Assembly (NCBI RefSeq): GCF_002443295.1
Contig: NZ_BAOS01000004.1
Location: forward strand, 310,001-374,000
Source of the DNA: Candidatus Scalindua japonica
Lineage (GTDB): Bacteria > Planctomycetota > Brocadiia > Brocadiales > Scalinduaceae
Length of the DNA: 64,000 nt
Direction: 5' to 3'
Of this stretch, positions 1-64,000 are shown in pieces; within the stretch, counting starts at the first letter, position 1, and every line of letters starts with the position of its first letter. Both the position numbers and the translations under genes were made by a program. The notes beneath the pieces are model-generated. The model had not been told where the DNA came from and did not search any database. It saw nothing but the letters and a program-made list of their open reading frames with translations.

Positions 1-2
1 TA

Positions 3-146
3 CTACATGCTATCTCTCCTGATGGCAAATTAAAAGAGAAACAGAATGTCTCACGTTTTCCACTACTTTCATCACCTTCTATAGATTCACACGGAACGGT
101 ATATATAGGCAGCACGGACTGGAAGGTATACGCATTCGGGAAATGA
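3..146 (+). CDS. C-terminal end of a PQQ-like beta-propeller repeat protein (partial)
   Basis: The frame is open from the left edge and ends in TGA at 144-146, giving 47 residues. They contain the pattern AISPDGKLK ... SSPSIDSHGTVYIGSTDWKVYAFG, which matches the blade repeat of PQQ-binding-like (quinoprotein-type) beta-propellers: a 'SP.I..dGTVYiGs.D.kvYAf' unit. Such proteins are usually exported. The N-terminal bulk lies outside the window, so domain number and signal peptide cannot be judged. The gene ends about 30 bases before the palindromic region that flanks the IS91-type element. Confidence 0.75.
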   Translation, partial: LHAISPDGKLKEKQNVSRFPLLSSPSIDSHGTVYIGSTDWKVYAFGK

Positions 147-478
147 TTGAATAATAGAGTCCGCTTGTTACGGTTCAGGCGGGCTTAACGAATAAGGTTA
201 GATTGTGTGAGGGACGAACCACAATCTGAACCGTTTGTTGGACAAGCCCGTTGTTTGGGTGCTAAACATTGTATAAGAAAATATCTTATGAAGATTGCTT
301 CTCTTTTTTACCGCAGAAGCTATGAAGCCAAAGAAGTGGATTTTTCAATTGCTGTCGTCATGCTTTAGGAGCTACAGAACATGGTTTTTCGGCCATTTTA
401 CCTCAAATTTGGGCAAACGGGGGCCATCTCGACCCGATAATGCCGTTTTTGCAAATCTTAGATGCATAGCGGATTCGA
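147..478. other. non-coding flank on the transposase 3' side of the IS91-type element
   Basis: No credible gene is seen in these 330 bases. The stretch lies downstream of the minus-strand transposase stop and should hold one end of the element. It contains the imperfect palindrome listed separately at 171-250. IS91-family elements lack terminal inverted repeats, so the exact end cannot be fixed by eye. Confidence 0.5.
171..250. repeat. long imperfect palindrome, attC-like or IS-end hairpin
   Basis: Arm CGGGCTT at 180-186 pairs with AAGCCCG at 244-250. An inner stem GGTTAGATTGTG (196-207) pairs with CACAATCTGAACC (220-232) with one extra base on one side, around a 12-base loop. GCTTAAC (183-189) fits the integron R-box consensus RYYYAAC and GTTGGAC (237-243) fits GTTRRRY. 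Both readings, an integron attC-like site or a terminal hairpin of the neighbouring IS91-type element, are compatible with what is visible. Confidence 0.4.
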
Positions 479-1612
479 TTACATAACCAGAACAGCCTCC
501 TCTTTTGTTAACTTGTAGGGGAAAGACCTGGATTTGTGTGATGGAGGTATCATCGTTTTTATGATCTTCATTATTCCTCCACAGCATTTGCACGTAAGCT
601 TTGGACGCTCTCTGAACCAGGCTGACGACTTATTCGGGTTGATACCGGTAAGGTACTGAAGCAATGCAATCAAGCGTTTGCTATTAGGGTGGAGGAAACC
701 AAAGTTCCGTGTTCGCCTGAAACCTTTGGGTAGAACATGCTGGAGAATCAACCTGAGAAACTGCGGGCCGGGAAGTGTTCTTGTGAGCATTTTTTTGCTC
801 TTACTATCCTGGTAACGAAAGGTCACCTGACCATCTTTGCACGTAATAATATCTTTCTCTTGAATGACCCCTTTGTAGAGATAACGACCAAGATAGACCA
901 GTGCCTTTTCACCGTTGCCGACAAATTTGCAATCGACGACCCATGTTTTGGGATAATTAACTGGAAGCGTAAGAGCCGCTTTGTTCACGGCATCGAGCAT
1001 TTTTGCTCGAAACACTTTAGCCAGCGCTTTGTGATTGAAAAGGTACCGCGTCTTTCCTTCGCTTTTTTTGAAGCTCCAAAGCTTTTTCTTCTGATTGATG
1101 GCCCCGGCTGGCATTACCAGATGGATATGCGGGTGGTAATCGAGAGAGCGAGAGTGGGTGTGCAAAACAGTGATGGCTCCAGCGTTTCCTTGTAATACGC
1201 TGTCATTTTGGACAAAGGTTTTTACGGTTTCCCAACAACACTGTATCATTATCGAGTAAAGCAAGCGTTGATGCTGCCATGCTAATGATCGAAGCTCTTT
1301 GGGTATAGTAAAGGTGAGCATAAAATAGTCAGCAGGCACTTCTTTTTTCAGTTGACGCTCCAACCACTGCTGACACTCATGACTCTGACAATGAGGACAA
1401 TTGCGGTTACCGCAGGAGTGCGGTACAAAAACCTGTTTTTCACAGTCATTACATTGGACCAGCATGACGCGGCTTTGCGTAGTGCGACAATCCTTCATGG
1501 CTGCCAGGGCTTTGAATTGACTTGGCAGGATCGAACCATGATAAAGAGTGATAAAGTCAGCAATGAAGGTCTCAATTATAGAGGAGAGAGATATCATATA
1601 ACATTCCCCCAT
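479..1612 (-). CDS. IS91-family HUH transposase
   Basis: The 377-residue protein is near the full length of the family. An N-terminal zinc-binding region carries cysteine pairs (VQCNDCEKQ and the motif [10 protein letters not shown], about residues 53-77). The catalytic HUH motif is [11 protein letters not shown] (about residue 160), and the tyrosine motif follows as YLGRYLYKG (about residue 242). Rolling-circle single-strand transposition is the known mechanism of the family. The start overlaps the end of the recombinase frame by 19 bases, so the two are probably translationally coupled. An internal ATG at 1597 (MISLSS) is an alternative start. The frame is intact, so the element could be active if its partner is dispensable. 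Confidence 0.9.
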
Positions 1613-2501
1613 TCTATGGAAAAACCATTCATCAAATCATTAATTAATTGCAAGGCATTACGATTTGTATGAGAGGTCAGGTGGGTATATTTGGCAGTGG
1701 TTAAAATACTGTGGTGGCCGAGGATTTTTTGTACTTCAAGCAGATCAACACCCGCCTCAATCAGATGGGTTGCGTAGCTGTGTCGCAGACTGTGTGGTGT
1801 AATTTTTTTTTAATTCCACACTCCCGGGCTACCTTACGCAGAGTGGCCTGAACGCCATTTCTATTCAGAGGTGTTTTTGCCAGGTGGGCTGATTTCAAGC
1901 CACCATGACGGCCTGGAAATAGAAAGACAGGATTGCGATGAACAAGCCAAAAACGGCGTAAGAGATTCAGGGTTACCTTTGGCAGGGGTACGAAACGGTC
2001 TTTATTGCCTTTGCTATCGCGGATATGCACCCGCATTCGCTGAGAATCGACATCGCTAACCTCAAGACGTAGTCCTTCACCCAGGCGGAGACCAAGACTG
2101 TAAAGAACAAAGTAGAAGGCCCGGTAACTGAGTTTTCTCGTCACCTGGAAAAGTTGGTGGGCTTCATTAATGGTGACAATATCGGGCAAACGTTGCGTTT
2201 TGGGTGGTTTAATAAGATTTACTTGCTCCCAACGCTTATGAAGCACATGAGTGTAGAAAAACTTTAGTCCGTAGAGGTCTAATTTGACTGCGCTCCATGA
2301 ATGGGTATTGAGGAGATTGGAAAAATAGTCAAGTAGTTGCTGTTCAGATAGATCGTGTATCTGATTGTCAAAATAATCACCGATCCGTCGGATGGCACGT
2401 GAATAAGCCTCGATTGTTTTTGGCCGGAGTCCTTTCAAGCGTAGGTGCTTTAGATGCGTTTGGTAATTTTTGTTGAAATCGGATTGAGATAATGTTTTCA
2501 T
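1594..2501 (-). pseudogene. tyrosine recombinase/integrase of the IS91-type element, frameshifted at a poly-A run
   Basis: The first frame (2501 to 1761, 246 residues) has the SAM-like N-terminal domain and the first catalytic Arg region (LGLRLGEGLRL). It then loses the rest of the active site. Across a run of nine A (minus strand, about 1802-1810) the other frame continues with [24 protein letters not shown] and TAKYTHLT. These are the missing H-x-x-R, H and catalytic Tyr, and the frame runs on to TGA at 1594-1596. Both halves together make a normal family length of about 300 residues. The break may be decay, a sequencing slip, or programmed slippage. A GGAGG ribosome binding site precedes the ATG at 2501. 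Confidence 0.8.
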
Positions 2502-2532
2502 AGACCTGTAACCTCCTATTTGTTAATAGATT

Positions 2533-2551
2533 CACCCTCCCGTTGAGGGTG
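2533..2551. repeat. perfect 7-bp hairpin upstream of the recombinase
   Basis: CACCCTC (2533-2539) and GAGGGTG (2545-2551) form a perfect stem with a 5-base loop, about 30 bases before the recombinase start and outside both element genes. It could mark the second end of the IS91-type element. It has no T-tract, so it is not a typical terminator. Confidence 0.4.
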
Positions 2552-2619
2552 TGAGGTTACATTATGTAATAAATTTCCGATTTTGTTCTCCGCGATAGCG
2601 GCTTCGTCCAACCTGTTAT

Positions 2620-3833
2620 TCAAGATATATAATTGCAACTGTCTGCAATTTTCTTCAGTCCCGTGATAGTCTCTTCAATCTCTTCCACAGTATTAAAATA
2701 ACCCGGGCTTATCCTTACCATCCCTTCCGGAAATGTACCAATTTCACGGTGTGTGTATGGTGCGCAATGCAAACCCGAGCGGACAGCGATATTAAAGGTA
2801 TTATCTAAAATAGCGCAAACTTCATCCGGTTTTATTCCTTTTATGTTTAAAGACGCAATCCCAACTCTTCGGTCTTCATCTAAACTTCCATATATCTCAA
2901 ATCTGTCATCTGAAGCCAATACTTTTAATAACTTCATAGCCAGTTTCTGTTCATGCAGCCTTATCTTGTCTATACCTTCCCTAATACAAAACTCTAATCC
3001 GGCTTTCATTCCCACTATCCCAACCGAATTAGGAGTTCCACTCTCCAGCTTATAGGGTAAAGTTTCAGGCTGTAAGATTAATCTGCTTCATACCCTGTTC
3101 CACCTTCTCTCCAGGGACGTAGCCCTGCTCTCTCTCCAACATATAACCCTCCGCTACCCGGAGGTCCAAAAGGCCCCTTGTGTCCGGTAAAAGCCAGAAG
3201 ATCTATATTACAGTTCTCAACATCAATACCGCAAACGCCCAGGGTCTGTGCCGCATCAACCATAAATATGATACCTTTTTCACGGGCTACCCTCCCTATT
3301 TCGCTGATCGGCTGTATAGTCCCTATAACGTTAGAAGCATGTGTACAGATGATTAATTTTGTTTTCGAACTGATAGTATTTTTGATATCATCGACATTTA
3401 TAAATCCATCATCAGAATTTTCTACCCTGCTTACGGTAATAATACCTCTCTGTTCCAGTGCATCCAGGGGCCTTGATACAGAATTGTGCTCAAGCTTACT
3501 CGTTATCACGTGGTCACCTTTGGACAGTAACCCTTTTATACCCATATTAAGAGCATCTGTCGCACCGGATGTGAAAATCAATCTTTCGGGGTTTTTTATA
3601 CAGAGAATTTTTGCTACTGTAACCCGTGCTTTCTCTATCTCCTGTTCAGCCTCAACCGACATACGATGACCGGCACGTCCCGGATTCGCTCCTTTCTCTC
3701 TCAGAAATCTATCCATTACTTCATAAACACATTCCGGTTTTGGAAATGTAGTAGCAGCGTTATCCAGATATATCATAGAACTAAAAACATTAGAATTTAA
3801 GTGACTGATATCTAAAAACAACTCACGGGTCAC
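2620..3833 (-). pseudogene. cysteine desulfurase family (class V aminotransferase), frameshifted
   Basis: The upstream frame starts at GTG 3833, overlapping the preceding moeB-like stop (GTGA). It has the family start MIYLDNAATTFPKP and the PLP-lysine motif FTGHKGPFGPPG, and stops early after GGTGYEAD at 3078. The next frame continues the protein (LQPETLPYKLESGTPNSVG ... GLHCAPYTHREIGTFPEG) to a normal C-terminus at 2620. That half includes the SGLHCAP loop with the persulfide cysteine. The net change is a loss of one base (or gain of two) near 3073-3078. Intact, it would supply sulfur to the neighbouring adenylating enzyme and Nfu scaffold. It may be a true pseudogene or an assembly error. 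Confidence 0.8.
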
Positions 3834-4864
3834 ATACCGATATATTTTGAATATAAATTTTTTGCAGCACTCGTATCTGCAGTTCCCGTAATAATGGCCC
3901 TTCCATCAGGAAAAACCGTAAACTTATGATCTTTAACGGTAAACGAAAGCATAAACGCGTTACGACTTACATCAACAATGGTCTCTAGTCTATGTTCTAA
4001 TTCTGCCAAATCTATATTATCGGCGTTTCGAGCCATTACCTGTACAGCATTTTTGCCACAAAGAAAAGTGGCCATGACTCCCTCTTCTGCTTCCAGGAAT
4101 TTATAATTGTGTAATTTACATGTTGGGCAATTATCCGTTTCTATTAATTCAGAAATATCCAGTTGTTTAAATTTTGTATTCCACACATCAAATTCCTGAA
4201 GCTTTTTGTTTACGAAATCATAATCTTTAGTCAAAATCTTGATCGCCTCTGCCACTTGAATAGCTGCTATAATAGCAGCAATCGGCCCGATAACACCGGC
4301 AGTGTCACATGTAGGAAAAGTACCGATTTGAGGTATCATTTCAAAAACACACCTTAAGCATGGAGTAACAGAGGGGATTATATTCATCACTAAGCCCTTA
4401 CTCTCAATACATGCACCGTATATCCACGGAATATTATACTTTATACAATAATCATTAATCAGAAACCTGGTTTCAAAATTATCTGTTCCGTCAATAATTA
4501 TATCAGCATCTTCCGCTATTTCTCCTATGTTGGAATAATTGATATCAGTAACAATTCCTTCTATGTTTATTTCTGAATTAATTTTCTGAAGTTTTCTCTG
4601 TGCTGCGACTGCTTTAGGAAGATTTTCAGTAATATCATTTTCATCAAAAAGAATCTGTCTTTGTAAATTACTCTCTTCAATGAAATCCCTGTCAATAATC
4701 CTGAGATGTCCAATACCAGCCCTCACAAGATAGCTCGACGAAACAGTACCCAACGCACCACAACCAATTACAATTGCAGTGCTGTTCATCAATACTTTTT
4801 GTCTCTCTTCTCCTATATGTTGAAAAAGTATCTGACGTGAATATCGTTCAAGTGAATGGTCCAT
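3830..4864 (-). CDS. MoeB/ThiF/HesA-type E1-like adenylyltransferase
   Basis: The protein starts most likely at the ATG at 4864 (MDHSLERYSRQILF, the usual family start), giving 344 residues; an upstream ATG at 4948 would add a low-quality extension. Visible features are the nucleotide-binding loop VIGCGALG, NLQRQILF, DGTDNFETRF, two zinc cysteine pairs (CLRC and CPTC) and the PTCDTAGVIGP segment with the reactive-cysteine position. It adenylates the C-terminal glycine of a ubiquitin-like sulfur carrier (ThiS/MoaD type). About 90 residues follow the last zinc pair. The downstream cysteine desulfurase overlaps by four bases, matching a sulfur-transfer operon for thiamine, molybdopterin or a related cofactor. 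Confidence 0.88.
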   Translation of the reverse strand: MDHSLERYSRQILFQHIGEERQKVLMNSTAIVIGCGALGTVSSSYLVRAGIGHLRIIDRDFIEESNLQRQILFDENDITENLPKAVAAQRKLQKINSEINIEGIVTDINYSNIGEIAEDADIIIDGTDNFETRFLINDYCIKYNIPWIYGACIESKGLVMNIIPSVTPCLRCVFEMIPQIGTFPTCDTAGVIGPIAAIIAAIQVAEAIKILTKDYDFVNKKLQEFDVWNTKFKQLDISELIETDNCPTCKLHNYKFLEAEEGVMATFLCGKNAVQVMARNADNIDLAELEHRLETIVDVSRNAFMLSFTVKDHKFTVFPDGRAIITGTADTSAAKNLYSKYIGM

Positions 4865-5015
4865 ATATTTTACAGATAAAAAGCTAAAAGTGAAGAAAGT
4901 TTGAAGTGAGCTAAAGTAACAAAAGTTAATGAAATCTGAAAATACCAATATACCTTCTCGAAAGAATGGAATATCCTATTTAAGGTGATGTAACCTTCAT
5001 CTATGCAGTCAATTT

Positions 5016-5057
5016 AAAAAAAAAGCTTGCAGTTATTTATAACGCAAGCTTTTTTTA
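5016..5057 (-). terminator. intrinsic terminator after nfu
   Basis: GCTTGC (5025-5030) and GCAAGC (5044-5049) are flanked by A and T runs that extend the stem to about 12 bp, with a 13-base loop. On the minus strand it follows the nfu stop and ends in a U-tract. The symmetric A/T arms could also let it work in the other direction. It separates nfu from the moeB-like gene transcriptionally. Confidence 0.8.
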
Positions 5058-5081
5058 AACAGCATATTATATTAATAATTA

Positions 5082-5309
5082 TTAAACAGCTTCAACTTCC
5101 TTAATTTCAGGTACTTCTTCCTTCACTCTTACCTCAATACCCTGCTTTAGGGTCATCAACGCGCTAGGGCATGTTCCACAAGCACCCTGCAATCTGACCT
5201 TTACAATTCCATCTTCAACGGCAACCAGTTCTACATTTCCCCCATCAGCCATTAAAGCTGGTCTGATAGAATCTAAAGCCTTTTCTACTCTCTCCATTAA
5301 CTCTGACAT
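5082..5309 (-). CDS. NifU C-terminal domain (Nfu-type) Fe-S scaffold protein
   Basis: A stand-alone 75-residue Nfu domain. It contains DSIRPALMADGGNVELV and the cluster-binding CGTCPSA motif (CxxC about residues 44-47), with a typical charged C-terminus. Proteins of this family bind a bridging [4Fe-4S] cluster between two monomers and pass it to target enzymes. The start ATG at 5309 is preceded by an AAGGAG-type site. It stands between a DUF1858 redox protein and a sulfur-activating enzyme, consistent with Fe-S or sulfur handling. No other NifU domains are attached. Confidence 0.92.
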   Translation of the reverse strand: MSELMERVEKALDSIRPALMADGGNVELVAVEDGIVKVRLQGACGTCPSALMTLKQGIEVRVKEEVPEIKEVEAV

Positions 5310-5430
5310 TATTTTTGACTCCTTCTATTTATATTCTAAAAAAATTTCAAACAAGTGTTTTTCCAGTGTTATTATAGTTCCGAGGATAACTTTATTTTAT
5401 CTGAAGCAGGAGAAATACCCGGTAAAGTAC

Positions 5431-5664
5431 TTACTCTCCTCCCTCGGCCTTCTTTTTTATAGCTTCATTTAATTCTTCTATGATCTTTTCAGGTTCAATA
5501 TTATGCATCATTGCCCCAAAAGCTATATCTTCTGTCTTCGAGCCAGGACAAGTAAAACAACCGGAACCAAAATATTTTTGAAAAACCGGCTCCGTTTCAG
5601 GATACCTGGAAAACACCTCACCAATGGTTGATTTTTTGGTAATTACAATAGAATTATCACTCAT
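5431..5664 (-). CDS. DUF1858 domain protein (possible disulfide redox protein)
   Basis: A 77-residue protein with the family layout: I-T..STIGEVFSRYPETEPVFQKYFGSGCFTCPGS, then a short helical C-terminus. The GCFTCPG motif holds a CxxC pair typical of DUF1858 proteins, which are often annotated as 'hybrid-cluster-associated redox disulfide' proteins. Its biochemical partner is not known. It lies close to nfu and the oxidase-like membrane protein on the same strand. Confidence 0.85.
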   Translation of the reverse strand: MSDNSIVITKKSTIGEVFSRYPETEPVFQKYFGSGCFTCPGSKTEDIAFGAMMHNIEPEKIIEELNEAIKKKAEGGE

Positions 5665-5716
5665 GTTTTATTATCACAGAATTTATATTTAAAATGAAAA
5701 TTTCTATATAATTAAA

Positions 5717-6118
5717 TTAATCTTCCTTGGGTTTCCTGATGCTGACGAGAATATTTGTTACAAACATGAAGATCCCTATTGCGTTCATTACAGCAAATAT
5801 CATTTGAGGGATTTTGCTGCATCCGTATCTACTTATTCCCCAAGTGCTCACAAAGCCGACTAAAGCGACATTCGCAACCCAGAAGTGAACAATGGCAAGT
5901 TTTGGAAATGCTACAGGATTTCCGTTAAATCTGGGAAGGATATGATATCCCACCCCGTAAATCATCATTGACATCCAGCCCAGCATCATTAAATGAACAT
6001 GAGCTTGAAACAACTGTTGATTATTATATTTACTAAACATAAAATGGACACCTATTACTGCAGCTATGGCAAAATAGATTACACTCATCCGTATAAAATT
6101 CTTCGCTACCGGATCCAA
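5717..6118 (-). CDS. small four-helix membrane protein related to haem-copper oxidase subunit I / NnrS-like proteins
   Basis: The start is TTG at 6118, supported by a strong GGAGGGGG site at 6125-6132 with a 6-base spacer; no nearby in-frame ATG has such a site. The 133 residues form four hydrophobic helices (about 10-28, 40-60, 72-95, 102-125). Histidines sit in QAHVHLMMLGW and GYHILPRFNG, a pattern like the haem-ligand helices of subunit I of cbb3/NO-reductase-type oxidases. A full subunit has twelve helices, so this is a single-module relative, not a complete oxidase. The function is unknown; a haem or NO-linked membrane role is inferred from the family only. Confidence 0.7.
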   Translation of the reverse strand: MDPVAKNFIRMSVIYFAIAAVIGVHFMFSKYNNQQLFQAHVHLMMLGWMSMMIYGVGYHILPRFNGNPVAFPKLAIVHFWVANVALVGFVSTWGISRYGCSKIPQMIFAVMNAIGIFMFVTNILVSIRKPKED

Positions 6119-6502
6119 TCTATGCCCCCTCCAAATTTAAGTATAAATATAAGTAATAATAGTGAACAATTCTTCAACATTATCTATTCGGTATCACTGA
6201 GAATATAAAGTTCACGTAACAAAATTGATATAATCCATCAATTAATCATGAGTTAAAGAACACGATTCATAAACGAGAAGTCATTTTTTGTTCAAAAATA
6301 ACTCATATAATGGGTAACGTAAAATCTAAAAGTATCTCAATTCCCCGCTTTTGTCAATAAAAAAATGGGTTAACATATGTCCAACTCTTTAACGAAAGTC
6401 ATTTAATATAAAACACATACCACTACAATTTAATATCATTACAGTTTAACACACATAAGCAGAATTTAACGCATAATTAATAAAAATAAATCAAAGAAAA
6501 GA

Positions 6503-6610
6503 AACACTATAGCTCAGTTGGCTAACCGCCCGTACCGAACGGTACTTCTGGTGGGGAGCGCCTCCTCGACAAGCAAGAGGTCACTGGTTCGAGTCCAGTA
6601 CCAGTATCGC
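6503..6610 (+). pseudogene. tRNA-Val(GAC)-like remnant with a palindromic insertion in the D arm
   Basis: TAGCTCAGTTGG (D-arm start), GGAGCG (D-arm end), an anticodon region with GAC, AGGTC and CTGGTTCGAGTCCAG (a perfect T arm) align in order with bacterial tRNA-Val. About 30 bases interrupt the D loop, including GTACCG-AA-CGGTAC and outer CCGCC/GGTGG arms. The anticodon stem has mismatches and the acceptor ends do not pair well, so it is probably not functional. An annotation pipeline may wrongly call a protein across it on the minus strand. Confidence 0.5.
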
Positions 6611-6763
6611 AAATATTTTCATACAAGGACTTACGACAATTGATAGTTAACTTAATCCTGAAATGGCTGACCATTTTTTGACCAAAATTATGTAAAGCAA
6701 GGGTCAGACCTTGAAAGCAGAACATGCTTGACAATCCTGAGTATAAATTAATAATGTCCAACT

Positions 6764-7142
6764 ATGGCACGCCCATGGAGAATTACAATATGAAGGTGCA
6801 ATTTATCACGTTATTTCAAGAGGTGTAGGCAGAGGAAAGATTTTTCTTACTAATGATGATTATTCCAAGTTTCTGGAATACGTGGCAAGCGCAGGAGAAA
6901 AGTTTAATTTAGATATATTTGCATTTGTCTTGATGAGTAATCATTATCATATTCTTTTTAGAACAAATGAAGCAAACCTCTCAAGAGCCATGCAGTGGAT
7001 ACAGACTGCTTACAGCGTCCATTACAATCGCAATCATAAACGCAGTGGACATCTTTTTCAGGCAAGATATAAGAGCGTTCTTGTTGAAGATGAATCTTAC
7101 TGGTATATTTTAAGTTTATCTATACATTTCGATAGCATCTAA
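6764..7142 (+). pseudogene. REP-associated tyrosine transposase (RAYT, Y1/IS200-like), decayed
   Basis: The ATG at 6764 begins MARPWRI, the usual family start. One extra base near 6785 shifts the frame. After it the protein reads QYEGAIYHVISRG, then FVLMSNHYHILF (the HUH motif with NHYH) and SGHLFQARYKSVLVEDE. The C-terminus ends abruptly at 7142 in residues unlike the expected 'YIHLNPVR' stretch, so it is also truncated. RAYTs mobilise REP palindromes; the small palindrome in the tRNA-like remnant upstream is a possible relative. Confidence 0.8.
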
Positions 7143-7256
7143 CACCTTTGGTGTGATATTATAAAAAATTTATATATTAATTTAACGAATTTAGCTATCA
7201 GTAATTAACTTATTGATTTCTTAATCACGAAAAAATTGAGATTTTAAGAAAACATT

Positions 7257-7718
7257 ATGATTAAGTATAAAAAATTACCGGAAAATATCAATGAACTTTT
7301 ACCCAAAGCAAGGGTATACCTGAATGATCATCCAAACGTGAGCTTTGCTTATTTCTTTGGTGGATATTCAAAGGACACAAGTTCTCCCATGAGTGATATA
7401 GATATTGCAGTATATCTTTCAGAAGTTCCAGATCTATTACAGGTAAAAACTGATCTACTGGGAGAACTAATAGAGATTCTGGAAACTGATGAAATAGACT
7501 TGGTAATATTAAATACTTCATCACTTCCACTTGTTGCAAGGATAATAGAAATGAAGGAGACTATAGTGGATAAAGATCCCCTGTTTAGACAAGATTATGA
7601 ATCATTAAAATTAAGAGAGTATTTTGATTTTTCAATAAAAGAGATAAAAATACTTAAAGAGAGATATTTACTTGATAGACAAAGCCCTTATACTGAGAAA
7701 GTTCAGCGAGCTGGATGA
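7257..7718 (+). CDS. mntA: MntA-type minimal nucleotidyltransferase (antitoxin of HepT)
   Basis: A 153-residue protein with a minimal nucleotidyltransferase domain. The nucleotide-binding motif reads FFGGYSKDTSSPMSDIDIAV, where the family consensus is GS-x10-D-x-D. Both aspartates are present but the serine after the first glycine is replaced by glycine. A further acidic residue lies in ETDEIDLVIL. In characterised pairs MntA AMPylates a tyrosine of HepT and so neutralises it. The gene overlaps the following hepT-like gene by 47 bases, the usual layout. The altered GS motif may weaken the reaction. Confidence 0.82.
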   Translation: MIKYKKLPENINELLPKARVYLNDHPNVSFAYFFGGYSKDTSSPMSDIDIAVYLSEVPDLLQVKTDLLGELIEILETDEIDLVILNTSSLPLVARIIEMKETIVDKDPLFRQDYESLKLREYFDFSIKEIKILKERYLLDRQSPYTEKVQRAG

Positions 7719-8085
7719 ATATTCTAGACAAATTGGAGAATTCGCATCTACTACCTCAGAAGAGTATTCAGGCAATTGGAAGATTCAACGTATAGTAGAA
7801 AGAACATTGCAGATGATGATAGAATCTTGTGCCGATATTGCCAACCATATTATCTCATCCAACGAATATCGTGTGCCAAAAAATTATGTGGACATATTCA
7901 AAGTCCTGTACGAAAATGACATCATAGACAGCAAAACCTTTGACAACATGGCAAATATGGTCAAGTTTAGAAACATAGTTGTTCATGACGATGATAAGAT
8001 AGATGCATCTATCGTGATTAACATATTAAGAAAGCAGCTGAATGACTTTATGACTTTCAGGAATGCCATTTTACATGTTTTATAA
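7672..8085 (+). CDS. hepT: HepT-like (DUF86) HEPN toxin, with altered RX4HXY motif
   Basis: A 137-residue all-helical HEPN/DUF86 protein. The TTG start at 7672 gives MIDKALILRKFSELDEY, the normal family start, inside the end of mntA. The active-site segment is FRNIVVHDDDKID. Family toxins carry R-x4-6-H-x-Y; here Arg and His remain but the tyrosine position is aspartate. That tyrosine is the known target of AMPylation by MntA. The RNase activity may therefore be lost, or its control may differ. A terminator follows at once. Confidence 0.85.
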   Translation: MIDKALILRKFSELDEYSRQIGEFASTTSEEYSGNWKIQRIVERTLQMMIESCADIANHIISSNEYRVPKNYVDIFKVLYENDIIDSKTFDNMANMVKFRNIVVHDDDKIDASIVINILRKQLNDFMTFRNAILHVL

Positions 8086-8108
8086 ACAATCTTCAGGATT
8101 GTTTTTTC
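8084..8108 (+). terminator. intrinsic terminator after the mntA/hepT pair
   Basis: AAACAATC (8084-8091) and GATTGTTT (8097-8104) form an 8-bp stem with a 5-base loop, followed by a run of T. It overlaps the last bases of the hepT-like stop codon region. Confidence 0.75.
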
Positions 8109-8515
8109 TTTCGATATAAGTGTTCAAATTAACGGTAATCACTCGATTCATCTATCTTACGTCCAATCCCACAAAATCCCAGCATTTGCCTCATAAATGA
8201 GGCAACTACATCAAATCTATTGCAATATGAATTGTGATAGATTCAAACGCTCTTGTACAATTTTTTTTTCTTTCTTTTTACGGACATACAAAATAGAAAT
8301 CAATTTCTGATTTCCAATTTCAACATAATTTTGATAATGATGGATGTGGTCTATTCAAAGATAAAAGGCTGTATTATATCGCCTGCCATAATGGTATTGA
8401 TGTGTGTAGAAACTCTTATCAGAATTTTGGAATAGCAGAACCGTATAACAGAGAATGATAAATATTGACTTATGTTTTTTGCATTGATACAGTTTATAAA
8501 TATGATTCGCCTCTC
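8109..8515. other. non-coding stretch with one perfect palindrome
   Basis: I see no credible gene. TTGCCTCAT (8186-8194) and ATGAGGCAA (8197-8205) form a perfect 9-bp hairpin with a 2-base loop and no T-tract. A short open frame at 8253-8435 lacks a ribosome binding site and recognisable composition. Confidence 0.5.
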
Positions 8516-8690
8516 TGTCAATGGCCATTTTGAAGTGACCCCCTGGCGGACAATAAAAATGACCCCCCCCTGTTGATAAAAACTACAATTTACTCTGTTT
8601 TTCTTTTAGTCTATAACTATCACCTCCCATCATTTAAAACATGTGAATGATGAATGACCCTGTCATCAATTGGCTTAACATAAAGCACTC
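8516..8690 (-). mobile_element. remnant of an IS21-family element: terminal end plus istB 3' fragment
   Basis: TGTCAATGGCCATTTTGAAG followed by TGACCCCC (8516 onward), with a second GACCCCCC block, resembles the ends of IS21-type elements. Reading inward on the minus strand, about 20 codons (stop at 8620-8622) give KPIDDRVIHHSHVLNDGR. This resembles the C-terminus of the IstB helper ATPase ('DRliHhahvl.GeSyR'). No further istA or istB sequence is recognisable to the right, so the element has been largely deleted. Confidence 0.55.
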
Positions 8691-8999
8691 ATTGTTATTC
8701 TTTTTCATTGGTGCATGGGGAATAATAAACCGGAAGACATAAGTTGCCGCTAAAATAAAAAAGTAAAACGGTGTTTTACCTTAAATAAAAAATATTGATT
8801 ACGTACTGTATTCTCCTTCCTTCAATATCCTTAGTGTATCCTGATGTATAAGCTTCCTATTGATTTTTCTATGTTTAGTCACTTAGTACAAAAACAAGTG
8901 CAAAGCTTTCAATTGCATAAAGGTAATACATAGAAGATTTTCCACCTATTCTAACCACTATATGATAAACTATTAGAATTAACAATTTGGGGAAACAAA
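8691..8999. other. non-coding stretch, no gene seen
   Basis: AT-rich DNA with many stops in all frames and no hairpin or repeat that I can support. It ends in a GGGG-type ribosome binding site (8989-8992) for the antitoxin-like frame that follows. Confidence 0.4.
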
Positions 9000-9185
9000 A
9001 TTATAATTGCAAAAGAACAAGTACTTAAAGCAATTCAGGAGCTTCCACAAAAGACCTCTATTGAAGATACTATGGAAAAATTGTATGTCATTTATAAGGT
9101 AGATCGAGGTATTAAACAAGCTGATTCAGGGCAAAAAATCTCTCAGGAAGAAGCGAAAAAAAGAATGGAAAAATGGTTAAAGTAA
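9000..9185 (+). CDS. antitoxin-like protein of a RelE/ParE-type module, start codon unclear
   Basis: The frame reads IAKEQVLKAIQELPQKTSIE, then EKLYVIYKVDRGIKQADSG and ends EEAKKRMEKWLK. This pattern is familiar from small antitoxins paired with RelE/ParE toxins. No ATG/GTG/TTG lies at the expected position; the first in-frame codons after the ribosome-binding-like GGGG (8989-8992) are ATT and ATA. Either a rare ATT start is used or the original ATG has mutated. The partner toxin downstream is reduced to about 19 codons, so this looks like an orphan antitoxin. Confidence 0.6.
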   Translation: MIIAKEQVLKAIQELPQKTSIEDTMEKLYVIYKVDRGIKQADSGQKISQEEAKKRMEKWLK

Positions 9186-9232
9186 TATGGACAGATCAAG
9201 CGTTATATGATTTGGATTCTATATCCGACTAG
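9173..9232 (+). pseudogene. RelE/ParE-type toxin, N-terminal stub
   Basis: The ATG at 9173 overlaps the antitoxin-like frame in the usual way. The 19 residues MVKVIWTDQALYDLDSISD match the beginning of RelE/ParE toxins ('M.kv.Wt..A..dLe.I..Y'). They then meet TAG at 9230-9232, where the DNA changes to unrelated non-coding sequence. The catalytic part is missing, so no toxin can be made. Confidence 0.65.
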
Positions 9233-9862
9233 ACGCAAGGAATAGCAAGCGGTTTTTTATGAATTTCTAAACGTTTTAACCTTTGGACATTGAACCATTG
9301 AACGTTTTCAAAAAAATCTGTGTAATCTGCGTAATCTGTGGAGAAAAAAGTAATTCTCTAGCAAAGTTACATATGTTATAATGGTTTTGCGTGAGGCAAA
9401 AAAAAAGAAGTCAATTCCATAATTCCTACATTATATAAGTAATTTACGTGTGAGCTTTGCTGGAGACGTCTTGAGCCTCATTTATAATTCAAAATAAGAA
9501 AAAAACCTATAAATCCTTTAGTATCAATTATTTGTATGTTTTTTGAGTGCCTCTTGGCAGGTGTTAGGAATTATGCAAATGCCGTTAACTATATTACGCA
9601 CCTTAAGGCGTTGTGCAGCAGTGTGTTATGTAATTCCTCGTTGGGTTAATCGCAAACGAATGTTAGAATCCTAACACTTGGCTAATTAAATTTCCTTTAA
9701 TACTACAGACTATAGTAAATTAATTGTAGCATATAAAGCTGGTTGTTTACAACAAAACCTAGAAACAAGTTCTGTATATAAAAGGGCTTACATGTTTATA
9801 ATCTGTGCAATCGAATTCAACATTACTAATTAACAATGAATTATCAAGTGCATAGCTAGGCC
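9233..9862. other. intergenic DNA with short direct and inverted repeats
   Basis: No gene is seen. Around 9310-9345 the words TGTAATCTGCGTAATCTGTGG form a short direct repeat of the kind often dispersed in genomes. GTGTTAGGA at 9561-9569 is inverted as TCCTAACAC at 9669-9677, enclosing about 100 bases; this could be a small non-autonomous element. Confidence 0.35.
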
Positions 9863-9880
9863 GTGGCATGCTTCTTGCTT
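9863..9880 (+). promoter_or_regulatory. sigma-54 (-24/-12) promoter for the PEP-CTERM gene
   Basis: GTGGCATGCTTCTTGCTT contains GG at 9865-9866 and GC at 9877-9878 with exactly ten bases between. It agrees with TGGCAC-N5-TTGC at all but one position. Transcription would begin near 9890, leaving a leader of about 280 bases before the TTG start at 10169. In other bacteria PEP-CTERM genes are known to be driven by RpoN with the PrsK/PrsR two-component system, which supports the assignment. No enhancer sites could be identified. Confidence 0.7.
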
Positions 9881-10168
9881 ATTACAAGTAAAAAGAATTA
9901 CTGGACATTTTTCATGCTAGAGAAAGTAAAGAAAATATCTTATCATTAAATTAGTAAGTTTAGTAGAAAGGAGGGAACAATTAGGGAGATGAGAAACTGG
10001 TTATCTATTTAGTACAAAAGGTATGAAAAAAAATCTTATCTTGCTTTTTTAAAACTGTTCTGTAAGATTATTTTCCTACAAAAAGAGTTTTTTGTACTAT
10101 CTATTTTGTTGTTATGCTAGTATTGGTTAATTTTGCTTTATTAAAACACAGGAAGGAGGGTATAAGAA

Positions 10169-10927
10169 TTGAAAAAATATTATAGTAGCTTCGTTATCTT
10201 AATTTTATTAGTAGGTGTTATTCTTATTGGCAAGGCACAAAATGCCAATGCTTCATTTGTATTAACTTTAGACGATTTAGGTACGATTGGCATAGACGTT
10301 ATTATAGTGGACGATGTTGATGGAGTTATTGGCACTTTGACAAGTGTTGGTGTATCGAACACAGCTGATGCTAGTTTAGGTGACGGGTTGATTAGTTATA
10401 CTGGAGCCGCGGGTTCGTTTGCAGTCAATTTCACGGCTGGTGCATCTAAGCCAGTTATTGGGCCTCAGCAAATTGATTTGGTTGATCTCAGTATTACAGG
10501 GGCAGCAGGCTCTTTGGTGTTGGGATTGACAGATACTGGATTTATTGGATCTGGAATTCCATCGTCAATAACTGATGCGATAGGTGGAACAACCGTTGGA
10601 ACCGTCTTAGCTTCAGGACATTACGACCCTGCAAACGTAGAGTTTGGCCTAGGAGCTATTCCTGCGTCACTTGGGCCTTTTGTTGCGCCGACACAGGGGA
10701 CTGTTGAGCCGTTCTCAGGCTCTGCATCTGCAGCAGTTGCTGCTCACGCTGGATTATTTTCGCTTACTAAGTTTGTTACGATTACACATACCACAGGGGG
10801 TGCTACTAGTTTTAACAATTCTCTTAGTGTACCAGAACCCGGACTTGCGCTTCTTTTAGGAATCAGCCTGGTAGGCTTGGTTGGAGTAGGAGCAACGCGA
10901 AGGTTCAAGGGAGCGAAAAAGGAGTAG
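10169..10927 (+). CDS. PEP-CTERM sorting-domain protein (exosortase substrate)
   Basis: The TTG start at 10169 lies 8 bases after a strong GGAAGGAGGG site. The 252 residues begin with a signal peptide (KKYYSSFVILILLVGVILIG, cleavage near NANA) and continue as a Gly/Ala/Ser/Thr-rich exported domain. They end with the sorting signal VPEPG, a hydrophobic helix and the basic tail RRFKGAKKE. Exosortase is expected to recognise and cleave at PEP and hand the protein to the cell surface or exopolymer. The middle domain resembles no enzyme I know. It is a single-gene unit with its own sigma-54-type promoter and terminator. Confidence 0.9.
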   Translation: MKKYYSSFVILILLVGVILIGKAQNANASFVLTLDDLGTIGIDVIIVDDVDGVIGTLTSVGVSNTADASLGDGLISYTGAAGSFAVNFTAGASKPVIGPQQIDLVDLSITGAAGSLVLGLTDTGFIGSGIPSSITDAIGGTTVGTVLASGHYDPANVEFGLGAIPASLGPFVAPTQGTVEPFSGSASAAVAAHAGLFSLTKFVTITHTTGGATSFNNSLSVPEPGLALLLGISLVGLVGVGATRRFKGAKKE

Positions 10928-10970
10928 AAGCAAAGATTTGTTTAAATTTGATCAAGTTTGTACAACATAC

Positions 10971-11013
10971 AAAACGTCTGTGTCAATTTGTTTGCCGACA
11001 CAGACGTTTTTTT
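10971..11013 (+). terminator. intrinsic terminator after the PEP-CTERM gene
   Basis: AACGTCTGTGTC (10973-10984) and GACACAGACGTT (10997-11008) form a perfect 12-bp stem with a 12-base loop, followed by a T-tract to 11013. It is one of the strongest terminators in the window. Confidence 0.92.
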
Positions 11014-11136
11014 ATGGCATTCTTTCTTTTGTTGTAACTGCTTAGCTTCGGAGGTACTATACAAGCGCTTTTTTTGAAAACGCACTTTGGTTATGATTTC
11101 ATGGTTTTGTTTGTCAGTTCTGGCTTTAAGAAGTAG

Positions 11137-12291
11137 CTATAGACCCTTGATGTCACTTAAAGCGTCAAGCAACCTGTCTATATCCTCTTTCGTATGTGTT
11201 GACATGACCGTCATCCTGAGACGGCTTGAATTAGCAGGAACAGTTGGTGGGCGAATAGCTGGGACCAGGATGCCACTCTTAAAAAGTGCGGTAGACATGT
11301 CAACCGCCCTTTGCGCATCTCCTGCCAGGATTGGGATAATCGGGCTTTCTGACGATATCATGTTAAGGTCCATCGATCTCAGCTTATCTTTTATATAATG
11401 AACGTTATGCCAGAGTGATTCACGGATCGATTGGTCTTTCTGAATTAATCTTAAACCGGCAAGAGACGCGGCACATACTGCAGGAGGAAGCGCTGTAGTA
11501 TACATAAAAGACCTCGCTTTATTTCTCAGGTAATTAATTAAATCAATTTCACCGGTGACATACCCACCCAGACTTCCAATCGCCTTGCTTAAGGTACCCA
11601 TAACAATGTCCACCTCTTTATTTAAATCAAAATGTTCAACAACCCCCCTGCCGCTTTCCCCAAAAACACCAGTTGCATGGGCCTCATCTACCATAACCAT
11701 AGCTTTGTATTTTTCTGCGATATTGATGATATCTGGCAGAGGAGCCAAATCTCCATCCATACTGAAGACTGAATCGGTAACGATAAGCTTACGATTATAT
11801 TTTGCCGATTTCCTGAATATATTTTCCAGTTTCTCCATATTGCAATGTGCGTAAACTCTAAAATCAGCACCTGATAGCCGACAACCGTCAATTATACTTG
11901 CATGATTTAATTTATCACAGATAACCAGGTCTCCACCAGCTACCATTGTAGAAATAGCACCTAAATTAGCCATATATCCTGTAGGAAATACCAGAGCAGC
12001 TTCTTTTCCTTTAAATCTTGATATTTCATCTTCGAGTAATTCATGCAGTTTCATATTTCCGGATACCAGTCTCGATGCGCCCGCCCCCCATCCATACTCT
12101 TCTACAGCATCTTTAACCGCTTTTATTACCGTCGGATTATTCGCAAGGCCTAAATAATTATTTGAGCAAAAAGATAAAAACATTTTGCCATTTATTTCTA
12201 TATGCGTACCCTGTGAGTTATCAACAACCTTCAGTTCCCTGTACAAACCTGACTGTTTAATTCTATTTAGTTCGTCTGATATATATTTCAT
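11137..12291 (-). CDS. bioF: 8-amino-7-oxononanoate synthase / glycine C-acetyltransferase family enzyme
   Basis: A PLP-dependent alpha-oxoamine synthase of 384 residues, the normal length. Motifs in order are SFCSNNYLGLA, GWGAGASRLVSG, FPTGYMANLGA, DKLNHASIIDGC, MVDEAHATGVFG and the PLP-lysine segment GTLSKAIGSLGGYV. The family condenses an amino acid with an acyl thioester: BioF uses alanine and pimeloyl-ACP/CoA in biotin synthesis, Kbl uses glycine and acetyl-CoA. No other biotin or threonine-degradation gene is adjacent, so the substrate stays open; length and motifs slightly favour BioF. It is convergent with the PEP-CTERM gene. Confidence 0.85.
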   Translation of the reverse strand: MKYISDELNRIKQSGLYRELKVVDNSQGTHIEINGKMFLSFCSNNYLGLANNPTVIKAVKDAVEEYGWGAGASRLVSGNMKLHELLEDEISRFKGKEAALVFPTGYMANLGAISTMVAGGDLVICDKLNHASIIDGCRLSGADFRVYAHCNMEKLENIFRKSAKYNRKLIVTDSVFSMDGDLAPLPDIINIAEKYKAMVMVDEAHATGVFGESGRGVVEHFDLNKEVDIVMGTLSKAIGSLGGYVTGEIDLINYLRNKARSFMYTTALPPAVCAASLAGLRLIQKDQSIRESLWHNVHYIKDKLRSMDLNMISSESPIIPILAGDAQRAVDMSTALFKSGILVPAIRPPTVPANSSRLRMTVMSTHTKEDIDRLLDALSDIKGL

Positions 12292-12435
12292 CTTTCAAAT
12301 GTAATAGTAAAATCGGATTGCTCAAACAGAATGATGTGGTATACTGATACAATTAATCATTAATTGACAATCTTAGATTAAAACGAAACTACAAAAAGAA
12401 TCTATAGTTTAGAAAAGTAAGGAAAAAGACAGCAT

Positions 12436-12614
12436 CATCCGGTTAGGTTTTTGCGCATTGCAAATTAATGCTTCAAAACTGTCATTCCCTCCCGCCTGTA
12501 CCTATTCGGGCAGGCATGCTTTAAGCGGGAATCCAGATTGAACGAGTCACATAGATACCCGATAAAGGAATTCGGGTATGACAAAAGCGGTATACGCAAT
12601 AACCTAACCGGATG
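12436..12614. repeat. MITE-like element with 22-bp inverted ends
   Basis: Bases 12436-12457 reappear inverted at 12593-12614 with two mismatches; the shared core is AACCTAACCGGATG. The 135 bases inside contain nested palindromes: CCCGCCTG/CAGGCATG, a TCCCGC/GCGGGA stem, and GATACCCGA/TTCGGGTATG. It carries no gene. The form, about 180 bp with terminal inverted repeats, is that of a miniature inverted-repeat element. It lies directly before cutA, 25 bases from its start, so it may supply or disturb cutA control. Confidence 0.7.
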
Positions 12615-12639
12615 CTTCTGGGAAAAACTAAACATTAAA

Positions 12640-12957
12640 ATGACAGACTGCATTGTTATTTATATCACTACAGGGTCGATAACTGAAGCGAAAAAGATAG
12701 GGCATACTCTGGTTGAAGAAAAATTAGCAGCATGTTCTAATATCGTTTCGCCAATTCGCTCAATTTATAGCTGGCAAGGAAAGATATGTGAAGATAAAGA
12801 AGCATTGATGATTCTGAAATCCAAAAAAAAACTTTTTAAACAGATTGTAAAGAGAGTAGAAAAACTACACAGTTACGATGTCCCGGAAATTATTGCGATG
12901 CCCATAGTAGAAGGTTCCGACAAATATCTCTCCTGGCTGAAAGAAGAGACTCAATAG
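12640..12957 (+). CDS. cutA: divalent-cation tolerance protein CutA
   Basis: From the ATG at 12640 the protein is 105 residues, the standard length, with MTDCIVIYITTGS and EEKLAACSNIVSPIRSIYSW. It continues with AMPIVEGSDKYLSWL. An upstream in-frame ATG at 12538 would put 34 residues inside the MITE-like repeat and is unlikely to be the original start. CutA is a trimeric, ferredoxin-like-fold protein linked to copper tolerance, whose exact activity is unsettled. It stands alone, convergent with the MBL hydrolase gene. Confidence 0.92.
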   Translation: MTDCIVIYITTGSITEAKKIGHTLVEEKLAACSNIVSPIRSIYSWQGKICEDKEALMILKSKKKLFKQIVKRVEKLHSYDVPEIIAMPIVEGSDKYLSWLKEETQ

Positions 12958-13000
12958 ATTATTTGTTCTCATACACCGATTCAGACAAGTTGTCCACTGT

Positions 13001-13840
13001 TTAAATAACCAATTCCATACCTTCGTATGCGGCAAAAGACCCCTTAAATTCTTTTCTTGCTGCGATTTCAAGCTTGTCAATAAAGCTGTCATCATGGTCC
13101 GGATCGTGATGAAATAAAATAAATTTTTTCACTTTAGCAGCTTTTGCAACTTTAACTCCCTGCATCCACGTAGAATGTCCCCATCCGGTCCTTGGAATTC
13201 CAGTTTTACCGGAATATTCATCATCAGTATAATTACTATCATAAACAAGAACATCTGCGTTTAAAGATAGTTTCAGTAATGTAGGATCTATACAATTGAA
13301 ATGCTCTGTATCTGTCGCGTAAACAAAGGACTTCCCCGCGTATTCAATCCTGTACCCTATGCACCCCCCGGGGTGATTTAGATGTGCAAGTCGAATTTTT
13401 ACATTTTCTATCTTTATACTATCGTTTCTCGTTATTTCATGAAAGCCTATCTTTGCATTCAACTCTGATAACGATAAGGGAAAATATGGAAACATTAATT
13501 GAGCAGTGAACAGTTGCTCCAATGTAAAATTCATTTTCCTTTCACCAATCAACGTAATTGAATATTTGCTATTAAAAACGGGAGAAAAAAACGGGAACCC
13601 TTGTATATGGTCCCAATGAAAATGTGAAAATAGTATGTTAATATGCTGAGGTTTTTCCGTTAATATTTTATTACCTAATTTCCTGATACCACTACCGGCA
13701 TCAAGAATGAATATCTCCTTACCACATCTAATTTCGATACAGGATGTATTTCCTCCATATTTAATGGTTTCTTTACCTGGTGTGCAGATACTACCCCTAA
13801 CACCCCAGAAGCGAATATACATTTTATCTGTTGTTGCCAT
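13001..13840 (-). CDS. metallo-beta-lactamase-fold hydrolase
   Basis: 279 residues with the MBL metal motif FSHFHWDHIQGFPFF (HxHxDH, about residues 94-99) and LDAGSGIRKLG before it. Later come the metal-binding positions LNHPGGCIGYRI and YATDTEHF, and a final FILFHHDPDHDD. The start MYIRFWGVRGSICTPG is typical of a conserved group related to ribonuclease Z and class III cAMP phosphodiesterases. The substrate is unknown. The gene ends 44 bases from the convergent cutA. Confidence 0.8.
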   Translation of the reverse strand: MATTDKMYIRFWGVRGSICTPGKETIKYGGNTSCIEIRCGKEIFILDAGSGIRKLGNKILTEKPQHINILFSHFHWDHIQGFPFFSPVFNSKYSITLIGERKMNFTLEQLFTAQLMFPYFPLSLSELNAKIGFHEITRNDSIKIENVKIRLAHLNHPGGCIGYRIEYAGKSFVYATDTEHFNCIDPTLLKLSLNADVLVYDSNYTDDEYSGKTGIPRTGWGHSTWMQGVKVAKAAKVKKFILFHHDPDHDDSFIDKLEIAARKEFKGSFAAYEGMELVI

Positions 13841-13882
13841 ATGGCATCCCCTCTCACCCAGAGACCTGCTACTATTACTAAT

Positions 13883-14452
13883 TTATCCGAACATCTCTTT
13901 TTCTATTATCAAACACAAAATATGACCGATTGTTATATGGCATTCCTGTATGCGGGCCGTATCAATAGAAGGAATTTCCAGACATATATCAACATGATCT
14001 TTTATACTGCCGCCACCTTTACCGGTAAAAGCAATAGTCTTTGCTCCTTTTTCGTTTGCCAGTTTTACAGCGTTAATGATACTCACAGAATTACCACTTG
14101 TAGTTAAGCCCAACACAATATCATTTTCATTAACAAATGCATCTACCTGTCTTTCATAACACATATCATATCCAAAGTCATTTGTAATTGCTGTCAATAC
14201 AGATGTATCTGTAGTTAATGCAAGCGCAGGCAACGGCTTTCTATTTTTTTTAAATCGCCCAACCAGCTCTCCTGAAATATGCTGCGCATCCGCGGCACTT
14301 CCACCATTACCCACAAGGTACAACGAATGACCGGTTTTAAATGCTTCTACTAATATGTTCGCAATTTGAATAATAAGGTCTACACTACTCGAAAGGAGTT
14401 CCTCCCTTAATTTAATACTTTCATTTAAAGATGATTCTATTTCCTTTTTCAT
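13883..14452 (-). CDS. gmhA: phosphoheptose isomerase (sedoheptulose 7-phosphate isomerase)
   Basis: A single SIS domain of 189 residues. It has VGNGGSAADAQHISGELVGR, RKPLPALALTTDTS, the catalytic ITNDFGYD.CY region and GLTTSGNSVSI. GmhA converts sedoheptulose 7-phosphate to D-glycero-D-manno-heptose 7-phosphate, the first step of LPS-core heptose synthesis. The next enzyme, HldE, is encoded just upstream on the same strand (127-base gap), so the two probably share a transcript. Confusion with DiaA is possible in principle, but the neighbour argues for GmhA. Confidence 0.93.
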   Translation of the reverse strand: MKKEIESSLNESIKLREELLSSSVDLIIQIANILVEAFKTGHSLYLVGNGGSAADAQHISGELVGRFKKNRKPLPALALTTDTSVLTAITNDFGYDMCYERQVDAFVNENDIVLGLTTSGNSVSIINAVKLANEKGAKTIAFTGKGGGSIKDHVDICLEIPSIDTARIQECHITIGHILCLIIEKEMFG

Positions 14453-14579
14453 ATGAAACAGCCCGCTCCGTTCACTATTTTATGATATTTTACATCGTAT
14501 AATGAAAAATACATTGAAAATTTTATATCAGCTCAAAAAACAGACAATTTAATAAATGAGAGCAATATCTAAAAACCAT

Positions 14580-16097
14580 CTATCGTGGTTTACTATTCCG
14601 TTCTAAAATCCTTTGAACAATATCAGTTGTTGATGAATCCTTTACAAAAGGCGCTAAAATCACTTTGCCGCCGTAAGATTCAACAAATTCACGCCCCACA
14701 ACTCCTTTCTCTTTCCAGTCTTCACCTTTTACAAGAATATCAGGTTTTATCCTTCTTATAAGTTTCTCAGGAGTTAATTCGTCAAAAAGGACTACATAGT
14801 TAATATCTTCCAGTGCAGAAATCAATCTTGCTCTTTCATCTTCTGAAACAAAAGGCCTGGTATCTCCCTTCTGTTCTCTTACAGAACTGTCGGTATTCAA
14901 CCCGATTACCAGTATATCACCCTGTTGTCTTGAATATTTAAGATATTCTATATGACCGATATGGAGTATGTCAAAGCACCCGTTTGTAAATACAATTCTC
15001 TCATTATTCCCCCTGTGTTTATTTAGTATCTCTTCCAACTCATCCAAAACTTTAATTTTTGTATAAAGGGGATTTGAGCCTCCCATAAGCTCGCTCAACA
15101 TCTCACTCTTACTGACAGGCACAGCGCCTATCTTACCAACCTCAATCCCGGCGGCAATATTTGCTATCATTGCCGCGTTTTGAAAACTATTCCCGCTGCC
15201 AACTACAAACCCAAAAACACTTAAAACCATATCACCCGCGCCACTGACATCGTAAACGTCCTTCGGAACGGTAGGGATTAAGTCACAAGAGCCATCATTA
15301 CAGCATAAAAACATTCCATCCTTATCGGCAGTTATAATGACGTACTCCAATGAAGACTCATCTAATAACTTCCGTCCGGCAGACTGCATGCTTTTAACGT
15401 CGGTTATCTTGATCCCTGTTGATAGTTTTGTTTCAAACCGGTTAGGTGTAATTGCAGTCGCACCCTTATAAATCGTATAGTCGTTTGAAAGCCTTGGATC
15501 TACTATAACCGGCACTTTGTGGTCTTTGCCTGATCGGATTACTGTTTCCAAAACACGCCCGGACAAAACGCCCTTATTCATATCTGATATCAGTATTATA
15601 TCAACGTGTGGGACCCTGGCGTTAATTTTATTGATAATTTTATCCTGTGCCTCCTCTTCTATATCATCAGCCTTCTCATAATCAATTCGCAAAAGTTGCT
15701 GAATCCCTTTTCCCGCTGATTGAAGATGTCCCATCATTCTGACCTTTACAGTTGTCGGCCTGTCTGATACTTGTACAATTCCATCCGTTTCTACTCCAAT
15801 ACCATTTAAATTTTCCAATAGCTGTTTGCCTTCATTATCATTGCCAATCGCACCATAACAATAAATATTCGCCCCAAGGTGAGCAAGGTTATTCGCGACA
15901 CTTCCTGCACCACCCGGTCTGACTTCTTCAGAAGTCACATTGAGAACCGGAATTGGCGCTTCCTGTGATATACGTTTAACTTCACCCCAAACGTATTTAT
16001 CGAGCATAAAATCCCCTATTAACAGTATATTCGGACTGCCGATATTTGATAAAATCTGTACCAGGCCTTGTGATCTATGATCAGCGTTATCAGTCAA
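14580..16097 (-). CDS. hldE: bifunctional heptose 7-phosphate kinase / heptose 1-phosphate adenylyltransferase
   Basis: 505 residues in two parts. Residues 1 to about 330 are a PfkB-family kinase (GDFMLDKYVWGEV, PGGAGSVANNLAHLGA, catalytic DVSGAGDMVLSVFG). Residues about 360-505 are a nucleotidylyltransferase (FTNGCFDILHIGHIEYL, VIGLNTDSSVREQKG, KGEDWKEKGVVG). Together they phosphorylate C1 of heptose 7-phosphate and, after GmhB removes C7 phosphate, add AMP to form ADP-heptose. The N-terminal kinase and C-terminal transferase order is the usual fused HldE form. With gmhA it shows an LPS-heptose pathway, hence a diderm envelope. Confidence 0.95.
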   Translation of the reverse strand: MTDNADHRSQGLVQILSNIGSPNILLIGDFMLDKYVWGEVKRISQEAPIPVLNVTSEEVRPGGAGSVANNLAHLGANIYCYGAIGNDNEGKQLLENLNGIGVETDGIVQVSDRPTTVKVRMMGHLQSAGKGIQQLLRIDYEKADDIEEEAQDKIINKINARVPHVDIILISDMNKGVLSGRVLETVIRSGKDHKVPVIVDPRLSNDYTIYKGATAITPNRFETKLSTGIKITDVKSMQSAGRKLLDESSLEYVIITADKDGMFLCCNDGSCDLIPTVPKDVYDVSGAGDMVLSVFGFVVGSGNSFQNAAMIANIAAGIEVGKIGAVPVSKSEMLSELMGGSNPLYTKIKVLDELEEILNKHRGNNERIVFTNGCFDILHIGHIEYLKYSRQQGDILVIGLNTDSSVREQKGDTRPFVSEDERARLISALEDINYVVLFDELTPEKLIRRIKPDILVKGEDWKEKGVVGREFVESYGGKVILAPFVKDSSTTDIVQRILERNSKPR

Positions 16098-16572
16098 TGG
16101 TCAACTCCAATATTATTTATTATTAGAACCGCAGAAAAAATATATTTATATACAACTTGTTTATTAATAAGTACCGACAGAATATCAGGTTAAAACCATA
16201 GTGTCAAATACAAATTGATGCTGTAAAAATAGTGTACTGATTGATTTTTTCGTTATATGAACTACTTTTTTTGTGTTGTACTGTTAGTGTGTAATGCATC
16301 TTAAAAATAGTAAAAAATAGTCTTTACAAACCCGGCCACCTGAGAAATCTATTAAAAAATATTACAATAACTATTTACCCTGAATTTTAATGTTCTCATA
16401 TTATATTAATAGTTGAATATATTAACTGATGTTTTCTATTGCAACAACATATACACTCTGATAAAATGAAGAATTCGTTAAATTCACAGCACACAAACAC
16501 TTATAGTGTCGTTCAATTAGTTTGAACGTTTAATACATTTACAATAAATATAATTAATGGAGATAAGTACTA
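16098..16572. other. divergent intergenic region between hldE and rpmE
   Basis: Very AT-rich, 475 bases, with no gene or stable hairpin that I can support. It should hold the promoters of the two divergent transcription units. No riboswitch-like or operator-like pattern stands out. Confidence 0.4.
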
Positions 16573-16863
16573 ATGAAAGAAGCAATTCATCCAACAATTG
16601 TAGAAACAACAGTCACTTGCGGTTGCGGAGAGACCTTTATAACACGGTCAACAAAAAGTAAGATTCATGTCGAAGTATGTTCAAAGTGTCATCCATTTTA
16701 CACGGGAAAACAGAAATTTGTAGACAGCGCTGGAAGAGTTGAAAGATTTAAACAAAAATTCAAATGGACAGATAATTCAGCAAAAGGCAATTCAGACAAT
16801 AATCCTGATGATCAGAATTCAGTTGCTGTAGAAAAAGAACCGGAGTCTAGTAGTGCAGATTAA
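16573..16863 (+). CDS. rpmE: ribosomal protein bL31, zinc-binding form with C-terminal extension
   Basis: The start [19 protein letters not shown] and the later [15 protein letters not shown] hold the four cysteines (CxC and CxxC) of the zinc-containing C+ type. The core ends near residue 66. A further 30 acidic, Asn/Ser-rich residues follow, longer than the usual protein, and the tail overlaps the prfA start. An AATGGAGAT site precedes the ATG. The rpmE-prfA-prmC order is a common translation-factor operon. Confidence 0.95.
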
Positions 16864-17950
16864 TGACAAACTGCTTAAAAAGCTGAGAGAAATGTTTGAA
16901 CGACATAATGAGCTGGAAAAGCAGTTATCTGACCCAGAGGTAATTGCGGATAATACCAGATATACATCTTATGTTAAAGAGCACGGCAGGTTATCAAAGT
17001 TTGTTGCTAAATATCTCCAACTGGATGAGACACTCAAACAAAAAGAGGAAGCAAACGCAATCATTTCTGAGAATAATGGAGATAAAGACTTATATGAAAT
17101 GGCCAGGGACGAACTGGGAAGTCTTGAAGAAAAAGAAATAGAACTTTTTGAGGAAGTTAAAGGGTGTTTTTTTACGGAAGGTGATGATGCGGGCAAGAAT
17201 GCTATAATTGAAATACGTGCCGGTACCGGTGGTGATGAGGCCGCGCTATTCGCGGCTGACCTCTTCAAAATGTACACTAAATATGCTGAAAAACAGAAAT
17301 GGAAAATGGAAATGCTGGACTCAAGCTACACTGAAATTGGAGGGTTTAAGGAAGTAACCTTTTCTATTGAAGGGGAGTCAGTGTACAGCAAGTTGTGTTT
17401 TGAAAGCGGTACTCACAGAGTACAACGTGTTCCTACCACTGAAACAAGTGGAAGGATACATACATCCGCGGCCACTGTTGCCGTCTTACCAGAAGTAGAA
17501 GATGTTGATATTAAGATCGACCCAAAAGATATAACAGTTGATACATTTCGTTCCTCCGGTCCGGGAGGACAGAAAGTGAACAAAACCAGTTCTGCCATCA
17601 GGATCACACACGCACCTACCGGCCTGGTTGTTAAGTGTATGGATGAAAAATCGCAACATAGAAATCGTGCAAAAGCAATGCGTGTACTTCGAAGCCGTCT
17701 CTACACTTTTATGCAGGATCAGACTAAGAATGAACGTGACAAGACAAGACGCTCGCAGATAGGGTCGGGTGACAGAAGCGAAAAGATCCGCACATACAAC
17801 TTCCCCCAAAACAGGGTAACAGACCACAGAATAAATCTAAATCTCTATAGTCTGGACAAAATAATGCTTGGAGAACTTGATGATTTGATTAAGGCAATGA
17901 TGGAATACGGAAAACAGGAAAAGATGAAAGAATTAGCAGCTACCCTGTAA
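16853..17950 (+). CDS. prfA: peptide chain release factor 1
   Basis: 365 residues, the normal length, with a GTG start that overlaps the end of rpmE by 11 bases. The segment [20 protein letters not shown] carries the RF1-type stop-codon recognition region. [18 protein letters not shown] (about residues 234-251) carries the universal GGQ motif that triggers peptidyl-tRNA hydrolysis. The GGQ glutamine is the target of the methyltransferase PrmC, encoded 74 bases downstream. Confidence 0.97.
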
Positions 17951-18024
17951 TTACCCCTCTCTCACCATATAATCCGGGAACCTATTACTAATCCCAATAG
18001 ATCTTATCCTCTATAATCATTATC

Positions 18025-18927
18025 ATGGCTTACGTACAAGACGCAAAGACAATACACAATACTTTAAAATGGGCAATTGCAACATTAAAAGGTTCAGAAA
18101 TTGAATCTCCTGAAATAAATGCTGATACGCTTTTAGCCTTTGTCTTATCGTGCGACAGAACCAGACTCTATACAAATCAGGATGGTATTATAGACAACAC
18201 CGATATCGACAAGTACAAAAAGTTAATTTATAAAAGAGCAGGTCATGTCCCCCTGCAATACATTACACAGAAAGCTGAATTCATGTCGCTTGACTTTATT
18301 GTGGACGAACGGGTCTTAATACCACGACCGGAAACGGAAATACTTGTTGAATCAGTCCTTAAAAAAGCACAAAGTAATGATTTTACCGTTAAGAGTTTAA
18401 TCATAGTAGAAATAGGTACCGGCTCAGGCAACATTGCCATATCTCTGGCAAAATACCTGAAGCATGCAAGTATCTATACAAACGACATTTCACGGGATGC
18501 TCTGACAGTAGCAGCGGCAAATGTCCAGAAACATGATGTTGGCAAAAATGTTCATCTCTTACACGGAGATTTTTTTACAGCATTCCATGATTTCGTAGAG
18601 AAAGAACATATCGATTTTATTGTTTCCAATCCCCCCTACGTAAGCGAATTAGAATGGAAAAACCTGGAACCGGAGCTGAAAGACAATGAACCCTGGAAAG
18701 CACTAGTTGGAGGAAAAGACGGATTGTGCTTCTATAGAAAAATTATTAAGGAAGCTGTTGATTGGTTAAGACCTGGGGCTTATCTGGTTCTTGAAATTGG
18801 AGAGACACAGGCGAATACTATTATAAAACTTTTAAAAAATGAAGAACAATATGGAGAAATAGAAATACTCAAAGACCTGCAGGGAAAAGAGCGTGTAATT
18901 TCCGCGAAGAAAAGCAATATTACTTAA
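18025..18927 (+). CDS. prmC: release factor glutamine N5-methyltransferase
   Basis: 300 residues. An N-terminal helical domain recognises the release factor; then come RPETEILVE, the SAM-binding VEIGTGSGNIAISLA and the catalytic SNPPYVSELEW (NPPY about residue 202). It methylates the GGQ glutamine of RF1, encoded just upstream, and of RF2. The ATG at 18025 has no strong ribosome binding site, so translation may rely on the operon. Its stop codon overlaps the end of a decayed gene on the other strand. Confidence 0.95.
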   Translation: MAYVQDAKTIHNTLKWAIATLKGSEIESPEINADTLLAFVLSCDRTRLYTNQDGIIDNTDIDKYKKLIYKRAGHVPLQYITQKAEFMSLDFIVDERVLIPRPETEILVESVLKKAQSNDFTVKSLIIVEIGTGSGNIAISLAKYLKHASIYTNDISRDALTVAAANVQKHDVGKNVHLLHGDFFTAFHDFVEKEHIDFIVSNPPYVSELEWKNLEPELKDNEPWKALVGGKDGLCFYRKIIKEAVDWLRPGAYLVLEIGETQANTIIKLLKNEEQYGEIEILKDLQGKERVISAKKSNIT

Positions 18928-19171
18928 CTTCATCAAATACTTTATTTATGCATTTTAACAACTCTGATGAATTGAAAGGTTTTCTGATAATAAAATTTAC
19001 TTTCAAGGTTTTATTCACTATAGATTTGAGTCTTTCACCACAACCGGTAATTATTCCTGTTTCTGGCACGCTCTCCAACCGGTAAATGGCATTGATTACA
19101 TCGCAGCCAAAGACTTCTGGCATAGCCATGTCAGTTATTGGTAAAGCTAATCCTGTAATAAGAGGATAAGG
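18920..19171 (-). pseudogene. response-regulator receiver domain, C-terminal half only
   Basis: The frame is open only from 19171 (in-frame stops lie just upstream) and has no start before ATG 19129. It reads GLALPITDMAMPEVFGCDVI, then VPETGIITGCGER and FIIRKPFNSSELLKCINKVF. This is the phospho-acceptor Asp loop, the beta-4 region and the conserved Lys-Pro of a receiver domain. The first 50 or so residues with the acidic pocket are missing. It is most likely a remnant squeezed between prmC and a methyltransferase gene. Confidence 0.6.
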
Positions 19172-19179
19172 TCATTACT

Positions 19180-19935
19180 TCAGACCTTTTTCGTCACATA
19201 ATAAATCCATGCGCTATCACTATCATCACCATTCTTGTCCAGCATATCACCGGAAGTATCATACATCTCAATAACCTCAAAACCCATATTTGAAAGTTGT
19301 TTTATCTGATTTGCCTTATCAATATAGTACGTCAACATGGCGTAGTTATGCGCAACATCATTAATAATAGCATATTCATCTTCAAATAGCTGACGCCCTT
19401 TATTTCTTAAACGATTACATGAGGACTTGAAATATTTTATAAACTCATCAACTTGTTTACATGGTGTCATAGAAAACTTTATTTTCGGTCGTGAAACTGC
19501 ATATCGGTAATTCCTGTTATGCGAAGAGAACACAAATAGTCCGTTCTGCTTGAGCACCTTGCGTATCTCCTTTAAACCTTTAAGCCTGCCCTCATGATTA
19601 ATTGAATCAAGACCATTGAAAGAGAACATTACATAATCAAATTCACCTTCTTTAAATTCACACATCTCCCTTACATCACCGTGGATAAAATGAACATCTT
19701 TAAATCTCCTCCTGCACGATTCCACCATCTCTGATGAGTAATCAAGTCCCACATAATCACGGCTCAGATTCTTTAAAATCGCAGTTGTCCTTCCACTGCC
19801 GCATCCAATATCAAGTACGTGCTTATCCACAATACATTCCCTGTATTTTACAATAATCATTACTTCAGGATTCTGTAGTTTCATATTCACATAGCTTGAA
19901 ACTACGCTTTTGCTCTCATATTTTTTTTGATTCAT
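19180..19935 (-). CDS. class I SAM-dependent methyltransferase
   Basis: 251 residues with motif I VLDIGCGSGRTTAIL, acidic post-I GLDYSSEMVE, HGDVREM and motif II FDYVMFSFNGLDSINHEG. The motif III region VLKQNGLFVFSSHNR follows. The long C-terminal part includes a segment with HNYAMLTYYIDKANQIKQL, often seen in small-molecule methyltransferases. The substrate cannot be told. A short upstream frame ends in a four-base overlap with its ATG. Confidence 0.85.
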   Translation of the reverse strand: MNQKKYESKSVVSSYVNMKLQNPEVMIIVKYRECIVDKHVLDIGCGSGRTTAILKNLSRDYVGLDYSSEMVESCRRRFKDVHFIHGDVREMCEFKEGEFDYVMFSFNGLDSINHEGRLKGLKEIRKVLKQNGLFVFSSHNRNYRYAVSRPKIKFSMTPCKQVDEFIKYFKSSCNRLRNKGRQLFEDEYAIINDVAHNYAMLTYYIDKANQIKQLSNMGFEVIEMYDTSGDMLDKNGDDSDSAWIYYVTKKV

Positions 19936-20150
19936 TCTACTATTCGATTACGGTAATACAGGTGTTTGAAATCAAGAACTATACTGTGCCCTTCCGGAGC
20001 CAAATGTTCTTCATTTGGATAACACCAATCACCAGCCGCCCCCCTCTGATAACGCTCTCTTACGTGTATCGAAATATCAATAACACCAAAGGAAAAAGCA
20101 GAGCTGTCACCATCTGAAGCCGACTCTTGAGAACTATGGTTTTCATACAC
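19932..20150 (-). CDS. hypothetical 72-residue protein upstream of the methyltransferase
   Basis: An ATG-started frame that ends with TGA overlapping the methyltransferase start (ATGA), a layout that favours a real coupled gene. I do not recognise the family. The protein is hydrophilic, with a Ser/Asp-rich start (SSQESASDGDSSAF) and a C-terminus APEGHSIVLDFKHLYYRNRI, and has no membrane segment. No clear ribosome binding site is visible, so it may be chance. Confidence 0.35.
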   Translation of the reverse strand: MYENHSSQESASDGDSSAFSFGVIDISIHVRERYQRGAAGDWCYPNEEHLAPEGHSIVLDFKHLYYRNRIVE

Positions 20151-20245
20151 ATTAATATTATACTAAGATTATATAAGAAAAAAGATTAACTTCATTGATT
20201 TTTTTACTTTGATAACTATAACATTTTCGGTTAAAAAGTGTATCT

Positions 20246-21565
20246 ATGAAAAGCGATAAAGAGAAAAACATTTTTGCGTGGTATATGTACGACTGGGCTA
20301 ATTCCGCATTTGCGACAACTGTTATCGCTGCCCTTTTGCCTCTATACTTTGCTACAGTTATTGTCCCCTCAGAAGGATGGACCTTCCGTTCCTTCAGCAT
20401 TGAAATACATACTAATGCTACCACCCTTTGGGCTTTTCTCTCAGGCACCACTGCACTCATTGTATTCATAACAGCCCCTTTCCTGGGGGCTATTGCGGAT
20501 ATTTCAGAATCTAAGAAGAAGTTTTTAATGACTTTCTGCTTTGGTGGCAGCCTGTTTACTACACTTCTTTTTTTCAGCCGCAAAGGAGATGTGTGGATGA
20601 CTATGGTTTTTTTCTTCCTGGCTAATACCTGTTTTATCAGCGCAAACATTTTCTATAATGCTTTTCTACCTCACATAGCATCCAGGGAGGAGATTGATCA
20701 GGTTTCCGGGAGAGGCTATGCTTATGGATACCTCGGAGGCGGGCTACAGTTCTTAATCTGCATAATTTTAATTCTTGCCCACAATAAAATCGGTATTGAA
20801 AAAACAATAGCGGTGAGAACAAGCCTCTTATTTTCAGGAATCTGGTGGGCAGGTTTTTCAATATTTGCACTTACCTGGTTGCGCGAACCTGTGGGTAACA
20901 AAATACATTCTCAACAACATGGGGAAGAGAAAAGGTCAATTACCTATTATATAAAACTCGGTATATCTCGAACATGGTATACTATTTCAAGTGCCAGAAG
21001 GCATCGTAACCTTACTGTTTTTCTGATAGCTTTCATGTTCTATAATGATGGTATACATACGGTAATCAGGATGGCAACTATTTATGGAAAGGATGAGCTG
21101 GCACTTAATAATCAAACCCTTATGGGTACCCTTTTACTGGTACAGTTTATCGGTATTGGAGGTGCGCTTTTATTCAGCAGAATTTCAAAAACTTTTGGTA
21201 CCAAAAGAATATTAATTCTCGCCATGTTTCTCTGGCTGGGTATCCTGTGCTACGCATATATTATAACCAGCACACTTGACTTCTGGATATTGGGGATTGC
21301 AGTAGGCCTGGTATTGGGAGGCTCTCAAGCCCTGAGCAGGTCTTTTTATGGATCAATGATTCCAGCAAAGGAATCGGCTGAGTTTTTCGGTTTCTACTCT
21401 GTTTTTGAAAAATTTTCGGCTATATGGGGACCATTTGTCTTCGGTAGTATTCGCCAAATCACTGGTACATCTAGACTTGCCATACTATCACTGGTGGTTT
21501 TCTTTATTATTGGAATCGTACTCTTATACTTTGTGAAAGAGAATAGTAAACCACAGAATCATTGA
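20246..21565 (+). CDS. UMF1/Atg22-type MFS transporter
   Basis: 439 residues with about 11-12 hydrophobic helices. The start FAWYMYDWANSAFATTVIAA is the hallmark of the UMF1 (Atg22-like) branch of the major facilitator superfamily. Further typical stretches are FLGAIADISESKKKFL and GLVLGGSQALSRSFYGSMIP. In yeast Atg22 exports amino acids from the vacuole; bacterial substrates are largely unknown. The gene is single and divergent from the methyltransferase unit. Confidence 0.88.
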   Translation: MKSDKEKNIFAWYMYDWANSAFATTVIAALLPLYFATVIVPSEGWTFRSFSIEIHTNATTLWAFLSGTTALIVFITAPFLGAIADISESKKKFLMTFCFGGSLFTTLLFFSRKGDVWMTMVFFFLANTCFISANIFYNAFLPHIASREEIDQVSGRGYAYGYLGGGLQFLICIILILAHNKIGIEKTIAVRTSLLFSGIWWAGFSIFALTWLREPVGNKIHSQQHGEEKRSITYYIKLGISRTWYTISSARRHRNLTVFLIAFMFYNDGIHTVIRMATIYGKDELALNNQTLMGTLLLVQFIGIGGALLFSRISKTFGTKRILILAMFLWLGILCYAYIITSTLDFWILGIAVGLVLGGSQALSRSFYGSMIPAKESAEFFGFYSVFEKFSAIWGPFVFGSIRQITGTSRLAILSLVVFFIIGIVLLYFVKENSKPQNH

Positions 21566-21798
21566 CGAATAATTAACATCACCCAGAGCTCCAGGACTAC
21601 TGTTTTAAAGTAAAGTGCCCTTACCTTATGGAATTAATTTAACTGCTCTGTAAACTATAATTAATCAGCGACATCGATAATTAGAATTCTTCCTGACTTT
21701 CTGATTGATTCCAACCATTAACGCGATTTATAATACATAATCAATCAAACTACTGAATTGTATAAATCTATTTCTTTTCTTTATCACAGGAAAAAAAC

Positions 21799-23163
21799 GT
21801 GACTGTAACAATTAAAAATATACCAGGTCAGTTACCAGCATTCTGGGACAGAGATGTTATTTTCTTTGCCAATATGCAATCTATTTTTTACGAAAATCGT
21901 GGTGGATTGGAAAGGCTCAATCGGCTGGTAACTGGTGTAGAAACATATGGAGGGCGTCTTATTCCGATTATTAATCTCGTATTTAAAGGAAATAATAACC
22001 TGCTTGTGTTGGAAAAACCTCCTGACCAATCCCTGATAAGCTATTTTGAAAAAGATCTTGGTTTACATCTTCCAGATATTACCGTATTATCACATTCTAT
22101 TTACGACAATCTTCTCAACCAGTGTGATACATTGATCAATGATGAAACCAGCTCAACTCTGACAATGATCCATCAACATAATGCTAACTGGGTTGACGGA
22201 TTTGTAAGCGATAATATATTAATAAATCTTGCAAAAGCGCTGAAAAAACCGACTATATGCAGTATGGAAGGAAGCAAAAGGGGAAATAATAAATTTCTCT
22301 TACATAATATTCTTCTAGAAAAGGGATTTCCTGTGTTTGATACAATCCCTGCATCATCACCCGATGAAATACCAACATGCATTGCCATGCTGCGTAATAG
22401 AGGATACAAAAAGGCAGCAGTTAAGGCTCAAATTGGAGCATCCGGCATCGGTATAACCAGCCTGTCAACTATTCCTGGTGAAGAAGTGTCTGTCCCGGAA
22501 CACTTTTTTTTTGAAGGTCCCTGCATGGTACAGGGATGGATTGATGAAACCGTTAAAAATATACGTAAAATGGGTTCCCCCAGTATACAGATGTTTCTAG
22601 ATGACAGTTCTCTTTCCCTTTATGATATTACTGAACAGATTCTTAATGCGGATAGTATCCATGAAGGTAATCTCTCACCTCCACCTTATTTCAGCAAAAA
22701 GGACCAGGTATACGAAGAACTGTTTCGACAGGCAGCGGCGGCTGGCTCCTGGCTTCATGAACAGGGATACAGGGGTACGGCAAGTGTTGACTTTCTTGTT
22801 GTCGAACATCGCGGTAATGTGGAAGTCAGAGTATGTGAAATAAATGCTCGAATCACAGGGGCTACGTATCCATCTGTGATAGCAAGACATTTTCTACCAC
22901 ATGATGCCTGGTTAATGAGAAATATACGTTTTGGCATTCCGTTGAGGGATACAAACTTGTTAAAGATACTGGAACAGGCAGGCTATCTTTTTCATCCTGA
23001 CATGCATGAAGGTGTTCTACCTATTAACTTTAATCTTAACGAAGACGGTTGTGTTCAAAAAGGACAGTTTCTGTGCCTTGGAAAAAATCTCAATAGTTGT
23101 CTTCTCATGATAGAAAAGATAGAATCATTGCTCTCTTTTAGCTGGGATTATGATAGAGATTGA
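21799..23163 (+). CDS. ATP-grasp fold ligase of unknown substrate
   Basis: 454 residues, GTG start after a CACAGGA site. The central and C-terminal parts have the ATP-grasp layout: GSKRGNNKFLLHNILLEKGFPV (pre-grasp/linker), KKAAVKAQIGASGIGITSL (phosphate-contacting lysine and glycine loop), and FFFEGPCMVQGWID (adenine-binding hinge). Metal-binding residues lie in RVCEINARITGATYPSVIARH. ATP-grasp ligases join a carboxylate to an amine or thiol by way of an acyl phosphate. The M20 peptidase gene 119 bases downstream is a likely functional partner. I do not recognise the exact subfamily. Confidence 0.8.
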   Translation: MTVTIKNIPGQLPAFWDRDVIFFANMQSIFYENRGGLERLNRLVTGVETYGGRLIPIINLVFKGNNNLLVLEKPPDQSLISYFEKDLGLHLPDITVLSHSIYDNLLNQCDTLINDETSSTLTMIHQHNANWVDGFVSDNILINLAKALKKPTICSMEGSKRGNNKFLLHNILLEKGFPVFDTIPASSPDEIPTCIAMLRNRGYKKAAVKAQIGASGIGITSLSTIPGEEVSVPEHFFFEGPCMVQGWIDETVKNIRKMGSPSIQMFLDDSSLSLYDITEQILNADSIHEGNLSPPPYFSKKDQVYEELFRQAAAAGSWLHEQGYRGTASVDFLVVEHRGNVEVRVCEINARITGATYPSVIARHFLPHDAWLMRNIRFGIPLRDTNLLKILEQAGYLFHPDMHEGVLPINFNLNEDGCVQKGQFLCLGKNLNSCLLMIEKIESLLSFSWDYDRD

Positions 23164-23282
23164 GTAATCCCATATTCTGACAATGTGCCTGATGGTTGAA
23201 GTGTTTAATGTGTCTAAAGTTAAATAAACACTTTCGAATGTTCTAAGACATTATAATTTTAATTATTCAGTTCAGGTAAAAT

Positions 23283-24401
23283 ATGACAAAATTTTCAACA
23301 GATTTAGAAAAAAGGCTTGTCGCTCTTACAAGAGACCTGGTCTTGATACCCAGCGATGAGACGAGACCGGATGATATCGAACGCTGCTTTGAGTTTATAA
23401 TGAATCATTTAGAATCGCTTGATAATATCACTATTAAAAAGTATCGTCATTGTGATACCACCTCTTTAGTAGTTCTTCCAAAAAATGTGAACAGTCCTAA
23501 GGTCCTTCTCTGCACACACCTTGATGTTATAACTCATCCTGACCCTCATAGTTATCGCTCACATATATCTGATGGCAGGATAATCGGACCGGGATCAGGA
23601 GATATGAAAGGCCCTCTCGCAATCGTCCTTGAGGTCTTCATGAATTTACATATGAAATACGATCACCTTTCACTAGGCCTGGTAATTACATCTGATGAAG
23701 AGCGTGGAGGAGAAGCGGGAATGCGTTTTCTTTTTGATGAATTAGGAATCAGATGTGAAGTTGCTCTGGTGCCGGACGGTGGGTCTCTGAATGAAATAAC
23801 TGTTGAAGAGAAAGGAATTCTTCATTTAAAAATACAGTGCCATGGACATGCTGCACACGCGGCCCGTCCATGGCTGGGAGACAATCCTCTTGAAAGACTC
23901 GTAAACTCTGTTTCACGCCTGAAGAATGAGTTTGACGTATTAAATAAAAATGATGACAACTGGAACCCTACCTGCACACTCACAACAATTAAAACACCAA
24001 ATCAATCTGTTAACCGCGTACCTTCAGAGGCTGAAGGTACTCTTGATATACGCCTTCCAGCCCCTTATACGGTAAAAGACACCTTAGGCCATATACGAAG
24101 CTTATTAGGTGATAAAATTGATATACATACTATTGTAAGCGCTGAACCGACACGGTTCATACCTGATCCTCTCTACATTTCAATTGCTGAGGAGATAACA
24201 GGAAAACCTACTAATCAGAAAAGAGAAGATGGAGGAAGTGATGCGCGTTTTATTGGACGTTATAATATTCCGGTTATTATTTCCAGACCGATTGTCGGAG
24301 AACTACATTCTCTTGATGAGTGGATAGATATAAGATCAATGCAGACGTTTTATCAAATATATGAACTTTATCTGAAACGTAAACTACTTTCAAAGGACTG
24401 A
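23283..24401 (+). CDS. M20-family zinc peptidase/deacylase (ArgE/DapE/CPG2-like)
   Basis: 372 residues. The di-zinc ligands appear in order: His and Asp in LCTHLDVITH, the bridging Asp in GPGSGDMKGPLA, Glu pair in TSDEERGGEAGM, Asp/Glu position in LVPDGGSLNE, and the last His in VGELHSLDEWI. The dimerisation domain sits in the middle (HGHAAHAARPWLGDNPLERL). The family removes acyl or peptidyl groups from amino acids (ArgE, DapE, LysK, CPG2). The threonine in THLDV, where most have GHxDV, is a small oddity. It probably works with the ATP-grasp ligase upstream, for example in making and unmasking a protected intermediate; this is inference. Confidence 0.85.
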   Translation: MTKFSTDLEKRLVALTRDLVLIPSDETRPDDIERCFEFIMNHLESLDNITIKKYRHCDTTSLVVLPKNVNSPKVLLCTHLDVITHPDPHSYRSHISDGRIIGPGSGDMKGPLAIVLEVFMNLHMKYDHLSLGLVITSDEERGGEAGMRFLFDELGIRCEVALVPDGGSLNEITVEEKGILHLKIQCHGHAAHAARPWLGDNPLERLVNSVSRLKNEFDVLNKNDDNWNPTCTLTTIKTPNQSVNRVPSEAEGTLDIRLPAPYTVKDTLGHIRSLLGDKIDIHTIVSAEPTRFIPDPLYISIAEEITGKPTNQKREDGGSDARFIGRYNIPVIISRPIVGELHSLDEWIDIRSMQTFYQIYELYLKRKLLSKD

Positions 24402-24468
24402 GGGATTTAGTAAAAGAAGTATCGAGTAGTTAGTGAACATTAGAGAGAAAACTATAGAGAGAGTTCAT

Positions 24469-24516
24469 TCAGCAGTAAGAAGACAAAAAAATGTAGTATT
24501 TAACTTCTACTGCTGA
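24469..24516. terminator. imperfect hairpin between convergent genes
   Basis: TCAGCAGTAAGAAG (24469-24482) pairs with CTTCTACTGCTGA (24504-24516) with one bulged base, leaving a 21-base loop. It lies between the ends of the M20 peptidase and trxB genes and may serve both as a weak bidirectional terminator. Confidence 0.5.
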
Positions 24517-24561
24517 CCGTTTTATCTATATAAATAAATCCCCCAATCACTTAAACATATT

Positions 24562-25521
24562 TTACGTCAATCCCTTATGAGCAAGCCACCTTTCTGCCTC
24601 CAGTGCAGCCATACAACCTGTTCCGGCAGCAGTAATTGCCTGTTTATAATAAGGGTCCATAACATCACCGGCAGCAAACACCCCAACCACACTCGTTGCC
24701 GTCCTCCATGACTGGCGAGTACCAATAAACCCCTCCTCATCTAACTCTATACTGCCACCTAGAAATGAAGTATTCGGGGTATGACCAATTGCGATAAACA
24801 ATCCGCCACACTCCAGATCCGACTCCTCTTTACTGATTGTATCTTGTATTCGTATACCAGTTATAACCTTGTCGCCGAGAACATCTGTAATTACAGTATT
24901 CCATTTGAACTCTATCTTTGGTTCGGATTTAGCACGTTCCTGCATTATGGGACTTGCCCTGAGTTCAGCTCGACGATGGACAATGACAACCTTACTGGCA
25001 AACTTAGTTAAATATATAGCCTCTTCAACTGCAGAATCTCCCCCACCCACGACTACCAGCACTTTGTCCCTGTATGCGGGAAGCGCACCATCACAGACCG
25101 CACACGCACTCACCCCACCACCTGAATGTGCAAGTCGTTGTTCATTCGGCAGATTCAGCCAGTTCGCCATAGCGCCTGTTGCTATAATAACACTTAATGA
25201 TTCTATCTCATTGCCTTCAGAACTCTTCAACTTAAATGGATGTGAGCTGAAATCAACGGAAGTAATATCTTCTGTAAATATTTGCGTCTCAAACCTCAAC
25301 GATTGTTGTCGAAAAAGGTCCATCATTTCTGTTCCGCGAACTCCTGAAGGAAATCCCGGATAGTTTTCAACCTCTGTAGTGTACATAAGCTGGCCACCCG
25401 GCACCATTATGTTTGAAGGTTCACCCTCATAAACAACCGGTTTCAGGTTGGCTCTTGCCGCGTAGATGGCTGCCGTCCACCCTGCCGGACCTGAACCTAT
25501 GATTACAATCTTTTCTGCCAT
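24562..25521 (-). CDS. trxB: thioredoxin-disulfide reductase
   Basis: 319 residues, the bacterial low-molecular-weight type. It has the FAD-binding IIGSGPAGWTAAIYAARA, the redox-active CAVCDGALP (CxxC), the NADPH-binding VVVGGGDSAVEEAIYLT and a terminal GVFAAGDVMDP. It transfers electrons from NADPH to thioredoxin. The protein begins directly at the FAD loop after MAEK. No thioredoxin gene is adjacent. Confidence 0.96.
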   Translation of the reverse strand: MAEKIVIIGSGPAGWTAAIYAARANLKPVVYEGEPSNIMVPGGQLMYTTEVENYPGFPSGVRGTEMMDLFRQQSLRFETQIFTEDITSVDFSSHPFKLKSSEGNEIESLSVIIATGAMANWLNLPNEQRLAHSGGGVSACAVCDGALPAYRDKVLVVVGGGDSAVEEAIYLTKFASKVVIVHRRAELRASPIMQERAKSEPKIEFKWNTVITDVLGDKVITGIRIQDTISKEESDLECGGLFIAIGHTPNTSFLGGSIELDEEGFIGTRQSWRTATSVVGVFAAGDVMDPYYKQAITAAGTGCMAALEAERWLAHKGLT

Positions 25522-25946
25522 ATTCTGTCTCCATTCTTAAAAAAAAAGGTATTACCACACACCTGTCCAGACAAATACCAGTTAATCAATCTGTGCTAGA
25601 CAGCCTGTAAGTAAATAGGAATTTATCAAGGCAACCCACACCATACTGGTGGAAAAGCAATTTAAAACAAAAGATCAAATTCTATCATGCAATCCTTTTA
25701 AATGCAAATACAGATAACATAATATTATTGTGAAAAGCAGGATTATTATTATAATTTTATTCATTATGTAACTGATTTATAAGTAGAAACTCCGTATAGG
25801 TTTTGCTATATTTAAAGCCGATATTTTTACCTCAAATCTTTTTTCACTTTCTTAATATTATTTGTCATATATTTATATTATTCAAAATATCGCTGTTTGC
25901 GCAAAAGCTGATACGTATTTTGTAACTTTCAAGAGTAACTCAGAAA
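25522..25946. other. divergent intergenic region between trxB and the flavoprotein gene
   Basis: About 425 AT-rich bases without a credible gene. It should carry promoters for both flanking units. I found no strong palindrome or GG-N10-GC motif in good context. Confidence 0.4.
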
Positions 25947-27335
25947 ATGTCTGTAAACCATTTGCGTTTAAAAAATAATTCCAGAATTGTCATCATCGGT
26001 GGTGGCCCCGCAGGAAGTTTTTTTGCGAAGGACGCAATACAACAGGCAAAAAACCATAATATAAATATTCAAATAACAATCTTCAATAGCAAGAATTTCA
26101 GTCAGAGGGGACCCAGTGGATGCAATATGAGTGCCGCAGTTATTGCAGCTTCTTTACATGCAAAACTAACAAGAGACGGTATCGTTTTGCCTGATAGTAT
26201 TGTTCGACAGAAAATTAGAGGATACTACTTTCATACTGAAGAATATGGTATAGAGTTATACAAACCGGACCAGAAAAATAAAAGCAGTATTATGGCAGTA
26301 TATCGAGGTAATGGACCTCTTTACAGTAGTCACACTGAAAACCATAGTTTTGATGATTTCCTGCTAAGTCACGTAATTAATCAGGGAGTACGCGTAATCT
26401 CAGAACCGGTTCAGGATTTATATCTACCATCAAATCCAGATGCGATACCAACCGTAATCTACGGAAAAGGTGGTCAGCATGAAAAAATGGAAGCAGATCT
26501 TGTAGTAGGCGCATTTGGCATAAACTCTAATATAATTAACAAAATAGAAAGATTGAATTTCGGTTATGTACCACCAAAAACTATCAGGACTTGTCAAATG
26601 GAAATACCATTAGACCCTGTATTTATAAAGAACGCTTTCAAAGATAATATCCAGGTATTCGCGCTTGGAATTGGTCCCTTCAGATTTGCATCAATGGTAC
26701 CAAAAGGCAACTATGTTACTGTAAGCCTGGTAGGTTCAAGAGACTTGACAAGCAATGACCTTCTTGATTTCATAAACCATCCGATTGTTCGCAAGAATTT
26801 ACCCCACGATTGGGAAATGCCAGAAAAATTCTGTATGTGTTTACCTAAAATTGTACTTTCACATGCAATAAATCCATTTACGGACAGGTTTGTTCTCGTG
26901 GGTGATGCCAGTATATCCAGAGTCTTCAAAAATGGGCTGGAATCAGCTTACATAACTTCTCAGTTGGCTGTACGAGCAGCATTTGAAAGTGGTATATCAA
27001 GTGATGACTTTGCCATGCAATATTATAAACCTGCCAGAAAAATGCTTGCTATGGACAATAGACTTGGATCTGTAATTCTTGCAATCAGCGATTTTATTAC
27101 CAGACAAAACTGGCTGGTGAAAGCACGTCTATCTTACGTTCAAGACAAAAGGGGTTCATGGATTGCAAACCATCTTAACACGCTTCTCTGGAATATGGTC
27201 ACAGGAGATGCCCCTTATAATAAAATATTGATCCAGGCTCTACACCCCATATTTCAGATTAAATTAATACCTGTTACGGCAAAAGCATTCTTCACCGCTT
27301 TAATTACAAATATTATTAAACGTTTAATTAAATGA
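25947..27335 (+). CDS. FAD-dependent oxidoreductase of the geranylgeranyl-reductase-like group
   Basis: 462 residues. The FAD-binding loop RIVIIGGGPAGSFFAKD is at the N-terminus. RGPSGCNMSAAVIAASL follows, a cysteine-containing segment in place of the usual start of the substrate domain, then the second FAD motif RFVLVGDASISRVFKNGLESAY. The C-terminal 90 residues are basic and partly hydrophobic, suggesting membrane contact. Relatives reduce polyprenyl chains or modify lipids and quinones; the substrate here is unknown. It ends 33 bases before a hybrid sensor kinase gene on the same strand. Confidence 0.75.
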   Translation: MSVNHLRLKNNSRIVIIGGGPAGSFFAKDAIQQAKNHNINIQITIFNSKNFSQRGPSGCNMSAAVIAASLHAKLTRDGIVLPDSIVRQKIRGYYFHTEEYGIELYKPDQKNKSSIMAVYRGNGPLYSSHTENHSFDDFLLSHVINQGVRVISEPVQDLYLPSNPDAIPTVIYGKGGQHEKMEADLVVGAFGINSNIINKIERLNFGYVPPKTIRTCQMEIPLDPVFIKNAFKDNIQVFALGIGPFRFASMVPKGNYVTVSLVGSRDLTSNDLLDFINHPIVRKNLPHDWEMPEKFCMCLPKIVLSHAINPFTDRFVLVGDASISRVFKNGLESAYITSQLAVRAAFESGISSDDFAMQYYKPARKMLAMDNRLGSVILAISDFITRQNWLVKARLSYVQDKRGSWIANHLNTLLWNMVTGDAPYNKILIQALHPIFQIKLIPVTAKAFFTALITNIIKRLIK

Positions 27336-27368
27336 TTCAACATGATCAATATATAGCTGTGTAATGAT

Positions 27369-29420
27369 ATGACAAAAAGACACATAATGATTATTGAAGA
27401 CGATATTGTAACTGCAAAATCTTTACAGATAAGTCTGAAAAAGCTTGGATACTATGTAACTGCAATAGTAACTTCCGGTGAACGGGCAATTAAAAAAATA
27501 GAAGAGGAAGGAGATCCTGATTTAGTTCTTATGGACATTTCGCTACAAGGCAAAATGGATGGAATTGAAACAGCCAGTATAATAAATAACAGATTTAATA
27601 TTCCTGTGATTTATCTCACCTCTCATACCGACAAATCAGTTTTTGAAAAAGCAAAGTCAACGAATCCGTATGGATATTTAACAAAACCAGTTAAAAAAGA
27701 CGAACTTCAGAAAGTTGTTGAGCTCGGTTTATACAGGCATAGTTCTGATGAAAACAGAAGAATGCTTGTTTCTGAACTACAGAAAGAGATAGTTGAGCGA
27801 AATCTGATTGAGAATGAATTGGAAAAACGTGTCCTGCAGCAGGATGTAATTGCTAATCTTAGCCACAAAGCCTTGATGAATATGAACCCTGCAGAATTTA
27901 TGTTTGAAATTGTGAAGAACATTGCAGAAACACTCGGAAACGAATACTGCCATGTCCTCCAACTTCTTCCTGACGGAAAATGCATGCTGCTTCTTGCCGG
28001 AATTGGCTGGGAAGATGGCCTGGTAGGACATGCCATAGTAGATACCGAACGGGATTCACAGGCAGGCTATATATTGAATTCAAACAAACCGGTAATTGTT
28101 CATGACTTAAAAACTGAAACACGTTTTTCAGGTTCACCGCTCTTGCAAAAACATAAAGTAGCAAGCGGCATGAGTGTTGTTATTCGCGGCCAGGAAGCCC
28201 CCTGGGGAGTACTGGGTACCTATTCAACACAACATAAGTCCTTCAGCAAGGATGATGTGAACTTTCTCCATTCCGTATCAAATCTTCTGACAAATTCTAT
28301 TATTCATAAGAACGCAGAAGACAAACTTAAAGATTCTGAAGTAAAATATCGCAAACTGATTGAAACAGCACAAGACGCTATTATTTGTAATGAAAACGGA
28401 TTAATAACAATATGGAACAAATCGGCCGAGAGAATATTTGGATATTCAAAGAGTGATATTGTTGGAAAACCTGTAACAATAATAATTCCTGAGAAATATA
28501 GAGAGAAACACCTGAAAGGCGTGAAACGGCTTCTGAAATCTGGCAAAACCAGTATTATGGACGAAATTGTAGAATTTTCTGGAATAACAAAAGATGGAAA
28601 TGAATTTCCAATAGAAATGTCATTATCTCATCAGAGAACAAAAGATGGACATTATATATTTACAGCAATTATCAGAGATATTACAAATCAGAAAAAAGTA
28701 AATGAGCAACTGATTGAAAAATCTAAAGAAATAGAGAAAATAAATAATGAGTTAAAAGATTTTGTTTACTCTGTTTCACACGATTTAAAGGAACCGTTAT
28801 TTTCAATCAGCGGTTATATATCACGCTTATACGAAACTTACAAGGATATATACGATGAGAAAGGCACAATATTCTCAAACAGAATAAATGCAAACATAGA
28901 AATCATGTCAAACAGAATTCAGGAAATTCTTGAAGTAGCGAAAATTGGAATGATAACTTATGATTTTAAAAACAATGCCAGTGAAAATATTGTTAAGAAT
29001 GTAGTGACATCATTAACAGGTCAGATAGAGTCTAATAATATAAAGATAATCATTAACCATAGTCTTCCAATTATCTGGTGTGATGAAAAAAGAATCAGAG
29101 ATGTATTTTACAATTTAGTCACCAATGCAATTAAATTTATGGGTGAAGACAAACAGAGACTAATTACAATCGGTTGCGATAGAGATGAAAATTATTACCA
29201 TTTTTTTATTGAAGACACTGGCATCGGCATCCAAAAAGAATATCAGAAAAATGTCTTCAGAATTTTCAGCAGACTAAAGAAAATAGAGGCAGAAGGAACC
29301 GGAGTTGGATTAGTAATCGTCAAAAAGATTATTGAGTTACACAAGGGTAAAATATGGATAGAAAGCCCAATCGCCAGAGGGAAAGGAACACGATTCTGTT
29401 TTACAATACCAATCAGCTGA
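27369..29420 (+). CDS. hybrid sensor: receiver-GAF-PAS-histidine kinase
   Basis: 683 residues with no membrane helix, so cytoplasmic. Receiver domain about 1-120 (IIEDDIVTAK, phospho-Asp in LVLMDISLQG, YLTKPVKK); GAF domain about 165-310; PAS domain about 325-440 (DAIICNENGLITIWNKSAE). The histidine phosphotransfer segment is YSVSHDLKEPLFSISGY (His about 470). The ATPase domain has NLVTNAIKFM, EDTGIGIQKEYQK and GTGVGLVIVKK. A receiver placed first suggests that it is a node in a phosphorelay. It probably shares a transcript with the flavoprotein gene. No partner regulator is adjacent. Confidence 0.92.
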   Translation: MTKRHIMIIEDDIVTAKSLQISLKKLGYYVTAIVTSGERAIKKIEEEGDPDLVLMDISLQGKMDGIETASIINNRFNIPVIYLTSHTDKSVFEKAKSTNPYGYLTKPVKKDELQKVVELGLYRHSSDENRRMLVSELQKEIVERNLIENELEKRVLQQDVIANLSHKALMNMNPAEFMFEIVKNIAETLGNEYCHVLQLLPDGKCMLLLAGIGWEDGLVGHAIVDTERDSQAGYILNSNKPVIVHDLKTETRFSGSPLLQKHKVASGMSVVIRGQEAPWGVLGTYSTQHKSFSKDDVNFLHSVSNLLTNSIIHKNAEDKLKDSEVKYRKLIETAQDAIICNENGLITIWNKSAERIFGYSKSDIVGKPVTIIIPEKYREKHLKGVKRLLKSGKTSIMDEIVEFSGITKDGNEFPIEMSLSHQRTKDGHYIFTAIIRDITNQKKVNEQLIEKSKEIEKINNELKDFVYSVSHDLKEPLFSISGYISRLYETYKDIYDEKGTIFSNRINANIEIMSNRIQEILEVAKIGMITYDFKNNASENIVKNVVTSLTGQIESNNIKIIINHSLPIIWCDEKRIRDVFYNLVTNAIKFMGEDKQRLITIGCDRDENYYHFFIEDTGIGIQKEYQKNVFRIFSRLKKIEAEGTGVGLVIVKKIIELHKGKIWIESPIARGKGTRFCFTIPIS

Positions 29421-29505
29421 ACGAAATGAATATATCAGAGGTTGTTAAATCTACCAGGCAAAGCATAACAGAAAAAAAGCATTGAGAAGCACTACAAGCT
29501 CTATA

Positions 29506-29527
29506 AGGGTGGGCATGCACCCACCCT
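29506..29527. repeat. perfect GC-rich hairpin between convergent genes
   Basis: AGGGTGGG (29506-29513) and CCCACCCT (29520-29527) form an 8-bp stem with loop CATGCA. It lies between the sensor kinase end and the DksA/TraR-like gene end and has no T-tract. It could be a REP-like unit or a factor-aided terminator. Confidence 0.5.
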
Positions 29528-29599
29528 CAAGAACATTGATTTATCATGTTTGAAGCTACAACTATCGAGGAGAAAAATTATTTTGTATTAATGATTAAT

Positions 29600-30076
29600 T
29601 CAATTATCATACGGATTGACATCATTAATATCAAAGTTCTTCATATTGCCTCTCTTTTCTTCATCTAAATCAATACCCGCATACTCAAGAGAGTCAAATC
29701 TATAACTTTCCCTGTCAACCTCACTGCCTTCATACCGTTCTTCATCCTCTTTGCATTTAATACAAAGATTGACAAATGGTATGGCCATTAAACGTTCTTT
29801 GTTTATACTTTTACCACAGTTTTCGCAATCACCGTACTTACCTTTCTCAATCTTTTTTAATGCTTTATCTATTTGCTCGATTTCTTTTGCCTCACCTTGC
29901 GCAATAGACATGATAATTTCATCTTCTATCAGGTTAGATGCTATATCTGCGGTATCAGAAAGCCTGTCAGTGCTTGAATTTTTAAACTTCGTTAACCTCA
30001 GCTTAACCTCACGTAAGAGATAATCCCTTCGATCTTTAAGTCGGCTTGTTAATTGATTTATAAATTTTTTACTCAT
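29600..30076 (-). CDS. DksA/TraR-family zinc-finger protein
   Basis: From the ATG at 30076 (MSKKFINQLTSRLKDRRDYL, with AGGAA ahead of it) the protein has 158 residues. A longer upstream start at 30184 lacks support. An N-terminal coiled coil is followed by the C4 zinc motif YGDCENCGKSINKERLMAIP...LCIKC. Family members bind the RNA polymerase secondary channel and tune transcription, often with ppGpp. The C-terminal tail after the finger (about 45 acidic residues) is longer than in DksA itself. No DxxDxA tip motif is obvious, so it may be a paralogue with another role. Confidence 0.85.
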   Translation of the reverse strand: MSKKFINQLTSRLKDRRDYLLREVKLRLTKFKNSSTDRLSDTADIASNLIEDEIIMSIAQGEAKEIEQIDKALKKIEKGKYGDCENCGKSINKERLMAIPFVNLCIKCKEDEERYEGSEVDRESYRFDSLEYAGIDLDEEKRGNMKNFDINDVNPYDN

Positions 30077-30622
30077 TTTAGAATTTCCTAATAAACGTTT
30101 TAAAAATATAATATTGTTGTTAACAGACATACGCAAACAACATACCGTTACTTTTGAATTTGTGGTGATTATACTAAAAACCAAGTTGATTGCAAATCAA
30201 AATTAGCAATAAATATACCAACTTGATATATTAACCAATATAATTGACTAAATGTTCCTTCTGATCTCTCACAATACTATGAATAATTACAGAATTCCTT
30301 ATCTTTGTGTGTGTGTATATAGTGTATATTCACCCGGTTTATATGAAATTTAAATAAATTTATTAATAATTTTTAACTCATTACTGAGTAATTTACATGC
30401 ACAAAGGCTATAAAACGAAATTATTTCGTTAAAATTTTGCGTTTATGTCGTGAGGATTGATCCTTTATAACTCTTTTTTTCATTCTGATATGGTCTTTTT
30501 TGGTATAATGCTGTCCTTATATCTCTACAACCATTGATTCAATTAAATGAGTGGGTTTTTCATTTTTTAAGCACAAAATAGACATTTAGTAAAATTTTTT
30601 TCACATAATATCTCTATAGAGT
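30077..30622. other. divergent intergenic region with a perfect palindrome
   Basis: No gene is seen in about 545 bases. AACGAAAT (30414-30421) and ATTTCGTT (30423-30430) form a perfect inverted repeat around one base, about 190 bases before the response-regulator start. It could be an operator or the start of a small hairpin. The rest is AT-rich with possible promoters. Confidence 0.4.
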
Positions 30623-31348
30623 ATGAGCAGCCTAATAGCTATAATTGATGACGAACCTGACATTGTAGAGCTTGTGACTATACATCTAAAGAAAGCAATG
30701 TTCAGAGTAAGGGGGTTTTCTGACGCAGAAGGTCTATATAGATTTCTTGGTCTGTCAGAAGGGTATCGCCAGGAAAGTGAAGCAATACCGAATCTTATCA
30801 TTCTGGATTTAATGTTACCGGATGCGGATGGTATTGATATATGTAAAAATCTGAAAAAACGAGACAAGTTTTCTTCGATACCAATCATTATGCTTACTGC
30901 AAAAGGAGAAGAGACAGATAAAATTCTAGGATTAGAATTTGGTGCAGATGACTATGTAACCAAGCCATTTTCACCAAGAGAGTTAGTTGCCAGAGTAAAG
31001 GCCGTATTAAGAAGGCGTCAAACTATTGATAAATCCGGAAAATTAAATATCGGTGGTATATTAATAATAGACACAGAAAAACATGAAATTGTTGTAGAAG
31101 GACAAAAAATTGAATTAACCTCTACAGAATTCAGAATATTAGCACTCTTTTGCACAAACGAGAGCAAAGTATTTTCGAGATATGATATTCTTGACTATCT
31201 ATGGGGAGATGAAAAGATAGTTTTAGACAGAACAATTGACGTGCATATTAAAAATTTAAGAGATAAACTTGGCAAGGCAGGTTCGTTAATAAAGAATATC
31301 AGAGGTATTGGATACAAACTGGAAACTCATCACATCGAACCTGCCTGA
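30623..31348 (+). CDS. OmpR/PhoB-family response regulator
   Basis: 241 residues. The receiver domain has the acidic pair IIDDEPDI, phospho-Asp in LIILDLMLPDADG (about residue 62), MLTAKGEE and the Lys in YVTKPFSPREL. The C-terminal winged-helix domain has LTSTEFRILALF and the recognition-helix region RTIDVHIKNLRDKLG with RGIGYKL. A 15-residue insertion (LGLSEGYRQESEAIP) sits in the receiver before the Asp strand. Only 8 bases separate it from the kinase gene, so they are a matched pair, PhoB/PhoR-like in architecture. The signal (phosphate or other) is not shown by the sequence. Confidence 0.93.
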   Translation: MSSLIAIIDDEPDIVELVTIHLKKAMFRVRGFSDAEGLYRFLGLSEGYRQESEAIPNLIILDLMLPDADGIDICKNLKKRDKFSSIPIIMLTAKGEETDKILGLEFGADDYVTKPFSPRELVARVKAVLRRRQTIDKSGKLNIGGILIIDTEKHEIVVEGQKIELTSTEFRILALFCTNESKVFSRYDILDYLWGDEKIVLDRTIDVHIKNLRDKLGKAGSLIKNIRGIGYKLETHHIEPA

Positions 31349-31356
31349 GGCATGAC

Positions 31357-33084
31357 ATGAAAAATTCAATTTTTCTGAAAATATTTAGTGGGTATCTGCT
31401 TATCGTCATTGTAATCCTTGCTATAACATTCCCATTCTCCTTCAGAGCAATAAGGCACCACCACATAGACACATTGACCGACAGTCTTAAAAATCTCTGT
31501 GTTACATTAAATTTCAAAATATCTTCTCTCTTAGAAGACAACAGACTAGAGGATTTGGACTCTTTTATAAAAGATCTGGGCAAAGAGATAGAGACCAGGA
31601 TCACGGTCATAAACCCTGAAGGTGCCGTCTTAGCTGATTCTGAAAAAAAACCGTCTTTAATGGAAAACCACAGGAAAAGGTTCGAGATAATAGAGGCTAT
31701 CAAATACGGCTTTGGAACATCATTAAGATACAGCGCGTCAGTAAAAGAAGAGATGTTATATGTTGCCGTACCAATTGAAAACAATGGTGTTACCTACGGC
31801 ATCTTAAGGGCAAGTCTGTTTTTAAAAGAAATCAACAGCCTTCTCAACAATTTAAAGATGAACATTATTAAAGTTGCTGCAATTATTGTCATAATTTTAT
31901 TAATAGGTGCGTTCCTTTTTTCCCGTAACCTTTCAAAACCTCTTAATGAATTAGGCCACGCTTCCCGCAAAGTGGCACAAGGAGACTTCAGTATAAAAGT
32001 ACTCCTTAAAGGAAGAAACGAGATAAAAGAGCTGGCTGATAGTTTTAATTATATGACTGATCAGATTAATACTCTATTTTCACAACTCTCCAACCAGAAA
32101 GAAGAGCTAAACAGTATTATCTCATCTATCAATGAGGGACTTTGTGTAATAGATAAAGAAGGAGTCATATCAATAAGCAATAAAAGTTTTAACAATATCG
32201 TTCAAAATGACTCGGTGAAGGGAAAAACATACTGGGAAGTATTAAGAATTACCAGATTTGATGAATTGATACAAGCAGTACAAAGAGAAAAAAACAGCAT
32301 TGTGAATGAGATAGAACTAAATAACAGGACATTTTTATGCAGCGCAACTTACTGTGCTAATAAAGAAGAGATAGTGGTAACTCTTCATGATATTACCAAG
32401 ATCAAGAATCTCGAAAAAACAAAGAAGGATTTCGTTACTAATGTTTCCCATGAGTTACGTACTCCGCTTACTGCAATAAAAGGATTTGTAGAAACACTGC
32501 ATGACACAAACGACAATGAAGAAGACCAACATTACCTTAATATCATTAAGAGGCATACAGACAGAGTCATAAGGATTGTTAATGACCTGTTGTTACTCTC
32601 AAAACTGGAAGGTAAATCAGATAGCCTGGAACTTGACAAAGTAAATCTAAATAACTTAATAGAGAATATTTTAAAAATATTTGAACAGAACCTGAAAGAA
32701 AAAAACCTGGTTCTGAAGTTTAATCCTGACAGTAGTCTGCCCGTTATCAAGGCCGATCCTTTTAAACTGGAACAGGTGTTTATTAACCTGATTGATAATG
32801 CTATTAAATATACTGAAAGAGGAGAAGTTGTTATATCATTAAGCCACAAAAAAGGAATGGTAACAATAGAAATCCAGGATACAGGAATCTGTATTCCGAA
32901 GGAACATCTCTCGCGAATTTTTGAAAGGTTTTATGTGGTAGATACATCAAGGTCCCGAAAACTGGGTGGCACCGGTTTAGGATTGTCAATAGTAAAACAC
33001 ATTGTACACTTACATAATGGAAGAATAGATGTTAAGAACATCCCCGGAACAGGAACAAACTTTATTGTTACCCTGCCAGTATAA
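31357..33084 (+). CDS. PhoR-like membrane sensor histidine kinase
   Basis: 575 residues. Membrane helices lie at about 8-28 and 168-190, enclosing an extracytoplasmic sensor domain. Then come a HAMP linker (SRNLSKPLNELGHASRKVAQGD), a PAS-like domain and the HisKA segment VSHELRTPLTAIKGFVETL (His about 364). The ATPase domain has INLIDNAIKYT, IEIQDTGICIPKEHL and GTGLGLSIVKH. It would phosphorylate the regulator encoded just upstream. The G1 box reads DTGICI where DTGIGI is usual, a conservative oddity. A decayed phosphatidylserine-decarboxylase-like gene follows. Confidence 0.93.
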   Translation: MKNSIFLKIFSGYLLIVIVILAITFPFSFRAIRHHHIDTLTDSLKNLCVTLNFKISSLLEDNRLEDLDSFIKDLGKEIETRITVINPEGAVLADSEKKPSLMENHRKRFEIIEAIKYGFGTSLRYSASVKEEMLYVAVPIENNGVTYGILRASLFLKEINSLLNNLKMNIIKVAAIIVIILLIGAFLFSRNLSKPLNELGHASRKVAQGDFSIKVLLKGRNEIKELADSFNYMTDQINTLFSQLSNQKEELNSIISSINEGLCVIDKEGVISISNKSFNNIVQNDSVKGKTYWEVLRITRFDELIQAVQREKNSIVNEIELNNRTFLCSATYCANKEEIVVTLHDITKIKNLEKTKKDFVTNVSHELRTPLTAIKGFVETLHDTNDNEEDQHYLNIIKRHTDRVIRIVNDLLLLSKLEGKSDSLELDKVNLNNLIENILKIFEQNLKEKNLVLKFNPDSSLPVIKADPFKLEQVFINLIDNAIKYTERGEVVISLSHKKGMVTIEIQDTGICIPKEHLSRIFERFYVVDTSRSRKLGGTGLGLSIVKHIVHLHNGRIDVKNIPGTGTNFIVTLPV

Positions 33085-33093
33085 TGAAAAAAT

Positions 33094-33832
33094 TTGATCT
33101 ACCATATAATCGATGGTATCACCACTCTGGATGAATATTATGATTATATAGAAGGTTTAGTCAAATGGACGCCGAAGGAGACACAAGATGATCCTCGCCT
33201 TGTCTATGATCATCTTGTTGCATTCTACTTCTTTATGCAACAACCGTCATTAAGTAAACACCAGTCCCCTATCACTCCCGGATCTCCGGAGACCCTGACC
33301 CCCTTATCCAAGTGGATAGTAAAGTGCGTCAAAACCTGGGGGAGCTTACCTCGATACAACGGAATCGGCAAAAGAGATTAACTCCTTTAAGAACGATCCC
33401 TGGTTGAACATGGGCGAATATATCCAGACAATTTCAAAGGTGGAATATTCATGCACAGCTTCCTTAACTCTACAGACTACCATCGCTGGAACAGTCCCGT
33501 ACAGGGTAAGTCTTAGAATAAAAAAAAATAGAGGGCCTGACCTATCTGGCTATAAAGGTAGATACGATTATAGGTACGGATGGCAAGGAGCGAAACCATT
33601 TGTCTGCCCTTGAACGGCACGGGGATATCAGTTTTTCCAGACACGCGGCCTTATAGTGATCGACTCGCCTTTTTAACTGCTTGCCTGCTTGCCTATGAGC
33701 ATGGCCCAGGTCTCTTCGGTCACGATAACTGCGGAAAAGGGTGTAACACCTTAACACCTTAGAAAAGGCGAAGAACTCGGATAAGTATAAAAATGCAAGG
33801 ATGGGACTGCTTTTAATTGGCGAACTAAGCTT
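33094..33832 (+). pseudogene. phosphatidylserine-decarboxylase-like protein, multiply broken
   Basis: Pieces of one protein lie in order in different frames. 33094-33347 reads DGITTLDEYYDYIEGLVKWT, like the PSD-associated N-terminal domain. From 33349: LDTTESAKEINSFKNDPWLN. From about 33440: GGIFMHSFLNSTDYHRW, strongly like the PSD core. Then VLE-stop-KKIEGLTYLAIKVDTI, and finally TRGLIVIDSP ... MAQVSSVTITAEKGV with a last LRKGEELG near 33780. At least three frameshifts, an in-frame stop and a central deletion are evident, so no enzyme can be made. Short open frames over this region are fragments, not genes. Confidence 0.85.
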
Positions 33833-33852
33833 CTTTTTTTATCAAGTAGAAA

Positions 33853-35265
33853 TCATTGCATTGTCCGTACCGGACGTATACAGAAAAATTCATCAAACTT
33901 ATTCCAGAATACGCTTCCAAAGCAGAAGCTGATAATCCATGCAGCATCTGGACCGTAACTGTCGCCTGTCCAGATCAATGTTTGTTTTTTATCAAACAGA
34001 GAATCTACATACATAGCGCCAAACTTTTTTTCAGGTTCTAAAAGCGATGCGGCTTCCTCCGCGGTTGGCAAACGCCAGTCACTAAACCCCGCATAACCTT
34101 TGAGATTCAAATTATCAACCCACTCTGAAATTTTCTCCCTGTCTTTAAATCGTTCTGATCCGTTCTGATGCCACATCAATCCTGTTGTGTGATCAATAAC
34201 AATCTTGTCGTAAACTATACTCATTGCCTCATACTGATGGCGAATTGTACTGTGACCGTAAACCCCCCACTCCTGATCTTCACGTATTTCAATATATGGC
34301 ATTGATTGTATCTGGGTGACAGATAAATCCTTATATGATGATCGCAGTCTCTTTCTGGAGACCCTTTCCTTCCACGAGATTTCCTTAAGACGTGCCAACT
34401 CATTCTCATTCAGAAAAACAACCAGTTCACCAGCTTTCTGTACTCCTTTGTCATTTAACATTCCGAAGCCTGGTGCCTGATCACTATTTTTCTCCACTCC
34501 TGATTTTACAACCTTAAACAATTCAGATGAAATGAGAAATGGGTTCTTATTTTCTTCCAGACCCTTTATCAAAAAGTGCGTAAAGATACTATTCTCACTC
34601 ATTACATCACCCGCCACTGGTTTAATCCCTCCTGAAGTTATGACCTGACGCGACCTCAGTTTATAAGCCTGCTTAATTACCTCATCTGTGGCTCTTGGCA
34701 ACTCTCCCTTATAGCGTCTAAAGTAATCACCGGAAAAGCATGAGTCAACAATAAGCAGGACATGTTTTGCCTGAATAGCGCCAATCTTCAGATAATTAAA
34801 AACTTCCCTGTTCGAGACCCATGAAGAACTCTCCTCCATACTACCTTCTACTGGTATCCAACCCCCCTCTCGCTTAGATGAGTCCAGACCACCATGTCCG
34901 GAATAAAAAATGATAACTGAGTCCTCAGGACCAACCCTTCTCGTCAGATACCTCAGCTTACCGAGTATGTTCCTTCTGGTGGCATCTCCATTATAAAGCT
35001 CAATAACATGGTAATCGTCAAAGTAATATCGTTTCAATAAAATGCCTTTTACTGCTTTTGCATTGTTAACTGAAGTGTTCAGGTATGGCAGGTTAGTATA
35101 AGAGTCGATTCCGATTACGAAAAGCCATTGGTTACCCTGGATTTCATTGCCGGTTGGAGAAACCAGCACCTTCCCCCTGCCATGTTCTTCTGCAACACTG
35201 TGAGTGGAAAATACTAAAAAAACTAAAAAAATGATTATGGTGTATATATTTTGTGATTTTCTCAT
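33853..35265 (-). CDS. exported caspase-like (C14/orthocaspase) protein with DUF1566 C-terminal domain
   Basis: From the ATG at 35265 the protein has 470 residues: a signal peptide (TIIIFLVFLVFSTHSVAEE), then a caspase-fold domain (about 40-290). The catalytic His is in IIFYSGHGGLD (about 122) and Cys in LLIVDSCFSGDYF (about 174), both intact. The C-terminal 130 residues (TGLMWHQNGSERF, FSDWRLPTAEEAASL, IRPVRT) are a DUF1566 module, seen in many surface proteins. An in-frame TTG at 35295 would add ten residues but lies inside a terminator hairpin. Bacterial caspase homologues cleave after basic residues or act in signalling or cell death; the target here is unknown. Confidence 0.88.
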   Translation of the reverse strand: MRKSQNIYTIIIFLVFLVFSTHSVAEEHGRGKVLVSPTGNEIQGNQWLFVIGIDSYTNLPYLNTSVNNAKAVKGILLKRYYFDDYHVIELYNGDATRRNILGKLRYLTRRVGPEDSVIIFYSGHGGLDSSKREGGWIPVEGSMEESSSWVSNREVFNYLKIGAIQAKHVLLIVDSCFSGDYFRRYKGELPRATDEVIKQAYKLRSRQVITSGGIKPVAGDVMSENSIFTHFLIKGLEENKNPFLISSELFKVVKSGVEKNSDQAPGFGMLNDKGVQKAGELVVFLNENELARLKEISWKERVSRKRLRSSYKDLSVTQIQSMPYIEIREDQEWGVYGHSTIRHQYEAMSIVYDKIVIDHTTGLMWHQNGSERFKDREKISEWVDNLNLKGYAGFSDWRLPTAEEAASLLEPEKKFGAMYVDSLFDKKQTLIWTGDSYGPDAAWIISFCFGSVFWNKFDEFFCIRPVRTMQ

Positions 35266-35267
35266 TT

Positions 35268-35311
35268 TAAAAAAAAGGCTGTATAAAGTTTTCAAAATAC
35301 CTTATACAGCC
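35268..35311 (-). terminator. intrinsic terminator between the glutamate-synthase-like gene and the caspase-like gene
   Basis: On the minus strand GGCTGTATAA (35311-35302) and TTATACAGCC (35287-35278) form a perfect 10-bp stem followed by at least eight T. The stem lies after the FMN-glutamate-synthase-like stop at 35359, and its T-tract ends three bases before the caspase ATG at 35265. It should stop most read-through and could act as an attenuator for the caspase gene. Confidence 0.85.
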
Positions 35312-35358
35312 CTGTTACTATTCAAAATTTAACCCTTGTTTACTAATTATAAAATCAA

Positions 35359-36939
35359 TTATGCATCAAGAATTCTCTCTGATGTCTCATTTTCCCAATC
35401 CATAATATAATTGATACCTGAAACATCAGCCGCTTCTCTGGTCAATGAAAAAATGTCGTCTCTGGTGATTTCATTGAGATTAAATCTCCTTGATCCAGCC
35501 ATCAACTGTTTTAGTCCCATCTTCATTTTTTCATAATAAGAGTACATTCCCAATGCGCCAGGAGTAACTTCACCAAACTCCTCTTTAACCTTTGATGAAT
35601 AATAGAATATCTTATCAAGAGTATCGCCATGCTCTGATGCTGGTTTTGGAATCTTTCCTTCCTTAATTGCTATTCCATTGGTATTTCCTACCATGGTAGC
35701 ACAGATTGTAGATCGTGACATACCGACAGCCTTTACGAATGGTGCAGCCAACGCGAATGATTTATAAATATGATCTTCGGCTGTAAGTCCTCCGGCCAGA
35801 ATAATATCCGGAACATACTCACCCCTGTCAGCCAGTCTCTTACAATAGTTATATGTCATAGCGGCAATATAAACAGTCGGCACACCCCACTCATTCATCA
35901 TTCTCCATGGGCTCATACCAGTACCGCCACCAGCACCATCAATTGTTAAAACGTCAAGTTTAAAAATTGAGCAGAATTTTATTGCTCTTGCCAGATCAGA
36001 CGGTCTGTAAGCACCTGTTTTCAGGAATACGTATTTAGCTCCGGCATTTCTCAGGTGTTCTACCTGTTTACCAAAATCATCAATCGCTTTTGGTAGATAT
36101 TCTGAAATTGCCTTTACTCTGGTATGTCTTTCAAAACCTTCAACAGCACCTGATTTAAAGGCTTCCTGTATTGTTGGATCTTCCGGATCAGGAATTACAA
36201 TATAGCCTCTCTTTTTCAATAGTATCGCTTTTTCCAGGTTAAAAATCTTAACTTCACCACCAATGTTCTTAGCACCCTGCCCCCATTTTAGTTCAACAGC
36301 ATCAGAACCCAGTGTATTCATACTGTACTCAAGAACCCCCAACCTCCAATCTTCAGGGTTGGCCTGAATGGCGATAAAGCCATAACCGTCTTTCTGGTTA
36401 TCTTTAAAAGATTTAAATCTTCTTTCAAGTTCCTTACATTCTGTAACCTTTTTATCGCTGTTAAAGGTAGAAGTTTCATCCATCCCAACAACATTTTCAC
36501 CGATTACGATCCCGGTACCACAAATGGCAGAACCGGCGCCAAGATCTGCAAAATGGTTCTTTGCAATCTGTGTAGAACCTAAACCAGTACATATTAATGG
36601 GAATTTTAACTTAAGGCCTTTATCTCTACCGAGACGGGTTTCAACGTTTACATTTGTAAACTGCTCATATTCTTTCTCATGATGACTTGCAACAGTTCCG
36701 GTAATGTTAAAATGTGAATAGTCGACAGGATAATCTTTTGTACCACTGGATGTACTCTTACCAAATGGAATCGGGTAAATCGTCTCCGGACCCCTCATGG
36801 ATGACAAACCTATTTCACAGTATCCGGGACATCCATCAAGACAGACAACACACATTCCACTTTGCGGCAATACATCACTTCCGGTTCTCGTTCTTGTTCC
36901 GGTCGCTGCCGATTTATTCGGTATTTGCAAACTTCCCAT
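35359..36939 (-). CDS. FMN-binding glutamate-synthase-family protein with N-terminal cysteine motif
   Basis: The start ATG 36939 follows GGGAGG with a good spacer; the earlier ATG at 36957 overlaps that site and is rejected. The 526 residues open with SGMCVVCLDGCPGYCEIG, a cysteine-rich motif of this stand-alone family. The FMN-binding TIM barrel of glutamate synthase follows: FPLICTGLGSTQIAKNHFAD, VELKWGQGAKNIGGEVK, LTIDGAGGGTGMSPW and DIILAGGLTAEDHIYKS. No glutaminase domain is present. It may bind an Fe-S cluster and use ammonia or another donor; the true reaction of this group is not settled. Nearby PLP and haem-oxygenase-fold genes may be linked. Confidence 0.87.
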   Translation of the reverse strand: MGSLQIPNKSAATGTRTRTGSDVLPQSGMCVVCLDGCPGYCEIGLSSMRGPETIYPIPFGKSTSSGTKDYPVDYSHFNITGTVASHHEKEYEQFTNVNVETRLGRDKGLKLKFPLICTGLGSTQIAKNHFADLGAGSAICGTGIVIGENVVGMDETSTFNSDKKVTECKELERRFKSFKDNQKDGYGFIAIQANPEDWRLGVLEYSMNTLGSDAVELKWGQGAKNIGGEVKIFNLEKAILLKKRGYIVIPDPEDPTIQEAFKSGAVEGFERHTRVKAISEYLPKAIDDFGKQVEHLRNAGAKYVFLKTGAYRPSDLARAIKFCSIFKLDVLTIDGAGGGTGMSPWRMMNEWGVPTVYIAAMTYNYCKRLADRGEYVPDIILAGGLTAEDHIYKSFALAAPFVKAVGMSRSTICATMVGNTNGIAIKEGKIPKPASEHGDTLDKIFYYSSKVKEEFGEVTPGALGMYSYYEKMKMGLKQLMAGSRRFNLNEITRDDIFSLTREAADVSGINYIMDWENETSERILDA

Positions 36940-37186
36940 ATTATAAAAACCTCCCATTCATTTAAAAAGTTGTTATGATAATGTTATTTATATACAAGTC
37001 AATATTTATGAAAATTTATGTAGTAATTGCATCTTTTATACAATAATGTTTTTCCGAAGCTCAACTAAGGTATAATACTGATACGTAAAAAGAGGAATAT
37101 AGCAGATTTTAAACTAAATTCAAGAAATAAGTTGATATAGCGATGCCCGGTTGAACTGGAAATAACATCTTGGCATCTTTATTACA

Positions 37187-37247
37187 TAAAAAACCCCGTT
37201 AGAAACTCACATTAATTCAAAACTAATGCTTGAGTTTACTAACGGGG
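37187..37247 (-). terminator. intrinsic terminator after the PqqC/CADD-like gene
   Basis: CCCCGTTAG-AAACTCA (37194-37209) pairs with TGAGTTT-A-CTAACGGGG (37231-37247), a long stem with one bulge. On the minus strand the stem is followed by a run of T (37193-37187). It lies 50 bases past the stop of the gene that ends at 37301. Confidence 0.88.
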
Positions 37248-37300
37248 AAACACTACAAACTTCTTGGCAAATAAATCATAAAAACTATTTTTTTAATATA

Positions 37301-38011
37301 TTAGAACTTACTGGCTCTTTCTAATCCATCCCATAAAACACATCTTGCATCAAGGAAATCCATTGCACCAAATCTCATTATTTCCTGGTGGTCCTCAGTC
37401 TGAGCAAACGGAAGTAATGAATCCTTGATACCTTCTGCATGCTCCACATCCAACTCTATGTGAGCAGAAAAGAAAAGAACTTCTTCCTCTGATAATCCAG
37501 CGCCCCTGCAACCCTCACGTACTGATGTATACATCTGAGGTACAATATATTCTGTCCCGGGTCCCAGAGCCCCAAAAGCTTCAATATAGTTGAGAAATCT
37601 GATATTCAGGTACTTATCTACAAAAAGCTTTGTTTCCGGTAAAGGTTTGATTGCAGCAAGTGCTTCCGGTGATGTATCAATACCAACAGATCTCAAGAAT
37701 CTCCTGAAAATTGCGGGGTGTGTCAATTCCGGGTCCATTTCCTGACCATCTTCCTCTCTGGCACCATACTCTTCACCCAGGTTTTTTATTAATGGAGCTC
37801 TCGCACCTTCGTCCGGAGTTATAGCCACCAAAGCTGCCAGGTATCTGGAAAAATGCCGTGAAAAGCAATAGTACTGCTCGGCAAACAACTTTACATGATC
37901 CTTATTTAACTCCTTGTTTTCAAACTTTTTCAAATATGAATGATTCAATGCTTCATGCTTCAGACAATCTTCCTGCAACTTGTCTACAAAATCACTTGCT
38001 GATACTGCCAT
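37301..38011 (-). CDS. haem-oxygenase-fold protein of the PqqC/TenA/CADD-like group
   Basis: 236 residues, all helical by composition. Candidate metal ligands are in IKNLGEEYGAREED, PELTHPAIFRRFLRSVG, FGALGPGTEYIVPQMY and SAHIELDVEHAEGIKD. These match the helices that bind two irons in haem-oxygenase-like diiron proteins such as CADD. The N-terminal AEQYYCFSRHFSRYLAAL is also typical. Known members make PQQ, degrade thiamine, cleave fatty acids or make p-aminobenzoate from their own tyrosine. The exact role here is unknown. AGGGGT precedes the ATG and the gene has its own terminator, so it is a single unit. Confidence 0.8.
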   Translation of the reverse strand: MAVSASDFVDKLQEDCLKHEALNHSYLKKFENKELNKDHVKLFAEQYYCFSRHFSRYLAALVAITPDEGARAPLIKNLGEEYGAREEDGQEMDPELTHPAIFRRFLRSVGIDTSPEALAAIKPLPETKLFVDKYLNIRFLNYIEAFGALGPGTEYIVPQMYTSVREGCRGAGLSEEEVLFFSAHIELDVEHAEGIKDSLLPFAQTEDHQEIMRFGAMDFLDARCVLWDGLERASKF

Positions 38012-38525
38012 AGCTTACCCCTCCAAAAAGAGTTTAAAAAATATTTATTACTCTGAACAGAAAGCAAAGCCTATACCATTACGAATATGTTCATTAACAA
38101 ATAAACAGACACAGCAATAACCTCTATATTTTAAACATGTTACAACATGTCATAAAAAACCAAGATAACTTTATCTAGTTACTTCACCAGATACTGATGC
38201 GCATTATTTTCGTAAACCATGCTTTATACAGAATTAATTTGCGTAATTATTACGTACGTTAAAAAGAATAGACCCAGGCAAACTGATACCAGCAACAGTC
38301 AAGAAAATGAATCAATTTAGAGAGGTCGTTTAACTCTGGAACCTGAATAGGCGTGCATAAAACTGAATGTGTTGCGGGGTAACAACAACGAAAGAGCACC
38401 TGATTACTGAAACGCACACTGATTGACAGAAAAATCAATTTCTATTGGAACTAAACACTTACAAGTTTATCCTTATCCAGGTAGACAAATTATATGGTTG
38501 TCAGATTTGATTACATTTATAAATC
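38012..38525. other. intergenic region with an operator-like inverted repeat
   Basis: No gene is seen. ACATGTT-AC-AACATGT (38135-38150) is a perfect 7-bp inverted repeat about 125 bases upstream of the PqqC/CADD-like start (minus strand), a plausible regulator site. The rest is AT-rich; I see no terminator for the aminotransferase gene ending at 38526. Confidence 0.4.
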
Positions 38526-39824
38526 TCAGGAACTTAAATAAGCTGTTATTTTTTCAGCAATTGTCTGAAATATCCATTTGAATTTTCCCATATCCGTCTC
38601 TAACAACGTTACCCTGAATCCATACAGTTCACAGCTAAAACCTGTTAACGGCACAACACATATACCAGTAGCACCCAACAGGTAATATACAAATCTCTTA
38701 TCAAGAGCAACTCCATCAACAATATTTTCAATATAATCTCTTATTTTGTCATTCCTGATCTCAAGCGTCTGTTTTTCATTTAAAACTCCATTTTTAAATG
38801 CAACCGTCATATAGAATGCGCCATTAGTTTGATTCACAATTATACCGTCTACCCCAATAAGAGTATCAAAGGCGAATTTAGACTTTGCCTCATACTGCTT
38901 ATTTCTACCGGAATGATACTCTTTGTATCTTGAATCGGACAATAACGACGGTATAACCTTCTGAGGAAGTGTTGTTGAACAGACTTCCAGCATTTTTGCA
39001 TTCAATATCGTTTCGATATATTCGTTGAACATTGGATCATTATCTCTATTATACACCTCTATCCAACCACATCTTGCCCCCGGCCATGGAAGCTCCTTTG
39101 AAATCCCACGCATCGATATTCCACATACACCATTAATAACATCACTTAACGGAGTAGACATCTTCCCATTGTACGTTATTTCCAGGTAGATCTCATCGCA
39201 CAAGATAAATAAATCAAATTCTTCTGCAATCTTCACAATTTCCAACATTATATCCCTGGAATACACAGTACCAGCCGGATTATTAGGGTTTATGATTAAT
39301 ATCCCTGAGATTGTTCTATCATTTATTATTTTATTACGCAGATCATTAATATTGGGTAACCAGTTATTTTCCGGGTCTAGTCTATACATTAAATGATCTT
39401 CACTGGCGTGGGCGGCCTCAGTTGACGAATGGGTAGAATAAGCGGGTGAAGGGCCTATTACTCGTGCTTCTTTCCTCAAATAATTATATACCTTGGATAT
39501 CGCATCACCGATTCCATTAAAGAAAATAACATCTTCTTCTGTTATCTGCACCTTATTACGCTTATTGCATATTTTTGCAAGAAATGCCCTGGTTTCGGTC
39601 AAACCTTTTGTTGGGCTATAAGCAAATGAAGAATCGTGGTCAATAGCTTCCTTTATGACACTCTTTATCCATAACGGAATTTTTTCTCCCTTAAGAACAG
39701 GATCTCCAATATTCTCCCAGCAGATATTAAGACCCATATCCTGCAACCTGTTCCCAACTGCTACAATTTCACGTATTTCATACTGAAGTTCGTGTGCTCC
39801 CGCATGAACAATGTTATTTCTCAT
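38526..39824 (-). CDS. PLP-dependent aminotransferase, class I/II
   Basis: 432 residues of fold-type I. Motifs: FAYSPTKGLTETRAFLA, FFNGIGDAISKVYNYL, GILIINPNNPAGTVYS, ILCDEIYLEITY (the Asp that contacts the PLP ring nitrogen) and the PLP-lysine SMRGISKELPWPGARCGW. A late FSCELYGFRVTLLETD carries the substrate-carboxylate arginine. It resembles aspartate/alanine-type aminotransferases with the 'KELPWPGARCGW' signature of a distinct branch. The amino donor is unknown. It is divergent from the first flagellar-cluster lipoprotein. Confidence 0.88.
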   Translation of the reverse strand: MRNNIVHAGAHELQYEIREIVAVGNRLQDMGLNICWENIGDPVLKGEKIPLWIKSVIKEAIDHDSSFAYSPTKGLTETRAFLAKICNKRNKVQITEEDVIFFNGIGDAISKVYNYLRKEARVIGPSPAYSTHSSTEAAHASEDHLMYRLDPENNWLPNINDLRNKIINDRTISGILIINPNNPAGTVYSRDIMLEIVKIAEEFDLFILCDEIYLEITYNGKMSTPLSDVINGVCGISMRGISKELPWPGARCGWIEVYNRDNDPMFNEYIETILNAKMLEVCSTTLPQKVIPSLLSDSRYKEYHSGRNKQYEAKSKFAFDTLIGVDGIIVNQTNGAFYMTVAFKNGVLNEKQTLEIRNDKIRDYIENIVDGVALDKRFVYYLLGATGICVVPLTGFSCELYGFRVTLLETDMGKFKWIFQTIAEKITAYLSS

Positions 39825-40117
39825 AATAATTACAAAACTCTTTCTGCTTGATGTTTTTTGTTTCTCATAAAAACTATATCATGTAAGTATAAGTTGCTAT
39901 TGAGAAAATGAAAATCATTCTAGGTTATGCATCTTATAAAATCAAGCAATTAAGACAAACAACATAATCTATTCTATTGTACTCTTTTCTATTTTCATTA
40001 GTGTGGCAATGAAAAACAATTGACATTTGTAAATATATTATATATGAATAGAGCCTGTTAGGATCATTAATTTAGGGAAAAAGCAGACTCTAAATAAACC
40101 CTGAAAAACACTTTTTT

Positions 40118-41053
40118 ATGTTAAAAATCGACTACAGTCCAAGAAAATACATTCTAAAACTACTGTGTCTCGCCACACTGTTATTTAACGGCTGCCTGGC
40201 ATTAAAATCAAACCCATCAAAATCCGTATATACTGAAATACAAAAAAGAAATACCGATAAAACTATAGCAACATATGACATACCTATTACCGATGCCAAT
40301 AAATCCACTAACAAGGTACCATCTGTATTAGAAAAAAAATATTTATCTGATGAACATTCGATAGACACGGAAACGGAAGTCAGCATTGAACCACTAAGTA
40401 TACAGGAAAAAGTTAATAAATTAGAGGCAAGGCTGAAGGCTGAAGAAGAAGAGAGACAAAAAACAAACATCCATGTACAAAGTCTTATTAAAAAAATATC
40501 TGACCTGCAGAAATCTAAAGATGACGCCGAAAAATATTTTGCCAATACAAGAAAAAAACTTGAAGCAGAAAATAAGATCATATTAAAAAGGATTAAAAAA
40601 ATATCAACTAAATCTAAAGGAGCAACAGACAGAGAAACTCAGGGATCAGGTTATTTGTCAGATGGCTCTACAATCGGTCTGGGTATAATAGACGGAGGAG
40701 AAGAAATAATAGCATTAGAAAAAATCAAAAGACTGGAAAACAGGCTAAATGCGGAAAAAGACAAAACAAAAGCTCTTAACGAAGAACTGTCAACCTTGCA
40801 AGCCGCAAAAGAGAGCGCTGAGAGTAATTTTGCCAATACCAGAAAAGAGCTGGAAGAAAAAAATAATGAACTATTAGAGAAAATTAATGAATTAGATTCT
40901 AAATTGGAAGAACTGGAATCAAGAGCAATTGCCGCAGAACAAGAATTAGTCCCGATTAAGAAAGAACTTTTAAAGACACAGATATCAGAGACAAAAGCGC
41001 AGCAGCAGTTATATAAATTGAAAATTCAAAATCTGAAAGAAGACGAAGAGTAA
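40118..41053 (+). CDS. coiled-coil lipoprotein at the head of the flagellar cluster
   Basis: 311 residues. The N-terminus KYILKLLCLATLLFNGC gives a lipoprotein signal with Cys at about 26, the likely acylation site. Two long heptad-rich blocks follow (about 100-170 and 195-300), both starting with EKIKRLE/EKVNKLEARL-type helices and sharing KLEARLKAEEE versus RLENRLNAEKD and FANTRK(K/E)LE, an internal duplication. Most of the protein is highly charged. No enzymatic motif is present. It is read in the same direction as the flagellar genes, but a link with motility is only positional. Confidence 0.7.
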   Translation: MLKIDYSPRKYILKLLCLATLLFNGCLALKSNPSKSVYTEIQKRNTDKTIATYDIPITDANKSTNKVPSVLEKKYLSDEHSIDTETEVSIEPLSIQEKVNKLEARLKAEEEERQKTNIHVQSLIKKISDLQKSKDDAEKYFANTRKKLEAENKIILKRIKKISTKSKGATDRETQGSGYLSDGSTIGLGIIDGGEEIIALEKIKRLENRLNAEKDKTKALNEELSTLQAAKESAESNFANTRKELEEKNNELLEKINELDSKLEELESRAIAAEQELVPIKKELLKTQISETKAQQQLYKLKIQNLKEDEE

Positions 41054-41133
41054 CAGGTTAAATATAACACGAAAAAGATGTCTCAACTATTACTTCACAA
41101 CTGGATACAAACCTTAATACATTCTACTTTCAA

Positions 41134-41844
41134 ATGAAATCATTCAATATAACATCAACGATACCAGTACTCATCTTTATCATATTATGTTTAACTGGCT
41201 GTGAATCAACAGACACAGTTGATGATCTGTTTTATTACAACAACACAAAAAATTTCGACAATATAAACTTTCACAAATCAGAAGAATACGTTAATACCAG
41301 ATTAAAGAGAGTTTTATTACTCCCATTCACAATTAAAACCCATAGAGATAAAGTTGTTAATGAAGTGACAAACGCTTTTTATATTGAGTTACAAAAGAGC
41401 GCTAAGTTTGACATTCTAGTACCTCAGGGGTTTCAGGACATACTATCACAACAACAGGACATCTGGAACAGAGGGCTGATCAGAGCCGAGACAATTGTAG
41501 AAGCAAAAAAGAGATATAAGGTAGATGCAATTATTTTTGGTACTATTACCCAATACCATCCATATGAACCACCCATTTTAGGCATAAAAGTGGGAATGTT
41601 TTCTGCCAATTCAGGAAATATTATGTGGAGTTCTGATGCCATATTTGACAGCAGTGAGGCATCGGTGATAAAACTTATTAAAACATACCACAGAGAACAC
41701 TACCAAAAACATCAATCGTTATACGACTGGAAAATCATACCATTATCAACGAAACGGTATGCGCAATTCGTCGCACATTACATGGTAGAATCCCTCAAAA
41801 GCAAAAAAACACTATGGGAAACTTTTTTCCATAGCACACGGTAA
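41134..41844 (+). CDS. CsgG/LpoB-like outer-membrane lipoprotein
   Basis: 236 residues with lipobox IILCLTGC (Cys about 24). The segment RVLLLPFTIKTHRDKVVNEV then YIELQKSAKFDILVP and AKKRYKVDAIIFGTITQY has the pattern of CsgG/LpoB/FlgO-like periplasmic lipoproteins: a 'v.v.PF' strand, a helix, and 'dai..G.i'. Placed before fliK, it may help anchor or assemble outer flagellar rings, as FlgO/FlgP/FlgT do in some bacteria; this is inference. It lies 81 bases after the coiled-coil lipoprotein gene. Confidence 0.65.
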   Translation: MKSFNITSTIPVLIFIILCLTGCESTDTVDDLFYYNNTKNFDNINFHKSEEYVNTRLKRVLLLPFTIKTHRDKVVNEVTNAFYIELQKSAKFDILVPQGFQDILSQQQDIWNRGLIRAETIVEAKKRYKVDAIIFGTITQYHPYEPPILGIKVGMFSANSGNIMWSSDAIFDSSEASVIKLIKTYHREHYQKHQSLYDWKIIPLSTKRYAQFVAHYMVESLKSKKTLWETFFHSTR

Positions 41845-41955
41845 AAACTGATATCAAGCATGCTTTATGACCAGGTTTAAAGAAGAATAACATTATTTAC
41901 AGAAAAATTATTCTCCCTTAACTATCAACCGTAAAAGAGCATAGCAATATTGAAA

Positions 41956-41981
41956 AGAAAAAATATTTAAATATTTTTTCT
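41956..41981. repeat. 26-bp perfect palindrome before fliK
   Basis: Bases 41956-41981 (AGAAAAAATATTT and its exact reverse complement) form an uninterrupted 26-bp palindrome ending two bases before the sigma-54-type -24 element. It could bind a regulator (for example an IHF-like bend or an activator) or, as RNA, end the lipoprotein transcript. Confidence 0.6.
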
Positions 41982-41998
41982 TTGGCACAATCCTAGCT
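41982..41998 (+). promoter_or_regulatory. sigma-54-type promoter for fliK and following genes
   Basis: TTGGCACAATCCTAGCT has GG at 41984-41985 and GC at 41996-41997 with ten bases between. The -24 part TTGGCAC is perfect; the -12 part TAGC has one change from TTGC. A start near 42009 would leave a leader of about 50 bases to the fliK ATG at 42058. Sigma-54 control of hook genes is known in many bacteria. Confidence 0.7.
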
Positions 41999-42057
41999 TA
42001 ATACACACACGTCTTACTATCATTTTAAAACTTTTCTCATATTATATTTTTAAACAA

Positions 42058-43962
42058 ATGGCAGATAAATCTATAAGCCCACTATCTGGAATACTCTCTA
42101 CTAAAGATTCACCGGCTTCCGGTATATTTAAGACAACCAACAACTCAATAAAGAATGATCGTGAAGAGAATGGTTTTCTGTCAAAGTTGGTAAATACAAT
42201 ACAAAGCACAGACACACTTTACAGGCAACCTGATACAGATATTCAGTCTGAATTAAATGACAAAACAAATACTGAAGATATCTATCAACTGCTACAGCTA
42301 CTTTCAATGGGTACTCCAACTAATTTAGTAACTAATACTGAAACAAGACAGAGTATGCCAGGCAAAGAACTGACAAATATGATTATCAATAATAACGCTA
42401 ATACCAAGGCCCCTTCCACACTATTAGAAAACACTATTCTTAGCAACCAGGAGTTAAAACCATTTGAGAGCCTAAACTCCAGCTTTTCAAAAAACACGCG
42501 AATAAATACCGCACATAACTTAGCGGGAGAATTGATTTTAGAGGAACCATCTCCATCGATATCAGGCAAATTAAATACAAACCAAACCTCTATTCCACAA
42601 AGCGTGGCAGGACAATTGAATCTGGAACAACCGGTAACATCTGTATCAGAAAATTCCGGCAGTACTAATATTGCACAAGAGTTGATGAATGATTCCATTA
42701 CTGAACAACCAGCAACATCATTATCAGATAAATCAAATGTTACTCAAAACAGTACAAAAGCAGATGAACAAAGGGTATTAGATACTCTCAACAAACCAGA
42801 TCTGCCCGAATCATCACCAGTCATCAGTGGCGATAAACCGGTTCTACAGATATCTAAATTACCAGCAATGCAAGCATTGAAAACTACCAAAGAATCCGGC
42901 ATTAACCCTCTTAATAGGCATAGTGTAACATATAAGAATACTGCTGAACAGACTACGGTAGCTTCAAAAAAAAATATAAACCAGAACACAACGAACATCC
43001 AACCCAACCGGGAGCCAGTTTCTTTAATCGCAAATAGGGCATCAAACCCTATACCTGATGCATACAAAATTGCAAATAATAAAATCATAAACTCCAGTGC
43101 TTTGCCAGTTTCTGAAGAAAGAACTGATGGAAAAGCATCTGAGATATTAAAAGGACAACACCAGGATCAAGCCTCACTCACAAATATCGACAAAAAACCT
43201 CAAACCCAACAGGGCGTTGCGCAAACAAAAACAGAAAACAACGAAACTCCTATTATGTTTGATGTAAGCACAAATACAAGTGAAGCAAAAGCAGAAAAAA
43301 CGCTTAGCAGTACATCACTTACAAATAATAGTATTAGTACCGTTTCAGTTGAAGCGACAACGTCACCAAATACATCATCAGATAATTCTACCCTTAACAA
43401 TCAGGAAACCAATACTCACTTTGATTACGAAATGAATCCCGTTAACACGGGTAAAAGAACAGAGACTGATACAAATTTCAAAAGTACTCTTTCACAAATC
43501 AGCAACTCAGCAAAACCATTAGATTCGTTAGGAAATGATATAGCAGACAATATAATTCAAAATGCAAAATCCTTTACACAAGGAGGAAAATCTGAGCTAA
43601 AAATGCAGCTCAGCCCACCGGAACTTGGAACACTTAAACTGGAATTTACCGTAGAAGATGACATTTTAGAGACAAAGATAACTGTTGAAAGATCATCGGT
43701 TAAGGATGTTATTGAGAAAGATATTCCCAGGTTGAGGGAGCTTATATCTAATGCAGACATTGATGTCGGAAAACTTGATGTATATCTCCAGGATAAAGAA
43801 AATGACAAAATGGGCTTTATGAATAAAGATTTTCAATCAGACTCAAAAAGCAAGAACACTCAAAATCCTTCCAATGAGGAAGATGAATACCGGGAAAACA
43901 CAGCAGAAGAAGAAACAACGGCAAACAATACAAAATCAACTCAAATTAACTATTTAGTATAG
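42058..43962 (+). CDS. fliK: flagellar hook-length control protein
   Basis: 634 residues. The first 480 are low-complexity, rich in Ser, Thr, Asn and Gln, as in the molecular-ruler part of FliK. The C-terminal domain (about 500-590) has [20 protein letters not shown] and [20 protein letters not shown], the conserved fold that contacts FlhB to switch export from hook to filament. The acidic C-terminal tail is long. The protein is longer than the 400-residue enteric form. It lies 14 bases before flgD. Confidence 0.9.
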
Positions 43963-43975
43963 AAGGGAGACAATT

Positions 43976-44416
43976 ATGAATGCTACAGCTATAGGAAGTG
44001 CCGCAGTCAACAAAGATGAATTTTTAAAACTATTTGTTGCTCAACTTAAGAACCAGAGTCCCATGGACCCATTAAAGGGACATGAGTTCATTGCGCAACT
44101 TGCGCAATTCAGCTCTGTTGAGCAACTTACAAATCTCAACACCTCTTTCGCAGAGCAACTTACAAATCTTAACACCTCTTTCGCAGAGCAACTTACAAAT
44201 CTTAACACCTCTTTTGCAGATACCTTGAAGTTTCAACAATTAACAGGTGGTAGTGAATTTATAGGGAAGAAAGCTACATTTGTAAATCCTGATGGCGGAG
44301 GTACTACTGAAGGAGTAATACAAGGTGCAGTCACACTTGATGACTCAATATCAGTCGTAATACAGGACAAAGAAATACCCTTATCAAATATAACAGGAAT
44401 ATTTGAAAATAAATAA
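43976..44416 (+). CDS. flgD: flagellar hook-cap/assembly protein FlgD, with an internal repeat
   Basis: 146 residues. The N-terminal FlgD signature is [36 protein letters not shown], listed in parts as [18 protein letters not shown] and [14 protein letters not shown]. The following 11-residue unit [11 protein letters not shown] occurs three times in a row; relatives carry it once. The C-terminal part ([17 protein letters not shown] ... [17 protein letters not shown]) is the short hook-capping fold without the longer Ig-like domain of enteric FlgD. An AAGGGAG site precedes the ATG. Confidence 0.93.
44120..44218 (+). repeat. three tandem 33-bp units inside flgD
   Basis: Units at 44120-44152, 44153-44185 and 44186-44218 start GAGCAACTTACAAATCT and differ at only one or two bases. 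Each encodes [11 protein letters not shown]. The near identity shows recent slippage-type expansion that keeps the frame. Confidence 0.97.
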
Positions 44417-44447
44417 GTTTTATATTATTAATAGAAAGGAGTAAGCT

Positions 44448-46058
44448 ATGGCTACATCATCACTAGTTGCAGGAATATCAGGTTTAAAAACATCTCAAAC
44501 ATCACTGAATGTAATCGGAGATAATCTGGCAAATTTGAACACATCAGGCTTTAAGACATCCCGTGTAAATTTTGCTAATGAGCTGTCGCAGACTATGAGG
44601 TCAGCTCTGGCACCTTCGGGTGGGCTGGGCGGAAGAAACCCGATACAGATAGGCACCGGTACGACAATTTCGAGTATTGACAAAGACTTCTCTCAGGGCA
44701 ATATGTCACCTACAGGGCGTCCTCTTGACCTTGGGATACAGGGTGATGGGTTTTTCATGCTTACAAACGATTTCCAGGATTTCTACTCCAGAGTAGGTGC
44801 TTTCAGTATGGACAAGAACAACGATCTTGTTGATTCCGGTACCGGCCTGAGAGTAAAAGGCGTTTCCGGAAGCGCTATAAATATTCCTGTTAATGCAACG
44901 CTGTCCGGAAAAGCCACAACGAAAACTTCTTTATCCGGAAATTTGAATTCTGAATTTAATACTGGAGCAATTAATCACATTCTCAAAACCGACAGCCCGT
45001 TTCAATCTGGAGCTGTCGCCGCTACGGCCGCGACAGCCTTAAATGCACTCGACAACAATACAGCAAACTATATTGCAGGTGACAAGATTGATATAACTGG
45101 CACAGAGCATAAGGGTATCGATATTAGCAAAAGCTTTATTTACGGAAGCGGCGCGGGACAAGACGGCACAACACTGGGTGACCTTAGTACATTTATTAAC
45201 TCAAATTTTGGAACAGCATCTACAACAATTGACGCATCCGGAGATTTGTTACTCACAGCAACACCATCAGGTCATTCAGAACTGACATTAAACATAGCCG
45301 ACGCAACAGGAAATACAGGTGGTACAAGCTTTAGTAATTTTAATATTAATACTACTGGAACCGGAGATGGGTACGTTACCACAATTCCTATATTTGATAC
45401 CCAGGGCTCTTCTCGTCTTGTTACGCTATCATTTGAGAAAACCGCCAGTAACACGTGGGACATGGTAGCAACCATGAAACCCAGCGAAGGATCAGTTACT
45501 GATGCTATTTCAGCAATAAACTTTAACAATGACGGCTCATACTCTTCAATTACAGGGACATCAACTATTACAATAACCTATCCGGACAATACAACACAGA
45601 CAGTAAACCTTGAGTTAGGCACACCAAATACACTTGATGGTTTAACTCAATTTGGCAGTGCTTCATCGGCTGCTTCAATTGACCAGGACGGACATGAGGA
45701 AGGGTTTTTCTCTACCACAACCGTAAACCAGGACGGAAATGTGGTAGCTTTATTTACTAATGGTAAAACAAAAAATGTTGGACAGCTTCAATTAGCAACC
45801 TTCAGCAATCCTTCCGGTTTATCAACAGAAGGTAACAATCTTTTGTCTCCAACCCTGGCTTCCGGCGCAGCTGTTCTTAAAACAGCACAATCCGGAAGAG
45901 TTGGTAGTATACTCAGTGGCGTATTAGAATCTTCCAATGTTGATATAGCAGAAGAGTTCACAAAACTAATTGTATCCCAGAGATCTTTTCAGGCAAATTC
46001 ACGAACAATAACAACAACTGATGAAATAATGCAAGAGTTGGTTAATATCGTAAGGTAA
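44448..46058 (+). CDS. flgE: flagellar hook protein
   Basis: 536 residues. The N-terminal rod/hook helix is GISGLKTSQTSLNVIGDNLANLNTSG in the usual form (core NVIGDNLANLNT). A TTISSIDKDFSQGNMSPTGR region and LDLGIQGDGFFML follow. The C-terminus has GVLESSNVDIAEEFTKLIVS and QRSFQANSRTITTTDEIM. The variable middle is large. The start lies 9 bases after AAAGGAG. A 435-base gap follows, so flgF onward seems to be a new unit. Confidence 0.95.
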   Translation: MATSSLVAGISGLKTSQTSLNVIGDNLANLNTSGFKTSRVNFANELSQTMRSALAPSGGLGGRNPIQIGTGTTISSIDKDFSQGNMSPTGRPLDLGIQGDGFFMLTNDFQDFYSRVGAFSMDKNNDLVDSGTGLRVKGVSGSAINIPVNATLSGKATTKTSLSGNLNSEFNTGAINHILKTDSPFQSGAVAATAATALNALDNNTANYIAGDKIDITGTEHKGIDISKSFIYGSGAGQDGTTLGDLSTFINSNFGTASTTIDASGDLLLTATPSGHSELTLNIADATGNTGGTSFSNFNINTTGTGDGYVTTIPIFDTQGSSRLVTLSFEKTASNTWDMVATMKPSEGSVTDAISAINFNNDGSYSSITGTSTITITYPDNTTQTVNLELGTPNTLDGLTQFGSASSAASIDQDGHEEGFFSTTTVNQDGNVVALFTNGKTKNVGQLQLATFSNPSGLSTEGNNLLSPTLASGAAVLKTAQSGRVGSILSGVLESSNVDIAEEFTKLIVSQRSFQANSRTITTTDEIMQELVNIVR

Positions 46059-46493
46059 TAATAAGCATGGATTATTGATCTTGGATTGCAGAATGATAAT
46101 TTACAATGTATTCATTCTGCAATCTGAAATCAGAGTTACGAAATTGCATGAGGAATGTTTTTCTACAAATTGTGTAAATTATTATCCAGAAAGTTTATCC
46201 AATTCAAAATACTTACTGAAAACCAATTTTCTTACAAAAACCAGAACCAGCCTAACCATCATCCTGCCAATACGTTAAACCTTTTTGAAAAAAAAGAAAA
46301 ATTAAATATAGTAATAATTATTTTTTGGCATAAAGATAGCGTAGATATAAACGTAATTTATGTTTATAAGAAATATTTTTTGAATCACTAGGTTAATTAC
46401 TAAAGTATTTTCAACATATATAAATCTGATTGTTTATAAGGATAAAGGTGCCTACTATAACACTTTAATGTTTTTTCATAGAAAGGCTGAAAA
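46059..46493. other. gap between flgE and flgF with hairpin and promoter
   Basis: No gene is seen in 435 bases. GATTGCAGAATGA (46084-46096) and TCATTCTGCAATC (46112-46124) form a perfect 13-bp stem with a 15-base loop but no T-tract. The sigma-54-type match at 46325-46341 is listed separately. Confidence 0.5.
46325..46341 (+). promoter_or_regulatory. candidate sigma-54 promoter before flgF
   Basis: TTGGCATAAAGATAGCG has GG at 46327-46328 and GC at 46339-46340 with ten bases between. TTGGCAT is a good -24 element; TAGC is the same -12 variant as before fliK. The leader to flgF would be about 140 bases, longer than for fliK, so confidence is lower. Confidence 0.5.
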
Positions 46494-47213
46494 ATGATTG
46501 ATGGAATTGAGCTGGCAGCTTCCGGTCTGGATGCTTATGCCCATGTACAGGAAGTTATAGCAAGAAATCTAGCTAACGCCAATACTGTCGGTTTTAAAAA
46601 AAATACCATCTCTTTTAAAACTATTCTGACACAAACTGATGATATCGAAACCAGCAACCTGCAGACAAATTATGGAATTGACTATTCTAAAGGTAACCTA
46701 AAGTACACTGGCAATACTTTAGATATTTCAATAGACGGAGACGGTTTTTTTACTTTAGAAACTGAAAATGGAATGAGATATACAAGGAACGGTCAATTTC
46801 GGCTTTCTAATACCAGTGAAATAGTAACCGACTCTGGTGCAAAATTGTTAGGACTAAATGGTCCCATACAATTGCCGAAAGACGGCGGAGAAATAGTAAT
46901 AGACAACGCCGGTATAATCAAAGTAAATGATAAGCAGGTAGGAAAGTTAATGATTACAAACTTTAATGACCTGAGCAAGGTTTTGCCGACAGGAAACTCT
47001 ACATTCATAGCGCCTTTAGACGCGATAGATGAGGAAGGAGAAAAAAAGTTCAAGGTTGCGCAGGGTTATTTGGAAGGTTCAAATGTTAGCGTAGTCACGG
47101 AAATGGTTGATATGATAACTAACATGAGGAGTTATGAAGCGAGCAATAGTGTAGTCAAAAATTTCAGTGATATGATGGAACGATTAATATCCAATCAATC
47201 TAATATCGTATAA
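46494..47213 (+). CDS. flgF: flagellar basal-body rod protein FlgF-type
   Basis: 239 residues. N-terminal GLDAYAHVQEVIARNLANANTVGFKK carries the rod-protein helix (core IARNLANANTVGFK). LDISIDGDGFFTLE and the end QGYLEGSNVSVVTEMVDMIT follow. It directly precedes flgG and is smaller than FlgG here. The exact split between FlgF and FlgG paralogues rests on order and length. Spacing to flgG is 34 bases. Confidence 0.85.
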   Translation: MIDGIELAASGLDAYAHVQEVIARNLANANTVGFKKNTISFKTILTQTDDIETSNLQTNYGIDYSKGNLKYTGNTLDISIDGDGFFTLETENGMRYTRNGQFRLSNTSEIVTDSGAKLLGLNGPIQLPKDGGEIVIDNAGIIKVNDKQVGKLMITNFNDLSKVLPTGNSTFIAPLDAIDEEGEKKFKVAQGYLEGSNVSVVTEMVDMITNMRSYEASNSVVKNFSDMMERLISNQSNIV

Positions 47214-47247
47214 AGAGACAATTTTTTGGTGAAGGAGACAATAAATT

Positions 47248-48030
47248 ATGATGAAAGCATTGTACACAAGTGCAACAGGTATGAAAGCGCACCAGTTCCT
47301 TCTTGATGTAATTTCAAATAATCTAGCCAATGTGAATACTACGGGATACAAAAGAGTACAAGCAAATTTTCAAGACTTATTATATGACAAGTTTGTACCT
47401 GCAGGCACGGAATCAGCCCAGGGAATACAATCACCTACCGGTCTTCAGGTTGGTAGTGGTGTGAGAATTGTGGCGACAAATAAGGTCTTCTCTCAAGGTG
47501 TTCAAGAGAATACCGGCAGATCACTTGATTGGGCAATACAAGGTGACGGTTTTTTTCAGATTACACACCCGGATGGAACTATCGTTTACTCACGAGATGG
47601 TACATTTCAGCTAAATAGTACCGGGGAAATAGTTAACTCCGAAGGTCTTAAAATTGAACCGTCAACAACTGTTCCAAGCGACGCGGTAAGTATAAATATT
47701 GGATCTGACGGCACGCTTTCCGCCCAGAATGCAGATGGCAGTACTCAAGCTATAGGCAATATAACTCTTGCCACATTTCTCAACCCGTCTGGACTTGAAA
47801 GCCTGGGGAAAAACCTTTACAGAGAAACAACAGCATCCGGTACTCCGCAGACAGGTACACCTGGCCAGAATGGTGTTGGAGAGATCATACAGGGGTTTCG
47901 AGAAAGTTCAAATGTTGAGGTTGTAACTGAGTTGGTAAACCTCATTGTTGCGCAAAGGGCTTATGAAACAAGCGCAAAAGCCATCAAAGCCAGCGATGAT
48001 ATGCTGCAAGCTACAAACCGTATTGTTTAG
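47248..48030 (+). CDS. flgG: flagellar distal rod protein
   Basis: 260 residues, close to the conserved length of FlgG. It has KALYTSATGMKAHQFLLDVI, NNLANVNTTGYKR, the FlgG-type NTGRSLDWAIQGDGFFQI, and the end GFRESSNVEVVTELVNLIVA and AYETSAKAIKASDDM. It builds the distal rod that passes the P- and L-rings encoded downstream. A GAAGGAGAC site precedes the ATG. Confidence 0.95.
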   Translation: MMKALYTSATGMKAHQFLLDVISNNLANVNTTGYKRVQANFQDLLYDKFVPAGTESAQGIQSPTGLQVGSGVRIVATNKVFSQGVQENTGRSLDWAIQGDGFFQITHPDGTIVYSRDGTFQLNSTGEIVNSEGLKIEPSTTVPSDAVSINIGSDGTLSAQNADGSTQAIGNITLATFLNPSGLESLGKNLYRETTASGTPQTGTPGQNGVGEIIQGFRESSNVEVVTELVNLIVAQRAYETSAKAIKASDDMLQATNRIV

Positions 48031-48077
48031 CAATAAATGACACTTTATTATTATACTTTATCTTCAGGAGCACATTA

Positions 48078-49049
48078 ATGAGATACAGAATAACCATATT
48101 TTCGCTATTTATTATGTTTGTATTCTTGCCTGGCACATTTGCGGGCATGATTGAAATACATCTGATGGAAAAAATTGTCTTGAAAGATAAAGTGATAACC
48201 GTCAGTGATATCTCTACCGTTACCGGCGATGATCCAGGCCTGGTAAAGAAAGTCATGGGTATTGAAATTGGAAACACTCCTGGAGCAAACTGCGAAAGAA
48301 GAATAGACTTAAACTTTATTAGAATGCGATTAATATCTTCAAATGTGAATATTGAGAATGTAACCTTTACTAATTCTCAATCAACATTGGTTTCTGTAGA
48401 ATCTACAAAAATTAAGGGCCTTGAGATTGTACAGAAAGCAAAAGAATATCTATTAGAATTCTTACCAATGGATGACAGGGAAACTACAGTTGAAGTCGGA
48501 AGAGTCCCAACCGACCAGTGGGTACCAAGCAAAAGAGATAATATTGATTTTTTTATTACACTTGTAGACACGACCAAGGACAGAGGAAAAATTGAGTTAA
48601 TTGTCAGCGCCTCTTCAGAGGGCAAGCGTTTTTTCAAAGTACCGGTATATTTTAACGTCAGAGTTTTTGAATTCGTAGCTGTTGCAAAAAAGAAAATCAG
48701 GCGAAATCAATCATTAACTAAAGAAAATGTAATTTTGACGCGACGTGAAACCACAAGAACACGAGGCATGTCGTTTAGCAGCATTGATGATTTGAAAGGC
48801 ATGATTACCACAACATCAGTGCAACCACGCATTATACTTACTGAACATATGGTGGAAACACCACCAACATTGAAACAGGGAAGCATTGTAAAATTAATTG
48901 TTAAAAAGAGCGGTTTTAAGATTGTTACAAAAGGCTTAGCGCAACAAACAGGGTATAAAGGAGATGTTATTAAAGTCAGGAATATAAACTCAAAGAAAAT
49001 AATTTATGGTCAAATTATAAACCACGACAGTGTTCAGGTAATTTTTTAA
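48078..49049 (+). CDS. flgA: flagellar P-ring assembly chaperone
   Basis: 323 residues with a signal peptide (RITIFSLFIMFVFLPGTFAG). The C-terminal two-thirds has the SAF-domain pattern: VAVAKKKIRRNQSLTKENVI, MITTTSVQPRIILTEHMVE and QGSIVKLIVKKSGFKIVTKG. FlgA is a periplasmic chaperone for FlgI, encoded downstream. The N-terminal 150 residues (VSDISTVTGDDPGLVKKVMG) are longer than in enteric FlgA. It is spaced 47 bases from flgG and 27 from flgH. Confidence 0.9.
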   Translation: MRYRITIFSLFIMFVFLPGTFAGMIEIHLMEKIVLKDKVITVSDISTVTGDDPGLVKKVMGIEIGNTPGANCERRIDLNFIRMRLISSNVNIENVTFTNSQSTLVSVESTKIKGLEIVQKAKEYLLEFLPMDDRETTVEVGRVPTDQWVPSKRDNIDFFITLVDTTKDRGKIELIVSASSEGKRFFKVPVYFNVRVFEFVAVAKKKIRRNQSLTKENVILTRRETTRTRGMSFSSIDDLKGMITTTSVQPRIILTEHMVETPPTLKQGSIVKLIVKKSGFKIVTKGLAQQTGYKGDVIKVRNINSKKIIYGQIINHDSVQVIF

Positions 49050-49076
49050 TAAATTTTAATTACAAAAGAGATATTT

Positions 49077-49739
49077 ATGACAAGACAATACACAAAACTC
49101 ATTCTTAATATTATGATAACTACAGGTATGCTGGCAGTAGTGTGTGACAATATCCATGCTGATTCCCTATGGCAAAAGAGAGTTACTATAAATTATAATC
49201 TTTTTGATGATAATAGAGGTAAAAGAGTCGGTGATATTGTTACCGTAGTTGTCTCCGAATCAACAGCTATTGCTAATGATGAGAATGCAACTACAAACAA
49301 TTCCAGCTCAAATGCCGGGTCAGTTGATTACAACAAATTCATGCGTGGAGTTTTAAGTGCGTTGAGAACAGGACGTAACGCAAAGTTCACAGATAGGGAA
49401 GCCAATACTTTCTCCAATTCATATAACAGTGATTTCAGTGGTAAAGGCTCTTATGACAGCACAAGGAGTGTAAATCTGAATATAACTGCAATGGTTGTGG
49501 AAGTGCTGGATAATGGTAATCTTGCTCTTGAAGGAAAAAGGGATATAGCAGTAAATAAAGAGACGTATACCCTGAAACTCACAGGTATCGCAAGGCCAAT
49601 TGATATAAGTCCTGAGAATTTAATATCATCAAGCAAGATGTCTAACGTGATTTTCGACCTTTCCGGAAAAGGCTGGTTAACAAGAGCAGGATCTAAAGGC
49701 TGGTTCAATAGAGTGAAAGATGTGCTTTGGCCATTCTAG
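49077..49739 (+). CDS. flgH: flagellar L-ring protein
   Basis: 220 residues. The core is GDIVTVVVSESTAIANDENA, SGKGSYDSTRSVNLNITAMV, LALEGKRDIAVNKETYTLKL and GIARPIDISPENLISSSKM. FlgH forms the outer-membrane L-ring. Enteric FlgH is a lipoprotein; here the signal peptide ends near CDNIHADS and the only cysteine (VVCDN) lacks the Gly/Ala before it, so a lipid anchor is uncertain. A 330-base gap separates it from flgI. Confidence 0.93.
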   Translation: MTRQYTKLILNIMITTGMLAVVCDNIHADSLWQKRVTINYNLFDDNRGKRVGDIVTVVVSESTAIANDENATTNNSSSNAGSVDYNKFMRGVLSALRTGRNAKFTDREANTFSNSYNSDFSGKGSYDSTRSVNLNITAMVVEVLDNGNLALEGKRDIAVNKETYTLKLTGIARPIDISPENLISSSKMSNVIFDLSGKGWLTRAGSKGWFNRVKDVLWPF

Positions 49740-50071
49740 GTTTCTATGGATTTAGTATTAATACAGGTAACAAACTAATCTCTGTACAAGCCAGTCGACC
49801 AAAACCTTGGTACATCCATCTTTAATACAATAACGGTCCTGTGACTTCATTAAAAAATAACGTCTATAGGAAAATATCGACATGATGTGTAATATTTGAC
49901 TACTAATCTTTCGGGCATATTAACAGATGACAATTAACAATCTCATAAACCTTTTAAAAACAGAGTATTAGTGTTATTAAGAAATAATTTGCTTTTGGTA
50001 CAAGTATTGCTTTAATAAGGACAGATCCAGTACTACATTAATAATTTTAATCAGGCTAAAAGGACAAATTC
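49740..50071. other. gap between flgH and flgI, holds a promoter
   Basis: No gene is seen. The only clear signal is the sigma-54-type promoter at 49995-50011, listed separately. Confidence 0.5.
49995..50011 (+). promoter_or_regulatory. sigma-54 promoter for flgI and following genes
   Basis: TTTGGTACAAGTATTGCTT has GG at 49997-49998 and GC at 50009-50010 with ten bases between. The -12 element TTGCT is perfect and the -24 element differs at one base (TGGTAC). A start near 50022 leaves about 50 bases to the flgI ATG at 50072, the same distance as for fliK. Confidence 0.72.
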
Positions 50072-51193
50072 ATGCTTCGCTATATTTTTTACACTCTTAT
50101 TTTAACTGCAACCTGTACCTTTTCAGCTATAACGTCTGCACATGGAAGCATAACCACTCGTATTAAAGACATCGCAAGCGTACAGGGTGTGCGGGACAAC
50201 TATTTATTTGGCTATGGCCTCGTTATCGGTTTAATGGGATCAGGAGACAAAATTGATTTTACAAAGCAGCTGGCGAAGAATGTATTTGAAAAACTTGGTG
50301 TAATTTTAACCACTACCGATTTCAGTTCTAAAAATATTGCAGGTGTGCTGGTAACAGCTAATATTCGCCCTTTTGCGAAACCAGGTGATAGAATGGATGT
50401 ACTCGTTTCATCAATAGGTGATGCCAAAAGCCTGGAAGGTGGAGTTCTTGTACACACTACCCTCCAGGGAATTGACAATGAAGTATATGCGGTTGCACAA
50501 GGGCCAATATCTCTCGGAGGTGGTTTTAATGTTGGAGGAAAGGCTGGAGACAAGAGAAAAAATATAGCAACAACCGGCAACGTACCGCAAGGCGCAATGG
50601 TTGAAAAAGAGATTCCTGTTCATCTGTTTCATGAAAATACAATCAAATTGAGCCTGAAAGATACTGATTTTACAACGGCTACACGTTTGATGAATGTTAT
50701 CAACGTTATATACCCGAATTCAGCACAGGCAGTTAGTGCCGCGGAGGTTGAAATTAAACCTCCGCCGGAATTCAGAAATATGGAAAGAATAACCCAGTTT
50801 ATATCTAAAATTGAAGAATTACCGATTACACCGGATACTTTAGCAAGAGTGGTCATTAACGAAAGGACCGGAACAATTGTCGCGGGAGAAAACGTTAAGA
50901 TTTCTACGGTTGCAGTTGCGCATGGCAGCCTCACAATCACTATAAGCGAAAATACAGAAGCTTCTCAACCGGGTGCATTTGCCCCTAGCAGTGCGGAGAC
51001 CAAAGAGCTTGATCGCACAACTATTGATGTTGAAGAGGAGGAGGCAAAACTACACATAATACCTGATGGAGTAAGTATTTCAGAAATAGCGCGCGCGCTG
51101 AATGTCCTTGGGGTGACACCAAGGGATCTCATGGCAATCTTCCAGGCCATTCATAAGGCTGGTGCTCTCCATGCAGAACTTATAATTATGTAA
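50072..51193 (+). CDS. flgI: flagellar P-ring protein
   Basis: 373 residues, the normal length, with a signal peptide ending near SAHGSI. Motifs: RIKDIASVQGVRDNYLFGYG, LVIGLMGSGDKI, VRPF-like NIRPFAKPGDRMDVLVSSIG, EVYAVAQGPISLGGG and RVVINERTGTIVAGENVKIS. The C-terminal GVTPRDLMAIFQAIHKAGAL closes the family profile. It forms the peptidoglycan-level ring around the rod. It starts the second half of the cluster and is followed by flgJ after 21 bases. Confidence 0.96.
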   Translation: MLRYIFYTLILTATCTFSAITSAHGSITTRIKDIASVQGVRDNYLFGYGLVIGLMGSGDKIDFTKQLAKNVFEKLGVILTTTDFSSKNIAGVLVTANIRPFAKPGDRMDVLVSSIGDAKSLEGGVLVHTTLQGIDNEVYAVAQGPISLGGGFNVGGKAGDKRKNIATTGNVPQGAMVEKEIPVHLFHENTIKLSLKDTDFTTATRLMNVINVIYPNSAQAVSAAEVEIKPPPEFRNMERITQFISKIEELPITPDTLARVVINERTGTIVAGENVKISTVAVAHGSLTITISENTEASQPGAFAPSSAETKELDRTTIDVEEEEAKLHIIPDGVSISEIARALNVLGVTPRDLMAIFQAIHKAGALHAELIIM

Positions 51194-51214
51194 CATTAAT
51201 CTGAGGAAGTTATA

Positions 51215-51547
51215 ATGAAAATACCATCCAACAGTGAGTTCATGATAAATGTTGCAAAAACGGATAAATCATTAAATGTATTAAAAAATAATCCTGAATC
51301 CTCACAGGAGATTCAAAAAGCTGCCCAGGATTTTGAAGCAGTGCTACTGAATATGGTCCTTAAAGCAATGTGGAAGACAATACCTGAATCTGATTTATTT
51401 GAAAAAAATAATGCATCTAAAATATACGAGGGATTTATGCACACATCGCTTTCAGAAGAGATGGCCGGTAACGGTGGTTTAGGAATAGCAAAAGTACTTG
51501 CTCAACAACTTAGCAGAGAACACAAAAATCATAACGTAATCAAATGA
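51215..51547 (+). CDS. flgJ: FlgJ-type rod-binding protein without muramidase domain
   Basis: 110 residues with the FlgJ N-terminal core: IQKAAQDFEAVLLNMVLKAMW, FEKNNASKIYEGFMHTSLSE and NGGLGIAKVLAQQLSR. The peptidoglycan hydrolase domain of enteric FlgJ is absent, as in many bacteria, so another hydrolase must open the wall. Its stop overlaps the start of the next gene (ATGA). Confidence 0.9.
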   Translation: MKIPSNSEFMINVAKTDKSLNVLKNNPESSQEIQKAAQDFEAVLLNMVLKAMWKTIPESDLFEKNNASKIYEGFMHTSLSEEMAGNGGLGIAKVLAQQLSREHKNHNVIK

Positions 51548-52059
51548 AAAATAATATCTTGGAAAATCTTCTAGAAAACCTTTCAGAAACATTAGACAGG
51601 ATGGTCCTTCTGTATAATGAAATATTTCTAACTGCTCAGAAGAAACAGGAATATATTATTTCCGGAGACATAGATAAACTTGAATCAACAATTTATCAAG
51701 AGCGCAACCAGGCAGAAACAATACTTCTACTCGAAGAAAAGAGAAGATATTTATTGCGCTCAATAAATCAAACTATTGGAAGCAATAATAACTCTATAAA
51801 ACTCAGTGTGCTTATTGAACAGCTGCGAGAACCATATAAGAGTAAATTTAAAGAGCAGTTTGACACTATCGTTGAAATTGTTATCAAAGTTGAAGGAATA
51901 AATAAAACGAACACAACGCTGACTAAACATTCACTTGAATATATAAACAACCTTATAAAATATATATGTACCGAATCATTAAACGACAATACCTATCAAC
52001 AAACCGGCAAACTTAAAGAGCCTGAGCTGAATCGAATATTGTTTGAAATTAACGCTTAA
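51544..52059 (+). CDS. flgN: FlgN-like export chaperone
   Basis: 171 residues, all helical, charged, with a start overlapping flgJ by four bases. A first helix LLENLSETLDRMVLLYNEIFL and SGDIDKLESTIYQERNQAET are typical of FlgN. FlgN proteins keep the hook-filament junction proteins FlgK and FlgL soluble for export; both are encoded directly downstream, which supports the call although sequence conservation in this family is low. Confidence 0.78.
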   Translation: MKNNILENLLENLSETLDRMVLLYNEIFLTAQKKQEYIISGDIDKLESTIYQERNQAETILLLEEKRRYLLRSINQTIGSNNNSIKLSVLIEQLREPYKSKFKEQFDTIVEIVIKVEGINKTNTTLTKHSLEYINNLIKYICTESLNDNTYQQTGKLKEPELNRILFEINA

Positions 52060-52158
52060 ACAAATGAATAAACCCGCTGAACCAACTGGACAAGTAAATA
52101 ATACCAGATTTTACACACTGAAGTTAACATTTGAAAATACTACTACAGGAAGATAACT

Positions 52159-54336
52159 ATGGCTTCATCAGATATTTCAATCGGATTATCAGGACTGCTC
52201 ACTGCACAAAGTGCCCTTCAGACAATTGGGCATAATATTGTCAATGCCAACACTCCCGGGTACAGCAGACAACAAGTTTTAGTGTCTGCCAGAACCCCAG
52301 ATGTTATGTCATTCGGGCCTATTGGTTCAGGAGTAACGGTTGACAATATCCAGAGAATTAAAGACGACCTTTTAAGCTCTCAAATAAACAGCTTCACATC
52401 TCTTCTGGGAAATGCAGAAGTACAAAATGAATCACTCCGGAACATAGAAGCTATTTTTAATGAATTGTCGGGGACCAGTTTAAACGGTATGTTAGAGAAA
52501 TTTTTCAGAAGTGTACAGGAATTGTCAACTACTCCTGAACTCGTCAGCACAAGATACCAATTGTTACAAGATGCTCAAAACCTTGTTACCCATAGCTTTC
52601 GTTCACTTGACGAACAATTCAGTAACCTGAAGGTCAATATCAGTGAGAGAATAGAATCAAAGGTTGCTAATTTAAATAGCATAACGAGTGAAATTTCATT
52701 CTTAAACAGAAGAATTAATGACATTGAGTTAGGTGCAGATAATACCAGTGCAAATGACATGCTGGACAAAAGAGATCAACTTTTAACAAAACTAAGCAAA
52801 TTGGGTGATATCAAAGTAATAAAAAATAAAAACGACAGTTCTGTTGATGTTCTTCTTGGCGGAACATTGGTTGTAAACAGAAATAGAACAGAGAAAATCA
52901 CAACAAGTTTAGCAGGTGAGGGTGTTAGAAAAGTCCATGGATTATCAATAGCGGGTTTAAACAGTGGTGAGTTAAAAGGTCTGATGAATATGCAGAATGT
53001 AACTATACCTAAATATATGCAGGATATTGATACTCTTGCCGCCAGTTTTATCAAGGAAGTTAACAATGTTCACAGTGAAGGAGTTGGGCTGAGTGGAGGG
53101 TTTAGTACTCTAGCAAGTATAAATGCGGTTGATGATAGTAATTCCCCATTAACAAACGCAGAGCTTCCTTATTCACCCTCAGTCAATACATATTCTACGG
53201 GTACTGTAACAAGCTCAGATAATGGAGATGGAACTACTACAGTCACTGGAGTTGGTACAACTTTTAAAGTTAATGTAAAAGCAAATGATTGGATCAAACT
53301 TAACGATGGAAATGTCTATAAAATCACATCAGTTGATAGTAATTCTAAACTGACTGTAAGTGGTGCATATACCGATGCGGTACCTGCTGCAACCAATATA
53401 ACTGATGGCAGTCTGTATATAACGGTCACAGACTCATCAAATGCAATCACGAAAACCAATATAAATATTGCTGCGGATGAAACACTAAATACCCTCTCTG
53501 CAAAAATTGGAAATATTGCTAATATCAATGCCAATGTTACAAATGGCATTTTGACAATTACTTCAGACAGTGGATATACCTTTAATTTTACAAACGAACT
53601 GGACGTCAATCCTGGAACAATTGGTTCCGCACAATCCACTCTTTCCGGTCATTACTCAGGCAACGACAATGATGTTTTCACATTGACTGTTGTTGACGCA
53701 GGGACCGGAACAGTAGGGTCAGGCTCTGCTTTAATAAGAGCAACAGATGCAAATGGTAAATTAATAGCAAATCTTGAAGTTGGGACGTCATATGATGCCG
53801 GAAGCTATTTACAGATAACGGATGGTGTATCTATAAGTTTTGACAATGGCAGTATAGCAGTTGGTGACAAACTGGCTTTTGACGTCACTAACGACCCGGA
53901 CACTAGCAACGTTTTAAGCGCACTGGGATTGAATACATTTTTTGAAGGAAATGACGCGTCATCAATTGATGTGGCACAATATATCAAAGACGATGTGACC
54001 AGAATTGCAGCTGCTTCAACCAGTTCACCGGGAGATAACACAAACGCCCTCAGACTGGTAAACTTACGAAATCAAACATTAACAAAGGACGCAACCTTCA
54101 GCGACTTTATACACGGTTCCATATCTCAATTAGGAATAGAAACTGCGGAAAGGGCCAGTGAAACAAACAGCTTCAAATCATTGCTTACTAATTTAGACAG
54201 CCGACGTCAGGAAGTATCCGGGGTTTCAATTGATGAAGAAATGGTAAATACTATCAGATTCCAGCAGGCATTTCAGGCTTCTGCAAAATATCTTTCTACT
54301 ATCAAAGAAGTAAGTGACTTGCTTATGCAGTTGTAA
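52159..54336 (+). CDS. flgK: flagellar hook-filament junction protein 1
   Basis: 725 residues. N-terminal ISIGLSGLLTAQSALQTIGH and NIVNANTPGYSRQ, then LDKRDQLLTKLSKLGDIKV, and the C-terminal GVSIDEEMVNTIRFQQAFQA with SAKYLSTIKEVSDLLM. The middle (about 350-600) holds a long Asp/Gly/Thr-rich insertion, so the protein is longer than the 550-residue enteric form. It joins hook and filament together with FlgL. An AGGAAGA site lies just before the ATG. Confidence 0.96.
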   Translation: MASSDISIGLSGLLTAQSALQTIGHNIVNANTPGYSRQQVLVSARTPDVMSFGPIGSGVTVDNIQRIKDDLLSSQINSFTSLLGNAEVQNESLRNIEAIFNELSGTSLNGMLEKFFRSVQELSTTPELVSTRYQLLQDAQNLVTHSFRSLDEQFSNLKVNISERIESKVANLNSITSEISFLNRRINDIELGADNTSANDMLDKRDQLLTKLSKLGDIKVIKNKNDSSVDVLLGGTLVVNRNRTEKITTSLAGEGVRKVHGLSIAGLNSGELKGLMNMQNVTIPKYMQDIDTLAASFIKEVNNVHSEGVGLSGGFSTLASINAVDDSNSPLTNAELPYSPSVNTYSTGTVTSSDNGDGTTTVTGVGTTFKVNVKANDWIKLNDGNVYKITSVDSNSKLTVSGAYTDAVPAATNITDGSLYITVTDSSNAITKTNINIAADETLNTLSAKIGNIANINANVTNGILTITSDSGYTFNFTNELDVNPGTIGSAQSTLSGHYSGNDNDVFTLTVVDAGTGTVGSGSALIRATDANGKLIANLEVGTSYDAGSYLQITDGVSISFDNGSIAVGDKLAFDVTNDPDTSNVLSALGLNTFFEGNDASSIDVAQYIKDDVTRIAAASTSSPGDNTNALRLVNLRNQTLTKDATFSDFIHGSISQLGIETAERASETNSFKSLLTNLDSRRQEVSGVSIDEEMVNTIRFQQAFQASAKYLSTIKEVSDLLMQL

Positions 54337-54356
54337 TAGAAAAGGATTTTATTAAT

Positions 54357-55259
54357 ATGACTACAAGAGTAAACCTTGAGACCTTCATAAACACAACATT
54401 GTCAAATGTTATGCAGAGCACATCTAATATGAACAAGCTCCAGGAACAGATCTCTACAGGAAAAAAAATAAACCGTCCTTCCGATGATCCTGCCGGCGCA
54501 AAAAAGATTTTAAGCCTGCGAACGGAAGATCTCCGACTCGACCAATATGCTTCAAACATTAAAACAGCAACACAGTCTTTAGATTTTAATGCATCTGTAC
54601 TGCAAAACACATCAGATATACTGCAAAGGATAACAGATTTAACAATGCAGGGAGTCAGTGACTCGACAGATCAGAATGGGAAAAAAATAATTGCAAACGA
54701 AATAAACCAGTTATTAGAAACAATATTACAGACCGGAAACTCGAAGCGATTGGGACGTTACGCCTTTGGCGGGACGGAGACAACGACAGAGCCATTTGAA
54801 GCTACACGCAACTCCAGCGGAAATGTATCAGCAGTAACTTATAAAGGGAACCGGGAAACAATAGAATACAATATTGGTGCGGGCATTAAAGCGGTGGTTA
54901 ACCTGACAGGAGATGAAGTTTTTATGAGATCAAAGCTTTTTAACACAATTATAAAAATACGTGATAACTTATCAGATGGAGCGGTAACATTTGCCAGAAA
55001 TGAATTAAACAATCTTGACGCGGCGTCGAAAGACATTCTAAATGGTATAGCTAAAGCGGGAGGAATTGCCAATACACTGGAGCTTTCTGGCAACAGAATT
55101 ACAGACACAAAGCTTTCACTTCAGGAAGTCTTAGCGTCAACTGAAAGCGCGGACATAGCTGAACTGGTTTTGAAACTATCAGAGCAACAGAACATCTTTG
55201 AAGCGTCATTGGCGTCCGGGTCATATATATTTAAAACATCTATATTGAATTATCTCTAA
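54357..55259 (+). CDS. flgL: flagellar hook-filament junction protein 3
   Basis: 300 residues with flagellin-like ends: MNKLQEQISTGKKINRPSDD, PAGAKKILSLRTEDLRLDQY near the N-terminus, and the C-terminal LVLKLSEQQNIFEASLASGS. A central GTETTTEPFEATRN segment is typical of FlgL rather than flagellin. It follows flgK by 20 bases. FliW, which binds flagellin, is encoded next. Confidence 0.94.
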   Translation: MTTRVNLETFINTTLSNVMQSTSNMNKLQEQISTGKKINRPSDDPAGAKKILSLRTEDLRLDQYASNIKTATQSLDFNASVLQNTSDILQRITDLTMQGVSDSTDQNGKKIIANEINQLLETILQTGNSKRLGRYAFGGTETTTEPFEATRNSSGNVSAVTYKGNRETIEYNIGAGIKAVVNLTGDEVFMRSKLFNTIIKIRDNLSDGAVTFARNELNNLDAASKDILNGIAKAGGIANTLELSGNRITDTKLSLQEVLASTESADIAELVLKLSEQQNIFEASLASGSYIFKTSILNYL

Positions 55260-55302
55260 CAGTGAGTGAGTGTAACAACAGACAGTAAAAAATTATGTTT
55301 AT

Positions 55303-55327
55303 TGTGTCTCCGCCTTAATTAGGACGG
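55303..55327 (+). terminator. weak hairpin after flgL
   Basis: CTCCG (about 55306-55310) and CGGAG (55324-55328) with partly paired inner bases (CCT/AGG) form a small hairpin followed by a U-rich stretch. It lies about 50 bases past flgL and could weakly end that transcript. Confidence 0.35.
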
Positions 55328-55375
55328 AGTGTTATATTTGAAAAATTTATTATAAAGGAGTAGGTTTCAGGTGGT

Positions 55376-55414
55376 ATGATGATTACAGAGTTCAATCCAT
55401 TTGAAATCTATTAA
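55376..55414 (+). CDS. possible leader peptide before fliW
   Basis: ATGATG at 55376 opens a 12-codon frame, MMITEFNPFEIY, ending in TAA at 55412-55414. A TATAAAGGAG site lies about 15 bases upstream, with GGTGG closer. The stop abuts the AAAGGA site of fliW (55413-55418), so its translation could affect fliW start use. It may be chance; there is no family evidence. Confidence 0.3.
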   Translation: MMITEFNPFEIY

Positions 55415-55421
55415 AGGAACT

Positions 55422-55856
55422 ATGTTATTAAAAACACGTCTATTCGGCGAAATTGATGTTAAGGATGAAGAGGTGATTTATTTCACCAAACCAATCCTTG
55501 GATTTGACAATTGCAGAGAATATCTTCTCATGCAGAATGAATCAATATTTCCCACATTCTGGCTACAATCTATTAATGACCCAAATCTCGCCTTTCCAGT
55601 TGTATCTCCATTCTCAGTAGACGACAACTACTCAATTAATTTACAATCGCCTGACCTTGAGGATGTTAAACTGAAAAGTATTGATGATGCCCTGGTCCTC
55701 ACTCTCATGGTGGTACCACAATCCTTATCATCAATCAGGACTAACTTAAGAGCCCCTATCATTTATAATCCTGAAAATAGAATCGCTAAACAACTTATAC
55801 TGTATGATGAAAAATACCCTATACACTATTACGTGCTAGATAGTTCAAATAATTAG
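55422..55856 (+). CDS. fliW: flagellar assembly factor FliW
   Basis: From the ATG at 55422 (AAAGGA three bases before it) the protein has 144 residues; a TTG at 55401 would add seven without ribosome binding site. Motifs: LFGEIDVKDEEVIYFTKPIL, GFDNCREYLL, NDPNLAFPVVSPF, LRAPIIYNPENRIAKQLIL. FliW binds CsrA allosterically and is itself sequestered by flagellin, so flagellin synthesis is matched to export. csrA follows after 47 bases, the classic pairing. Confidence 0.93.
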   Translation: MLLKTRLFGEIDVKDEEVIYFTKPILGFDNCREYLLMQNESIFPTFWLQSINDPNLAFPVVSPFSVDDNYSINLQSPDLEDVKLKSIDDALVLTLMVVPQSLSSIRTNLRAPIIYNPENRIAKQLILYDEKYPIHYYVLDSSNN

Positions 55857-55903
55857 GTATAATTTAATAAGTACATTCTGACAAATAACCTGGAAGGTGA
55901 CAA

Positions 55904-56134
55904 ATGCTTGTACTAACAAGGAAGTTAGGCGAAAGTATCATAATTGATGAAAATATTCAAATATCTGTAGTAGAGATTAACAAAAACAATATTAAATTAG
56001 GGGTTAAAGCGCCAAAAAAAATAACTATTTACAGGCAAGAAGTGCTATTGAAAATAAAGGAGGAAAACGAACTGTCTTCCTCATCCGAAATGGTAGACTT
56101 TTTAAATTTCCCACATGTGAATATGGAAAAGTAA
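55904..56134 (+). CDS. csrA: carbon storage regulator / translational repressor CsrA
   Basis: 76 residues. MLVLTRKLGESIIIDENIQI, NNIKLGVKAPKKITIYRQEV are the conserved core that forms the domain-swapped dimer binding GGA hairpins in mRNA. The C-terminal extension (about 55-76) is typical of the flagellar type of CsrA that binds FliW. A GGAAGGTG site precedes the ATG. In other bacteria this protein represses flagellin mRNA. Confidence 0.96.
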   Translation: MLVLTRKLGESIIIDENIQISVVEINKNNIKLGVKAPKKITIYRQEVLLKIKEENELSSSSEMVDFLNFPHVNMEK

Positions 56135-56627
56135 ATACACTCCAACCTTATTTTTTCGCCTGTATGATGAGAAGAGACGTATAGTACCATTCGGTTGTAC
56201 AGTATTGCCATGCACCTTGAAACAACACCCACACATACCAACTAAGAAGGTGAATATTCCTCCTGAGCAACTGGTTACCTCCAAAAGTATTATTAAATTT
56301 GTTTGCTCTTCAGCTCTACTTTCAGGAAAGTTTTTCCTCCAAATATTGCATATTATTTATACAAAAAAGTATTCTGACAAAATATGAGAAAACCTTATTA
56401 ATCATGTTAGAAATATCAAAAGGTCATAAGAGTTTATTGTCTTGTTATTTAACGAGTATTTTTTATTAACAATTTAATCTCTTACATATTCGTATCATTT
56501 AGGCATGAATTTAGCTGTAATATAAAGGCAAAATTACTATCTTCATTGAAATATAACTGAACTTATTTCTATGTCAGTATAAATAACTGGAGAATGAATC
56601 TAAATTGTCTTCGATAAAGGAGCTTTC
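56135..56627. other. intergenic region after csrA
   Basis: No gene is seen in about 490 bases. An open frame of 60 codons at 56205-56387 lacks a ribosome binding site and family signals. A GG-N10-GC match is present at 56500-56516, listed separately. Confidence 0.45.
56500..56516 (+). promoter_or_regulatory. weak sigma-54-type match before the first TPR gene
   Basis: TAGGCATGAATTTAGCT has GG at 56502-56503 and GC at 56514-56515 with ten bases between. The -24 element TAGGCAT departs from TTGGCAC at two positions and the -12 element is TAGC. The distance to the ATG at 56628 is about 100 bases. If real, it would put the TPR genes in the flagellar regulon. Confidence 0.35.
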
Positions 56628-57254
56628 ATGAACACTACAGAGAATATTTTAACGGATATTCATTTTTTTGAAAATGAGTCTGTTTCTTCACTGAATGAGA
56701 CAGGTACACGGTTAGCTAAAGCAGGTAAAATGCAGGAGGCTGAAGAAAATTATTTAAAAGCGATTGAATTAGACTCACATTATCCACAGAGTTACCATAA
56801 CCTTGGTATACTACAAGCGGCACAGCAAAGAACAAAAGAGTCAATTCGAAATCTTGAAAAACTAATTGAACTCGAACCGGGTATTGCAAAACATTATTGC
56901 AATCTTGGTATTGTATATTATTTAGAAGGATCATTTTACGAGTCTGAATTGTTTTTCTCAAAAGCGTTGGAAATAGATAAAAACCACCCTGACACTCTTT
57001 TCAATTTAGGCAAATTACTTTTTAACCTGGAAAGAACAGATGAAGCAATCATATTGATAGAACGTTTTCTCGATATGGACAATGCTGACACAGAAGCAAT
57101 GTATATACTGAGTATGTGTTTCCGTAAAATAAATAACAAAGAAAATGCTATATTGTATTGTGAAAAAACGCTAGATATAGATCCCGACTACCGAGAGGCG
57201 AGAAAAATGTTGAAGGAGCTGAAAGGCCCAGATGTTAAATTTAACATCTCGTAA
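56628..57254 (+). CDS. tetratricopeptide-repeat protein
   Basis: 208 residues with about five TPR units from residue 20 on. Examples are GKMQEAEENYLKAIELDSHY, HYCNLGIVYYLEGSFYESEL and FFSKALEIDKNHPDTLFNLG. Such helical scaffolds bind partner proteins and have no enzymatic motif. A AAAGGAG site precedes the ATG. Together with the next two genes, which also begin with TPRs, it forms a same-strand group after csrA. Confidence 0.85.
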   Translation: MNTTENILTDIHFFENESVSSLNETGTRLAKAGKMQEAEENYLKAIELDSHYPQSYHNLGILQAAQQRTKESIRNLEKLIELEPGIAKHYCNLGIVYYLEGSFYESELFFSKALEIDKNHPDTLFNLGKLLFNLERTDEAIILIERFLDMDNADTEAMYILSMCFRKINNKENAILYCEKTLDIDPDYREARKMLKELKGPDVKFNIS

Positions 57255-57445
57255 TTTTATTGTTCCATATTTAATTCTAATGTGATTGCGATAGTCATTC
57301 TGAAATAGATAGCGACAGTAATAACGGCATTCATTTTGGTAAACAATCTACTAGTATATTTGAGAATGAGTTGACCCTCCCGCTTGAAGTTGACTATTGC
57401 TCAATACATTAATCTATCAACCTTTAATATTCAGGAGAGTGAAAA

Positions 57446-57808
57446 ATGAACAATATGCTGACTGAGGGAGAAACATTATTTGCTGATGGTAAAATTAATG
57501 AAGCAGAGGAGTGTTTTGTGTTTCTGATAGAACATGACTCCTACTGTAAGGAAGCCTACAATAATCTTGGCGTAATTGCATTCCAGAAGGATGATAAAGT
57601 GAAAGCTATTGATTATTTTACCAGGTCTCTGGAAATTGACCCTCTTTACAGAGATACTATTGTAAATTATACCAACCTACTCATATCATTAGATCAACCA
57701 CAGATAGCTATTCCCTTACTGGAAAAAGTTGTGGAGCTAAACCCGGAAGACAAAGAAACCAAACAACTTCTGGATGACATTCGTCATCTTCATCCAACAA
57801 ATATTTAA
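57446..57808 (+). CDS. short TPR protein, paralogue of the N-terminus of the next gene
   Basis: 120 residues with three TPR units. It is clearly duplicated from or into the first 110 residues of the next gene: shared [24 protein letters not shown] and [17 protein letters not shown]. The stop TAA shares its last A with the ATG of the next gene, so translation is likely coupled. A AGGAGAG site precedes the ATG. It may act as a separate subunit of the large enzyme. Confidence 0.85.
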   Translation: MNNMLTEGETLFADGKINEAEECFVFLIEHDSYCKEAYNNLGVIAFQKDDKVKAIDYFTRSLEIDPLYRDTIVNYTNLLISLDQPQIAIPLLEKVVELNPEDKETKQLLDDIRHLHPTNI

Positions 57809-60561
57809 TGAATAATAAACTTAAAGAAGGCGAAATATTATTTGCAGATGGTAAGATTGAAGGTGCAGAACAGTGTTTTTTATCTCTGGTAGAAAACGAC
57901 TCTGAATGTAAAGAGGCCTATAACAATCTTGGCGTAATTGCTTTCCAAAATAATGATAAAGAGAAAGCCATTGATTATTTTACCAGATCTCTGGAAATTG
58001 ACCCCCTTTACAGAGATGCTGTCTTAAACTATACAAGCTTACTTAGAACACATGACCAACTTCACATAGCAGCTCACCTGTTAGAGAAGATAGCAGAGAT
58101 AAGACCAGACGATGGAGAGATCACACAGCTTCTAGAAGAAATTCGAACTACCTCCCAAATCAGACTCAAAATTGCTATACTCTGTCTTCCTGGATATGAG
58201 TCCTTTCTTCCGGACATTGTTAACCATCTTAAAGCAAGATACGATGTACAAACTTGTTATACAAATAATGAACAGGAAATTAAGGCATCAGTTGAATGGG
58301 CTGATATTGTATGGCTTGAATTTGGAAACGATATATCTGTTTATGTTACAAAGAAAGTATCCGCAATTCAGAACAAGACAGTTGTCTGCAGAATACACAG
58401 CTATGAAGTTCTGCAAGGTTACTTATCAAATATCGATTTTACAAAGATCGATGTGGCTGTTTTCGTAGCAGACCACGTAAGAGATATTGCATTTGAAACA
58501 TATCCCTCCATTAAAAATGAAACGAAAACACTTGTTATACAAAACGGCGTTAATCTTGCACAGTTTTCATATTTAGAAAGAACACCTGGTTTTAATCTTG
58601 CAGTCGTTGGAGACATCAACAATAAAAAAAATCCAGCAATGTGGATTGAAATCATGAGCAGACTCGTAAGCATAAACACTCAATACACACTTAATGTTGC
58701 AGGAAACATTCAGGAACTGCGCTACAAATATTATTTAGAAAATATTATTAACAGATTGGGCCTCGAAAGAAATATTAAATTCCATAGCAGAGTAGAAGAC
58801 ATACCTGAGTGGTTTGAAAGAGAGCGAATTAACTATCTTCTGACTACCAGCGTTTTTGAATCATTCGGTTATTCAATAGCAGAAGCTATGGCGATGGGTT
58901 ATAAACCATTGATTCACAACTTTCCAGGCGGATATGACAACTGGCCATCAAATTGCATATTCAGTACTACAGATGAGCTAATAAATTTAATACAGAATGG
59001 TAACAATTATGACTCTAAAGGATATCATGATTTCGTAAAGGACAGATATTCATTGAATGTGCAATTCGATAAAATTGACATGGTGTTAAACAATTTGACA
59101 AACAAGGATTCTAGACAGGCTACCAGAGTTTTTTCAGAAAAACAAAATATCAGCACTGGAAAAGATGTTGCTTCTCCCGGTATAACATCACATACCAGTA
59201 ACCTTCACAAACCTGACAGGAATTTAATTGTCACAGGTATACCAAGAAGCGGAAGCAGCCTTTTCTCCGTCTTGATAAATAGTATTGAAAATGCAGTCTG
59301 CCTGAATGAAATTGTTTATGATGTTCACAAATTACCATATGCTTTTGAAGAAATAAGAAAACGTCTCGTTTTCAAAACCCCCATACCTAATAAATATGAT
59401 AGCAGAGGTGTATTAACCAGCAATACTCAAGATGGTATCGTAAAAATTGAAGAGAGAGTAGTTGAAATAGTTGATGATAATGTTGTTGTCGGTTCCAAAG
59501 TCAATATTCCGTACCTGAACGATATCAGGAAAATTTTAGACTACGGCTACAAGATTATAGCAGTAGTCAGAGATCCTGTATTTACCATAGGAAGTTGGAA
59601 TAGTAAAAAAACAAGTCATTTGGATGAAGCACGAGTTACCGGAAGCATCATGTCCCCACGCTGGGCCCATATACCATTTACAACAGGAGAAAAGATTGGA
59701 CGCCAGGCGCAAATATGGGAGTTTTATGCCGAAATAATATGGAGCTTACGTAATAGAATTAAGATTTACACATACGAACAGGTGATTTCAAACACAGAGT
59801 GGATTCTAAAAGATGTATGTGAATATCTTGGATTGAATGTGCCTGTAAAGATAGAACCCCTTGAAAGTCTGAACAAAGTATCCAGATATCCTGATATTGC
59901 TGAAATCAGGGAAGCAGTAAAACAGTACTGTCCGATCAGCAGGGAATTTGGATACCATCTTTACCGTAGTAACAACGGCCCATACAAACCTCAGGAATAT
60001 TGGGAAAATCGAGGGACTGATTATGAGGTTGATACAAAAAGTTATAATTCCGACATAGAAATACCAACTCTGGGAAGACTACTTGAAGAATACAACCTGC
60101 ATGATTCAGCAATACTTGAAGTCGGTTCTGGTTACGGAAGGATCTATCAGGAAGTTGGTATGAAATGTAGCAATTATACCATGTGTGATTTTTCAAACTC
60201 TATGCGAAGTGAGTGTAAAAAGAGAACAGGCATTCTCCCTGATTATTGGAACGGTCACAAATTGCCATATCCTGATAATAGTTTCGATCTGGTTATTCTT
60301 TTTTCAGTCCTTCTGCATGTACCTGAAAAACAAATTGAGTCTTTTTTTTCTGAAATATGCAGAGTAACAAAAGAATATATTTTTATAGCCACATACACGG
60401 GGAATTTGGAAAATCTCGACACTCATGTTTTCAAGTATAATTACAATACATTATTTATCAACTATGAACTGGAAATAACTTTTGAGAAAAAAATTAACAA
60501 TGGCCTGAGAACTAACTGGTTACTTGAAAAACAGATTCAAAGGCCAGGATATTGTAAATAA
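57808..60561 (+). CDS. multidomain TPR - glycosyltransferase - sulfotransferase - methyltransferase protein
   Basis: 917 residues. Residues 1-110 are TPRs. About 120-430 is a GT-B glycosyltransferase ([18 protein letters not shown], later [20 protein letters not shown], the nucleotide-sugar binding E-x7-E type region). About 470-720 is a sulfotransferase with the PAPS 5'-phosphate loop [15 protein letters not shown] and a VVRDP-type 3'-phosphate site ([17 protein letters not shown]). About 760-900 is a SAM methyltransferase ([30 protein letters not shown]). It could build, sulfate and methylate one glycan. Position after csrA and TPR genes suggests flagellar or surface glycan work; this is inference. 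The last few codons run into foreign DNA of an ACR3 fragment, so the native C-terminus may be altered. Confidence 0.85.
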
Positions 60562-60715
60562 TCCGCTAACAATACTATGGATCTCAATCCCGTTATTTAT
60601 ACAGACAATCTTCATATTCAACCTCGGTTACTTCCTTCTGGCGAGATTGTTTAAACTCTCATATCAGGACGCCGCCCCTTCCGCTTTAATTGGTGCTTCA
60701 AACCACTTTTTGTGA
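60530..60715 (+). pseudogene. ACR3-family arsenite efflux transporter, internal fragment
   Basis: A frame different from the preceding gene reads [39 protein letters not shown] and [14 protein letters not shown]. This matches the last third of ACR3 transporters up to the '[14 protein letters not shown]' segment, then stops at TGA where E-V-A is expected. Both the front and the end of the transporter are missing. The fragment begins within the last codons of the multidomain gene, which marks a recombination junction near 60535. Confidence 0.75.
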
Positions 60716-60921
60716 TTTGAAAGTGTCAACAATTAGTACAGTTTATTTTACATTGATGTAATAGTATGAACTTTATTACCACATGATAAGCAGTTCTCAA
60801 ATGATGACACTCTTGTTTCACAGGGTTGTATCTGGTTATTATAACCTGACGTCTATTTCAGTTAAATGACAACTATCTCAATTTATACTTATCGTAACAT
60901 TGTTAAAAAACAATTAGGAGA

Positions 60922-61451
60922 ATGATGATAAAGAAGATAACAGTAAGTTTGGTATAACCGATCCTCTTAGCGGAGTTACAGACTTGACTCTGAGACTGAA
61001 CATAAACAGTGCAGACAAAGTAGTTGCATTACTTGATTATGAGAGTAACGGGACATATGACAAAATGATGGATGGAAACCACGATCTTACATTTACGACA
61101 GGGTCGATTTACACCGGTTATTTCGGTGCATGGAAGGACTCCTTTTCAGGGCCTGTATGCAAAACACCAACTCGAATAATAATACCCAAAAACTCTCCTG
61201 ATGGCGATTATACTGTAAACTGGGATGCATCAAGCACTAATGAAGTAACATATATTCTGGAAGAAGCGACAAATTAAAACTTCACCTCTGAGCTGAGAAC
61301 GGTATATACAGGACCCGATACCACTGCAGACATAACCGGCAGAATCCCATGCCAGACATATTACTATCGTGTTAAGGCAACAAACATCGGTTACGGTAAC
61401 AGTGTCTGGAAAAAAGGGATAAACAGTTGTAATGTCTCACCGCTTCCTTGA
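60922..61451 (+). pseudogene. fibronectin-type-III-like exported protein, broken
   Basis: AGGAG and ATGATG (60922) start a signal-peptide-like MMIKKITVSLV, cut by a stop after 11 codons. In another frame the DNA then reads FGITDPLSGVTDLTLRLNIN (from about 60952), GDYTVNWDASSTNEVTYILE, a TAA at 61275-61277, and onward TADITGRIPCQTYYYRVKAT with NSVWKKGINSCNVSPLP to TGA 61451. The 'YYYRVKATN' end is typical of FnIII domains. A start, an internal deletion and an in-frame stop show a decayed gene. Confidence 0.65.
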
Positions 61452-61817
61452 ATATCGACAACACCTGAGGATTGAAAATGTCCTCTCTTGTTTTGCCATC
61501 CCTATATTGAGTAATCTTTTATCAGAATAGGGATGGCTTGTTTTCCAAGCAGGCCATATGACAAAGGCTGTTTGAAAAACAGCCCCTACAATTTGTGATT
61601 CATTTGATGAATGGTATCAATTGTCATTTAACACAACATACCAAAACTACATTTCCGGAAATCCGAAAACCAATTTATATATAGACATTAAATATATAGT
61701 TTAGTATCATAAAAAAACTTGTTTTTTACCTGTAAATTAAATTGTACATAAATATTTGATGTGATATTCTGTATGGCTTGATTCTACCAGAGTTTGCAAC
61801 TTTTTATGGAGATTGAG
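61452..61817. other. intergenic region with two hairpins
   Basis: No gene is seen. CCATCCCTAT (about 61498-61507) and ATAGGGATGG (61527-61536) form a perfect 10-bp stem. GGCTGTTT-GAA-AAACAGCC (about 61567-61585) forms a second. Neither has a long T-tract; they may be repeat units left beside the decayed gene. A promoter for the stress-protein gene is expected here. Confidence 0.45.
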
Positions 61818-62657
61818 ATGTTTAATACAATACTTGTACCGATTGATTCCTCAGACACGAGCCTGGTCGCAGTTGATTACGCGATTGATCTAGCCAGGTC
61901 TTTCAAATCAGAGATAGCAGGGATCTCAATAATTGACATAAAGAAATTAGCCGGTCCATTTATGAGAGATCTGGGGACAAGCATTGGTGGCATGGTACCT
62001 TATGGTGATTTCCAGCAGCAGGTACGACAGTTTCTGGAAGACACTGCTACAGCAGCCCTGGATGAATTAGAAGGAAAATGCAACACTGCCGGAATTTCTT
62101 TTACACGCACAAAGAAGGAGGGTGTTGTTGCCAGGGAAATTGTCGAATCTGCAAAAAGATGTGACATGATAGCAATGGGAATGGCGGGAGAACATGTATT
62201 CTGGCGTGATGCCTTCCTGGGTTCAAACCTGGAATCTGTTGTAAGACAGACACACAAGCCAGTACTGGTAACCCCTGAAAAATATAAAAAAATCACAAAA
62301 GTACTGGTTGCGTATGATGCCAGCACGTTCGCAACAAAGGCTTTAATTGCCGGCGTAGACATTGCGCGGCAAATGAAACTGCCCCTGACAGTAGTTACCG
62401 TATCTGATGATGAAAAATCTGGTGAAGAGGTCCTTTCTCAAGTAGACGAAAAGCTGAAAGAGAGTGACATCACGTATGACAAGGTCCTTAAAAGTGGTGA
62501 AACGGTAAATATGATCCTGGATCTTTGTGATCAGGGTTCATACGACTTACTGGTAATGGGCGCCTACGGCCACTCAAAAATACGAGAATTAATCATTGGG
62601 AGTACTACCTTACAGATTATGAGAAAAGTAAATTGCGCAGTATTACTGTGCCGATAA
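61818..62657 (+). CDS. universal stress protein with two UspA domains
   Basis: The ATG at 61818 (MFNTILVPIDSSDTSLVAVD) follows GGAG by six bases and is preferred over the ATG at 61794. The 279 residues hold two Usp domains, about 1-145 and 155-279. The second has VLVAYDASTFATKALIAGVD and the ATP-binding LLVMGAYGHSKIRELIIGST. The first ends with IAMGMAGEHVFWRDAFLGSN, a degenerate G-x2-G-x9-G(S/T) motif. Tandem Usp proteins respond to stress or energy state; the exact role is unknown. A second Usp gene follows. Confidence 0.9.
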   Translation: MFNTILVPIDSSDTSLVAVDYAIDLARSFKSEIAGISIIDIKKLAGPFMRDLGTSIGGMVPYGDFQQQVRQFLEDTATAALDELEGKCNTAGISFTRTKKEGVVAREIVESAKRCDMIAMGMAGEHVFWRDAFLGSNLESVVRQTHKPVLVTPEKYKKITKVLVAYDASTFATKALIAGVDIARQMKLPLTVVTVSDDEKSGEEVLSQVDEKLKESDITYDKVLKSGETVNMILDLCDQGSYDLLVMGAYGHSKIRELIIGSTTLQIMRKVNCAVLLCR

Positions 62658-62749
62658 ACCAGCTTCTTTCAGTAGATGATGTATGACATTTTAGTTCGTA
62701 AAATCTAAATATCTTGTCAACTATATAAAATGATCTCAGGAGAAACTAG

Positions 62750-63208
62750 ATGATATCCTTGAAAAAAATATTATGTCCGATCGACCATTCAGATTGCTCA
62801 AAAGAGGCGCTGAAATATGCCGTCACATTGGCAATGAAAGATGAAGCAAAATTGTATCTGCTGCATATAATCGATATACGCTCTTTTAATGAAGGGCTCG
62901 AAACGATGTCAACGCAGATACCGGACGAAGAGACACTTGAACAGTTACGAATCAAACTTCTTGATTGTATACCAGAGGAAATTAGAGACGACATGGATGT
63001 AGAAGCCATTGTCGCACAGGGTATACCTTTTGTTGAAATTATTAGCACTGCAAAAGAAAAAGAAGTTGATATGATAGTAATTGGATCGCATGGAAGGACC
63101 GGCATCTCACATATGATGTTGGGCAGTGTATCTGAAAAAGTGGTAAGGAAGGCTCCATGTCCCGTATTAACAGTCAGACAAACCGGACAGAAATTCACCA
63201 TGCCCTGA
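62750..63208 (+). CDS. universal stress protein UspA-like
   Basis: 152 residues, one Usp domain. KKILCPIDHSDCSKEALKYA at the start and the complete ATP motif IVIGSHGRTGISHMMLGSVS near the end, then KAPCPVLTVR. It is of the ATP-binding type and should form dimers, possibly with the tandem Usp encoded 92 bases upstream. A CAGGAGA site precedes the ATG. Confidence 0.92.
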   Translation: MISLKKILCPIDHSDCSKEALKYAVTLAMKDEAKLYLLHIIDIRSFNEGLETMSTQIPDEETLEQLRIKLLDCIPEEIRDDMDVEAIVAQGIPFVEIISTAKEKEVDMIVIGSHGRTGISHMMLGSVSEKVVRKAPCPVLTVRQTGQKFTMP

Positions 63209-63325
63209 CATTTATTATAGAACTATAAACTTCATTTTACAAAATTCAAAATGAAATTGTTACAGATCATCTTAGATAGCTTCTGATACCAGAGGTGTTC
63301 AGGCAATAGTTATAAGGAGATAATT

Positions 63326-63677
63326 GTGAAAAAGAGACCATCCTTAATTGTTGAGTTTGATGATGTTATTTGTGGACATCGTTTCCCGGATGTAGTAAAT
63401 CCAACAGAAGGTGTTCAGAAAGCATTAAAAACATTGAGATAAGCAGGTTGCCGAATTGTTATCCATTCCTGTCGAACATCATTTAAGTTTAAGGACCTGC
63501 TCATTGGTGATCAGGTCGACAGGATTAAGGAGTATGTGACATACTACAAACCACCTTTTGATGATGCCTGGGTGTCTGCCTGACAAGCCGATTGATGTTG
63601 CATATATTGATGGCAGAGGAATGAATTTCAAAAACAATTGGGGAAAAATAATTGCAAAATCCAGAAAATATAAATAA
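63326..63677 (+). pseudogene. HAD-superfamily-like small protein, broken by a stop and a frameshift
   Basis: After AAGGAG, GTG 63326 opens VKKRPSLIVEFDDVICGHRF (the 'fD.D' position of HAD motif I is VEFDDV) and runs to a TAA at about 63437. The same frame continues AGCRIVIHSCRTS (motif II Ser region) and DRIKEYVTYYKPPFDDAW. A frame change near 63570 leads to DKPIDVAYIDGRGMNF and the stop at 63675-63677. Intact relatives are about 120-residue phosphatase-like proteins. Two disabling changes make it a pseudogene. Confidence 0.65.
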
Positions 63678-63745
63678 GCTGTCCCTCGACTCCTCGTCCG
63701 ACCCGGCACTGGCGAACGCTCGGGATGTCGTCAAACTGAGTAAAG
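63678..63745. other. GC-rich patch unlike its surroundings
   Basis: This short stretch (for example CTCGTCCGACCCGGCACTGG) is much richer in GC than the flanks and is non-coding. It resembles the short GC-rich dispersed repeats seen in many bacterial genomes, but only one copy is in view, so its nature stays open. Confidence 0.3.
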
Positions 63746-63784
63746 TCTACGTGTTATAACATTGAATTTCCTATGTATTAAATT

Positions 63785-64000
63785 ATGATTTCCGTTCAAT
63801 CCGTAAGCAAGCAATATCTCGAACAAGTTATCTTTGACAACATCTCTTTTAACCTGAATACCCGTGAACGCACTGCCCTTGTTGGCAGAAATGGACACGG
63901 AAAGACTACATTATTCCGAATGCTCACAGGAGAGGAGCAATGCGATGAAGGTATCATCGCCATTCCAAAAAACTACCGTATAGGATATTTAAGCCAGCAT
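63785..64000 (+). CDS. ABC-F family ATPase, N-terminal part (runs off the window)
   Basis: 72 residues to the right edge. MISVQSVSKQYLEQVIFDNI matches the ABC-F start, followed by the Walker A loop LVGRNGHGKTTLFRML and a YRIGYLSQH end where the Q-loop begins. ABC-F proteins have two ATPase domains and no membrane part; most act on ribosomes (Uup, EttA, resistance types). The subtype cannot be told from this part. The histidine in GRNGHGKTT replaces the more common Ala or Cys. Confidence 0.88.
   Translation, partial: MISVQSVSKQYLEQVIFDNISFNLNTRERTALVGRNGHGKTTLFRMLTGEEQCDEGIIAIPKNYRIGYLSQH

Follow-up and report, generated by a model that had tools for sequence, protein, structure and literature searches.

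Why does a marine anammox bacterium keep a gene for an ATP-grasp ligase next to a gene for an M20 hydrolase, and could the two enzymes serve one purpose? The genes lie in a stretch of 64,000 nucleotides (the window) from the 4.8 Mb genome (G000) of a Candidatus Scalindua species (Planctomycetota). A preliminary description of this DNA had placed the two open reading frames on the same strand, 119 bases apart, and had identified their products as an ATP-grasp ligase and an M20 deacylase. We confirmed the coordinates (Table 1), and the assignments to the ATP-grasp and M20 types are supported by fold, profile homology and Pfam matches.

Table 1. Features of the ligase-M20 locus, in window coordinates
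Feature	Position	Strand	Description
ATP-grasp ligase gene	21799..23163	+	454 aa, GTG start; probably divergent PGM1/BesA type (predicted)
ligase Lys209	22423..22425	+	motif VKAQIGASG; invariant in 22/22 aligned sequences
ligase E347-I-N349-A-R351	22837..22851	+	ExNxR motif; E, N and R invariant in 22/22
intergenic spacer	23164..23282	+	119 bases; RNA fold stability no better than chance (z -0.47)
M20 di-metal peptidase gene	23283..24401	+	372 aa, ATG start; closest solved structure 2rb7
peptidase His79	23517..23519	+	metal ligand by homology; invariant in 22/22
peptidase Asp165	23775..23777	+	invariant in 22/22; Glu in DapE (5vo3), Asp in 2rb7
peptidase His342	24306..24308	+	metal ligand by homology; invariant in 22/22

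Simple Nei-Gojobori counts between Scalindua orthologues gave dN/dS values of ~0.10-0.15 for the ligase (four pairs) and 0.09-0.17 for the peptidase (five pairs). Values so far below 1, combined with conservation of gene order and strand across phyla (see below), place the gene pair beyond chance. The window contains no tRNA or Rfam match, and the region shows no excess of promoter-like sites (11 versus 10.3 in shuffled sequence) or terminator-like sites (2 versus 2.0). An Atg22-like MFS gene (window 20246-21565; Pfam 4e-80) lies on the same strand with the ligase 233 bases downstream of it, a closeness that is not conserved in other Scalindua. Elsewhere in the window of this anammox genome are a run of flagellar genes (44448-54333; FlgE/F/G-type, ChapFlgA, FlgI and FlgK by Pfam) and a single 917-residue chain (57808-60561) with TPR, glycosyltransferase group 1 and methyltransferase domains.

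The ligase and the M20 protein

Judged by the Pfam matches of its family, its predicted fold and a profile comparison with the PGM1 family, gene 1 is an ATP-grasp enzyme. The query itself stayed below the Pfam cut-offs, with ATP-grasp_3 and PreAtp-grasp at E ~0.007-0.008 (for PreAtp-grasp, PF18604, 17.4 bits against a cut-off of 27.5), and the PF18604 matches of the Scalindua ligases were all under the cut-off. Among 14 aligned family members, 13 matched ATP-grasp_3 (best 3e-5), 11 matched PreAtp-grasp weakly and one matched PGM1_C (PF18105). A sequence search of solved structures with the ligase gave nothing significant (best E 0.19). The AF2 model (pLDDT 85.9, pTM 0.88) matched ATP-grasp ligases at Z 27-32 across 360-395 residues. 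The top solved fold was 3wvq (Z 31.9, 386 residues aligned, 2.8 Å, 17% identity), with 3wvr at Z 31.7; we take these two entries to be PGM1, the pheganomycin ATP-grasp peptide ligase. A Streptomyces ATP-grasp peptide ligase (8ynd, Z 30.8; 8ynq, Z 29.5) and BesA (8yi6, Z 27.4, 395 residues aligned, 17% identity) also scored highly; 7r8p was next after BesA (Z 26.2), and PurK (Z 22.2 downward) and PylC trailed at about 22 and below.

Profile comparison aligned the ligase over 360 columns (96.9% probability, E 1.3e-10) with a PGM1-family protein from the same order (genome G021) that itself exceeds the PF18604 cut-off, and the ligase-family profile matched five of seven PGM1-family loci. Because the family cut-offs are not reached, we call the ligase a divergent relative of PGM1 rather than a member; predicted fold and full-length profile homology indicate that it is probably an amide ligase of divergent PGM1/BesA type. 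K209, the glycine-rich loop G213-A-S-G216, E347, N349 and R351 are all invariant in 22 of 22 sequences. Lys209 presumably binds ATP as in other ATP-grasp enzymes, and we take ExNxR to be the ATP-grasp Mg/ATP motif. K165 is present in 21 of the 22, the exception being the damaged RBC_AMX3 gene. No relative turned up on viral contigs, and a viral fold library returned generic ATP-grasp proteins only.

The M20 assignment of gene 2 is clear (Pfam E 1e-20, above cut-off), with both the catalytic domain (PF01546, 74.9 bits) and the dimerisation domain (PF07687, 59.5 bits) over the Pfam cut-offs. The closest solved relative is 2rb7 from Desulfovibrio desulfuricans G20 (profile E 3e-60, 30% identity; Z 39.0 to a model with pLDDT 90.7), for which we found no published function. 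The next folds are 3pfo (Z 37.1) and DapE (Z 36.3, 24% identity), with carnosinase CN2 at Z 33.0 and LysK at Z 32.4. By sequence, DapE (5vo3) was matched at E 1.8e-30, and the best NCBIfam model was of DapE type (E 9.7e-44), but its scores fall far under the DapE cut-offs (150 versus 381, 122.5 versus 284 and 101.5 versus 361.8 bits). The NCBIfam model for [LysW]-lysine hydrolase (LysK) gave 53.8 bits against a cut-off of 363.

The residues of the di-metal site and the catalytic Glu (H79, D107, E139, E140, D165 and H342) are invariant in 22 of 22 sequences. At the variable (fourth) metal ligand the protein has Asp, the residue of the dipeptidase/aminopeptidase subtype: a review of M20 enzymes citing Lindner et al. 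(PMC6271292, in excerpt) gives Asp for proven aminopeptidases and dipeptidases and Glu for aminoacylases and carboxypeptidases. Mainly because of Asp165 and this rule, the predicted specificity of gene 2 leans toward a dipeptidase or aminopeptidase over a deacylase. Against such a specificity, the protein is nearer overall to DapE than to CN2 or LysK in sequence and fold. A second M20 protein of the same genome (L100), which is DapE/ArgE-like, has Asp in what appears by eye to be the same motif, so Asp is apparently not peculiar to the M20 family of the pair.

Linkage and loss across genomes

Within the order, 13 of 17 genomes of the Scalindua family carry the ligase, against 0 of 42 genomes outside that family. 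An M20 gene follows directly downstream on the same strand at all 13 loci, four of which have one damaged gene. It is likewise directly downstream at all 12 ligase loci in other planctomycetes, in Verrucomicrobiota and in a Binatia-like order. Seven distant ligases with 47-50% identity came from a survey of named genomes, each with M20 directly downstream: three are in genomes titled Binatia, Deltaproteobacteria and Proteobacteria, which all belong to one order, and four in Kiritimatiellae, Verrucomicrobiia, Verrucomicrobiales and Phycisphaeraceae. Five strong matches in a 392-genome sample comprised four in the Scalindua family and one in an extra planctomycete, with M20; five in a 288-genome sample comprised one already known and four in extra Verrucomicrobiota, all with M20. 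We set aside five weak matches in the 392-genome sample (G108, G222, G247, G286 and G368; E 6e-5 to 8e-4 over 50-80 residues) as other ATP-grasp proteins.

The ligase-M20 unit is rare but widespread, since carriers are few in the genome samples yet spread over distant groups. That the two genes adjoin in such distantly related bacteria suggests a unit of two genes that has not been studied; identical order and strand at 25 of 25 ligase loci rule out chance neighbours. The preliminary description had drawn a functional link between the genes, to be checked by their pairing in other genomes and abandoned if no conserved linkage emerged. Linkage is kept across phyla, and the adjacency at all 25 loci supports that link. 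The M20 subfamily of the pair was detected in 2 of 294 Planctomycetota genomes (E 1e-45), both of which carry the ligase, and the M20 type in none of 12 searched genomes from the order's other families (E 1e-60). Other PGM1-family loci of Planctomycetota (in G021 and in 6 of 343 genomes) showed no M20 gene in the seven stretches fetched, one of which sits at a contig end; the M20 link therefore appears special to the ligase subfamily of the pair.

With L074 and L073 set aside (the M20 gene of L073 runs off its contig, and this locus was also excluded from the trees), the intergenic gap spans 15-123 bases at the Scalindua loci (11 measured). At ten others it spans -14 to 26 bases, and at five of these ten the two genes overlap according to the start-codon picker used. 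The ligase and M20 distance matrices correlate with r 0.96 over 22 loci, 0.95 over the 11 non-Scalindua loci and 0.80 over the 11 Scalindua loci, values that have no unrelated-gene control and that common descent alone inflates. FastTree topologies for the two proteins are alike, not identical.

Either gene can outlive its partner. In S. rubra (G014; L019, MAYW01000226.1) the ligase is intact, aligning without gaps to that of S. sediminis at 85% nucleotide identity over 1355 bases, whereas the M20 gene is mostly deleted, with ~690 bases swapped for ~150 and the remainder out of frame. The opposite is seen in G005, where M20 is intact and no ligase occurs in the 3.27 kb before it or in the rest of a genome that is 88% complete, and in G002, where the ligase is reduced to its first 67 codons, with an internal stop, just ahead of the M20 start. 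Damage of other kinds was seen in G013 (codon 16 is an in-frame TGA, and an ATG lies beyond it) and G015 (an internal stop within an apparently frame-shifted stretch). Both genes are absent from G003. In G006 and G011 the M20 gene lies at or near a contig start (and in G006 is split over two frames), which leaves ligase loss undecidable there.

Loss of both genes at once is what an obligate relay would predict; the observed losses fit better with opposed or separable activities. The opposite single-gene losses of S. rubra and of G005 and G002 are compatible with opposed activities; loss in either direction is also compatible with two genes of separate uses.

Gene neighbourhoods and possible functions

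At 23 loci (12 non-Scalindua and 11 Scalindua), ORFs of 80 aa or more include no third family, and no transporter, that recurs with the pair. The three next commonest families (at 11, 9 and 5 non-Scalindua loci) are apparently opposite-strand ORFs over the ligase and M20 genes, an assignment based on one example member per family; a prfA family is common to two non-Scalindua loci. Of the neighbours in the window, the MFS, TrxB and FAD-oxidoreductase genes are missing beside the pair in L022-L024 and have other positions in L018. As far as ORFs of 80 aa or more are concerned, this turnover of neighbours rules out a larger conserved operon. Nor are carrier or pathway genes of the LysW system linked to the pair among ORFs of this size, a limit that a small LysW would escape.

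PGM1-family genes have other surroundings. In another family of the order (L086:2915-7394; G021:C3), one such ATP-grasp gene lies amid a different ligase-plus-peptidase neighbourhood, flanked (by eye) by a P1/DmpA-type peptidase-like gene and a diaminopimelate-type decarboxylase-like gene, then a pantothenate-synthetase-like gene. At L087:5570-8640 and L088:4338-7360, PGM1-family ATP-grasp genes directly follow a gene of 522 residues whose starts are alike in both.

We give a probability of about 0.5 to the reading in which the pair is a make-and-break module, its two predicted reactions converging on one putative dipeptide-like metabolite. The ligase would turn the carboxylate of an amino acid, or of an acid resembling one, into an acyl phosphate and couple the activated acid to an amine on another amino acid or on a short peptide. 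The di-metal M20 dipeptidase/aminopeptidase would hydrolyse that amide or a close relative, and the cell would thereby build and reclaim a dipeptide-like metabolite. The folds, the conserved catalytic-type residues, the linkage across phyla and the separable losses all argue for such a module, as does the finding that no third gene recurs. The preliminary description had likened the pair to both carnosine-type and LysX/LysK-type make-and-unmask steps and had seen no carrier or other gene nearby. That none recurs agrees with its last point, and the invariant Asp165 leans toward the carnosine-type analogy; the LysX/LysK analogy, taken as an obligate relay, is not supported, given that no third gene recurs and given the separable losses in S. 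rubra, G005 and G002.

A narrower version, in which the module would synthesise and recover a dipeptide-type compatible solute or stress metabolite, is a long shot. For S. rubra, from a Red Sea brine interface, the genome is reported to predict a reliance on as yet unnamed compatible solutes (PMC5486813, in excerpt), and its retention of the synthesis gene with most of the breakdown gene lost would be expected if a solute product is retained. Against this, it is a single species, most other marine Scalindua have both genes, and several distant carriers are apparently, from their titles, soil or sediment bacteria.

The separate survival of the two genes also bears on readings in which they act in sequence. 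BesA acts in a glutamyl-masking pathway, and in an unlikely alternative of this kind the ligase would add a protecting group, enzymes encoded elsewhere would modify the protected compound, and the M20 enzyme would unmask it (LysX/LysK or BesA type). The nearness of the ligase fold to BesA (Z 27.4), the presence of LysK among the M20 fold matches (Z 32.4) and the tight linkage of the genes all agree with masking. Yet a third gene recurs at none of the 23 loci, Asp165 leans away from deacylases, and neither gene is obligate, S. rubra having the ligase without most of M20 and G005 having M20 alone; the separate survival of either gene counts against an obligate LysX/LysK-style relay.

We likewise assign a low probability to an arrangement in which both enzymes work in one direction, the M20 enzyme freeing an amino acid or trimming a peptide and the ligase taking up the released amine or peptide. 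PGM1 acylates the N-termini of peptides (PMC8359417, in excerpt), and the expression of dipeptide and oligopeptide transporters by Scalindua profunda (PMC3655542, in excerpt) would make peptides available; persistence of each gene alone and the lack of a recurrent transporter beside the pair speak against such an arrangement. It is quite improbable that the ligase tags the end of a protein or precursor peptide with an amino acid or other acid for the M20 enzyme to remove: other ATP-grasp enzymes do modify peptides and proteins (PMC8939145, in excerpt), as PGM1-type enzymes acylate peptides, but, in the ORFs of 80 aa or more, the surroundings of the pair share neither a precursor peptide nor any other family. 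Finally, a DapE of the lysine pathway beside an unrelated ligase is very improbable indeed, because the M20 protein, although DapE is its closest characterised family by sequence, scores far under the DapE cut-offs, is of a type missing from the 12 genomes searched in the order's other families, is mostly deleted in S. rubra and follows the ligase at 25 of 25 loci.

Significance and comparison with known systems

Each enzyme belongs to a known superfamily; the conserved pair is apparently unreported. No Pfam or NCBIfam match names it, and we found no report of a ligase-M20 pair in the open-licence PMC literature. A paper on E-64 was dismissed as a lead, its 'M20' being a plate reader. A make-and-break module would be an unreported two-gene system for making and breaking an amide in anammox bacteria, Verrucomicrobiota and Binatia-like bacteria, and would point to a small molecule not yet sought. 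The module is compact enough that two purified enzymes and a panel of amino acids suffice to test it, and it would also suggest what the 2rb7-like M20 peptidases, an orphan group of structural genomics, may do.

Among known ligases, PGM1 and the enzyme of 8ynd/8ynq resemble gene 1 in fold over most of the chain, with full-length profile homology to a PGM1-family protein; they differ in sequence (17-18% identity only, with Pfam cut-offs not reached), and the seven PGM1-family loci viewed have no M20 gene nearby, unlike the pair. BesA, an L-propargylglycine-L-glutamate ligase, shares the fold; the ligase of the pair differs from it by the NCBIfam BesA model (E 0.036, with a cut-off of 750 bits), and none of the other genes of the BesA pathway recurs beside the pair. 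Gene 2 resembles the co-catalytic M20 metallopeptidase 2rb7 in having Asp at the variable ligand. DapE, the succinyl-diaminopimelate desuccinylase, shares the M20 fold and metal ligands and has Glu where gene 2 has Asp165.

Two known systems combine both enzyme types. LysX/LysK, of the LysW lysine pathway, follows the same logic of ATP-grasp ligase and M20 hydrolase. The pair differs from it in two ways: its genes are separable, and among ORFs of 80 aa or more neither a carrier nor any third gene recurs beside them. Carnosine synthase (ATP-grasp) and carnosinase (M20) are animal enzymes without an operon and are only distant relatives of the two proteins, but they make and break one dipeptide (PMC6271292, in excerpt), as the module proposed here would.
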